37,831 bases of DNA from an uncultured Burkholderiales bacterium. Its GTDB lineage: Bacteria > Pseudomonadota > Gammaproteobacteria > Burkholderiales > Burkholderiaceae_C. This document shows, in pieces, positions 1 through 37,831 of this stretch; the first letter of the stretch is position 1; each line of letters starts with the position of its first letter. Below the pieces are notes generated by a model. It had not been told where the DNA came from. It saw nothing but the letters and a program-made list of their open reading frames with translations, and ran no database searches. The stretch covers positions 1-37,831 of the forward strand of contig CAITHK010000238.1 of the NCBI GenBank assembly GCA_903892175.1, read 5' to 3'. Position numbers and translations under genes: made by a program.

Positions 1-39
1 AATACGGGGGATTGTCAGTCACGAGGCTAAGCCAAGGGT

Positions 40-1216
40 GTGTTCAATGTGACTGCAACTCACACCACTGAGAGCGCTGTACCACATCATAGAGTTTGGT
101 ATTTGAGTGTTATTCGAGTTGAGAAGTGCAAGGACGCTTTGGAAAAGAAAAAACCTTCAGAGAAAGACACGACCACCGCATTGGCCGCACCCGAAGCAGC
201 GCTTTACGCGCAGATTCAGCGTGTGTTGCAGCAAGCGCGTCAGCGGGCCAAACGCAGCGTCAATCAAGTGATGGTCCAGGCCTATTGGCAGATCGGCCAG
301 TTGATCGTGTAACACGAGCAAGATGGGCAAGAGAGGGCGGTGTATGGAGCACGTATGTTGATAAATTTAGCTGAACGTCTAACTGCTGATTTTGGCAAGG
401 GCTTTGCGGTGCAAAGTCTGCGCAATTACCGTCAGTTCTATTTGACATTCCCCAATGCCGAAATTCGCTCCACACCGTGGAGCGAATTGGGGGGTCTCAT
501 CTCAAGACGTTGATGCGCATCTCCGACCCCGCCGCTCGCCAGTGGTACGCCGGTGAGGCTGTTGCCCAAACTTGGAGCGTGGCTGCACTGGATCGCCAAA
601 TCAGTACCCTGTACTACCAACGCTTGCTCTCCAGCCAAGATCAGGAAGGGGTCAGGGCCGAAGCGCGTCAGGCGATTGAACGTGACACGCCGCCCAATCC
701 GCGCGACTTTATCCGCGACCCTTACATCCTTGAGTTTTGGATGCTCAGCCGCAAGCGGATTGGTATGACAAGGACATGGAGCAGGGCTTGCTAGACCAGC
801 TGCAGAAGTTCTTGTTGGAGTTGGGCAAGGGGTTCGCCTTTGTGGCACGCCAGCGCCACCTGCACATTGAGGGCGAAGACGCGTTTGTCGATTTGGTCTT
901 TTATAACTACATCCTCAAATGCTTTGTGCTCATAGAACTCAAAGTCGGCAAACTCAGCCACCAAGACGTGGGCCAACTTGACATGTATGTGCGGGTGTTT
1001 GATGAGCAAATTCGACAAGAAGGAGACAGCCCAACCATTGGCCTGAACTTGTGTTGCGAGCGCAACGAGGCGGTGGCGCGTTAGTCTTTGTTGGCGGGTA
1101 GCGAGAAGATATTTGCCAGTCGCTATCAGCCTTGGCTGCCGACCGAGGCTGAACTCCAAGTTGAACTGGCCCGCGATCGAGCCTTGATTGAAACAGCCAA
1201 GTCTGCAAAAGCCTGA
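40..1216 (+). pseudogene. Degraded YhcG/DUF1016 family PDDEXK nuclease
   Basis: Fragments in three frames line up as one DUF1016/YhcG-type protein: an N-terminal helical part (ALYAQIQRVLQQA, then the QAYWQIGQLIV segment), a middle part (DRQISTLYYQRLLSSQ, RDPYILEF) and a C-terminal PDDEXK-like part (FVDLVFYNY, CFVLIELKVGKLSHQDVGQLDMYVR). I see four lesions. A TAA at 310-312 stands where a Glu codon is expected before HEQDG. A frame change lies near the G6 run at 489-494. A missing T in the run at 735-738 disrupts the EFLDAQ segment. A TAG at 1082-1084 replaces the expected Tyr before SLLAGSEKIFASRYQP. Homologues are DNA-targeting proteins of unclear role, often near restriction or toxin-antitoxin loci. 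The true start is uncertain; the first open codon is a GTG at 40. Four lesions make sequencing error an unlikely explanation. Confidence 0.85.
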
Positions 1217-1340
1217 CCAGAAGGATAGGTCGGCTGACGCCAGAGGCTCCGCTAGCACAGCACACGTGCGACAAAGCGTCTCTCTTTCTTCGTCCACAAT
1301 CGCAGCAAAACCACCGGGTCTCAAGAAGGAGTCACCCCCC

Positions 1341-2312
1341 ATGCGATCACGCTTTGTTGCCGCCTGCCTGGCACTCACATCATGGGCCTTGCCCCACGGG
1401 GCTGCCTTGGCACAAGACTATCCCAACAAGCCCATTCGCATTGTCGTGGGGCAGGGCGCGGGTGGAGGCATGGACACCTTGGCGCGCTTGGTGGGGCAGC
1501 GGCTGTCTACCAGCCTGGGTCAGCCGGTGTTGGTGGAAAACAAGGTGGGAGCTGGCGGCATCATCGCCACCGACTTTGTGGCCAAAGCGCCGCCCGATGG
1601 CTACAGCTTGCTGATGGGGCCGATTGGCAACATGGTGTTCACCCCGGTCATGACGCCCAAGCTGCGTTACTCACCCACCAAAGACTTCACCCCCGTGTCG
1701 CTGGTGGCCACCTTTCCCTTGGTGCTGGTGGTCAGTGCCAAACAAAACATCCAGACCCTGCCCGAGCTGGTGGCGTTCATGAAAGCCAACCCAGCCCAGT
1801 CCAACTACGGCGGCTCGGGCCCGGCGTTTCAGTTTGCGTCTGAGTTGTTCCGTCTCAAAACCGGCACACCGGGCGAATTCATTCAGTACAAGAGCATGAG
1901 CGAGACCATCACCGGCTTGATCGCGGGCGACTTGCTCATGTCGATGGTCGATACCGGGCCCGCCACACCGGCCATTGCCGCAGGCCAGTTGCGTGCCTTG
2001 GCGGTGACCTCACCCACCCGCTTGTCTGCGCTGCCGCAAGTGCCCACCATGGCCGAGTTGGGGCTGCCCGAGGTGGGCTTTCGTTTCTGGAGCGGACTGT
2101 TCGCGCCTGCGGGCACCCCCGGGCCCGTGGTGAAAAAACTCGAAGCCGAGATCAACCGCGTCTTGAAGCTGCCTGAGGTGGCCAGCCAAATGGCTACCAT
2201 GCAGGTCACGCCCACAGGCAGCACCTCGGCCGAACTGGGCAAATTGGTGGTACAAGACCTGGCCCGTTGGGGCGCGGTGGCCGAGGTTGCGAAAATCAAA
2301 GCGCTTGAATAA
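1341..2312 (+). CDS. Bug/TctC-family periplasmic solute-binding receptor (1)
   Basis: This is a 323-residue extracytoplasmic receptor of the tripartite tricarboxylate transporter (Bug) family, which captures carboxylates or related organic acids in the periplasm. I chose the ATG at 1341 because AAGGAG lies just upstream and the protein then opens with a Sec signal peptide ending near AALA-QDYPNKPIRIVV. The typical Bug N-terminal pattern follows (GQGAGGGMDTLARLVGQRL), along with the later PPDGYSLL and APAGTPGPVVKKLEAEI segments. It is the first gene of an apparent five-gene + strand operon with catabolic enzymes, 18 bases before the amidohydrolase. No TctA/TctB membrane components are nearby. 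The ligand cannot be read from the sequence; an aromatic or cleaved aromatic acid is an inference from the neighbours. Confidence 0.93.
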   Translation: MRSRFVAACLALTSWALPHGAALAQDYPNKPIRIVVGQGAGGGMDTLARLVGQRLSTSLGQPVLVENKVGAGGIIATDFVAKAPPDGYSLLMGPIGNMVFTPVMTPKLRYSPTKDFTPVSLVATFPLVLVVSAKQNIQTLPELVAFMKANPAQSNYGGSGPAFQFASELFRLKTGTPGEFIQYKSMSETITGLIAGDLLMSMVDTGPATPAIAAGQLRALAVTSPTRLSALPQVPTMAELGLPEVGFRFWSGLFAPAGTPGPVVKKLEAEINRVLKLPEVASQMATMQVTPTGSTSAELGKLVVQDLARWGAVAEVAKIKALE

Positions 2313-2330
2313 AAAACCCGAGACCTTCAC

Positions 2331-3362
2331 ATGCCCCCTGTTTCTGCGTGCCACGGCACATGCTGCGGTGTTGATGTCCATGCGCACGTCATCCCCGCCG
2401 AGTTTCCCCGCTACTTGGGCGATGTGGTGCCCAAAGGCTGGCCGTCCATGGCGCTGGGCGAGAACTGCCACCGCCACGTGATGATCGACGGCAAGAACTA
2501 CCGCACCGTGTCTGACAAATGCTGGACCACCTCCAAGCGCTTGGCCGACTTCACCGAGATGGGCCTGGCCCAACAAGCCGTCTCGCCCATGCCCGAGCTG
2601 CTGTCGTATTGGTTGGAGCCCGCGGCCGCACAACAGCTGATTCGCTACCTGAACGAACACATCGCTCTGATGGTGGCCGAGTCGTCGGGGCAACTGCTGG
2701 GCTTGGGCGCCGTGCCTTTGCAGCACATGGACATGGCGCTCCAAGAGTTGCAGTACATCAAGCACAGCTTGGGCCTGTCGGGGGTGGAGATTGGCAGCAA
2801 CATCAACGGTGTGGTGGTGGGTGACCCCAAGCTTGAGCCATTCTTCGAAGCCTGCGAAGCGCTGGACTTGGCGGTGTTTGTGCACGCCGTGCGTCCCACC
2901 GGCATGGACCGCTTGGTGGGCCCCGCACCTCTGCAACAAATCTTGGCCTACCCGTCTGACGTGGGCTTGGCCGCTGCCTCGGTGCTGACCAGCCAGCTCA
3001 TGCTGCGTCGCCCCAAGTTGCGCATCGCGTTCAGCCACGGCGGGGGCACCTTGCCCATGCTGTTGCCGCGTTTGGAGCAGTCGATGTCGGTGTTTCCGGC
3101 CGTGCGCGAAGCGGTGGGGGTCTCGCCCAGCCAACAGGTCAAGTCGCTGTACTTTGACACCTTGGTGTTTGATGCGCCCACGCTGCGACACTTGGTGCAT
3201 ACCTACGGCGCGAGCCAATTGATGATTGGCACCGACTATCCTTTCAACTTTCACGACCACACGCCCGTGCAACGCATCCAAGACGCAGGCTTTGATGACT
3301 CGGTGGTGCAGCAACTGGTGGCTGGCAACGCCCAGCGGTTTCTGTCTTTGACTTCTCACTGA
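2331..3362 (+). CDS. Amidohydrolase-2 (ACMSD-like) metal-dependent decarboxylase/hydrolase
   Basis: This 343-residue TIM-barrel protein belongs to the amidohydrolase-2 group, which includes aminocarboxymuconate-semialdehyde decarboxylase, 4-oxalomesaconate hydratase and resorcylate decarboxylases. The metal-site residues are visible: DVHAH (His17, His19), FVHAVRP (His185), FSHGGG (His236) and GTDYPF (Asp302). As I recall them, the zinc/catalytic residues of Pseudomonas ACMSD are His9, His11, His177, His228 and Asp294, a constant offset of eight, so the active site looks complete. The gene lies between a Bug receptor and an extradiol dioxygenase, 12 bases before the latter. It probably acts on a ring-cleavage product or decarboxylates the aromatic substrate. 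The exact reaction is not decidable here. Confidence 0.88.
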   Translation: MPPVSACHGTCCGVDVHAHVIPAEFPRYLGDVVPKGWPSMALGENCHRHVMIDGKNYRTVSDKCWTTSKRLADFTEMGLAQQAVSPMPELLSYWLEPAAAQQLIRYLNEHIALMVAESSGQLLGLGAVPLQHMDMALQELQYIKHSLGLSGVEIGSNINGVVVGDPKLEPFFEACEALDLAVFVHAVRPTGMDRLVGPAPLQQILAYPSDVGLAAASVLTSQLMLRRPKLRIAFSHGGGTLPMLLPRLEQSMSVFPAVREAVGVSPSQQVKSLYFDTLVFDAPTLRHLVHTYGASQLMIGTDYPFNFHDHTPVQRIQDAGFDDSVVQQLVAGNAQRFLSLTSH

Positions 3363-3374
3363 AAGCAGTTTTCT

Positions 3375-4280
3375 ATGTCCCATGCTTCTTCCCGCATCAG
3401 TGCCTTGCGCAGCGCGGCCCTGAATGTGCCCGACCTGCAACTGGCCGAAGATTTTTTCACCCGCACTTGGCACCTGACGGTGGCAGACCGGGCCCCCGGC
3501 GTGGTGTACTTGCGCGGCACAGGCCAAGACCACCATCTGCTGGCGCTGCACCAGGGCGGCGCACAGGCCCAGATCAAGCACATCAGCTTGCGTGCCCACA
3601 GCGAGAGCGCCCTGCACGAAGCCGCCACATTGGCGGTGCAGCATGGGGGCCGCGTGGTCAAGCCCGCAGCACCCAGCGCAGAGCCTGCAGGCGGCACCTC
3701 AGTCACCATTGCCGACCCCCACGGGCGCATTTTTGAATTGGTGGTGGGCGACGTCTTGCGCACCACGCTCACCGAAGCCGCTGACCACCCCATCCGTTTG
3801 GCCCATGTGGTGCTCAACACCCATGATGTGCCAGCCAGTCAAGAATTTTTAGCCCAGGTGCTGGACTTCTCATTGTCAGACCGCACCAAGATCATGGCCT
3901 TCATGCGTTGCAACAGCGACCACCACAGCATCGCGCTGGGCGACACCGACAACGACGCGTTGAACCACATCGCTTTCTTGATGCCCGACTTGGAGTCGGT
4001 CATGCGCGGCGGCGGGCGCATGCGCGACGCGGGCTATGGCATTGAGTGGGGTCCGGGTCGCCATGGCCCTGGCAACAATGCCTTCAATTATTTTGTGGGC
4101 CCCTTCGATTTGGTGATCGAGTACACCGCCGATGTGCAGCAAATCGACGACAGCTACACCGTGGGTCAACCCTCCGATTGGAAATGGCCTGAAGGCCGTG
4201 TCGACCACTGGGGCATCTCGCAGCCGCCCAGCGCCAAGCTCAAAGAAGCCCAGCGTGCCGTGTTGTTTGAAACCGTTTGA
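3375..4280 (+). CDS. Extradiol-type ring-cleavage dioxygenase (VOC superfamily, two-domain)
   Basis: This 301-residue protein has two tandem VOC modules, the architecture of type I extradiol dioxygenases that open catechols next to the diol. The C-terminal module carries the expected Fe(II) ligands: His144 (RLAHVVL), His198 (LNHIAF) and Glu249 (VIEYT). His184 in DHHSIAL sits where the catalytic histidine of BphC-type enzymes lies. The N-terminal module (about residues 8-127) has the fold pattern but not a full ligand set, as is usual. It lies between the amidohydrolase and an MhpA-like hydroxylase, 16 bases before the latter, so it probably cleaves the diol made by that hydroxylase. The ring substrate is unknown. 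Confidence 0.88.
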   Translation: MSHASSRISALRSAALNVPDLQLAEDFFTRTWHLTVADRAPGVVYLRGTGQDHHLLALHQGGAQAQIKHISLRAHSESALHEAATLAVQHGGRVVKPAAPSAEPAGGTSVTIADPHGRIFELVVGDVLRTTLTEAADHPIRLAHVVLNTHDVPASQEFLAQVLDFSLSDRTKIMAFMRCNSDHHSIALGDTDNDALNHIAFLMPDLESVMRGGGRMRDAGYGIEWGPGRHGPGNNAFNYFVGPFDLVIEYTADVQQIDDSYTVGQPSDWKWPEGRVDHWGISQPPSAKLKEAQRAVLFETV

Positions 4281-4296
4281 AGATGAGTAGCTGAAG

Positions 4297-5835
4297 ATGA
4301 GTGACGCGATGTTTGATATGGCGATCGTGGGCTTTGGCCCTACCGGGGCCGTGGCTGCAGGTTTGTTGGGTGGGCGTGGCCTGAAGGTGTGGGTCTGTGA
4401 CAAGTCAGAGGATGTGTACGACAAGCCACGCGCCATTGCCTTGGACCACGAGATCATGCGGGTGTTCCAGGAGCTCTCCTTGGTTGAAAAAATTGAGCCC
4501 TTCACTGAGCCCTTCACCAATTCTGAGTTCTATGGGGTCGACGGCCAGTTGATCAAGTGCATGTCCACGGTGGCCGAGCCTTACCCGCTGGCCTACACGC
4601 CCTCGCTGGTGTTCAGCCAGCCGCCGGTGGAAGAGGCCATGCGCGCCCATGTGCGCAGCCTGCCCAACGTCACCGTGTCGCTGGGGCAAACCGTCACAGC
4701 CGTCACGCAAGACAGCACTGCAGCCACACTGACCATGGTCGACGGCCACGGCCACAGCAGCCAGGTGCAAGCGCGTTACGTCATCGGGTGCGACGGTGCG
4801 TCGAGCTTTGTGCGCAGCCAAGTGGGCTTGACGCTGGAAGACTTGGGCTTTGACGAGCCCTGGCTGGTGGTGGACGTGCTGGTCAACGAACAGGGTTTGA
4901 AAAAGCTGCCCCAAACCAGCGTGCAGTACTGCGAGCCAGAACGCCCCTGCACCTTAGTGATTGGGCCCAAGAACCACCGCCGTTGGGAGATTTCGATCAA
5001 CCCTGGCGAAGACCCGCAGCACCTGGCCACGCCCGAAGGCACCTGGCCCTTGTTGGCGCGTTGGCTCACGCCGGATGACGCCACGCTGTGGCGCCAAGCG
5101 AGTTACCGCTTCCATGCCTTGGTCGCCCAAGACTGGCGCCAAGGCCGCGTGTTCTTGGCCGGAGACGCTGCGCACCAACAGCCGCCTTTCTTGGGCCAGG
5201 GCATGTGCCAAGGCGTGCGCGATGCGGCCAACTTGAGTTGGAAGCTGGCCGAGGTCTTGGCCGGGCGCGCCCATGACAGCTTGCTCGACACCTACGGACA
5301 AGAGCGCAAAGCCCACGTGACCGAGCTGACCCGACGCATCAAAGGCATTGGCCAATTGGTCGGCCAGCGTGATGTGGCCAAAGCCCGTGAGCGCGATGCG
5401 CAGTTGTTGGCCGAGTGCGGGGGCGTGGTCCAACCCATGCCACGGCAAAACGTGCAACCCGCACTGGCCGATGGCTGCTTGGTTCCCGGCTCAGCGGCGG
5501 CAGGCACCTTGTTTCCCCAAGCTTGGTGGCAGCAAGGCGCGCACAAGCAGCGCATGGACACGGTGCTGGGCACGGGTTGGCGCGTGTTCTTGGCCAAGGG
5601 TGCCGATGCGGGCTTTGAGGCCGCACTGACCGCAGCCCCTGCCTCGTTGCACTTGAGCGTCATTCGCTTGAGCACCCCTGAGGCACCCGAGTGCGATGGC
5701 GTGTTGGCCCACTGGTTCACCACCCACGCCTGCCAAGCCGCTTGGGTGCGCCCCGACCACTATGTGTTTGCCACTGCCAACACTGCCACAGAACTCGCCC
5801 CACAGCTGCAAACCCTGCGCACTTTCTTTTCGTAA
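4297..5835 (+). CDS. MhpA-like FAD-dependent aromatic hydroxylase
   Basis: This 512-residue class A flavoprotein monooxygenase resembles 3-(3-hydroxyphenyl)propionate hydroxylase. It carries the dinucleotide-binding GFGPTG (12-17), the DG motif region IGCDGASS (163-170) and the FAD-ribityl motif LAGDAAHQQPPFLGQG (about 287-302). Such enzymes use NAD(P)H and O2 to add a hydroxyl ortho to an existing phenolic group, giving a catechol. The next step would be meta-cleavage by the dioxygenase encoded 16 bases upstream. The C-terminal thioredoxin-like region (about 400-512) is present, so the protein is full length. A second ATG at 4309 is an alternative start. The substrate is not determined; mhpA is a family resemblance, not an assignment. 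Confidence 0.88.
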   Translation: MSDAMFDMAIVGFGPTGAVAAGLLGGRGLKVWVCDKSEDVYDKPRAIALDHEIMRVFQELSLVEKIEPFTEPFTNSEFYGVDGQLIKCMSTVAEPYPLAYTPSLVFSQPPVEEAMRAHVRSLPNVTVSLGQTVTAVTQDSTAATLTMVDGHGHSSQVQARYVIGCDGASSFVRSQVGLTLEDLGFDEPWLVVDVLVNEQGLKKLPQTSVQYCEPERPCTLVIGPKNHRRWEISINPGEDPQHLATPEGTWPLLARWLTPDDATLWRQASYRFHALVAQDWRQGRVFLAGDAAHQQPPFLGQGMCQGVRDAANLSWKLAEVLAGRAHDSLLDTYGQERKAHVTELTRRIKGIGQLVGQRDVAKARERDAQLLAECGGVVQPMPRQNVQPALADGCLVPGSAAAGTLFPQAWWQQGAHKQRMDTVLGTGWRVFLAKGADAGFEAALTAAPASLHLSVIRLSTPEAPECDGVLAHWFTTHACQAAWVRPDHYVFATANTATELAPQLQTLRTFFS

Positions 5836-5853
5836 AAAAACTGGAGACTCCCC

Positions 5854-6834
5854 ATGACACGTCGTCACTTTTTGCACACCGCCCTGGCCACCGCTGCCGG
5901 CTTGAGCACCACCCCACTGTGGGCGCAAAGCGCGGCATGGCCCGACAAACCCATCAAGGTGGTGCTGTCGCAGCCGCCGGGTTCGGGCCCCGACAACGTG
6001 GCACGTTTGTTGGGCGAGCGCATCGGCAAGACCTTGGGTCAGCCGTGGGTGATCGACAACAAACCCGGTGGCCAAAACATCATTGGTGCGCAGGCGGCGG
6101 CACGCTCACCCGCCGACGGCTACACCTTGTACTTCGCCACCACGGCGGCCTTGGTCACGAACAAGCATTTGTTCAAAACCATGCCCTACGACCCGCAAAA
6201 AGACTTCGTGCCGGTGGCCTTTGTGGCCAAGAGCCCATTTGCGGTGCTGGTGAAAGCCGAGTCCCCCATCGTGTCTATCCAAGACCTGATTGCACGTGCC
6301 AAGGCCACACCTGGCAAGCTGTCGTTGGCCAACGAAGGCCCACGTACCTTTGGCGGCATCATCGCGCGCTTGATCAATTCACGGACCAAGATGGAAGCCA
6401 ACTTGGTTTCTTACGCCTCGGTCGGTGTGGCGGTGCAAGACGTGTTGGGTGGTCATGCCGAAGCCTTGGTGGCCGACTTGGCTTCAAGCGCCGCTTTGGT
6501 GCGCCAAGGCCGCTTGCGTTTGTTGGCCGTCACAGCCGGCAAACGCGTGGCAGGTTGGGAGCAAGTGCCTGCGTTGTCTGAGCTGTTGCCCAATTTTGAA
6601 ATGGTGGGCTGGTTCGCCTTGATGGCGCCCGCCGGCACACCTGCTGCAGCGATTCAAAAACTCAACGTCGAAGTCAACAAGTTGCTGGCCGAGCCCGAGT
6701 TTGCACAACGCATGCTCACCATGGGTCCGATTGCCGAGCCCTTGGGCGGGCCCGAGAAGGCCGAAGCTTTCTTGAGCCGCGAGCACGAGCGCTGGGCTGA
6801 AGTGGCCAAAGAAATTGGCCTCTTGCCGGAGTAA
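5854..6834 (+). CDS. Bug/TctC-family receptor (2), probable Tat signal
   Basis: This 326-residue Bug receptor begins TRRHFLHTALATAAGL, a twin-arginine-like signal (RR-x-F-L), with cleavage probably after LWAQS or nearby. The mature protein starts PDKPIKVVLSQPPGSGPDNVARLLGERI, the Bug phosphate-binding-like loop, and keeps PADGYTLY and APAGTPAAAIQKLNVEV. GGAG lies about eight bases before the ATG. It closes the + strand catabolic operon, 18 bases after the hydroxylase. With the Bug gene at 1341 the operon is bracketed by two receptors, suggesting two ligands or two affinity states for the same pathway. The ligand is unknown. Confidence 0.92.
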   Translation: MTRRHFLHTALATAAGLSTTPLWAQSAAWPDKPIKVVLSQPPGSGPDNVARLLGERIGKTLGQPWVIDNKPGGQNIIGAQAAARSPADGYTLYFATTAALVTNKHLFKTMPYDPQKDFVPVAFVAKSPFAVLVKAESPIVSIQDLIARAKATPGKLSLANEGPRTFGGIIARLINSRTKMEANLVSYASVGVAVQDVLGGHAEALVADLASSAALVRQGRLRLLAVTAGKRVAGWEQVPALSELLPNFEMVGWFALMAPAGTPAAAIQKLNVEVNKLLAEPEFAQRMLTMGPIAEPLGGPEKAEAFLSREHERWAEVAKEIGLLPE

Positions 6835-6842
6835 TCCCGAGT

Positions 6843-6864
6843 AATCCCGTTCAACGCGGGTTTA
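6843..6864. terminator. Weak candidate bidirectional terminator between convergent genes
   Basis: Between the end of the + strand Bug gene and the end of the - strand RidA-like gene there is a short hairpin: CCCG at 6846-6849 and CGGG at 6857-6860 with a 7-base loop. AA/TT can extend the stem around a bulge. It is followed by TTTA. The stem is short and the T tract poor, so the call is weak. The base decade at 6831-6840 is almost repeated at 6841-6850. Confidence 0.3.
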
Positions 6865-7374
6865 CTTCTTCTTGGCCATGCCTTCGGCCGAGCAGGGGTT
6901 CTCGGTCGAGCAGCGGTCGCCAATCACGCCCACGGCTTGAATTTCAATTTCAATGCCGGGTCGAGCAAAGTTGGTCACGGTGATCAGGGCACTGCCTGGG
7001 TAATTGCCGTTTTGGAAAAAGTCTTTGCGCATTTCTACAAAGCGGTCGCCATAGCGAGACTCTTTGATGAACACCGTCATGGTGACGATGTTGGCCAAAC
7101 TGCCACCGGCTTTGCGCATCACTTGGTCGATCTGCGACACCACCTGTTTGGTTTGTGCTTCAAAGTTGTTGGAAATGTCTTTGCCGTCGTTGTCGCGGGT
7201 GGCGGTTTGACCCGCGACCCACACCGTCTTGCCGCCTTCGGTGATGACGCCGGGTGAGAAAGCGCGTGACAGCTGGAACGGCGTTTTCTCCATGTACTCA
7301 GCCGCAGTGGCAGTGGGCAGATACACACTTGCCAGGGTCAGCAAGGCAACAAGCGATGAAGCGAAATTTTTCAT
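6862..7374 (-). CDS. Exported RidA/YjgF-family protein
   Basis: This is a 170-residue RidA (YER057c/UK114) fold protein preceded by a clear Sec signal peptide (hydrophobic residues 6-24, cleavage near ATAA-EYM). Cytosolic RidA proteins hydrolyse reactive enamines/imines such as 2-aminoacrylate, and 2-aminomuconate deaminases belong to the same superfamily. RidA signatures seen are VWVAGQTA, the alternating-residue strand VTMTVFIK and NFARPGIEIEIQAVGV, with Arg138 at the position of the conserved substrate-binding arginine. Two cysteines (155 and 161) in the C-terminal tail could form a disulfide, which fits export. It is the last gene of a - strand operon with two Bug receptors and a hydrolase. 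The signal peptide makes it unlikely to be a cytosolic pathway deaminase. Confidence 0.88.
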   Translation of the reverse strand: MKNFASSLVALLTLASVYLPTATAAEYMEKTPFQLSRAFSPGVITEGGKTVWVAGQTATRDNDGKDISNNFEAQTKQVVSQIDQVMRKAGGSLANIVTMTVFIKESRYGDRFVEMRKDFFQNGNYPGSALITVTNFARPGIEIEIQAVGVIGDRCSTENPCSAEGMAKKK

Positions 7375-7441
7375 AGGGCTCTCTGTGTCAAAACATGGTC
7401 AAGATCAACCACAGCCCCAATGTAATTCAGACCGAAGGTAT

Positions 7442-8437
7442 CTACTCGGCCTGAACGCCAGCCAGCCGAATGGCTTTTCGGGTTTGTTCGATGTCGCGCG
7501 CCAAGAACTCACGGAACGCCTCGCCCGTGCTGCTGTGTGGCACGGCACCGTGCACGGCAAAACCCTCGCGAATTTCTTTGGTTTGCAAGACCAGTGTCAA
7601 TTGACGGCGTAGCAGTTCCAGCACCTCTGGCGGCAATCCTTTGGGGCCCATCCAACCAATCCAACTGGTGAACTCAAAGCCCGGCAAGGTTTCAGCCAAC
7701 GAGGGCACAGGCCCCAAGGGTTGCGTGCCCTTGGGCATGCTGTGACCCAAAATCTTCAAGCGTCCACCTTTGACCAAGGCCATGGCCACCGGGGCGGGCG
7801 TGAGGGTCCAGTCGGTCTCGCCACTGACCACCGACCCCACCGATTGGCTGCCGCCTTTGTAGGGCACATGCAGCGCCTCAAATCCAGCGGCTGCGCTCAA
7901 GGCCACACCCGCCAAATGGCTCACCGAGCCAGGTCCGGCGGACGCCATGTTGAACTTGCCGCCCTGGGCTTTGCCATAGGCCACAAACTCCGACAACTTG
8001 TTGACTGGCAAGGTGGTGCGACACACCAGCACATTGGGCAACAAGGCCACCAGTGAGATCAACTCAAAGTCTTTGAGGGGGTCGTAGCTGATGGCTTTTT
8101 GCAGCAAAGGTGCTACGGTCACCGAGCTGCTGGATGCTGCGATGACGGTGTAGCCATCGGGCGGGGCCACTTTGCCTGCGTCAATCCCCACCGCGCCTGC
8201 CGCACCGGCTTTGTTGTCCACCACCAAGGCCTGGGCCAGCAGCGGCGTGAGCTGTTGGCCCAGCAAGCGGCTGATCGTGTCGACCGAACTGCCCGGCGCA
8301 TTGGGCACGATCAAGCGCACTGGGCGTGCCGGGTAGCGTGGGCTCTGGGCCCAGACACAGTGGCTTGCCGTCAAACCGGCGCCATACAACAAAGCGCCGG
8401 AAATCAGTTGCCGGCGCGAAGCACGTGAAGTGGACAT
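7442..8437 (-). CDS. Bug/TctC-family receptor (3), Tat-like signal
   Basis: This is a 331-residue Bug receptor. The ATG at 8437 is preferred over an upstream alternative because AGGAA lies six bases before it. The N-terminus then reads MSTSRASRRQLISGALLYG, a twin-arginine-like signal with cleavage near VWAQS. The Bug signatures PARPVRLIVPNAPGSSVDTISRLLG (given in part), PPDGYTVIAA and the VPYKGG segment are present. It lies 67 bases upstream of the RidA-like gene and 43 bases after the alpha/beta hydrolase gene, so all four - strand genes are probably co-transcribed. The ligand is unknown. Confidence 0.92.
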   Translation of the reverse strand: MSTSRASRRQLISGALLYGAGLTASHCVWAQSPRYPARPVRLIVPNAPGSSVDTISRLLGQQLTPLLAQALVVDNKAGAAGAVGIDAGKVAPPDGYTVIAASSSSVTVAPLLQKAISYDPLKDFELISLVALLPNVLVCRTTLPVNKLSEFVAYGKAQGGKFNMASAGPGSVSHLAGVALSAAAGFEALHVPYKGGSQSVGSVVSGETDWTLTPAPVAMALVKGGRLKILGHSMPKGTQPLGPVPSLAETLPGFEFTSWIGWMGPKGLPPEVLELLRRQLTLVLQTKEIREGFAVHGAVPHSSTGEAFREFLARDIEQTRKAIRLAGVQAE

Positions 8438-8480
8438 GGAAAGTTCCTGTGGGAGTTGCAAAGGCAAGGGCGCTCAGGCC

Positions 8481-9359
8481 TCAGCGCTGCATCAGTTCGA
8501 TCAAGGCTTGGGCCATCACGCCATCGGGCTGAGAAAAAGTTTCGAGCATTTCAAAATGGTTGAATGCTTCACCCCAGTAAAACCTCAAATTTGCTTTGTG
8601 ATCCGACAAGCCTTGCGCAAATTCTCTGGCTTGGCGCTTGAACTCGGGCGACTCAAATTCCCCACACGCCACCGACACAGGCATGGTGAAGTTGTGCAAG
8701 CGCCGCATCGGGCTGAGGTCTTGCAAGGTCTTGGGCGTGAAATTCACATAGTTGCTGCGCGACGACAAGCTCACGGGTTCGAGCTCGTACATGCCACTGC
8801 AACACACCAGGGCATGCACTGGCGACTCAGTAAAGCCTTTTTGCAGCCAGTTGTAAGACGCCAAGCAGGCCGCCAAGTGCGCGCCTGAGGAATGCCCCAC
8901 CACATAAATGCGTCTTGGGTCAGCCCCCAATTCAGCAGCCTTGTGCGCAGTGAACGCCAAAGCGTTTTGCAGTTGCTCGGCCATGGTCAGCAAACTGCCA
9001 TTGACATCGGTGACCGCTGAAAAGTCGGGAACCACCAAGTGTGCGCCTGCCAAGTTCAACCAGCCTGCGGCCATGGCGTAGTCTTTGGCTTGACCACGGC
9101 GCCATGCACCACCGTGCACGAAAAAGACCAGGGGTGCTCGGGCGCTTCGGCTGGGGTACCAATCCAGCGCCTCGACCTCGGTGGGGCCGTAGGACAGGCG
9201 CTGAACCACCGTGCCTAGCTGTTGTGCCGTGGCGCGTCCTTTGGCGCTGAGGGCCTCGCAGCGTGTGATCACCAAGGCCATATTGGATGCGTGTTGAGAT
9301 TGGTCGTAGGACCAATCCAGTTGAGCTTGCGTGAGGTCTCGCCAGACGTTGGAGTTCAT
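8481..9359 (-). CDS. Alpha/beta hydrolase-3 family, arylformamidase/carboxylesterase-like
   Basis: This is a 292-residue alpha/beta hydrolase. HGGAW (82-86) forms the HGGx oxyanion motif of the hormone-sensitive-lipase and kynurenine-formamidase-like groups. GHSSG (155-159) holds the nucleophile Ser157, and His in EAFNHFEM near residue 266 is the likely catalytic base. The start codon overlaps the stop of the upstream Bug gene as ATGA, so translation is coupled. Members hydrolyse short esters or N-formyl-arylamides. Its place between two Bug genes suggests it hydrolyses an imported ester or amide. An arylformamidase role is tempting given the ACMSD-like gene nearby, but is not shown. Confidence 0.85.
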   Translation of the reverse strand: MNSNVWRDLTQAQLDWSYDQSQHASNMALVITRCEALSAKGRATAQQLGTVVQRLSYGPTEVEALDWYPSRSARAPLVFFVHGGAWRRGQAKDYAMAAGWLNLAGAHLVVPDFSAVTDVNGSLLTMAEQLQNALAFTAHKAAELGADPRRIYVVGHSSGAHLAACLASYNWLQKGFTESPVHALVCCSGMYELEPVSLSSRSNYVNFTPKTLQDLSPMRRLHNFTMPVSVACGEFESPEFKRQAREFAQGLSDHKANLRFYWGEAFNHFEMLETFSQPDGVMAQALIELMQR

Positions 9360-10321
9360 TCGATCACAGTGCCTGAGGCTTTGATAGTGGTTCTGCGGGA
9401 AGCGCTTTCGTGGCGGATGTGGCGGCGAAATTCGTCCGGCCCGATTCCCACAAAATCATACGACTTGCCTTCAATCTCTTTGCTGCGGAAGTCGGGTTCG
9501 CTGATCACGGCCAAGATGTCGCGGTGCATGCGGTTCACTAAGGCGGGCGCAAAGCTGGCTGGTGCAAACACGCCCACCCAGACATTGGCATCCACCTCCG
9601 GAAAACCCAGTTCGGTCATGGTGGGCACATCGGGGTAGGCCGGGGCACGGGTTTTGCCGCCGTAGGCCAAGGCCTTGATGCGTTTGCTGGCGATGTGCGG
9701 CCTGGCCGACACAATGCCCGACCAGGTCAAGGGCACCTCGCCACTGACCACCGCCGTGACGGCTTGCGGGATGCCGCGGTAAGGAATGTGCACGATGAAG
9801 ACCCCCGCTTTTTGCTTGAGCATCTCGGTGGCCAACTGCGGTTGACTGCCCGGCCCATAAGACGCATATGACAAAGACCCGGGCTGCGCCTTGGCCAGGG
9901 CCAGCAACTCTTTGAGGGTGTTGGCGGGCAAGTTGGCGTTGGCCACCAACATTTGGCTGAAGGCGACCAATTGCGTTACCGGCGCAAAGTCTTTGTCCGC
10001 GTCGTAGGGCAGCTTGCTGTAGAGATGCGGATTGATGGTGAAGGTGGCGTCGGTGGTGAACAACAAGGTGTGGTTGTCGCTGGCACGCGCCACTGCTTCG
10101 GTGCCTAACAAGGTGTTGGCGCCGGGGCGGTTGTCGATGGTGATGGGTTGCTGCCATTTGTCTTGCAAGCGCTGCGCCAAAGCGCGCGCCATCACGTCCA
10201 CGCCACCCCCTGCGGGGTAGGGCACGATCAACTTGACCGGGCGTGTGGGCCACTCTTGGGCCACCGCAGAACCTGCGGTCACACACAAAGCCGTGATGCC
10301 TATGGCGATCCAATGTTTCAT
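9356..10321 (-). CDS. Bug/TctC-family receptor (4)
   Basis: This is a 321-residue Bug receptor. The ATG at 10321 is chosen because it gives a compact Sec signal (MKHWIAIGITALCVTAGSAVAQ) directly before EWPTRPVKLIVPYPAGGG. Reading from further upstream would add 19 non-signal residues. No strong ribosome-binding site is visible. Bug hallmarks include VDVMARALAQRL, the VHIPYRG segment and APASFAPALVNRMHRDI. Its stop overlaps the next start (ATGA). It is the first gene of the - strand operon and is divergent from the MhpC-like hydrolase across 74 bases. The ligand is unknown. Confidence 0.92.
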   Translation of the reverse strand: MKHWIAIGITALCVTAGSAVAQEWPTRPVKLIVPYPAGGGVDVMARALAQRLQDKWQQPITIDNRPGANTLLGTEAVARASDNHTLLFTTDATFTINPHLYSKLPYDADKDFAPVTQLVAFSQMLVANANLPANTLKELLALAKAQPGSLSYASYGPGSQPQLATEMLKQKAGVFIVHIPYRGIPQAVTAVVSGEVPLTWSGIVSARPHIASKRIKALAYGGKTRAPAYPDVPTMTELGFPEVDANVWVGVFAPASFAPALVNRMHRDILAVISEPDFRSKEIEGKSYDFVGIGPDEFRRHIRHESASRRTTIKASGTVIE

Positions 10322-10395
10322 TGTTTGAGTCCAAAAACCTGGGGTTAGGATGCAGCGCTTGACCTCACCTTTGCCCACTGAAAACTGCGTCGATC
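10322..10395. promoter_or_regulatory. Divergent intergenic region between Bug operon and MhpC-like hydrolase
   Basis: Seventy-four bases separate two divergent starts, so promoters for both directions must lie here or inside the adjoining genes. I see no convincing inverted repeat or strong -35/-10 pair. No regulator gene is adjacent. Confidence 0.4.
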
Positions 10396-11259
10396 ATGAC
10401 ACACCCTTTGACCATTCCTCCTCTGCCAGACTTACGGTTTGCACGTATCCCACTGCCTGCACAAAAACGCTACCTTGGCGACCGTTTCAGCTACATCGAA
10501 GCCGGTTGCCCTGATGCGCCCTGTGTGTTGTTTTTACATGGCATCGGCAGCAATGCGACTTACTTTCGATATCAATTTCTGGCGTTGAGTCAATACTTTC
10601 GGGTCGTGGCTTGGAACGCGCCGGGTTATTGGATGAGCGACAACCTCGCCACCGAGCACCCCAGTGACGCCGACTATGCGCAAGCCGTGACCGACTTCAC
10701 GCAAGCCTTAGGGATCGATGAGGTGGTGTTGTGTGGCAATTCTTTTGGCTCGGTAGTCGCGCAAGCCTTTGCCATGCGCGATCCGCAACGGGTGCGACGT
10801 TTGATCTTGACGGGCACCGGCGTTGGGCAAAAACAGCTGAGTCAAGAACGGCGAGAAAAATTTCAAGCCCGCGCCCAACGCATCCGCTTGGGCAGCTACC
10901 AATACGGTGATGCGGGCGTGGACAACTTGGTGGGGCCCCATGCGTCGCCAGAATTGCGCGCCCTGTTGGTGGACGTGTCTCGGGGCACGCAAGCGCCTGG
11001 CTTGTTGCGGGCGGTGTCGTTTCGGCTCAGCGACTTCTACACCCCTGACTTGGCATCGGCCCTGACCATGCCGGTGCTGTTGGTGCAAGGCAGCGAAGAC
11101 CAGATGAACCCGCGCCAAGAAAATGCCGACCTGCTCTTGCCCCAATTGCCCGATGGGCGTTTGGTCGAGCTGGACGGCATTGGGCACTTGCCCGAGGTGG
11201 AAGACCCGGGCGCGTTCAACCAGTTGCTGCTGGACTTTGTGGGGACACACCAGCCCTGA
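10396..11259 (+). CDS. MhpC-like alpha/beta hydrolase (meta-cleavage product hydrolase type)
   Basis: This 287-residue alpha/beta hydrolase has a complete triad: nucleophile Ser116 in GNSFGS, Asp235 in GSEDQMNP and His264 in GIGHLPEVE. FLHGIGSN (about 46-53) supplies the oxyanion loop. The layout matches C-C bond hydrolases that split 2-hydroxy-6-oxo dienoates after extradiol cleavage, though esterases and haloperoxidases share it. An extradiol dioxygenase and an MhpA-like hydroxylase are encoded in the same region, which favours a meta-cleavage role. It is transcribed alone on the + strand, divergent from the Bug operon and convergent with a GST gene 16 bases downstream. Confidence 0.83.
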   Translation: MTHPLTIPPLPDLRFARIPLPAQKRYLGDRFSYIEAGCPDAPCVLFLHGIGSNATYFRYQFLALSQYFRVVAWNAPGYWMSDNLATEHPSDADYAQAVTDFTQALGIDEVVLCGNSFGSVVAQAFAMRDPQRVRRLILTGTGVGQKQLSQERREKFQARAQRIRLGSYQYGDAGVDNLVGPHASPELRALLVDVSRGTQAPGLLRAVSFRLSDFYTPDLASALTMPVLLVQGSEDQMNPRQENADLLLPQLPDGRLVELDGIGHLPEVEDPGAFNQLLLDFVGTHQP

Positions 11260-11275
11260 CACTGGCGTCGCGGCT

Positions 11276-11968
11276 TTAGTTTTTCAGCCGTTCGTTTTGT
11301 GGGAACAAGAAACGCCGGGCTTCGTCGTCCAACTCCGCCTTGAAGGTGTTGCGGGTTTTCAGCGCTTCGGCACGTTGTGCGCCAGGGCGGGCATTGATCT
11401 CATCGAGCAGGCGCTTGATGTGGGGGTAGGTGGTCCACGCGTCGTCTTGGCCCAGCACATAAGGCACCATACGTGCCCAGCCCCAAAACGCCATGTCAAC
11501 GATGGAGTAGTGCTCGCCCACCATGTAGTGGTGGGTGCTCAGGTGCTCGTTGACGACAGACCAGTGACGGTGGGCCTCAAAGTCGTAGCGGTTCAAGGCG
11601 TAGGCTTTGGGCTCAGGGGCGGCGTGGCGAAAGTGCACCGACTGGCCAGAGAATGGGCCAATGCCTGTGGCGATGAACATCAACCAAGACAACATTTGGC
11701 CACGCTCGGCGCTGTCGGATTGCAGGGGCACAAACTTCTTTTCGCGGTCGGCCAAGAACAGCAAAATTGCATTGCTGTCGAACACCGTCACGTCGCCGTC
11801 CACGATCGCAGGCACCTTGCTGTTGGGGTTGACCTGCTTGAACGCGGGGTCAAACTGCTGGCCCATGCGGGTGTCCACAGGGATGGGCTCGTAGGGCAAG
11901 CCCAGCTCTTCAAGCAATAACGCAACCTTCATTGGGTTGGGGGCGGCGTTGTAATAAAACTTCAACAT
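11276..11968 (-). CDS. Glutathione S-transferase family protein (YfcG/YghU-like)
   Basis: This is a 230-residue GST. The ATG at 11968 follows AGGAG at a good distance and begins at the thioredoxin-like domain (MLKFYYNAAPNPMKVALLLEELG). Reading further upstream would only add a low-complexity His/Thr/Pro stretch encoded by a GT-rich repeat. The glutathione-binding segment NPNSKVPAIVDGDVTVFDSNAILLFLA is recognisable (Val-Pro and Asp-Ser), and a helical C-terminal domain follows. Bacterial GSTs of this class act in disulfide reduction or in catabolic dehalogenation/isomerisation. The gene stands alone, so no pathway partner is indicated. Confidence 0.88.
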   Translation of the reverse strand: MLKFYYNAAPNPMKVALLLEELGLPYEPIPVDTRMGQQFDPAFKQVNPNSKVPAIVDGDVTVFDSNAILLFLADREKKFVPLQSDSAERGQMLSWLMFIATGIGPFSGQSVHFRHAAPEPKAYALNRYDFEAHRHWSVVNEHLSTHHYMVGEHYSIVDMAFWGWARMVPYVLGQDDAWTTYPHIKRLLDEINARPGAQRAEALKTRNTFKAELDDEARRFLFPQNERLKN

Positions 11969-11988
11969 GGTTTGTCTCCTGGGGGAAT

Positions 11989-12028
11989 GTGTGTGGGTGT
12001 GTGGGTGTGTGGGTGTGTTGGCGTGTGT
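11989..12028. repeat. GT-rich octamer tandem repeat in GST 5' region
   Basis: Three perfect GTGTGGGT units occupy 11991-12014, with GT before them and degenerate copies (GTGTTGGC, GTGTGTCA) after. The tract starts about 20 bases upstream of the GST start codon, in its presumed untranslated leader, and lies in the divergent region with the solute-binding-protein gene. Confidence 0.9.
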
Positions 12029-12092
12029 CATTCTATGGACAGAATCCCCCTCCATTTGATGCTGTAATCCACTCATCAATCACCCTGGAGAC

Positions 12093-13262
12093 ATGATGAA
12101 AAAAAGACAATGGATCGCGCTGATCGCAGCCAGCTTGCTGGGCCTGACTGCCGCACACGCCCAAGACAACACGTTCAAAGTGGGCTTGTTGTTGCCCATG
12201 ACCGGGCCTTTTGCCTCCACGGGCAAACAAATGGAAGCCGGAGCCCGTTTGTATTTGCAACAAAACGGCAGCACCGTGGCGGGCAAAAAAATTGAACTCA
12301 TCCTCAAGGACGACACCAGCACGCCCGATGTGACCAAGCGTTTGGCGCAAGAGATGGTGGTCAACCAAAAGGTCAACGTCTTGGCGGGTTTCGGCTTGAC
12401 GCCGTTGGCCTTTGCCACGGCACCGGTGGCCACCCAGTCCAAAACACCGATGGTGGTCATGGCTGCTGCCACATCCAGCATCACCCAGGCATCGCCCTAC
12501 ATCGTGCGCTCTAGTTTCACGGTGCCGCAGGTGGTGACGGCCTTGGCCGATTGGGCCTACAAGAACAACATCAAAAAAGTGGTCAGCTTGGTCACCGACT
12601 ACGGCCCTGGCGTGGACTCTGAAAAGTTTTTCAAAGACACCTTTGTTGCCAACGGCGGTGAGGTGGTAGAAACCCTGCGCGTGCCCTTGCGCAACCCAGA
12701 CTTTGCACCGTTTTTGCAAAAAGTACGTGACGCCAAACCCGATGCCCTGTTTGCCTTTGTGCCCGCAGGCGTGGGCACTGCCTTGATGAAGCAGTTCACC
12801 GAGCGCGGCTTGGACAAAGCCGGCATCAAGGTGATTGCCGAAGGCAGCGTCACCGACGACGACATCTTGAACGACATGGGCGAGGTCGCGCTCGGCTTGG
12901 TCACTGCCCACCACTACTCGGCAGCGCACAACTCGCCTCAGAACAAAAAGTTTGTCGAAGCTTTTGCCAAAGCCAACAACGGCATGCGCCCCAACTTCAT
13001 GGCCGTGGGTGCCTACGACGGCATGCGCGTGATCGTGGAAGCCCTCAAAGCCACCCAAGGCAAGGGTGATGGCGACGCGTTGCTGGCCGCCATGAAAGGC
13101 CAAATTTTTGAGAGCCCAAGGGGTTCGATGTACATCGACGCGCAAACCCGCGACGTGGTGCACAACATCTACATCCGCAAGGTGGAGCGCAAAAATGGCC
13201 AGCTTTACAACACCGAAATCGAAACCATCAAAGACGTGAAAGACCCTGGCAAGGCACGTTGA
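12093..13262 (+). CDS. ABC-type (Leu/Ile/Val-like) periplasmic solute-binding protein
   Basis: This 389-residue type I periplasmic binding protein is of the branched-chain amino acid ABC group, which in soil and freshwater betaproteobacteria often binds aromatic or short organic acids. A Sec signal (MMKKRQWIALIAASLLGLTAAHA-Q) precedes FKVGLLLPMTGPFASTG, the usual first strand and ligand loop. Later FVPAGVGTALMKQF and AYDGMRVIVEALK fit the second lobe. GGAG lies just upstream, and ATG 12093 or 12096 may start. No ABC permease or ATPase gene follows; an MFS carrier gene comes 16 bases later, so the cognate transporter must be elsewhere. Confidence 0.92.
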   Translation: MMKKRQWIALIAASLLGLTAAHAQDNTFKVGLLLPMTGPFASTGKQMEAGARLYLQQNGSTVAGKKIELILKDDTSTPDVTKRLAQEMVVNQKVNVLAGFGLTPLAFATAPVATQSKTPMVVMAAATSSITQASPYIVRSSFTVPQVVTALADWAYKNNIKKVVSLVTDYGPGVDSEKFFKDTFVANGGEVVETLRVPLRNPDFAPFLQKVRDAKPDALFAFVPAGVGTALMKQFTERGLDKAGIKVIAEGSVTDDDILNDMGEVALGLVTAHHYSAAHNSPQNKKFVEAFAKANNGMRPNFMAVGAYDGMRVIVEALKATQGKGDGDALLAAMKGQIFESPRGSMYIDAQTRDVVHNIYIRKVERKNGQLYNTEIETIKDVKDPGKAR

Positions 13263-13278
13263 GCCAACAGGCCTTTCC

Positions 13279-14529
13279 ATGTCCCGCTCACCGGCCTCGG
13301 CCGAACTGATTGACTCGCGCTACGCCGCGTGGCGCTTGCTCACCACACTGCTGTTGGTCACCCTGGGCAACAGCAGCATGTATGTGGTAGCTGTGGTCTT
13401 GCCCACGGTGCAAGCCGAGTTCGGCGTCAACCGCGCCGATGCGTCCTTGCCCTACACCTTGATGATGGTGTGTCTGGGTCTGGGCGGGCTGTGGACCGGC
13501 AAGTTGGCCGACCGTTTTGGCATCACCCCGGTGTTGCAAATGGGCTCGGTGGCGGTGTGTGCGGGCTTTGTGTTGGCAGGCCTGTCCGGCAGCATTTGGA
13601 CTTTTGGTTTGGCCCATGGCTTGTTGTTGGGCTTGTTGGGCGGTGCGTCCACCTTTGCGCCGCTCATGGCAGACACCTCGTTGTGGTGGAACAAGCGGCG
13701 CGGCATGGCGGTGGCCATTTGCGCCAGCGGCAACTATGTCGCGGGTACCTTTTGGCCCCCTGTGGCGCAATGGGGGATCGAAACCCTGGGCTGGCGCCAC
13801 ACCTACATCGGCATGGGTATTTTTTGTGGCGTGGGCATGGCCTTGTTGTCCTTGCGCATGCGCCAGCGTCCGCCACTGGTGGCGCTCACCCCGAGCAGCG
13901 CCACCCCCAGTGCGGCGAGCTTGCACACCAGTGAGCGGCCGTTTGGCTTGAGCCAAGGTCAAGCCCAGCTCTTGTTGTGTGTGTCTGGTTTTGCCTGCTG
14001 TGTGGCCATGTCCATGCCCCAGGTGCACATCGTGGCCTACTGCTCAGACTTGGGGTTTGGTGCTGCCCGTGGAGCTGAAATGTTGTCGCTCATGTTGGGC
14101 TGTGGCATCGTGAGCCGCTTGGCCTCGGGCTGGATCTGCGACCACATTGGGGGCATTCGCACCTTGTTGCTGGGGGCCAGCTTGCAGGGTGTGGCCTTGC
14201 TCTTGTTTTTGCCATTTGACGGCTTGGTGCCGCTCTACCTCATCTCGGCGATGTTTGGTTTGTTTCAGGGCGGCATCGTGCCGTCTTACGCCATCATCGT
14301 GCGCGAACACTTCCCGCCTCAAGAAGCAGGTGCGCGCGTGGGGGCCGTGATCATGGCCACCTTGGTGGGCATGGCGGCAGGCGGCTGGATGTCTGGCAAG
14401 GTGTTTGACCTCACGGGCTTTTACCAAGCCGCCTTCCTCAACGGCATCGGATGGAACTTACTCACCGTCTCGATCGCTTCGTGGCTGTATTGGCGCGTGG
14501 CCCGTGCCAGACCGCAACCCAGCGCTTAG
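13279..14529 (+). CDS. MFS transporter, monocarboxylate-carrier-like
   Basis: This is a 416-residue major facilitator protein with about 12 predicted membrane helices and a longer cytoplasmic loop near residues 195-220. The loop after helix 2 carries GKLADRFG, the MFS signature region, and the second half has GWICDHIGG in the matching place. It resembles oxalate/monocarboxylate-type MFS carriers, so organic-acid movement across the inner membrane is likely. It is 16 bases after a solute-binding-protein gene and 29 bases before an FAD monooxygenase gene, so the three are probably one transcription unit. It may import the substrate of that monooxygenase. Confidence 0.88.
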   Translation: MSRSPASAELIDSRYAAWRLLTTLLLVTLGNSSMYVVAVVLPTVQAEFGVNRADASLPYTLMMVCLGLGGLWTGKLADRFGITPVLQMGSVAVCAGFVLAGLSGSIWTFGLAHGLLLGLLGGASTFAPLMADTSLWWNKRRGMAVAICASGNYVAGTFWPPVAQWGIETLGWRHTYIGMGIFCGVGMALLSLRMRQRPPLVALTPSSATPSAASLHTSERPFGLSQGQAQLLLCVSGFACCVAMSMPQVHIVAYCSDLGFGAARGAEMLSLMLGCGIVSRLASGWICDHIGGIRTLLLGASLQGVALLLFLPFDGLVPLYLISAMFGLFQGGIVPSYAIIVREHFPPQEAGARVGAVIMATLVGMAAGGWMSGKVFDLTGFYQAAFLNGIGWNLLTVSIASWLYWRVARARPQPSA

Positions 14530-14558
14530 ACCTCGACGCATTCAGAAAGGCTTCAGGC

Positions 14559-16259
14559 ATGACCCAGACCACATCGACAGACGTCATCATCGTGGGGGGC
14601 GGCCCCAGTGGCCTGATGTTGGCCATTGAGTTGGGATGCCGCAACGTGCCGTGCATCTTGATCGAGCCGCAGCTGCATGCCCCCGACCGACCCAAAGCCA
14701 ACGCCACCTCCGCACGCACCATGGAGCATTACCGCCGCCGTGGTTTTGCCGACCAGGTGCGCAACGTGGGCATGGCCGCAGACTATCCGCAAGACGTCAT
14801 GTATTGCACCCGTTTGGCGGGCACCGAGTTGGCTCGGTTTCGCATGCCCAGTCGCGCACAAGCGGCGCAGCAAAGTGCCTTTGGCGACTACGGCCAAGCC
14901 GCTTGGCCCACCCCAGAGTTGCCGCATCGCGGCCAGCAGATGTACATCGAGCCGATCTTGCGCCAACAACTGGCGCGCTACCCCAGCGTGACCACGCGGT
15001 ACGGTTGGCACGTGGACCAAGTGGCCGACGGCGCCGAGCATGCGAGCGTGCAAGCCACTGATTTAGCCACCCAGCGCACCCACCAGCTGCAAGCGCGGTT
15101 TGTGGTGGGATGCGACGGACCCCGCAGCACCGTACGCCACGCCATGGGCACCAGCTACGAAGGGGCCAGCCAGGAGCAGCGCGATTATTTTGGCGGGCAG
15201 ATGCTGTCGATCCACTTTCGCGCTCCCGGTTTGTACCCAGCCTTGGCGCAGGGTCCCTTGGCTCAGCCTGCTTGGCAGAGCTGGATCATGAACCCACAAC
15301 TGCGCGGCATCTTGGTGGCCATCAACGGCGTGGATGAGTTTGGCATGGGCATTCAACTCAAACCCGGTCAAGGCGTTGACGACGTGAACGTGGATGCCAC
15401 CCTGCGTGCGCTCACTGGCCTAGGCACCGTGCCGTTTGACTACGAGGTGTTGCACAAAAGCAGTTGGACGGCGGGCTTCATGTTGGTGGCCGAGCAGTTC
15501 CAAACCGGGCGCTTGTTCATTGCCGGAGATGCCGCCCATTTGTTCACCCCCACCGGTGGCATGGGCTACAACACCAGCATCGACGACGCCGTGAACTTGG
15601 GCTGGAAGCTTGCGGCGGTGGTGCAGGGCTGGGCGCCTGAGTCGCTGTTGCAAACCTACTTTGAAGAGCGTCACCCCATTGCTAAGCGCAACACACAGTT
15701 TGCCCGTCTCATGGCTGAAAGCATCGGGCGCATGCCCATCTCGGCATCGCTGGAGCAAGACACCCCGCAGGGAGAGCAAGCCCGAGCCGCCTTGGCCGAT
15801 GCCGTGCATGCCCACGCCCATGCGGAGTTCAACATCCCGGGCTTGCAGCTGGGGCTGCGCTACCAAAGCCGAATCGTGGCGCGTGAATCCGGCCAAGCCC
15901 CGCCCGATGCCCCCAATGTTTATGTGCCCAGTGGGTTTGCCGGATGCCGCGCACCGTTTGTCAAACTGGCAGATGGCCGCTGGTTGCCCGACTTGTTTGG
16001 CATGGGCTTCACGGTGTTGGCCTTGGGCCCGCAGCCAGAGCCAGACACATGGCTGGACGCCGCCAGTGCCCTCACATTGCCCGTGACGGTGGTGCATCAA
16101 CCCGATGCCGCAGCGCGTGCACTGTACGGGGCCGATTGGGTGCTGGTTCGCCCCGATCACCATGTGGCTTGGCGTGGCAACAGCGCACAACAGGCCTCAG
16201 CCGTGCTGGCGCAAGCCGCGGGTCTCAAGGCGGATGAGGGGATGAAGATCAGGCGGTGA
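14559..16259 (+). CDS. FAD-dependent phenol-type monooxygenase
   Basis: This is a 566-residue class A flavin monooxygenase of the PheA/TfdB/resorcinol-hydroxylase group. GGGPSG (13-18) binds the ADP part of FAD, GCDGPRSTVR (about 184-193) is the DG motif, and IAGDAAHLFTPTGGMG (about 321-336) is the second FAD motif. A thioredoxin-like C-terminal domain is present, so it is full length. The ATG at 14559 is chosen because it puts the FAD motif at the usual distance from the N-terminus, with GAAAGG just upstream. It would hydroxylate a phenolic acid or phenol using NAD(P)H and O2. It ends with an 11-base tail-to-tail overlap with the thioesterase gene. Confidence 0.88.
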   Translation: MTQTTSTDVIIVGGGPSGLMLAIELGCRNVPCILIEPQLHAPDRPKANATSARTMEHYRRRGFADQVRNVGMAADYPQDVMYCTRLAGTELARFRMPSRAQAAQQSAFGDYGQAAWPTPELPHRGQQMYIEPILRQQLARYPSVTTRYGWHVDQVADGAEHASVQATDLATQRTHQLQARFVVGCDGPRSTVRHAMGTSYEGASQEQRDYFGGQMLSIHFRAPGLYPALAQGPLAQPAWQSWIMNPQLRGILVAINGVDEFGMGIQLKPGQGVDDVNVDATLRALTGLGTVPFDYEVLHKSSWTAGFMLVAEQFQTGRLFIAGDAAHLFTPTGGMGYNTSIDDAVNLGWKLAAVVQGWAPESLLQTYFEERHPIAKRNTQFARLMAESIGRMPISASLEQDTPQGEQARAALADAVHAHAHAEFNIPGLQLGLRYQSRIVARESGQAPPDAPNVYVPSGFAGCRAPFVKLADGRWLPDLFGMGFTVLALGPQPEPDTWLDAASALTLPVTVVHQPDAAARALYGADWVLVRPDHHVAWRGNSAQQASAVLAQAAGLKADEGMKIRR

Positions 16260-16713
16260 AGCGTTGCAGCTGAGCCAGCATGGCGGCTGGAATGGGCACC
16301 CGCTGGCGCACCTCACGGCTGATGCAAATGGGTGAAAAGCGCCCTGTGAAAATGCGCCGTCCATCGGGTTGTGTGGCTTCAACATGGATGTCGTAGCTGT
16401 GCTCACGGATGTTGGAGACGCTGCAGTGCATGTCAAACTCATCCTCGGGCCACAGCGCACCATGGAAGGCCAAGTCCATGCCTTTGCAAGGCGTGTCAAC
16501 GGCCAGCGTTTTGAGCCATTCAAAGTAGCGGCCTTCACCCAACTCGGCAAAAAAATAGCTCGAGGCGATCAGCAAATACTCGGTGAACTTACCGGTGTAC
16601 ACCACGCCTGCAGGGTCGCAGTCGGCCCAGCGCACGCGCTTGCGCACCACCAAGGGGTGGCGCGACACCACATGTTCGTAGGTCGACACTTGGGGTGCGC
16701 TGTCAGCGTGCAT
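16249..16713 (-). CDS. Acyl-CoA thioesterase, 4-hydroxybenzoyl-CoA thioesterase type
   Basis: This 154-residue hot-dog-fold protein carries RVRWADCDPAGVVYTGKF near residues 26-43. WADCDPAGVVY corresponds to GDCDPAGIV of the Pseudomonas 4-hydroxybenzoyl-CoA thioesterase, whose catalytic Asp17 aligns with Asp33 here. The ATG at 16713 is preferred over a GTG six bases upstream because GGAAAG is properly spaced for it. Its start lies inside the end of the salicyloyl-CoA-hydroxylase-like gene (11-base overlap). It is last in a seven-gene operon that begins with acid activation to an aryl thioester, so it probably frees a hydroxylated aromatic acid from CoA. Confidence 0.88.
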   Translation of the reverse strand: MHADSAPQVSTYEHVVSRHPLVVRKRVRWADCDPAGVVYTGKFTEYLLIASSYFFAELGEGRYFEWLKTLAVDTPCKGMDLAFHGALWPEDEFDMHCSVSNIREHSYDIHVEATQPDGRRIFTGRFSPICISREVRQRVPIPAAMLAQLQRFTA

Positions 16714-17920
16714 GGGCACTTTCCAAGGGTTCGGGGGCTGCCAAAGCCATCTGGGTCAAACCTTCGCGTTGAAATTGCGCAAACAACTCGGGGTATTGCT
16801 GCTGCAAGCGTTCTTCGTTCAGGCGACCCGTGCGGGTCATGAAGGCGTGAATGAAACCATAGGGTGTGTAGCGTCGCATCCAGTCACCAAACTGCTCGTA
16901 CCACAGGTAAGACTTGCGTGAGGCGTTCAAGAGTTTGTCTTTGGCCGGGCCGCGTGTCTGGGCAAAGTTCTCGAGACGAGCCAAGGCACTCAGATCGGGC
17001 TCGTCGGCAGGCGCCGGCGCGGTCAAGGCCTCGGCCAGCGCAATCGCGTCTTCCATGGCGATGCGGGTGCCTGAACCAATCGAGAAGTGGGCCGTGGTGT
17101 GTGCATCGCCCATCAGCACATGCTTGCCCACCGTCCAGTGCGCGTTTTGCGTCACGGGGAACTGTCGCCAGTTGGAATGGTTGGAGATCAGTGGTTCCCC
17201 ATCGAGCTCAGGCGCAAACACCTGCTCAAAAACCTGCTGGCGTTGTTCGTTGCTCATGGCGTGAAGCCCTAGGCTGTGCCAGGTGGCATCGTCGCACTCC
17301 GCCACAAAGGTGCTGGCCGTGGTGCTGTATGGGTAGTAGTGCGCCACAAACGAGCCGCCTTGCCACTCACGAAACACCAAGGCCGACTTGGTGAACACGC
17401 GCGCGGTGCCATACCACGCAAAGTGGTTGGTGAGGAAAGACTTGGTGGTACCAAACTCTTTTTCGTAGGCGCCACGCACCACCGAGTTCACACCATCGGC
17501 ACCCACCACCACGTCGGCATCGGCCAAACCGTGCTGACTGAGTTCGTCGGGGTGTTCGATGCGCATGCCAAAACGCACATCCACCCCCACGTCTTGGGCG
17601 ATGCGTTGCAGCACGTGCAACAAGTCAATGCGGGCAATGGCTCCCCCTTTGGCGGGGTGTTGAATGTCAATCGGATGGTGTTGCACTTCGATGGTTTGAA
17701 CCCTATTGAAATTCATCTTGGCAATCAACTGCTCAAACACCTGGGGGTCAGCCGCTTGCAAACGGTTGAGTCCCGAGTCAGCCAGCACCACACCAAACCC
17801 AAAGGTGGAGTCGGCGCTGTTTTGTTCAATCACGCTCACAGGCCAATCGGGTTGGCGGCGTTTGAGCAAGATGGCGAGGTACAGCCCCGACGGGCCTCCG
17901 CCCACAATGGCGACTTTCAT
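16703..17920 (-). CDS. Salicyloyl-CoA 5-hydroxylase-like FAD monooxygenase
   Basis: This is a 405-residue flavoprotein. VGGGPSGLY (6-14) binds FAD, followed by the DSTFGFGVVLADSGL segment and, later, MGDAHTTAHFSIGSGTRIAMEDA (given in part). These last two patterns are typical of hydroxylases that act on aromatic CoA thioesters, such as salicyloyl-CoA 5-hydroxylase and the N-terminal half of 2-aminobenzoyl-CoA monooxygenase/reductase. The substrate is therefore probably an aryl-CoA made by the ligase encoded in the same operon. The start overlaps the stop of the 84-residue gene (ATGA), and the end overlaps the thioesterase start, so translation is tightly coupled. The real aryl group is unknown; salicylate is the best known precedent. 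Confidence 0.85.
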   Translation of the reverse strand: MKVAIVGGGPSGLYLAILLKRRQPDWPVSVIEQNSADSTFGFGVVLADSGLNRLQAADPQVFEQLIAKMNFNRVQTIEVQHHPIDIQHPAKGGAIARIDLLHVLQRIAQDVGVDVRFGMRIEHPDELSQHGLADADVVVGADGVNSVVRGAYEKEFGTTKSFLTNHFAWYGTARVFTKSALVFREWQGGSFVAHYYPYSTTASTFVAECDDATWHSLGLHAMSNEQRQQVFEQVFAPELDGEPLISNHSNWRQFPVTQNAHWTVGKHVLMGDAHTTAHFSIGSGTRIAMEDAIALAEALTAPAPADEPDLSALARLENFAQTRGPAKDKLLNASRKSYLWYEQFGDWMRRYTPYGFIHAFMTRTGRLNEERLQQQYPELFAQFQREGLTQMALAAPEPLESAHAR

Positions 17921-18171
17921 ACGGCGCTTTCGATGATGGTCAACACATCGTTGTCAAAGTGGGTGATCTGTCCGACCAAGCCACCCGTCAACGCCCCATG
18001 CCACACCGCAGGCTTGAAGCCAAGGGTTTTGCGTTTCAGGTTGATTTGTTGAGGCGCGCAGATGCGCCAATACCCCAGCCGTGGGCCATCGACTTGGTAG
18101 TCGGCCACTTCACGTGCGTGGGCCACCAAGGGCAAAAACTCTTCCACATTGAGTACAAAGATCGTGGGCAT
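17917..18171 (-). CDS. Unknown 84-residue protein, translationally coupled in aryl-CoA operon
   Basis: I do not recognise this family. Its ATG at 18171 overlaps the stop of the VOC gene (TGATG), and its stop overlaps the start of the hydroxylase gene (ATGA). It is read in the same direction as its neighbours, and this packing supports a real gene. The product begins MPTIFVLNVEEFLPLVAHAR and is small, mixed-charge and soluble, without signal peptide, membrane helix or cysteine pair. Its position beside the flavin hydroxylase suggests an accessory or small subunit of that enzyme or of the VOC enzyme. That is inference only. Confidence 0.7.
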   Translation of the reverse strand: MPTIFVLNVEEFLPLVAHAREVADYQVDGPRLGYWRICAPQQINLKRKTLGFKPAVWHGALTGGLVGQITHFDNDVLTIIESAV

Positions 18172-18791
18172 CAATGTGACTCCTGCGCTTGGTCAAACGC
18201 TTGGGCCAAGGCGGCGCCTTTTTTCAGCCAGACTTGGTCAATCTTTTGAAACGGCTGTTGGGCTTGCTCCAGCGCCATGCCCGCTTCCAGGGTGCGGGCA
18301 GCGTCTTGAATGTCAACCGCTTCAAACGGGCGGACTTGCCAGGTGACTTCTAGCGAGTAGCCATTGGGGTCGTTGAAGTAAATCGACTCAATCACCTCAT
18401 GGCGAATTTGGTACTTGACCTCGATGCCCGCTGCCTCGATCTTGGCGCGGCAGTCCAAAAGAGCTTCTCGGGTGTCCACGCGCCAAGCCGTGTGCGAGGC
18501 GCGGTAGCGGTAGTCGTCGTGCACCGCTACAAAGTCGGGTGGTGTGGTGCCGATGTAGAAAAAAAACGCGATCGTGCTGTGGTTGCCGCTGTCAAAAAAG
18601 AAATGCAAAAAGTCCGCATGGTCCTCCGGTCCCCAGCCGCGCGCTGAAATGGCATGCACCAGCGGCAGCCCCAACAGGTCGCGGTAAAAGTGCACGGTTT
18701 CTGTCAGTTTCCAGGTCGGACGTGCCGTGTGGTGAACGCCCGCAATGGGAATGGGCTGACGGGCTGTGGTGCTTGAGGTGAGGGTGGTCAT
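18171..18791 (-). CDS. VOC-family metalloprotein (glyoxalase/dioxygenase fold)
   Basis: This is a 206-residue VOC superfamily protein. The possible metal ligands are in GVHHTARPT (His20/21), RASHTAWRV (His100) and YSLEVTWQV (Glu148), the usual His-His-Glu pattern of extradiol dioxygenases and glyoxalases. NDPNGYSLEV is the typical last VOC strand. The ATG at 18791 is preferred; a TTG at 18812 overlapping the ligase stop would add seven residues. It lies between the ligase and the hydroxylase in the operon, so it may act on a CoA-bound or free aromatic intermediate, perhaps as the ring-opening step. The tail after residue 155 is an extra helix without known function. Confidence 0.83.
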   Translation of the reverse strand: MTTLTSSTTARQPIPIAGVHHTARPTWKLTETVHFYRDLLGLPLVHAISARGWGPEDHADFLHFFFDSGNHSTIAFFFYIGTTPPDFVAVHDDYRYRASHTAWRVDTREALLDCRAKIEAAGIEVKYQIRHEVIESIYFNDPNGYSLEVTWQVRPFEAVDIQDAARTLEAGMALEQAQQPFQKIDQVWLKKGAALAQAFDQAQESH

Positions 18792-18808
18792 GGGGATGTT
18801 CTCGGGTG

Positions 18809-20494
18809 TCAATGCGGGGTTTGTTCGGCTTTGAGCATGTTGGCAATCAAGGTCCGCAGGGCTAGCTTGTTGAGCTTGGACGCATTGGTGAGGGGGAACT
18901 CTTGCAACACCTCGATGCGTTCAGGCCATTTGAATTTGGCCATGCCTGCCGCTTCTAAAAAGCGGCCCAGTTCTGTCGTGGTGGGCGCCACGGCACCGTC
19001 TCGCAAGGTAACAAAGGCGCAGATGCGCTCGCCATACACCTTGTCCGGCATGCCCACGATGGCCGTGGCCGAGATGGCGGGGTGGCGGTTGACCTGCAAC
19101 TCCACCTCTTCGCAGTTGACCTTTTCACCCGCCCGGTCCACCACGTCTTTGGTTCGGCCACGGAACTGGTAATAGCGCTTGCCGCCAATGTCGCGAAACA
19201 ACATCAGGTCGCCCGAGCGGTAAAAGCCTTGGCGGGTGAAGGCCTGTGCGTCGCGCTCTGGTGCATCGTAATAACCGTGGATGGTGTAAGGCCCACCAAA
19301 GGCACATTCGCCTTCGACACCGGCCTCCACAATTTCTTCCTCGCTGCCAATTTTGAACAGCTTGATTTGGTCAAACGGCGACACCGGCGCCCCCACCATG
19401 GTGTCGCGCACCTCTTGCGGGTCAGTCTCTTGCGTGAGCATGATCACCCCCTCGGTCATGCCAAAGATGTGAAACACCGGCGCACCCAGCAAGTCGCGCA
19501 AGGCCGGGGCGTTGTTGGCACTGATGACCCCGCGCAAGCTGCCCAAAGGCAATGCGCCGGATTGAACCGCGGGTTTGAGCTTCTCCACCAAAGGACCGGC
19601 CATGACGGTCCAGGTGGGTTCGCAGCGTTTGAAAATATCGCCCAATGCCTCGGGCGCCAAACTGGTGGCGATGGCCACGTTGCCCCCGGTCAACAAAAAC
19701 GGACCGAAGCAGCACCCCATGTTGAGGTTGTGCATCATCGGCATGGGCATGAACAACACGTCGTCGCTGCGGTAGCCGTTCCAAGCAGCGACCGAACGCA
19801 TGTTGTAGATGTATTCGTTGTGAAAACGCGGAATGATTTTGGGCACCCCGGTGGTGCCGCCAGACAGCTGAAACACCGCCACCTGAAACGGGTCGCGCGG
19901 CACTTGGGCAAGCAACGCGCGGGCGCTTTCTTGGCTGATCGAAGCGATCAGCGTTTGCAGATGTTGCGCCTGCCCACGCTGCGTGCCACGGGCTTGCACA
20001 ATGCCCGCCAGCGTCGGCACCACGGCCTGCATGCGCTCGGCAAACGCCACATCGTCGAACTTGGGGTCGTCGCCTTGCACAAACATCAGCCGTGCTTTGG
20101 CATGGTTGCCCAAGTAGCCGATTTCAAGTTCGCGGTGCGCGGCGAGGGTGCAGATGGGAATCAAGCCTGCTTTGAGACAGGCGATGAAGCCGATCACCAG
20201 TTCGTTGCAGTTGCCGATCTGAAAAATCACCCGGTCCAAGGGCGCAAACCCCATGTGAATGAACGCACCGGCCAAGCGGTCGCTCATCTCTTGCAGTTGG
20301 CCGTAACTCAAACTGCCCTCGCTGCCGCTCAATGCGGTGCGCTCGGCGTGCTGTGCGAACGAGGCGCTGAAAGCCTGATCCATGGTCTCGTGGGTCAGCG
20401 CGCCGCCGTCGATATAGCGGCGCAAGTCGGCCTCTGGGGCATAGACCACCCCCGGCATGGGGTGGCGAACTTGGTATTGAAGTGAGGTCAGCAT
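18809..20494 (-). CDS. Aryl-acid AMP ligase / aryl-CoA ligase (SdgA/DhbE-like)
   Basis: This is a 561-residue ANL-superfamily adenylating enzyme. The ATP loop is SGGTTGVPK (211-219) within QLSGGTTGVPKIIPRFHNEY, which closely follows the pattern of 2,3-dihydroxybenzoate/salicylate AMP ligases (DhbE, EntE, SdgA). IFGMTEG and YRSGDL are present, and the C-terminal SKLNKLAL supplies the catalytic lysine. It should activate an aryl acid, probably an ortho-hydroxybenzoate, as AMP ester and then thioester. The hydroxylase three genes on works on such thioesters in known systems. No ribosome-binding site is visible: the start codon follows nine C residues and heptamer repeats on the coding strand. 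An internal ATG at codon 13 is an alternative start. Confidence 0.87.
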   Translation of the reverse strand: MLTSLQYQVRHPMPGVVYAPEADLRRYIDGGALTHETMDQAFSASFAQHAERTALSGSEGSLSYGQLQEMSDRLAGAFIHMGFAPLDRVIFQIGNCNELVIGFIACLKAGLIPICTLAAHRELEIGYLGNHAKARLMFVQGDDPKFDDVAFAERMQAVVPTLAGIVQARGTQRGQAQHLQTLIASISQESARALLAQVPRDPFQVAVFQLSGGTTGVPKIIPRFHNEYIYNMRSVAAWNGYRSDDVLFMPMPMMHNLNMGCCFGPFLLTGGNVAIATSLAPEALGDIFKRCEPTWTVMAGPLVEKLKPAVQSGALPLGSLRGVISANNAPALRDLLGAPVFHIFGMTEGVIMLTQETDPQEVRDTMVGAPVSPFDQIKLFKIGSEEEIVEAGVEGECAFGGPYTIHGYYDAPERDAQAFTRQGFYRSGDLMLFRDIGGKRYYQFRGRTKDVVDRAGEKVNCEEVELQVNRHPAISATAIVGMPDKVYGERICAFVTLRDGAVAPTTTELGRFLEAAGMAKFKWPERIEVLQEFPLTNASKLNKLALRTLIANMLKAEQTPH

Positions 20495-20525
20495 GGGGGG
20501 GGGTGTTGGGCGTTGGGCGTTGGGC
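20495..20525. repeat. G9 homopolymer plus three GTTGGGC heptamers directly upstream of the ligase start
   Basis: On the + strand nine G residues (20495-20503) abut the complement of the ligase start codon, and three perfect GTTGGGC copies follow (20505-20511, 20512-20518, 20519-20525). On the coding strand this is a C-rich leader with no Shine-Dalgarno sequence. Both elements are prone to slippage. Confidence 0.9.
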
Positions 20526-20541
20526 GTCTGTGCGTGGGGGC

Positions 20542-21519
20542 TTATTCAGGCTTGAGTCCTAAGGTGCGGATGACGCCGCCAAACAATTCTTTTTCGTTTT
20601 TGACAAAGCGCTGAGCATCGGCCACCGAGCCTGGTGTGGCGTAGGTGCCGAAGTCACGAAACTTGGCCAACACATCGGGCTGCTGCATGGCCAGGTTGAT
20701 GTCGTTGTTGAGTCGCTGCAAGATGGCCGCAGACGTGCCCTTGGGGGCCTGAAAACTGAACCAGCCGCTGATGTTCAAACCAGGAATCGTTTTGTTGGCC
20801 AAGGGAATGCTCTCCAAGCCTGGCAACTCGGTTTCGGCCGCCACCGCCAGGGCACGCAAGCGCCCTGACTTGACCAATTGAATCAGCGGGCCCGTGCCGT
20901 CCACGTACATGGCGACGTCACCATTGACGACGGCTTGTATGCCTTGCGATGTGACCGCAAAAGAAACCTGCTGAAACTGAACGTTGGCTTTGATGCCAGC
21001 CAGCTCGGCGGCCAAATGCGGAATGGACGTTCGGGTCGGGTTGCCAATGGCAATTTGGTCTGGCTTGGCTTTGGCCATGGCAATGGCATCGGCCAAGTTT
21101 TTGGCCGGGTTGCTGGCATTGGTGACGAACAGCATGGGTGTTTTGCCCGCGATGGCAAAAGTCTCGAAGTCGCGTTCCACGTCGTAAGTGGCTTCTTTGT
21201 AGGTGACCGGCGTGACCACCACCACAGCGGCTTGGTTCAAGCCAATGGTGTAACCGTCGGCAGGGGCTGCTTTGAGCAAGTTCATGGCCACAATGCCGCC
21301 CGCGCCCGGTTTGTTGTCGACCACGATGGATTGACCCAAGCTCGCAGCGAGTTTCTCGCCAACGATGCGGGCCGCTAAATCAGGTGCGCTGCCCGGTGGG
21401 GCGGGCACGATCAAGCGGATTGACTTTTGGGGCCAAGCGCCGGTTTGCGCCCAGCTGCAAAGCGCTGTCGAACTCAGCCAGGTGACCAACAGGGCGCGAG
21501 AAAGGTTTTTCAAAAGCAT
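20542..21519 (-). CDS. Bug/TctC-family receptor (5)
   Basis: This is a 325-residue Bug receptor with a Sec signal (residues 1-24, cleavage near CSWAQ). IRLIVPAPPGSAPDLAARIVG (in part), PADGYTIGL and APKGTSAAILQRLNND follow the family pattern. GGAG lies a few bases before the start. It sits between the alpha/beta hydrolase gene (36 bases upstream) and the ligase gene (47 bases downstream) of the same operon. Its ligand is therefore probably the acid activated by the ligase or an ester precursor. The loop near residues 195-215 (the AVNGDVAMYVDGTGPLIQL stretch) is well conserved in the family. Confidence 0.92.
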   Translation of the reverse strand: MLLKNLSRALLVTWLSSTALCSWAQTGAWPQKSIRLIVPAPPGSAPDLAARIVGEKLAASLGQSIVVDNKPGAGGIVAMNLLKAAPADGYTIGLNQAAVVVVTPVTYKEATYDVERDFETFAIAGKTPMLFVTNASNPAKNLADAIAMAKAKPDQIAIGNPTRTSIPHLAAELAGIKANVQFQQVSFAVTSQGIQAVVNGDVAMYVDGTGPLIQLVKSGRLRALAVAAETELPGLESIPLANKTIPGLNISGWFSFQAPKGTSAAILQRLNNDINLAMQQPDVLAKFRDFGTYATPGSVADAQRFVKNEKELFGGVIRTLGLKPE

Positions 21520-21555
21520 GGGGTGTCTCCAGGATGGTTGTTGTGATTTGAAAAT

Positions 21556-22806
21556 TCAACGAGGTTCGTGCAGCCACTGCTGAACCAAACGGCCGGCCAA
21601 GACTTGTCCGGTCTCTTCGCCTTCGGCCAAGGCCTGTCCGTGGTGGTTGCCGCGCACGCGTTCGCGCCGCTTGTGGGAGGTGCCGATGGACGCGTAAATG
21701 GCTGCCATGTCAGACGGAAATGCGGCTTGGTCCCCGGTGTACTCAATCACCAAGGAGGGCACTTGAATCTCAGGCCCGCATTTCTCGAAACTCGCGTTCG
21801 AGCTGATGCCCGACCAGGTGGACAACCAAGACTCTGCGGTGACCATGCGGGCAAAACCCACGCTGCCCAGGTTGGAGGCCAAGGGGTCACGGCCCCACAA
21901 GCCACCGACCACGCGCTCGGAGGGGTCGAGCGACAAGTCCCAGCAGCGCAAGTCGGCATCGGTGCGCCAAATGGCGGTGATGGGCGTGTGTGCGGCCAGT
22001 CGCTGGGTGTGCACCGAGGTGTCACCTTCTTTGATTTTTTTGCGCGCCTGTGCGCGTGTGGCCATGATGGCACGCGCATGGGCATCCAAGCGCTCCACGC
22101 GGGCGTGCTGCGCGGCACGGTAGCGGCTCACAAATTCGGTGCTGTAGTGCGATGAGGCTGGCGGCGTGACAAACCCGTTGTGGGCGTCGAAGGGGTCAAG
22201 CGTTGCATCCACCGACAAAGGGTCGTGTTCATCGCTGACCGACGGGTCGATGCCGTTCATCAGCAACTTGCCCTGACCGGGGTGGGGCGACACAAAAATC
22301 AAATCATCAGGGGCTGGCATGTTGGCGCCGGCCAGGTCGACCGGGCGTCCCCCGGGTGTGCGCGCAATGCGTTGCTCGGGGGCACGCAAGGCCTGCTGGG
22401 TGTAGAACGCATACAAGCCCGCACCCCCCGAGTTGCCTAATAACACGATGCGCTCAAACCCCAGGCTGCGCAAATGCGCCATGCTGGCAGCCACGTCCAG
22501 CAAGGCCAACTCATGCTCCAAGCGCAAGTCGTTGCCAATCGAACGAGGCGCTTGCACATAGGCGGCGCAACCTGCATCCAAGACATCGGGCACCAGGTAA
22601 GGGGTGCCTGTGAACTCGCGTGGATGCATCAAACACACCACGATTTTTTCGTGCCCGGTTTGCGCGTACAGCAAACCCAAGGTGCGCTGGTTGTCTGCGG
22701 TGTGCAGGCTGAACGGGCGGGTGGTGAACGCCCGGTTCATGCGTTGGGGGTTCCAGCCTGCGCCACGCAAGCCAGCGGTGACTTTGCCCTTGGGGGTCTG
22801 ACTCAT
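21556..22806 (-). CDS. Alpha/beta hydrolase (esterase-like), operon leader
   Basis: This is a 416-residue alpha/beta hydrolase larger than typical esterases. LLGNSGGAGL places the nucleophile at Ser126 (GNSGG), and RGNHHGQAL near the C-terminus (around residue 387) supplies the likely catalytic histidine. PSLVIEYTGDQAAFPSD, just before, probably carries the acidic residue. A long insert between residues 150 and 300 forms a cap domain. It is the first gene of the aryl-CoA operon and is divergent from the TetR gene across 81 bases. The likely role is hydrolysis of an ester or amide to release the aromatic acid used by the ligase; this is inferred from position. Confidence 0.82.
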   Translation of the reverse strand: MSQTPKGKVTAGLRGAGWNPQRMNRAFTTRPFSLHTADNQRTLGLLYAQTGHEKIVVCLMHPREFTGTPYLVPDVLDAGCAAYVQAPRSIGNDLRLEHELALLDVAASMAHLRSLGFERIVLLGNSGGAGLYAFYTQQALRAPEQRIARTPGGRPVDLAGANMPAPDDLIFVSPHPGQGKLLMNGIDPSVSDEHDPLSVDATLDPFDAHNGFVTPPASSHYSTEFVSRYRAAQHARVERLDAHARAIMATRAQARKKIKEGDTSVHTQRLAAHTPITAIWRTDADLRCWDLSLDPSERVVGGLWGRDPLASNLGSVGFARMVTAESWLSTWSGISSNASFEKCGPEIQVPSLVIEYTGDQAAFPSDMAAIYASIGTSHKRRERVRGNHHGQALAEGEETGQVLAGRLVQQWLHEPR

Positions 22807-22887
22807 AGCGGCGTCTTACAATTAATTTAGATGGTCTCAATTAAACTATTGAGACAGTCACAAATAAATCAAGAAAAACCCTGATCT
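22807..22887. promoter_or_regulatory. Divergent promoter region with 8-6-8 inverted repeat (TetR operator candidate)
   Basis: An AT-rich gap separates the hydrolase operon and the TetR gene. It holds a perfect inverted repeat: GTCTCAAT at 22834-22841, spacer TAAACT, ATTGAGAC at 22848-22855. The spacer resembles a -10 element for the TetR direction. A site of this size centred between two divergent starts is the classic arrangement for a TetR repressor controlling itself and the operon. Confidence 0.75.
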
Positions 22888-23691
22888 ATGTCAAATCAAG
22901 TTTCTCCGGCTGCGACCATGGCGCGCAAGCGCGGCCGCCCCAGTCGCCATGAAGCTGCCGAAAGCGGGGGCACCACCACCATCACCCGCGAGCAAATTTT
23001 GGACACCGCCACCGCCATGGCCAAGACCGAGCCCTTGGGCGACATCTCGATGGTAGGTTTGGCGCGCGAGTTGGGCGTGGCACCCACCCTGATCCATTAC
23101 TACATTGGCAGCCGAGACGATCTGATTTCGGGTGTGGCCAATCGGTATTTCAAAGAGCGCTACTCGCGCTTGCAAGCCCTCACCGGTGATTGGAAAAAAG
23201 ACCTTTGGCGCGAAGCCCACCAGTCGTTTGCCATGGGGGTGGAATACGGCGGCGTGTTGCGCTACATGATGTCGCACAACCGTTTTCGTCTGTTTCAACA
23301 AGTCAGCGAAGGCGAGTCCGACTTTGGCGTGCTCTACCTGGACCGCATCGCCAGTATCTTCAAGCGCGCAGGCTTCAAGCCCCAGCATGCCGCCATGGGC
23401 TACCACTTGATGTCGCAGTATGTGATGACCTCGGCCTATGCGCAGGTCAGTCGGCAGTTGCCCGGCTTCCATGCGCACTACATCCAAGACCACATCCACT
23501 CAGCCCCGCAAGGTGAACTCTCGGGCGCGCATTATTTTGCGGACGCTTTCAGCATGCTCGACTCTGACACGGTCTTTCCAGAGGGCTTGCGCTTGTTGAT
23601 CGACAGCTTTGAACTGTGGCTGCCCCCCAGCAAACGGGGCAAGCTATTGCCCAAGAGCCGTGCTCAAGGGGCCTTGGCAAAGTCTGCCTGA
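22888..23691 (+). CDS. TetR-family transcriptional regulator
   Basis: This is a 267-residue TetR regulator. After a basic N-terminal arm with RKRGRPSR (an AT-hook-like stretch), the helix-turn-helix runs from about residue 32 to 82 (TREQILDTATAMA, then ARELGVAPTLIHYYIGSRDDLI). The remaining helical domain should bind a ligand, perhaps an aromatic acid, ester or CoA thioester from the divergent operon. It faces the seven-gene aryl-CoA operon across an 8-6-8 inverted repeat and so probably represses it. The 3' end overlaps the convergent GST gene by 28 bases. Confidence 0.9.
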   Translation: MSNQVSPAATMARKRGRPSRHEAAESGGTTTITREQILDTATAMAKTEPLGDISMVGLARELGVAPTLIHYYIGSRDDLISGVANRYFKERYSRLQALTGDWKKDLWREAHQSFAMGVEYGGVLRYMMSHNRFRLFQQVSEGESDFGVLYLDRIASIFKRAGFKPQHAAMGYHLMSQYVMTSAYAQVSRQLPGFHAHYIQDHIHSAPQGELSGAHYFADAFSMLDSDTVFPEGLRLLIDSFELWLPPSKRGKLLPKSRAQGALAKSA

Positions 23692-24308
23692 ACCTGCGCT
23701 TCGTAGGCCAACAGTTTTTGCACACTGGGGCGCGCTTGCATGCGCTGCAGGTGAGCCATGCAGTTCTTGAACACCGACACATCGGGTTTGAACATCGAGC
23801 CACGGCGAAAACACCAGTAAAAGTAGGCGTCGACGCAGGTGAAGTGGTCAAAAAACCATTCACGCCCGGCCAGCATCTGGTCGGCAATTTCAAACAGCTC
23901 AAACAAAGAGTGCGAACCCAGCGCTTGCACACTCTCGGCGCTGCCGTCCAATGCGCAATAGCGCTCAGGGCGTGCTTGCTGTGTGAGCTTGGGGTGAATG
24001 CCCGAGGAGCACCAGGCCATCATGGAGATGGCTTTCACATAAGCCATCGGGTCTTGGGGCAACAACTGAGCCTGTGGGAATTGACGCGCAATCCAAATTT
24101 GAATCGCCACGTTTTCGGTCAGTGGATCGCCATCGATGATCAGTGTGGGCACTTTGGCTTTGGGGTTGATGCGCAAGTACTCGGGGCTGTTGTGTTCGTT
24201 TTTGCCAAGGTTGATGGGCAGGGTGTCAAACGCTGCGCCTGCTTCGGTGAGCAAGATGTAGGGCACCAAAGAGCAAGCCACAGGGCAGTAGGCGAGGGTG
24301 AGTTTCAT
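23664..24308 (-). CDS. Glutathione S-transferase family protein
   Basis: This is a 214-residue GST. The N-terminal thioredoxin-like domain begins MKLTLAYCPVACSLVPYILL, where Ser13 or Cys12 may contact glutathione (beta-class-like). NPKAKVPTLIIDGDPLTENVAI follows, in which Val-Pro and Glu-Asn match the glutathione-binding loop. The C-terminal helical domain is complete. AAGGA precedes the start at a good distance. It is the last gene of a three-gene unit with a SnoaL-like protein (18 bases upstream) and a Bug receptor. Beta-class GSTs near catabolic genes can isomerise or dehalogenate intermediates; the role here is not determined. Confidence 0.87.
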   Translation of the reverse strand: MKLTLAYCPVACSLVPYILLTEAGAAFDTLPINLGKNEHNSPEYLRINPKAKVPTLIIDGDPLTENVAIQIWIARQFPQAQLLPQDPMAYVKAISMMAWCSSGIHPKLTQQARPERYCALDGSAESVQALGSHSLFELFEIADQMLAGREWFFDHFTCVDAYFYWCFRRGSMFKPDVSVFKNCMAHLQRMQARPSVQKLLAYEAQVQADFAKAP

Positions 24309-24326
24309 GGGGTTCCTTGTGTTGGG

Positions 24327-24944
24327 TTAAGCGTTGAGCCAAGTGTGACCTTGCGCATACAAGCGTGTCAGCACCTCGCTGTTGGGGGTGGGTAAGCCTT
24401 CGGTGATGGTGGCACCGCCCTGGGACTGCATGTAGGCCAAGTGGCGGTAGCCCTCGGGGTTGCGAGCCAACACAGCCGGGTCGAGCGTCAGCCGGGCAGC
24501 CGGGTCGAGCACATCCATGCGGTCTTTTTCGTAAATCGGCACCCGCTGCTGAATGCGCCAGGCGTCGCCTTGGCGAACAAACTGGTCGAAAAACCGGCCG
24601 TAGCAGGTGACGTCCACTTCCACGTCGTGCACCATGCCGCGCGCGAGCAAGACCATGCGCGTTTCTGCCAAGGCTTTGTCACCTTGAAGGTCTATCGTGG
24701 CCGCGCCAATGAAGTGCTGCGCCTTGGCGCCACGCTTGGCGGCTTCGGTCGAGCGGTTCACAAACTCTTGCGCTGGGCCAACAAACCACGTGGTGTACAT
24801 GATGGCGTCAGCCGTGTAGAAAGAACGCAGTTGCTCCCAACGTCCGGCATCGCGGGCCAGCCCCCAGTCTTGAACGACTTGGGTGATGGCCCCGCGGTCG
24901 AGCAGGGTTTGCAGTGTCATGGGTGGGCTGGGGTGTGGGGTCAT
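24327..24944 (-). CDS. SnoaL/NTF2-like family protein
   Basis: This is a 205-residue protein with a SnoaL-like (NTF2-fold) domain at about residues 9-140. The opening helix pattern TLQTLLDRGAITQVVQDWGLARDAGRWEQL leads into FYTADAIMYT; both are typical (quoted in part for recognition). The ATG at 24944 lies two bases after the Bug stop codon and is chosen for that coupling; an ATG at 24920 is an alternative. Relatives include polyketide cyclases, small subunits of ring-hydroxylating dioxygenases and dehydratases. No large dioxygenase subunit is nearby, so a stand-alone dehydratase or isomerase is more likely. The substrate is unknown. Confidence 0.8.
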   Translation of the reverse strand: MTPHPSPPMTLQTLLDRGAITQVVQDWGLARDAGRWEQLRSFYTADAIMYTTWFVGPAQEFVNRSTEAAKRGAKAQHFIGAATIDLQGDKALAETRMVLLARGMVHDVEVDVTCYGRFFDQFVRQGDAWRIQQRVPIYEKDRMDVLDPAARLTLDPAVLARNPEGYRHLAYMQSQGGATITEGLPTPNSEVLTRLYAQGHTWLNA

Positions 24945-24946
24945 GG

Positions 24947-25924
24947 TTACTCTGCCTTGATGCCAGCTTGGCGTAAAAACTTGGGCCATTTGTCGGCTTC
25001 TGCTTTGACAAATTGTTCGGTCTCTTTGGGCGGCATGTTGAACACGCGCACCCCAGAGCCTTCGAGGCGTTTGCGCAAGTCCGCTTGCTGCATCACCTTG
25101 TTCATGGCGCTGCGCAACGTTTCGATCACTGGCGCTGGGGTTTGGCTTGGCGCAAAAATGCCAATCCAACTCTCCAGCACCAAGCCGGGCAAGCCCGCTT
25201 CGCGTCCGTACGGCACTTGCGGCAACAAGGGGTCGCGGCTGGAGTTGGACGTCACGATGGCTTTCACGCGATCGCCTTCCAAGAACGGCCGCACGGTGGA
25301 GGTGTTGTCAAAAAACAAGTCCACCCGACCGCCAAACAAATCGGTGTAAGCCGGCTGGGCGCCCTTGTAGGGAATTTCTAAAATATTCACATGGGCCAAG
25401 CTCTTGAGCAACGCGCCCGCCACGTGCTGTCCCGTGCCCGTGCCGCCCGTGGCAATCGTCAACGTGCCGGGGTTGGCCCGTGCAAAGTCCATCACCTCTT
25501 GCAGCGTGTTCAAGGGCAATTCCTTGCGCGCAATCAGCGTGTACGAAAACGACCCCGCCAGCGCCACCGGCACAAAGTCTGTGGCGGGGTTGTAGGGCAG
25601 CTTGTCGTACAGCCCGGGGGTGAAGGCAATGTTGGCCAAACCGCCCATCAGCAGGGTGTAGCCGTCGGGTGCAGCAGCCGCAGCCGCTTGGGTGCCCACC
25701 ACGGTGCCTGAGCCGGTGCGGTTTTCAACCACCACGGCTTGTCCCAATTCGGCGGAGAGCTTCTCGGCCAACACACGCCCCACAAAGTCGTAGCCTCCGC
25801 CAGGGGCGGTGGGCACGATCAGGCGTATCGGTTTGATGGGGTAGTTCTGGGCTTGTGCCAGGCCGCACAAGAGGCCCAGGGTGATCAGCACAGGGGCTGA
25901 CAGGCGAAGCAAAAAATGGGTCAT
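24947..25924 (-). CDS. Bug/TctC-family receptor (6)
   Basis: This is a 325-residue Bug receptor with a Sec signal ending near CGLAQA-QNYP. Family patterns PIRLIVPTAPGGGYDFVGRVLA, APDGYTLLMGG and IPYKGAQPAYTDLFGG are present, with APSQTPAPVIETLRSAM near the C-terminus. It is the first gene of a three-gene - strand unit, two bases upstream of the SnoaL-like start, so the receptor and enzyme are co-translated. The ligand is probably the substrate of that enzyme/GST pair, but it cannot be named. Confidence 0.92.
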   Translation of the reverse strand: MTHFLLRLSAPVLITLGLLCGLAQAQNYPIKPIRLIVPTAPGGGYDFVGRVLAEKLSAELGQAVVVENRTGSGTVVGTQAAAAAAPDGYTLLMGGLANIAFTPGLYDKLPYNPATDFVPVALAGSFSYTLIARKELPLNTLQEVMDFARANPGTLTIATGGTGTGQHVAGALLKSLAHVNILEIPYKGAQPAYTDLFGGRVDLFFDNTSTVRPFLEGDRVKAIVTSNSSRDPLLPQVPYGREAGLPGLVLESWIGIFAPSQTPAPVIETLRSAMNKVMQQADLRKRLEGSGVRVFNMPPKETEQFVKAEADKWPKFLRQAGIKAE

Positions 25925-26051
25925 CCGGCTACCTGCTTGTCTCGGGGGTTGTCTTGGGCCGAGCGCAGTTTAGTCAGCGCATGGCCAATCCCAAAGCCGC
26001 CAAAGTCTTCTTGGTGATAGCCCGCTGATGCGCCTACCCCCTGTGGGCGGG

Positions 26052-26602
26052 TCAACCGATCAAGTCGACCTTGCCCGTCAAGTCCATGATGCCGGTGATC
26101 ACGCTCAACTTGGACTGGCGTTTGATCACGGCGGCCCGAAAAGCCATCAAGGCTTCTGCATGGGCGTGGTTTCTTCTTCTTTGGTCGCCACCTTGGCGTC
26201 GCCAAAAGCCAGCTTGGCCGCACCGCAGTCGCGGTGGGTCAAAGCCACCACGCGGGGGATGTGGTGCAAGGACACGGTGATGTCGAGGTTTTCCCAGAAG
26301 GTGTTGTGCCAAGCCGCGAACTTGGGATGGATGGCACCAACCGGACCACCGGCAAACACAAACTGGCTGTAGTTGTCGGCCAGCTTGTCGCGTGCAATGC
26401 CGTGCAACAAGCCCATGTATTGCCAGCTCAGGGTGGTGAAGCGGGGGTCAATGCAGTTGACCAACATGGCTTCGTAGTTGCCACTGGCGGCTTGCGAGGG
26501 GCCTGCTGCGGTGGCCAACAAGCCACCCGCCAAGGCGGCTGTGCCCAGGCCTAAAAAACCACGCGCGTGTGGCCAGCCTACAGGCTGTTGGGGCCGCAGC
26601 AC
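26052..26602 (-). pseudogene. Broken beta-carbonic-anhydrase-like exported protein gene
   Basis: A hydrophobic leader (GFLGLGTAALAGGLLATAAG) is followed by a beta-carbonic-anhydrase-like core. NCIDPRF would supply the first zinc Cys and the Asp-Arg pair, and ALTHRDCGAAKLAFG the His and second Cys (H-x2-C). The frame breaks near 26155-26165: one frame ends TTPMQKP while the next continues HAEALMAFRAAVIKRQSKL to the stop at 26052, so a single-base change separates them. Upstream, the same frame continues to an ATG at 26695 but is cut by a TGA at 26624-26626, a probable second lesion. The 127 bases between this gene and the Bug gene at 25924 hold nothing I recognise. The function would have been CO2/bicarbonate conversion or a related role outside the cytosol. 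Confidence 0.72.
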
Positions 26603-26787
26603 AGGCAGCGGTAGGCTGAGGTGTCAGCGGTGTCGGTGGGGCAAGTTGGGTTTACGTGGCGCTACTGGTGTGTTCACAAACGAAAGAATTCTCATGCGGT
26701 TGTTTGATACGAGCCACGGTTTCTTGAGAGAACTTATTGGGCGCACAAGTATGCAAAACCTTGGTCTTGGGGTTTGGGTGTGGCTCA

Positions 26788-27777
26788 TTATTCTGCCGTG
26801 ATCTTGGCGCTTTCCACAATGCGCTGGAACTGCACCGACTCGGCTTTGATGAAGTCGCGGAACTGTTGCGTGCTCATGGGCGCGGGCTCGCCGCCTTGGT
26901 CTTGCAGCTTCTTGGACAGATCAGGGTCTTTGATGGCTTGCGTCACGGCGGCGTTGAGTTTTTGCAGCACATCTTCGGGGGTGCCCGCTGGTGCAAACAG
27001 GCCAAACCAGTTGTCGAGCTGGTAGTTGGCCAGGGGCTTGTACTCGGCAATGGCCGCAATGTCGGGTGCAAAGCTGGTGCGCTTGGCCGAGGTCACGGCA
27101 ATGGCTTTGACCTTGCCGTCTTTGATGAAGCCCTTGGCGGCGGTGTAGCTCACAAAGGTCATCTCCACATTGCCCGACGCCACGTCGATCAATTGGCCCG
27201 CTGCGCCTTTGTACGGACTGTGCACCATGTGGATGCCCGCCAGCTCTTCCAGTAACTCACCGTTGAGATGCTGTGGGTTGCCCACACCGCTGGTGGAGTA
27301 AGACACTATGCCGGGGTTCTTTTTGGCGTAGGCAACCAGCTCTTCGATGTTCTTGGCCTGAAACGTCGGGCTCACCACCAACACATTGGGAATGCGCGTG
27401 ACCAGGGTGATGGGCGCCAAGTCTTTCGAGGGCGAATACTGCATTTTGTTTTTGTAAACAAACGCGTTGATCGCCGTCTCGCCCGCCGAACCCAAGAGCA
27501 GTGTGTAGCCGTCGGGCGCGGCTTTGACCACTGCCAAGGCACCAATCATGCCGCTGCCACCGGCTTTGTTGTCGACGATGACGTTTTGCTTGAGCGATGC
27601 GCGCAACTTTTCGGCCAGCAAACGCGCCATGGTGTCCACGCCACCGCCAGCAGAGAAGGGCACCACGATCGTGATGGTTTTGTTGGGAAACTCTTGCGCA
27701 CTGGCTGGCATGCACCAGAAAAAACAGGCCGCTGCAACAAAAGCGCTGCACAGCAGCTGACGACGGGCATTGAACAT
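26788..27777 (-). CDS. Bug/TctC-family receptor (7), divergent from aconitase
   Basis: This is a 329-residue Bug receptor. The ATG at 27777 is chosen because GGAG is well spaced before it and it gives a normal Sec signal ending at MPASAQ-EFPNK; an upstream start would add 15 unneeded residues. ITIVVPFSAGGGVDTMARLLA, APDGYTLLLGSAG and APAGTPEDVLQKLNAAV are family signatures. It is divergent from an AcnA-type aconitase gene, and the gap holds a long inverted repeat that could serve both. A tricarboxylate such as citrate, aconitate or an analogue is therefore a plausible ligand, by inference. Confidence 0.92.
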   Translation of the reverse strand: MFNARRQLLCSAFVAAACFFWCMPASAQEFPNKTITIVVPFSAGGGVDTMARLLAEKLRASLKQNVIVDNKAGGSGMIGALAVVKAAPDGYTLLLGSAGETAINAFVYKNKMQYSPSKDLAPITLVTRIPNVLVVSPTFQAKNIEELVAYAKKNPGIVSYSTSGVGNPQHLNGELLEELAGIHMVHSPYKGAAGQLIDVASGNVEMTFVSYTAAKGFIKDGKVKAIAVTSAKRTSFAPDIAAIAEYKPLANYQLDNWFGLFAPAGTPEDVLQKLNAAVTQAIKDPDLSKKLQDQGGEPAPMSTQQFRDFIKAESVQFQRIVESAKITAE

Positions 27778-27835
27778 GAAGACTCCAAGAGGTGCCACTC
27801 GCGCATGGATACAGCGATGCATGGCTAGGCGATAG

Positions 27836-27863
27836 ATTGCATTTTACATCTGTAAAGTGCAAT
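27836..27863. promoter_or_regulatory. 13-2-13 inverted repeat between Bug (7) and aconitase genes
   Basis: ATTGCATTTTACA (27836-27848), spacer TC and TGTAAAGTGCAAT (27851-27863) are inverted copies with one mismatch in 13. The element ends one base before the first aconitase ATG (27865) and begins about 60 bases upstream of the Bug start. This is a good operator candidate for the GntR/FCD regulator encoded just downstream of the aconitase gene. Confidence 0.75.
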
Positions 27864-27864
27864 A

Positions 27865-30600
27865 ATGGTTGGCATGGAAAACACCTACGCCACACCCGCC
27901 GAGACACCCACGACGCCGCGTTTCGCCCCTGCGCATTTCAGCGTCAACCAGCAGACCTATGCCTATGTGGATTTGCCCACGGTGTGCGGCGAACGCTTGC
28001 AGCAGTTGCCCATCGTGTTGCGTTTGTTGTTGGAGAACGCCATCCGCCACATGCAAGGCAGCGAGCGCGAGCAAGCGGTGCAAGCCATCTTCGATTGGCT
28101 GCACACCGGCACCAGCGAAGCCGAGATTGCATTTCAACCCGGCCGTGTGCTGATGCACGACACCACCAGCACCCCCGCCTTGGTGGACATCGCGGCCATG
28201 CGCAACGCGCTGCACGAAGCGGGTGTGGACCCTGCGGTGCTCAACCCCGGTTTGCCCGTCGATGTGTCCATCGACCACTCGCTGGCGGTGGAAGTATTTG
28301 CCGTGCGCGACGCCGTGACAGTGAACTTGCAGCACGAAATTCGCCGCAACGGCGAGCGCTACCGCTTTTTGCGCTGGGCTGCCTCGGTGCTGCAAGGGGT
28401 GCGCATTCACCCGCCTGGCACGGGCATCATGCACACCATCAACCTAGAGCAACTCGCCACTGTGGTGACCACCCAAGACAAACAGGGTGTCACCTGGGCC
28501 GTGCCCGACATGATGATTGGCACCGACAGCCACACGCCCATGGTCAACGGCATTGGCGTGTTGGGCTGGGGCGTCGGGGGCTTGGAAGCCCAGACCGTGA
28601 TGTTTGGCATGCCCACCATGCTGCGCATTCCCGATGTGGTGGGCGTCAAGCTGGTGGGCCAGTTGCCGCCAGCGACACTGGCCACCGATTTGGCCTTGAC
28701 GGTGACCCAGCGTTTGCGCCAGCTGGGTGTGACCGGCGAGTTTGTGGAGTTCTATGGTCCGGGGGTGTCCACCTTGAGCGCGGGCGACCGCGCCGTGGTG
28801 GCCAACATGGCGCCTGAATATGGCGCCACCACGGGCTTTTTTGGCATCGATGCCCACACCTTGGCTTACCTCAAAACCACCGGGCGCACCGACGCCGCCA
28901 TTGGCTTGGTCGAGGCTTATGCCCAACACGCTGGCCTGTGGTTCGACCCACAGGCTGAGCCACGCTACACCCAAACCCTCACCATCGACCTGAGAACCAT
29001 TGGCTTGCACGTGGCGGGTCCGCGTCGTCCGCAAGACCTGTGGCTGTATTCGCAAACCCCCGAGGCCCTGGCCGACGCGGCGTTCACGCCTTCAGATCAC
29101 TCAGACCACACGGGCCAATCAGTTCAGGCAGCCAGTGCAGACATTCCTGACCCCGCCAACAATCTGCCGCGCCATCCGGTGGCCATTGCCGCCATCAGCA
29201 GTTGCACCAACACCACCGATCCTGCGCTGTTGGTGGCCGCAGGCCTGCTGGCGCGCAACGCGCGCGCCCTGGGTTTGCGCGTGCCTGCGTGGGTCAAAAC
29301 CTCGTTGGCCCCGGGCTCGCCTGCGGCGGCCTCTTACCTGCAACGTGCGGGCCTGTTGGACGACCTCGACGCGCTGGGCTTTGGCATAGTGGGCTATGGC
29401 TGCACCAGTTGCATCGGCAACACCGGCCCATTGACCGCAGCTGTGCGCGACGCGCAGCGGGCAGGCCAGTGCAAGGGCGTGGCCATTTTGTCGGGCAACC
29501 GCAACTTTCCGGGGCGCGTGCACCCCGACCTGGAGTTGAGCTTCATCATGTCGCCGCCCCTCGTCATTGCTTTTGCTTTGAGTGGCGACGCGCAAAAAAA
29601 CTTGGCCACCGAGCCGCTGCACACAGCACCCAACGGCCAAGCGGTGTACCTTCAAGACATCTGGCCCACCCACCAAGAAATTGCTGCCCACGTGGCTCTG
29701 GGTGCCAACCCCGACGACTACCAGCGCGACTTTGTGCAGGCCTCTGCCAATCCCTTGTGGCACGCCTTGCAAGCCCCCCACAGCCCGCTGTTTCCGTGGG
29801 ACGAGCGCTCCACCATCTTGCGACGCCCCCCGTTTGCCGCCGTCACCGAAGGCAGCCAACTGGGCCACTACAGCGCCTACCCCTTGTTGGTGGTGGGCGA
29901 CGACGTGACCACCGACCACATCTCGCCCGCCAGTGCCATTCCCCCCGACAGCCTGGTGGCCGACTTCTTGGTGGCACGCGGCGACGACCGCCGCGACTTG
30001 AATGTGTTTGCCTCACGCCGTGGCAACTGGGAGGTCATGCTGCGTGCGGCCTTCCACAGCAAAACCTTGGCCAACCTGCTGCAGCCAGGCCTGCCCGTGG
30101 CGCACACCTTGCACGTGCCCAGTGGCGAGGTGATGCCCATATGGGACGTGGCCCAGCGCTACCGCGACGCGGGCGACTCGGTGGTGCTTGTGGCAGGTGA
30201 GCGCTATGGCATGGGCTCGTCACGCGACTGGGCCGCCAAAGGCCAACGCCTGCTGGGCATACGCGCGGTGTTGGCCGTGAGCTTTGAGCGCATCCACCGC
30301 TCCAACCTCATTGGCATGGGCATCTTGCCCCTGCGCATGCCTGCCGGCATGAGCCCTCATACCCTGCAGCTGCAAGCGGGTGACCGGTTGGAGGTGGACG
30401 CCACGCCCGACGGGCTGCAACCCCGGGGTGCCATTCGCGTGTGTCTGCACCGCGCCGATGGACGCGAAGAAAGCTTCGATGCCACGGCCGCGGTGGAAAC
30501 GCAACTGGAGCTCAGCTTGCTGCGCGATGGCGGGGTCATTCCATCCATTTTGCACAGCACCATCCAAGCGCACCGTGCAGACCAGGCCTCCCCAGCTTGA
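27865..30600 (+). CDS. AcnA-type aconitate hydratase
   Basis: This is a 911-residue aconitase of the AcnA/IRP1 type. The 4Fe-4S ligands are Cys447 (SSCTN) and Cys513/Cys516 (GYGCTSCIGNTGP). IGTDSHTPMVNGIG (about 218-231) and GSSRDWAAKG near residue 793 hold active-site residues, and the C-terminal swivel domain (FERIHRSNLIGMGILPL) is present. It should interconvert citrate and isocitrate or a related tricarboxylate. Its setting next to a Bug receptor and a GntR regulator suggests an accessory catabolic paralogue rather than the housekeeping enzyme. ATG 27865 has no ribosome-binding site and abuts the inverted repeat; ATG 27874 is equally possible, and a leaderless message is conceivable. Confidence 0.9.
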   Translation: MVGMENTYATPAETPTTPRFAPAHFSVNQQTYAYVDLPTVCGERLQQLPIVLRLLLENAIRHMQGSEREQAVQAIFDWLHTGTSEAEIAFQPGRVLMHDTTSTPALVDIAAMRNALHEAGVDPAVLNPGLPVDVSIDHSLAVEVFAVRDAVTVNLQHEIRRNGERYRFLRWAASVLQGVRIHPPGTGIMHTINLEQLATVVTTQDKQGVTWAVPDMMIGTDSHTPMVNGIGVLGWGVGGLEAQTVMFGMPTMLRIPDVVGVKLVGQLPPATLATDLALTVTQRLRQLGVTGEFVEFYGPGVSTLSAGDRAVVANMAPEYGATTGFFGIDAHTLAYLKTTGRTDAAIGLVEAYAQHAGLWFDPQAEPRYTQTLTIDLRTIGLHVAGPRRPQDLWLYSQTPEALADAAFTPSDHSDHTGQSVQAASADIPDPANNLPRHPVAIAAISSCTNTTDPALLVAAGLLARNARALGLRVPAWVKTSLAPGSPAAASYLQRAGLLDDLDALGFGIVGYGCTSCIGNTGPLTAAVRDAQRAGQCKGVAILSGNRNFPGRVHPDLELSFIMSPPLVIAFALSGDAQKNLATEPLHTAPNGQAVYLQDIWPTHQEIAAHVALGANPDDYQRDFVQASANPLWHALQAPHSPLFPWDERSTILRRPPFAAVTEGSQLGHYSAYPLLVVGDDVTTDHISPASAIPPDSLVADFLVARGDDRRDLNVFASRRGNWEVMLRAAFHSKTLANLLQPGLPVAHTLHVPSGEVMPIWDVAQRYRDAGDSVVLVAGERYGMGSSRDWAAKGQRLLGIRAVLAVSFERIHRSNLIGMGILPLRMPAGMSPHTLQLQAGDRLEVDATPDGLQPRGAIRVCLHRADGREESFDATAAVETQLELSLLRDGGVIPSILHSTIQAHRADQASPA

Positions 30601-30604
30601 CAGC

Positions 30605-31501
30605 ATGAGCGCAGACACCTCTATGGCCGCCCAAGTGTTGGCCTACATCCACGCTCAGGGTTTAGCGCCCGGCAGCCACTTGCCCGCACAAGCCATGGCC
30701 GATCACTTGAAAGTGTCGCGCTCGCCTGTCAATAACGCACTCGATTGGCTGCACAGCCAAGGCGTGTTGCGTCACGAAAAAAACCGGGGCTATTTTTTGG
30801 CCAAAGCGCTGGACGTGAACGACCGCAAATTGGCCAAAGCCCTGGGTCGGCAAGCCACTGACGCCGTCAGCGCTGCTTACTTTCGGGTGGCCGAAGACCT
30901 GCTGCAAGGCAGCTTGCCCAACGCGTGTTCCGAGGCCTTGCTCAAAACCCGTTACGCATTGACCAACGCGCAACTCCAAGCCGTGTTGAGCCGCATCGCA
31001 CAAGAGGGCTGGGCCCACAAAAAACCGGGCTATGGCTGGGAGTTCTCCACCATGCTGACCACGCCCGACAGCCTGTTGCAGTCGTACCGCTTGCGCATTG
31101 CGCTAGAACCTGCAGCTTTGCTAGAGCCCGACTTTTACCTCGACCCCCAGGTGCTGCAAAGCTGCCGCGCCGCTGAGCTGCACTTGCTGGCAGGCGGCAT
31201 TGAAGCCGACACGCCCGACCAACTGCACCAGCGGGGTGTGCGTTTTCATGAGTCGTTGGTGGAGGCCTCGGGCAACCCGTTTTTCATCGACACCATCCAA
31301 CGCCTCAACCGCGTGCGCCGCTTGCTGTCGTACCGCTCCATGCAAGACCGTCAGCGTTACAAAGAGCACTGCCAACAACACCTGCGCATCCTCGACTTGC
31401 TGGAAAAAGGCCGCAATGCCGAGGCCAGTGAAGCATTGCGCCGGCACCTCACCCGCACGCTGAAAAATCTGCAAAAAATTCGGGGGATTTTGAAGGCTTA
31501 G
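30605..31501 (+). CDS. GntR/FCD regulator with an apparent second winged-helix region
   Basis: This is a 298-residue regulator starting four bases after the aconitase stop. Residues 5-66 form a GntR-type winged helix (MADHLKVSRSPVNNALDWLHSQG core), residues 88-150 look like a second one (LLKTRYALTNAQLQAVLSRI, EGWAHKKPGYGW wing), and about 155-290 is an FCD ligand domain. The last includes RFHESLVEASGNP (His215) and EHCQQHLRIL with RRHLTRT as the metal-binding helices. FCD regulators sense organic acids, here perhaps a tricarboxylate. It probably controls the aconitase and Bug (7) genes through the inverted repeat at 27836. Its last 135 bases recur downstream at 32866-33000 with only synonymous differences. 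Confidence 0.88.
   Translation: MSADTSMAAQVLAYIHAQGLAPGSHLPAQAMADHLKVSRSPVNNALDWLHSQGVLRHEKNRGYFLAKALDVNDRKLAKALGRQATDAVSAAYFRVAEDLLQGSLPNACSEALLKTRYALTNAQLQAVLSRIAQEGWAHKKPGYGWEFSTMLTTPDSLLQSYRLRIALEPAALLEPDFYLDPQVLQSCRAAELHLLAGGIEADTPDQLHQRGVRFHESLVEASGNPFFIDTIQRLNRVRRLLSYRSMQDRQRYKEHCQQHLRILDLLEKGRNAEASEALRRHLTRTLKNLQKIRGILKA
31364..31498 (+). repeat. gntR 3'-end repeat, copy A (inside intact gene)
   Basis: These 135 bases encode the last 45 residues of the GntR regulator. They align without gaps to 32866-33000 at an offset of 1502 bases. I count 14 mismatches (about 90% identity) in 12 codons, every one synonymous. The first 27 bases (31364-31390) are identical in both copies. Confidence 0.93.
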
Positions 31502-31505
31502 GACT

Positions 31506-31534
31506 TTTACAAGCGCAGTGGCGTGTTGTATTCT
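31506..31534 (+). promoter_or_regulatory. Sigma70-type promoter of the winged-helix/NTase pair
   Basis: TTTACA (31506-31511) and TATTCT (31529-31534) are separated by 17 bases, close to the -35/-10 consensus pattern. The promoter starts right after the gntR stop codon, and its -10 lies within the left half of the perfect palindrome. An alternative -10, TACAAT, lies at 31553-31558 but lacks a partner. Confidence 0.55.
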
Positions 31535-31557
31535 CTATTCGCGAATAGAGAATACAA
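31526..31557. promoter_or_regulatory. Perfect 32-bp palindrome, autoregulatory operator candidate
   Basis: TTGTATTCTCTATTCG (31526-31541) is followed with no spacer by its exact reverse complement CGAATAGAGAATACAA (31542-31557). It ends ten bases before the ATG at 31568 and covers the putative -10. A site of this kind ahead of a gene for a DNA-binding protein strongly suggests self-repression. Confidence 0.85.
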
Positions 31558-31567
31558 TCGTTGCATC

Positions 31568-32113
31568 ATGGTTGCCGCCAAATCAAACCCTCAAATTTCT
31601 CTGCGACCCCAAGACGTGGTCGTCTTGCTGCGTTTGTGTCTCGACAAAGAAACACCGCCAACTTATGCGGCGTTGGCTGCGGATGTGTGTATGACAGCAT
31701 CTGAAGTACACGCCAGTGTCAACAGATCAGTCCTTGCTCAATTACTTCGCAAAGATGCCGATGGAAAACCTCGGGTTTTGTTGGCGCAACTCAAATTGTT
31801 TTTGCAACACGGTGTGCGCTATTGTTTTCCGGTCGTTCGTGGAGAAATGACACGTGGTATGCCCACAGGTCATGCAGCCCCCCCGTTGGTTGACAAGCTG
31901 GTGGGAAGCAATGAGCCACCGCCTGTTTGGCCTGATAAAAATGGCAAAGTGCGTGGCCTGACGTTTCAACCGCTTTACCCCACTGTTCCTCAGGCCGCAG
32001 CAAGCATTCCCAAGCTCTACGAGTTACTGGTTTTGGTGGACGCCTTGCGGGGGGGCAATGCACGTGAGCGTTCCATTGCGGTGAAGGAACTCGACGCAAA
32101 ATTGTCAGCATGA
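31568..32113 (+). CDS. Winged-helix DNA-binding protein paired with a nucleotidyltransferase
   Basis: This is a 181-residue protein with a MarR-like winged helix at about residues 12-65 (LRPQDVVVLLRLCL, TYAALAADVCMTASEVHASVNRSV). A conserved-looking central part follows (LFLQHGVRYCFPVVRGEMTRGMPT) and a C-terminal helix ending DALRGGNARERSIAVKEL. I recall this family as one commonly found directly before small nucleotidyltransferase-like genes, but I cannot name it. The next gene starts within its stop codon (ATGA). It probably acts as repressor/antitoxin-like partner, binding the 32-bp palindrome just upstream. The ATG at 31568 follows the palindrome; an in-frame TTG/GTG upstream would lie inside it. 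Confidence 0.78.
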   Translation: MVAAKSNPQISLRPQDVVVLLRLCLDKETPPTYAALAADVCMTASEVHASVNRSVLAQLLRKDADGKPRVLLAQLKLFLQHGVRYCFPVVRGEMTRGMPTGHAAPPLVDKLVGSNEPPPVWPDKNGKVRGLTFQPLYPTVPQAAASIPKLYELLVLVDALRGGNARERSIAVKELDAKLSA

Positions 32114-32830
32114 GCCATCTCAACCCAAACGATCCCAACGTCGCCATGATTGAGCGCGTGGCCCAGCGGCTCGGCTCGGAGTTATGCAAGGGCTTGGTCT
32201 TTGTCGGCGGAGCTGCAGCTGGGTTGTTGATCACTGATATGGCGCTTCCTGGCATCCGTCGAACCGACGATGTCGATGTTGTGACCCCAGCGCAGGCCTT
32301 GGCGGATTACCACCTCTTAGAAACTCATTTGAGAGCGCTCGGCTTTGTAGAGGACATGCGACCCGAGGCACCTATTTGTCGCTGGGTGGTAGACGGCATC
32401 ACCGTCGATATGATGCTCACCAAAGAAGAGATTTCTTGGTTTTACCAACCGCTGGTATGCCTTGAGCGTGGCCACCGCACAGGCTCAAACATTACCGAAC
32501 GGAATCACCATCAAAGTTATTCGCGCGCCTGAATTTGTCGCAACCAAATTAGAGGCTTTTTATGGAACAGGTCACCATGATTTCCTCTTCAGTCATGACA
32601 TGGGCGACATCATTGGTGTGATCGATGGTAGAGATACTCTGGTGGCTGAATGTGCGCAAAGTGCTCGTCCATTGAGAGAGTATCTGGCACTGCAATTCAA
32701 AGCCTTGCTTCGCAACACTGTCTTTTTAGATGCACTGCCTGGCCATTTGCAACCTGATCCAGCGAGCCAAGAGCGGTTAACTCAATTGATGGAGAAGCTT
32801 TATAAGATTTCAGAGTTGCCGGTCGATTGA
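32110..32830 (+). pseudogene. AbiEii-like nucleotidyltransferase, single-base frameshift
   Basis: The N-terminal part has a nucleotidyltransferase fold: FVGGAAAGLLITD (GG at 33-34), RRTDDVDVV (Asp54-x-Asp56) and a third acidic residue in GITVDMML (Asp100). This set occurs in AbiEii/MNT-type enzymes. Reading frame 1 would run to 32532 as nonsense, whereas the second frame gives NRWYALSVATAQ followed by RAPEFVATKLEAFYGTG and SHDMGDIIGVIDGR, all characteristic of the family. One extra T in the run at 32432-32434 explains it. Without it the gene reads EEILGFTNRWYALSVATAQ and would encode 239 residues. It overlaps the winged-helix gene by four bases (ATGA). It may be a true inactivation or a sequencing error. 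Confidence 0.8.
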
Positions 32831-32865
32831 TATGCACATACCCTGAACGTCTTTCCTGCTGCACC

Positions 32866-33000
32866 GAGCACTGCCAACAACACCTGCGCATCTTGGATTT
32901 GCTGGAGAAAGGCCGCAACGCCGAGGCCAGTGAGGCGCTTCGCAGGCATCTCACCCGTACGTTGAAAAATCTGCAAAAAATCCGGGGGATTTTGAAGGCT
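32866..33000 (+). repeat. gntR 3'-end repeat, copy B (orphan remnant)
   Basis: This is an isolated copy of the last 45 codons of the GntR regulator, ending in its own TGA at 33001-33003. It has no upstream part of the gene. It encodes exactly the same residues as copy A despite 14 base differences, so it stems from a diverged but functional allele. The 35 bases between the nucleotidyltransferase stop and this repeat hold nothing I recognise. Confidence 0.93.
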
Positions 33001-33005
33001 TGAGG

Positions 33006-33191
33006 CTACGTCAAGTCGTCTATCTTGCCCTCGACTGGACGGAATCGTTCAGGCATAAGCGCAATTTTCTTCAGCGCGTCTCGAATAACTGAAATAGATC
33101 GACGAGCAACAACTGGATCTTCAGCGGCTAAAAGATCGTGTAGGCGTTGAAGGGCTGCAATTGACTGCGCTGAATACTTTATGGATGGCAT
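33006..33191 (-). pseudogene. C-terminally truncated RelE/ParE-family toxin
   Basis: This is a 61-residue remainder of a ParE/RelE toxin, starting MPSIKYSAQSIAALQRLHDLL and ending MPERFRPVEGKIDDLT. ParE/RelE toxins usually run to 90-100 residues; the C-terminal strands with the active-site region are missing. The TAG stop (33006-33008) is provided by the junction, two bases beyond the gntR remnant, so the truncation coincides with the edge of the repeat. The start codon overlaps the end of the antitoxin gene by 13 bases, the normal order antitoxin then toxin. It is probably inactive. Confidence 0.8.
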
Positions 33192-33466
33192 ACGGGTGGG
33201 GGTAATTCTTTGTCCGTACCCCATGTGTCCATCCAAGCCATGACCTCATCCTGCGTGGCGTGCAAACCTGTTTCGTCGAAGTGTTTGATCGCGTTGTCGC
33301 AGCTTTGCTGCCATGCGTATTCACGCTCTTTTTGTTCGATCAGTTGATTGATGGCCTCTGTAGCAAGCGCGTGCGCCGACCGCTTTTGACGCAAGGCAAT
33401 GATCTTGAGCTTTTCCCGAGCATTGACATCGAGACGTATTGACATTGGTACTGTGGTGGTGGCCAT
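33179..33466 (-). CDS. Ribbon-helix-helix antitoxin (CopG/RelB-like)
   Basis: This is a 95-residue protein. Residues 5-50 form a ribbon-helix-helix: the strand VPMSIRLDVNAREKLKIIA, then helices RQKRSAHALATEAINQLIEQK. The C-terminal part (to about 85) would wrap the ParE-type toxin. Such antitoxins neutralise the toxin and repress their own promoter. A short perfect palindrome lies 20 bases upstream of the start. The toxin gene is truncated, so this antitoxin may persist as a free repressor or anti-toxin for related modules. Confidence 0.83.
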   Translation of the reverse strand: MATTTVPMSIRLDVNAREKLKIIALRQKRSAHALATEAINQLIEQKEREYAWQQSCDNAIKHFDETGLHATQDEVMAWMDTWGTDKELPPPVCHP

Positions 33467-33485
33467 GATGCGTTCGACGGGTTAC

Positions 33486-33498
33486 TTTGTAGTACAAA
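33486..33498. promoter_or_regulatory. 13-bp palindrome upstream of RHH antitoxin
   Basis: TTTGTA-G-TACAAA is a perfect inverted repeat around a single base, centred about 26 bases upstream of the antitoxin ATG. It is a probable operator for the ribbon-helix-helix protein. Confidence 0.6.
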
Positions 33499-33636
33499 CT
33501 ATATTCTTTTGGGCGCAGATGCGTTCGTTTTGCCATTAATTCAACAACAACCAATTTCAATCCAACCTAGAGGTTTTGACCCATGTCTCAGCTCGAATCG
33601 ACATGTGCTTCTGAGCTGCTGACAAGTCATAGATGG

Positions 33637-33661
33637 ATGTATATACTAAATGTAGATACAT
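33637..33661. promoter_or_regulatory. Imperfect inverted repeat upstream of vapB
   Basis: ATGTATAT (33637-33644) and AGATACAT (33654-33661) are inverted copies with one mismatch, ending 16 bases before the vapB ATG. VapBC complexes commonly bind such repeats to repress their own operon. The remaining bases between 33499 and 33636 show nothing further. Confidence 0.5.
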
Positions 33662-33677
33662 TGTGCAAGGACTCGTC

Positions 33678-33908
33678 ATGACCTACGCCCGCATTTTTCA
33701 GTCTGGCAACAGCCAAGCTGTGCGTTTACCCAAAGAATTTCGGTTTGAGCAAGACCGCGTCGAGATCTTTCGGCAAGGCAACGACGTCGTGCTGCGCCAA
33801 GTGCCCGCCAACGCTGCTGCTGTGTTTGACTTGCTGGGTAGCTTGCCCGCTGATTTCATGGCCGACGGCCGTCAAGACACCCCGCCTCAAGAGCGCGAGG
33901 CGCTTTAA
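33678..33908 (+). CDS. vapB: VapB-type antitoxin (AbrB/MazE-like swapped-hairpin)
   Basis: This is a 76-residue antitoxin. Residues 1-45 form the swapped-hairpin DNA-binding fold (ARIFQSGNSQAVRLPKEFRF, then DRVEIFRQGNDVVLRQ). The C-terminal tail contacts and inhibits the VapC ribonuclease. The ATG at 33678 is preferred over an upstream start at 33633 because AAGG is correctly spaced and the hairpin then begins at the N-terminus. The vapC start follows the stop by two bases. An inverted repeat just upstream is a likely autoregulatory site. Confidence 0.92.
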   Translation: MTYARIFQSGNSQAVRLPKEFRFEQDRVEIFRQGNDVVLRQVPANAAAVFDLLGSLPADFMADGRQDTPPQEREAL

Positions 33909-33910
33909 CA

Positions 33911-34327
33911 ATGGCCCGTGTGCCCACCCGTTATTTGCTGGACACCAACATTTGCATCTACATCGCCAAAGGGCAGCCAGCGGCTGTGCGCCACAGGTTG
34001 GAGGCACTGTCGATACAGCAATTGGCCATGTCCACCATCACCGTAGGCGAACTGCGCTTTGGTGCTGAAAAAAGCCAATCCCGCGAACGCGCTTTGGCCA
34101 CCATTGCGCAATTGGTGCAGATGATTCAACCCTGCGCCTTGCCCATGGCCGCTGCTGAGCACTATGGCCATGTCCGCGCCACGCTGTCGCAACAGGGCTT
34201 GCCGATTGGCAACAACGATCTCTGGATAGCCGCTCACGCATTGGCAGAGGGGTGGACGCTGGTGACCAACAACTTGCGCGAATTCAGCCGCGTGCCTGGG
34301 CTGCGGGTGGAAAACTGGGTGGTCTGA
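33911..34327 (+). CDS. vapC: VapC-type PIN-domain ribonuclease toxin
   Basis: This is a 138-residue PIN-domain toxin. The acidic active-site residues are present: Asp11 (LLDTN), Glu47 (VGELRFG) and Asp103 (GNNDLWIAAHA), with the TNN stretch near 119-121 in the fourth position. VapC toxins cut specific RNAs, often initiator tRNA or rRNA loops, using Mg2+. The gene is intact and paired with vapB, so this module appears functional, unlike its truncated ParE-type neighbour. It is convergent with the DUF6671 gene 46 bases downstream; that gap has no clear terminator. Confidence 0.93.
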   Translation: MARVPTRYLLDTNICIYIAKGQPAAVRHRLEALSIQQLAMSTITVGELRFGAEKSQSRERALATIAQLVQMIQPCALPMAAAEHYGHVRATLSQQGLPIGNNDLWIAAHALAEGWTLVTNNLREFSRVPGLRVENWVV

Positions 34328-34373
34328 CACGACAACCATTCACCCCATAGGCGGGTAGCTGAAAGCGCAGGCC

Positions 34374-35228
34374 TCACGGGTTGCACGCATCACACCGGCT
34401 CGGGTCGGCCCAGGGGTCTGTTTGCAGCGAACGTTGTTCTTCATGACCGCAGCTGTCGCAGTGCCACACCTTGGCCACGGGCAGGTGGGTTTGACGTGCG
34501 CAGGCTCGGCAAGGCAGCCCTTCCACTTGACGGGTGGGGCTGTACCCCGGCGCATGGCACTGGGGGCAGGGTGACTTTAATTTTTTAACCAAATCGTTGG
34601 CCGCTTTGCGAATCATGGCTTGCCGGGTGGGGTTGCAAAATGCACGCAGGTCGTTTTCGACCCACACCGCACCGTTGGGCGACTCGGTCTTGACCAAGCG
34701 GAATGCATCGTCCAGGTCGTGCCACGTGTACACACCTTTGAAGAGGTGCGCACCTTGTGGCTCGGCGCGCACCACCAAGTGGTGCTCGGGAAATTGGGCT
34801 TGCGCGGCGAACTGGTGCAGTGCCTCCAGCGAGCGCACACTGGCGTGCGCGCTTTGTGCAGGCCCCTGCGCCAGACCCACCACCTCGATGCCGTGGCGTG
34901 GGTCGAGCCACAGCAACACCTCAGTGTTCCAGGGCATCAGGCCGGTGAAGGGGTCGGTGTCAAACGCGCCTTCGCTGGCCAGCCCCACCGGTGCGCCTGT
35001 CAAGTCCATCGCGATCTGCGCTTTCTTTCGGGCCGCTTCGCGTTGAGAGCCTAGGCGCTTCACCTCGCCGGTGAAGGTGCCCAAGCTGTCGGTGTCGTAG
35101 CCGTTGGTGTGCAGCACATGGCAGTCCAAGGCGGCCTCCAACGGGGCTTTCAACAAGTCTTGCTTGCCGTGCTGTGTCAACAGGGCAACTTGGCAGCCTT
35201 GGTACGAGAGTCGATCAAACACAGTCAT
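34374..35228 (-). CDS. DUF6671-family protein with C-terminal zinc ribbons
   Basis: This 284-residue protein matches the DUF6671 pattern: YQGCQVALLTQHGKQDLL, NGYDTDSLGTFTGEV (Asp-Thr-Asp at 45-47) and GLASEGAFDTDPF (about 82-94), in a globular domain to about residue 215. Four CxxC knuckles follow (221/224, 240/243, 257/260, 279/282), enough for two zinc ribbons. Its function is unknown to me. It starts seven bases after the stop of the SbtA-like permease gene and so is co-transcribed with it. The zinc ribbons suggest binding to nucleic acid or protein, but no catalytic motif is clear. Confidence 0.8.
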   Translation of the reverse strand: MTVFDRLSYQGCQVALLTQHGKQDLLKAPLEAALDCHVLHTNGYDTDSLGTFTGEVKRLGSQREAARKKAQIAMDLTGAPVGLASEGAFDTDPFTGLMPWNTEVLLWLDPRHGIEVVGLAQGPAQSAHASVRSLEALHQFAAQAQFPEHHLVVRAEPQGAHLFKGVYTWHDLDDAFRLVKTESPNGAVWVENDLRAFCNPTRQAMIRKAANDLVKKLKSPCPQCHAPGYSPTRQVEGLPCRACARQTHLPVAKVWHCDSCGHEEQRSLQTDPWADPSRCDACNP

Positions 35229-35235
35229 GCAACAT

Positions 35236-36243
35236 TCAAGTCAAAACAGCGTGTGCCAGGCTCACGTAGATGGGGATGCCCACCAGAATGTTCAATGGAA
35301 ACGTGACCCCCAAACTCAAGCCGAAGTACAGCGACGGGTTGGCCTCGGGCAGCGCGAACCGCAACACAGCGGGCACCGCAATGTACGACGCACTGGCCGC
35401 CAACACCATCAGCAAAGCACCATCGCCTGCGGGCAGTGCCAGCAGCCACGACAGCCCCAAGGCCGCGCTGGCGTGCACCACAGGGCCCAACACCGCATAG
35501 GCAATCAGCATCGGCGACTTGTCTTTGACTTGGGGCAAATTGCGCGCTGCCATCAGCCCCATGTCGAGCAAGAAGAACGCCAACATGCCTTTGAACAAAT
35601 CGCCAGAAAACGGTTGCATGGCTTGCTTGCCGCTGTCGCCTGTGATCAGCCCCACCACCATGGCACCCAGCAGCAGCAACTGCGCGCCATCGGTGAACGA
35701 CTCGCGCAAGATCTTGCCCGCCGACACCGTGGGCTTGCCCGCGGGGCCACCCAGCGCGGCCACGCCACCACCCACGGCCACCACACAGGTGGCGGCCTTT
35801 TGGCGCAATGCATTGGCAAACACCACCGCCATGATGATGGCGGGTGACTCCATCAAGGCCATGGCCGCTGCCATGTGCCCGCCGTAGGCGATCTGTTGGT
35901 TTTCTAAATACTGCACCGCTGTGACAAACGTCACCGCACTCACCGAGCCATACGTGGCGGCCACCGCCGCCGCATCAAAGCCCGACACAAAGCGTTTCAA
36001 GATCCAGTAGCCTACCCACGGAATGCAGATGGCCAGCAGCACGGCGGCCCCTAGACTCGTGCCCACGCTGGCCGTGAGCCCGGAGTGAGACAGTGCAAAA
36101 CCACCCTTGAGCCCCAGCGCCATCAACAGGTAGAGCGACAAAAAGCGCGAGATGGCCGGGGGAATTTCGAGGTTGGATTTGACGGTGCCTGCCAGCACCC
36201 CCACCCCAAAAAAGAGAATGGCTGGGTCGAGTAAGTTGTTCAT
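35236..36243 (-). CDS. SbtA-family sodium/bicarbonate-type permease
   Basis: This is a 335-residue membrane protein of the SbtA (DUF897) family, known in cyanobacteria as Na+/bicarbonate symporter. The N-terminus NNLLDPAILFFGVGVLAGTVKSNLEIP and the repeat-like half starting AGKILRESFTDGAQLLLLGAMVVGLI are characteristic. About ten hydrophobic segments are visible, in two inverted halves. Heterotrophs also carry SbtA homologues for bicarbonate or small organic anions. It is divergent from a LysR gene across 85 bases, so that regulator likely controls it. No SbtB (PII-like) gene is adjacent; a DUF6671 gene follows instead. Confidence 0.9.
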   Translation of the reverse strand: MNNLLDPAILFFGVGVLAGTVKSNLEIPPAISRFLSLYLLMALGLKGGFALSHSGLTASVGTSLGAAVLLAICIPWVGYWILKRFVSGFDAAAVAATYGSVSAVTFVTAVQYLENQQIAYGGHMAAAMALMESPAIIMAVVFANALRQKAATCVVAVGGGVAALGGPAGKPTVSAGKILRESFTDGAQLLLLGAMVVGLITGDSGKQAMQPFSGDLFKGMLAFFLLDMGLMAARNLPQVKDKSPMLIAYAVLGPVVHASAALGLSWLLALPAGDGALLMVLAASASYIAVPAVLRFALPEANPSLYFGLSLGVTFPLNILVGIPIYVSLAHAVLT

Positions 36244-36328
36244 GGGTGTTGTCCTTTGCGTCCATCTTAGAAATTCAGGTGTATCTTGTAAAATCGATTT
36301 TTATGTACTTGTAAATAGATAAAAGTCT
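36244..36328. promoter_or_regulatory. Divergent sbtA-like/LysR intergenic region
   Basis: Eighty-five AT-rich bases lie between two divergent starts. AAAATCGATTTT (36290-36301) is a perfect 12-base palindrome, flanked by T-rich and TAAAT motifs of the sort LysR proteins use. I could not settle on one T-N11-A site. Confidence 0.5.
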
Positions 36329-37237
36329 ATGAACATCACCTTCCGACAACTGCGCTTGTTCTTGGCCTTGGCAGACACCGGCAGCGTGAGTGCTGCGGCC
36401 AAAGCCATGCATGTGACCCAGCCCACGGCCTCGATGCAATTGAAAGAAGTCAGCCAGTCGGTGGGGCTGCCTCTGTACGAAGTGGTCAGCAAAAAAATCT
36501 ACCTCACCGACGTGGGCAAAGAGTTGGCTGCCACCGCACGCGCAGTGGCCCAGGCCTGGGATGGGTTTGAACAAAACGTGGACGCCGTCAAAGGCCTGTC
36601 ACGCGGCAAGTTGCGGGTGGCGGTGGTCAGCACCGCCAAATACTTCATGCCGCGCCTGGTGGGCAGCTTTTGCACCAAGCACCCGGCCATCGATGTGTCG
36701 CTGGAAATATTGAACCGTGACGGCGTGGTGCAGCGCCTGCGCGACAACCTGGACGACCTCTACATCATGTCTCGGCCACCGGTGGACATGGACTTGGGCG
36801 ACGAGGTGTTCATGCCCAACCCGCTGGTGCTGATTGCCCCCAACGCTGACCCACTGGTGAAAAGAAAGTCTGTGCCCTTGCATGAGCTGGCGCAACGCCG
36901 CTTCATCCTTCGCGAAACCGGTTCGGGCACACGCATGGTGGGCGACCAGTTTTTTAAAAAGATGAAGTTCCGCCCAGACGTGAGGCTGGAGCTGGGCAGC
37001 AACGAAGCCGTCAAGGAGTCGGTGGCGGGTGGCTTGGGGCTGGGGGTGATTTCACGCCACGCGCTGCATGGGCTGAAAAAAGAACACGGCGTGAGCGTGA
37101 TTGATGTGGAAGATTTTCCGCTGCCCTCGGCGTGGCACATCGTGCACCCCTCCAGCAAAAAACTGTCGCCATTGGCCTTGGCCTTCAAACAGCATTTGCT
37201 CAAAGAGGTGACGCGCCGTCAGTGGAACTTGGTCTGA
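36329..37237 (+). CDS. LysR-family regulator (CbbR/CmpR-like)
   Basis: This is a 302-residue LysR regulator. The winged helix-turn-helix is residues 1-60 (TFRQLRLFLALADTGSVSAAAKAMHVTQPTASMQLKEV core), followed by a linker helix and a substrate-binding-like effector domain. The Thr-Gln-Pro-Thr-Ala turn (VTQPTAS) and the LRVAVVSTAKYFMPRLVG strand are like those of CbbR/CmpR regulators, which respond to carbon status. It is divergent from the SbtA-like permease gene and so probably activates or represses bicarbonate uptake. No RuBisCO gene is in view, so a role in carbon fixation is open. Confidence 0.88.
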   Translation: MNITFRQLRLFLALADTGSVSAAAKAMHVTQPTASMQLKEVSQSVGLPLYEVVSKKIYLTDVGKELAATARAVAQAWDGFEQNVDAVKGLSRGKLRVAVVSTAKYFMPRLVGSFCTKHPAIDVSLEILNRDGVVQRLRDNLDDLYIMSRPPVDMDLGDEVFMPNPLVLIAPNADPLVKRKSVPLHELAQRRFILRETGSGTRMVGDQFFKKMKFRPDVRLELGSNEAVKESVAGGLGLGVISRHALHGLKKEHGVSVIDVEDFPLPSAWHIVHPSSKKLSPLALAFKQHLLKEVTRRQWNLV

Positions 37238-37277
37238 TGCAACAGTTGTTTGGCTAAGTGAATGGCGCCTGCGCCCG

Positions 37278-37831
37278 TCAATCCACCGTCACCTGCCCGT
37301 CCTTCACCACCTTGGCCATGGTGGTCATTTCGAGTTTGAGCCACTGGCCAAACTGATCGGGGCTCATGGCCAGGGGCTCTGCTCCCAGGGTGGTCAGGCG
37401 TTCTTTGATGTCGGGCAACGCCACAATGCGTTGCACCTCGGCGTGCAGCTTGTCCACCACCGGCTTGGGCGTGCCCGCGGGGGCCAACAGGCCTTGCCAG
37501 CTGCCGGTTAAAAAGCCTGGCAAAGTTTCGGCCACCGTGGGCGTGTCTGGCACTTGGGCATTGCGCTTGGCGCTGCTCACCGCCAGCAGCTTGAGCTTGC
37601 CCGATTTGACGTGCGGGTACGTGGCCACCATGCCGTTGAAGGTGACGTCCACTTGGCCACCCACCAAATCGGTCATGGCTTGTGCGCCACCTTTGTAGGG
37701 CACATAGCTCCAGGCCACACCCGTGCGCTGCGCAAACATCACCCCAGCCAAATGCGTGGCGCTGCCCATGCCAGCGGCTGCTGCAAAGTTGACCTTGCCG
37801 TTTTGTGATTTGGCATAGGCCACCAACTCGG
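37278..37831 (-). CDS. Bug/TctC-family receptor (8), 5' part beyond window
   Basis: This is the C-terminal 184 residues of a Bug receptor; the start lies outside the window. YVPYKGGAQAMTDLVGGQVDV, LAPAGTPKPVVDKLHAEV and the ending DGQVTVD fit the family. The frame is open to the last base. It is convergent with the LysR gene, with 40 bases between them that hold only a minor GC hairpin (around 37264-37275). The ligand and operon partners cannot be seen. Confidence 0.9.
   Translation of the reverse strand, partial: ELVAYAKSQNGKVNFAAAAGMGSATHLAGVMFAQRTGVAWSYVPYKGGAQAMTDLVGGQVDVTFNGMVATYPHVKSGKLKLLAVSSAKRNAQVPDTPTVAETLPGFLTGSWQGLLAPAGTPKPVVDKLHAEVQRIVALPDIKERLTTLGAEPLAMSPDQFGQWLKLEMTTMAKVVKDGQVTVD

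What the first reader, a model, noticed from the sequence alone, without database searches (positions are those of the whole stretch)
31364..33000. Small cassette inserted at the 3' end of gntR, flanked by diverged copies of the gene tail
Seen: the last 135 bp of the GntR gene (31364-31498) recur 1502 bp downstream (32866-33000) without gaps. There are 14 base differences in 12 codons, all synonymous, so both copies encode the same 45 residues. A promoter, a perfect palindrome and a winged-helix/nucleotidyltransferase gene pair lie between them. Inference: a tandem duplication in this genome would be near identical or would decay at random. Purely synonymous divergence implies that the two tails evolved in separate functional alleles. 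The simplest history is that a cassette carrying its own gntR tail entered the gene, restored it, and left the original tail behind. Some integrative elements behave this way at tRNA or other gene ends, but no integrase is visible here, so capture may be by homologous recombination.
Basis: partly seen in the sequence, partly recalled or inferred. Interest (0 to 1): 0.78.

Follow-up and report, generated by a model that had tools for sequence, protein, structure and literature searches.

The report
Defence gene cassette displacing gntR's tail
In freshwater Limnohabitans-type bacteria a small, now broken, two-gene candidate defence cassette sits at the end of a regulator gene, with a spare copy of the gene's tail behind it; the two tails come from different versions of the gene, which points to recombination between strains rather than to a copying error or an integrase.

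Summary
Confirmed: the last 135 bp of gntR (31364-31498) recur at 32866-33000 with 14 differences in 12 codons, all synonymous. Between them lies the candidate defence pair PDC-M21A/B; its second gene is frameshifted here.

Five alleles of four relatives were compared. Two have one tail and no cassette, one has one tail and other genes, G031 has the cassette with one tail, and sister species G085 has tail-cassette-tail.

It fits G085, where the two tails belong to different allelic groups. In G000 history is overwritten: the B tails of G000 and G085 share a junction yet differ at 15 of 117 bases, 14 synonymous.

Best reading: homology-facilitated illegitimate recombination anchored in gntR, then homologous exchange through the orphan tail. 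No tyrosine-integrase match lies on the window contig.

Displaced tails also occur at six other genes in loci sampled for M21; synonymous changes dominate in only three of them. Known kind of event; its allelic divergence is informative.

The parts
27865..30600 (+). aconitase gene upstream of gntR, part of the left homology arm
   Evidence: PF00330 2.9e-140; homologous DNA upstream of gntR in G031, G085, G063 and G096
30605..31501 (+). gntR: GntR/FCD transcriptional regulator, 298 aa, the target gene
   Evidence: PF00392 and PF07729
31364..31501 (+). tail A: intact 3' end of gntR (45 codons + TAG)
31526..31557 (.). perfect 32-bp palindrome just upstream of M21A, probable operator
   Evidence: a TTCGC..GCGAA inverted motif lies within 80 bp upstream of M21A in 24 of 43 loci, against 0.7% of 6935 genome windows
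31568..32113 (+).
   Evidence: PADLOC PDLC04515 3.6e-41; Pfam none
32110..32532 (+). N-terminal fragment of PDC-M21B, nucleotidyltransferase-like, frameshifted
   Evidence: PADLOC PDLC04516 5.8e-24, profile positions 6-107
32462..32830 (+). C-terminal fragment of PDC-M21B
   Evidence: PADLOC PDLC04516 6.3e-28, profile positions 117-230
32831..32865 (.). spacer between M21B and tail B, shared with G085 and not seen in G031: marks a common right junction
   Evidence: its 21-mer occurs with 0 mismatches only in G000 and G085 among 84 genomes
32866..33003 (+). tail B: orphan gntR 3' end (45 codons + TGA)
33006..33466 (-). ribbon-helix-helix antitoxin-like gene (33179-33466) and a small ORF (33006-33236), a second insertion after tail B
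   Evidence: PF20605 4.1e-05, below its curated cut-off; homologous DNA in G013, G006 and G022 without a gntR tail match; absent after tail B in G085
33559..33636 (.). leader segment found next to Bug1 or vapB in relatives; not in the two empty alleles
33678..34327 (+). VapBC-like pair (MazE/AbrB-type antitoxin 33678-33908, PIN toxin 33911-34327), right flank of the slot
   Evidence: PF04014 7e-09, PF01850 9.8e-18

Best explanation
The duplicated tail is the scar of a recombination between two chromosomes carrying different gntR alleles. Incoming DNA holding acnA-gntR-M21 (the arrangement seen in G031) recombined homologously in acnA/gntR with a cassette-free gntR-vapBC chromosome (as in G063 and G096 C237). 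Its other end, behind the M21 pair, joined without homology to the recipient's gntR 135 bp before the stop codon. This keeps one intact gntR, inserts M21 and leaves the recipient's tail as an orphan in front of vapBC. The process is homology-facilitated illegitimate recombination (HFIR). The orphan tail then gave later incoming gntR-...-vapBC DNA a homologous foothold, so tail B and what follows it (for example the RHH pair) could be exchanged again; that would explain why B stays free of coding damage although its left junction is shared by two species. Shown: the repeat, the empty and occupied alleles, the shared junction, mosaic identities along the locus, synonymous-only divergence. Inferred: the direction, the order of events, the entry route (for example natural transformation), and the refreshing of tail B. 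The cargo probably was an autoregulated toxin-antitoxin-like defence pair (inference) and its second gene is broken in this genome.
For: Empty alleles with one tail: in G063 and G096 C237, alignment to the window ends at 31500 and resumes at 33637. Cassette with one tail in G031. Tail-cassette-tail in G085 with the same spacer before tail B. In G085 the left part (acnA-gntR-M21) is 93.3% identical to G031 over 4691 bp, while the two long matches of a 20-kb stretch of the same G085 contig to G031 are 82-83%; M21 is 97.6% identical to G031 and 88.9% to G000, but its last stretch is 94.8% to G000. The B tails of G085 and G000 and their vapBC belong to the G063/G096 C237 group (vapBC 95-97% against 92-93%; tail residues RR/TR against RK/TS), so in G085 left and right halves have different ancestry. 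G000B-G085B: 14 synonymous and 1 non-synonymous difference, P 9e-7 under random substitution. No PF00589 match on contig C238, the window; 8 elsewhere in the genome, 7 over the cut-off. HFIR is described in PMC3240628 (abstract and outline) and proposed for displaced gene 3' ends in Vibrio T6SS arrays in PMC5361080 (passages).
Against: G031, the donor-type allele, could instead have lost tail B when Bug1 came beside the cassette. In G000 tail A is not of the G031 group and M21 is 88-89% to both relatives, so a second exchange has to be assumed there. The sequence that flanked M21 on the donor side at the right junction is unknown, so microhomology could not be checked. Only four relatives (G031, G063, G085, G096) gave a long match to the tail, and three of them are metagenome-assembled (records named). 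The breakpoint test was post hoc and its polarity is ambiguous. PMC5361080 itself notes that HFIR is orders of magnitude rarer than ordinary homologous recombination (passage). At other loci with displaced tails the changes are often not synonymous.
Confidence: 0.6

Rival explanations
1. Merodiploid route: recombination first produced two complete gntR copies of different allelic origin with M21 between them, and a later deletion removed the 5' part of the second copy, leaving tail B.
For: Gives the same final structure with ordinary homologous recombination followed by one deletion. Tail B is truncated on its right side in G085, so losses do occur here. Assembly G096 holds two complete gntR loci about 87% identical on separate contigs, which is either a mixed bin or two alleles in one cell.
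Against: In the contigs read, no two complete copies lie in tandem; the tail scan of 57 named gntR loci found a downstream tail only in L135 (G085).
Confidence: 0.18
2. Remnant of a site-specific integrative element that carried its own gntR tail (as recalled for e14 in icd) and later lost its integrase.
For: Restored 3' end, synonymous differences, displaced tail, empty site in relatives; 27 identical bases at the left edge of the repeat. At another locus (L107) a phage-integrase-family fragment lies near a displaced tail.
Against: No PF00589 match on the window contig; G031 has the cassette without the second tail; the tail is coding sequence under constraint, so 27 identical bases prove little; M21B relatives were not found in the phage records or IMG/VR by the searches made.
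Confidence: 0.1
3. Insertion with long target duplication as described for restriction-modification genes: the inserting unit itself duplicates about 100 bp of target, and the copies diverged afterwards.
For: Same geometry (passages in PMC1643837, and PMC3031569).
Against: An untranslated copy would decay at random; here 14 of 14 differences are synonymous, and A and B have different nearest relatives.
Confidence: 0.07
4. Assembly artefact or strain chimera: the genome is estimated to be 6.55% contaminated.
For: The genome is a fragmented assembly of 312 contigs.
Confidence: 0.03

Closest known systems
Homology-facilitated illegitimate recombination; displaced effector 3' ends in Vibrio cholerae T6SS arrays (PMC5361080, passages; PMC3240628, abstract and outline)
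   Same: One homologous anchor, one non-homologous join; a new module enters next to a conserved sequence and an old gene end is shifted downstream.
   Different: Target here is an ordinary regulator gene that stays intact; cargo is a candidate defence pair; both tails encode identical protein.
Insertion with long target duplication (Nobusato et al. 2000, known here only through passages in PMC1643837, PMC3031569 and PMC4978471)
   Same: Small defence-type gene insertion bracketed by a long direct repeat.
   Different: Cargo is not restriction-modification; repeats differ at synonymous sites and derive from different alleles. How alike the original repeats are was not seen.
Small variable segments flanked by direct repeats (PMC2884548, passages)
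   Same: 10-18% of small variable segments in three species are flanked by direct repeats; illegitimate recombination is suggested there.
   Different: Most of those repeats are under 30 bp; here 136 bp, nearly all coding.
Recombinase-free small genomic island H47 of E. coli (PMC5426353, abstract and outline)
   Same: Small island without its own site-specific recombinase, between direct repeats.
   Different: Short repeats and shown excision there; no excision data here.
Gene-tail-restoring integrative elements (e14 in icd; recalled, no paper seen)
   Same: Displaced tail downstream, gene end replaced by a synonymous version.
   Different: No integrase match on this contig; cassette also present without the second tail in G031.
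AbiE-type and other winged-helix/nucleotidyltransferase pairs (recalled); PADLOC PDC-M21
   Same: Two-gene operon with palindromic operator-like site; both PDC-M21 models match.
   Different: No Pfam match for M21B and only DnaD_N at E 0.32 for M21A; only weak profile matches to solved nucleotidyltransferases (5uvd 7e-5, 8an4 AbiEii-family 0.011).

Membership tests
HFIR insertion scar | homologous arm at one end | tested here: met
   Homology through acnA-gntR in the five alleles compared; in G085 this arm is G031-like against background
HFIR insertion scar | non-homologous junction at the other end | tested here: met
   The repeat starts abruptly at 32866; the 60 bases before tail B do not resemble those before tail A
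HFIR insertion scar | microhomology at the illegitimate join | tested here: inconclusive
   Donor flank unknown; beyond G000 and G085 the spacer 21-mer gave only a 2-mismatch hit in G015 in 84 genomes, which I take for chance
HFIR insertion scar | uptake of linear DNA, RecA dependence | not testable with these tools
   needs transformation experiments
Insertion with long target duplication | empty allele with one copy, occupied allele with a long direct repeat | tested here: met
Insertion with long target duplication | cargo is a restriction-modification system | tested here: not met
   PDC-M21 pair
Site-specific integrative element | integrase in the element | tested here: not met
   No PF00589 match on C238; 8 on other contigs. 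Serine recombinases were not searched
Site-specific integrative element | identical core at both ends | tested here: inconclusive
   27 identical bases at the start of both tails, but coding and conserved
PDC-M21 candidate defence system | both component models matched, adjacent, same strand | tested here: met
PDC-M21 candidate defence system | both genes intact | tested here: not met
   M21B split into two ORFs in the window, shortened to 180 aa by a stop in G031, single 239-aa ORF in G085
AbiE (type IV toxin-antitoxin) | AbiEii/AbiEi family profile match | tested here: not met
   Pfam up to E 1: nothing for M21B, only DnaD_N at 0.32 for M21A

The most novel reading that the evidence does not exclude
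Gene 3' ends serve as general, integrase-free docking sites for small defence or toxin-antitoxin cassettes. Each arrival brings or keeps one gene tail and leaves another as an orphan, and the orphan tail then acts as the homology anchor for the next arrival, so cassettes accrete (M21, then the RHH pair) without any recombinase of their own.
Probability: 0.2. Interest if true: 0.65.

Novelty: new member of a known kind. Interest (0 to 1): 0.42.

Why it matters
It is seldom clear how small defence and toxin-antitoxin pairs without integrases enter a chromosome. A diverged, purely synonymous tail is an allele-labelled scar: it tells that two chromosomes met, where the homologous arm lay and which side was illegitimate. 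If such scars are common, screening for orphan gene tails would give a census of integrase-free cassette capture.

Tried and rejected
Specific link of displaced tails to M21 as cargo: rejected as unproven. At E 1e-8, 2 of 39 M21 intervals (L107, L109) and 1 of 164 shifted control intervals (L102, not followed) had a flanking direct repeat; too few to claim a difference. At the looser E 0.001 short repeats were also listed for L100, L113, L115, L116, L123 and L126; only L123 was looked at and none is counted. A translated flank comparison gave many weak hits and was used only for L107 and L109.

Tail scan 1: 106 loci including the window, 1251 ORFs, 1.58 Mb, 15 candidate rows, 7 of them paralogues, 8 tail-only: gntR in the window and in G085, L107, L109, two hits at locus ends (L151, L166, not testable) and two 28%-identical receptor rows (dropped). 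Tail scan 2: 80 further M21 loci, 1058 ORFs, 1.13 Mb, 11 tail-only rows; I examined L225, L236, L258, L287 and L291 and left out L218, L219, L230 (short frames, not examined), L237 and L251 (locus edges) and L283 (repeated element). In L236, L258, L287 and L291 M21 is not between gene and tail; L225, L230 and L283 were flagged as having it between. Contexts were fetched for 40 of 47 non-own places and for 80 of 87 new places.

Cassette on phages: no match in 50,697 phage records; none in IMG/VR with a single protein or with alignment A2. 114 plasmid records have M21B relatives, all under 60% identical.

Source of the spacer before tail B: only G000, G085 and a 2-mismatch hit in G015.

rpoB as backbone marker gave no match in G031, G085 and G096; dnaK and a 20-kb contig stretch were used.

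Paper searches: 'PDC-M21' 0 papers; a six-term search on tails and integrase-less islands, four terms required, 0 papers; a search for e14-like tail replacement gave nothing pertinent in its 12 listed; a Limnohabitans search gave nothing on this locus in its 12 listed but led to PMC5426353.
Full report
Observation. The repeat is real and as described: 136 nt, 31364-31499 and 32866-33001, spacing 1502; 14 differences in 12 codons over 135 bp, all synonymous, with different stop codons. A random set of 14 substitutions would be all synonymous with probability about 8e-8. The gene is a GntR/FCD regulator directly downstream of an aconitase gene.

Cargo. The pair between the tails matches PADLOC candidate defence system PDC-M21 (A 5.5e-41, B 2.1e-68 with the intact pair of G085; window pieces). 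At E up to 1, M21B has no Pfam match and M21A only DnaD_N at 0.32. M21B has conserved GG and T.DVD motifs (alignment of 16; reading them as a nucleotidyltransferase signature is recalled) and weak profile matches to solved nucleotidyltransferases. The window copy of M21B is split into two ORFs; in G031 it is cut to 180 aa by a stop; G085 has one 239-aa ORF. The palindrome is a family feature: a TTCGC..GCGAA inverted motif lies within 80 bp upstream of M21A in 24 of 43 loci (three of them this locus in G000, G031 and G085), against 0.14% of shuffles and 0.7% of 6935 genome windows. This suggests autoregulation, as in toxin-antitoxin operons (inference). M21A relatives occur in 45 of 399 family genomes, 49 of 399 order and 43 of 369 class genomes (samples overlap and each count includes the window's own genome).

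Host. The genome belongs to a genus of 84 held genomes that includes Limnohabitans sp. JirII-31 (G063 C1 and NZ_NESA01000001.1 are both 744,320 bases long).

Alleles of the slot between gntR and vapBC. In 84 genus genomes a long match to the gntR tail (118 bp or more, 88% or better) was found only in G000, G031, G063, G085 and G096; G069 gave a 27-bp match at E 9e-4. The cassette was found only in G000, G031 and G085. Both searches scored only the best 4-6 candidates a genome, and a more distant gntR (63% at protein level in G027) is not seen by them. G063 and G096 C237: gntR, then about 30 bp, then vapBC. G096 C163: gntR, then a receptor gene, a hydrolase-like gene, a MarR-like gene and Bug1, then vapBC (names by eye). 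G031: gntR, M21, Bug1, vapBC. G085: gntR, M21, tail B cut 18-20 bp before its end, the 33559 leader, vapBC, Bug1. G000: gntR, M21, tail B, RHH pair, leader, vapBC. In the downstream DNA held (up to 8 kb) of 57 named gntR loci, tail duplication was found only in G085's own record, L135 (the window's own record may be left out there).

Ancestry. By background, G085 is closer to G000 than to the others (dnaK region 93.9% against 90.2% to G063; 20-kb contig stretch 88-89% to G000 against 80-85% in the long matches to G031, G096 and most of G063, with one G063 piece at 89%). Locally this is overturned: G085 acnA-gntR-M21 is 93.3% identical to G031, and M21 97.6%. Its tail B and vapBC go with G063, G096 C237 and G000 (vapBC 96-97% against 93%; residues RR/TR against RK/TS). 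The last part of the cassette and the spacer in front of tail B are G000-like. So, by inference, the tail-cassette-tail layout existed before the G031-like import in G085, and left and right halves have different histories. In G000 the gene is 96-99% identical to the empty allele G096 C237 over most of its length, but the final 111 bp hold 11 differences against 19 in the preceding 786 (P 4.5e-4; cut chosen after inspection). Because that empty allele is itself G063-like in exactly this tail (3/111) and in vapBC (98.7%), the exchange may have happened in either genome.

Tail B over time. G000B and G085B share their left junction yet differ at 15 of 117 bases, 14 synonymous (P 9e-7 under random change). 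A relic ageing since the common ancestor should not look so. The economical reading is that at least one tail B was replaced by a functional allele later, through homologous exchange between orphan tail and vapBC. In G085 the cut edge of tail B runs into AATTCAACA, which also occurs beside the RHH pair in G000; a lost RHH pair there is possible, but the evidence is thin.

Mechanism. A homologous left arm, an abrupt right junction, empty alleles, two allelic ancestries and no PF00589 match on the contig fit homology-facilitated illegitimate recombination (PMC3240628, abstract and outline), which Kirchberger et al. proposed for displaced gene ends in T6SS arrays while noting its rarity (PMC5361080, passages). 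A two-step merodiploid route would leave the same product and is not excluded; the G096 assembly even holds two complete gntR loci on separate contigs, though this may be a mixed bin. The geometry equals the insertion with long target duplication known for restriction-modification genes (passages); the allele-specific tails argue that, here at least, the duplication comes from two chromosomes and not from the insertion act.

Generality. Displaced 3' tails without upstream homology also occur at an exonuclease/endonuclease-family gene (L107, 70 bp at 76%, M21 and a 265-aa gene between), at a gene in L109 that I take for hsdS by eye (no Pfam match; 46 bp at 91%, M21 and, by eye, a PIN/RHH pair between), at a zinc-binding dehydrogenase (L236, 74 bp at 95%, PDC-M05A/B between), at hsdR (L258, 57 bp at 86%, PDC-S23 between), at a metallophosphoesterase (L287, 72 bp at 85%) and at an M21B gene itself (L291, 88 bp at 95%; named by its position behind M21A, no Pfam match); L225 is doubtful (6.7 kb apart). 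Synonymous against non-synonymous-codon differences are 3:1 (L236), 6:2 (L258), 8:3 (L287), 2:2 (L291), 7:10 (L107), 1:3 (L109) and 6:4 (L225), so the strict synonymous pattern of gntR is not general. These loci were chosen for M21, so the frequency of defence cargo is biased by sampling, and selection for keeping the gene intact would by itself favour 3' ends.

Verdict. A clear, instructive member of a known kind of event.

Noticed in passing
window:32110-32830: M21B is frameshifted in the window and has a premature stop in G031; only G085 of the three has a single long ORF. The cassette may be under repeated inactivation.
   Followed up: partly
window:37278-37831: The Bug1 receptor gene occupies three positions in relatives: before vapB (G031, G096 C163), after vapC (G085), after the LysR gene (G000, G063).
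   Followed up: partly
L058, L059 (G096 C237 and C163): One metagenome-assembled genome holds two gntR loci about 87% identical with different downstream genes: either two alleles or a mixed bin.
   Followed up: no
L236:2428-4883: PDC-M05A/B pair (nucleotidyltransferase-domain protein plus small partner) sits between a zinc-binding dehydrogenase gene and a displaced 74-bp copy of its tail.
   Followed up: partly
L258:10758-14700: A RhuM/Fic-domain gene matching PDC-S23 sits between hsdR and a displaced 57-bp hsdR tail.
   Followed up: partly
L107:425-5175: An exonuclease/endonuclease-family gene with a displaced, diverged tail; M21 pair and an unknown 265-aa gene between; a broken phage-integrase-family gene on the other side.
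   Followed up: partly
L291:5717-7968: The 3' tail of an M21B gene is itself duplicated, with a small SH2-domain ORF between gene and orphan tail.
   Followed up: partly
upstream of M21A in many loci (e.g. L091, L093, L125): Palindromic operator-like motif (ATTCGC..GCGAAT) in 24 of 43 M21 loci.
   Followed up: yes
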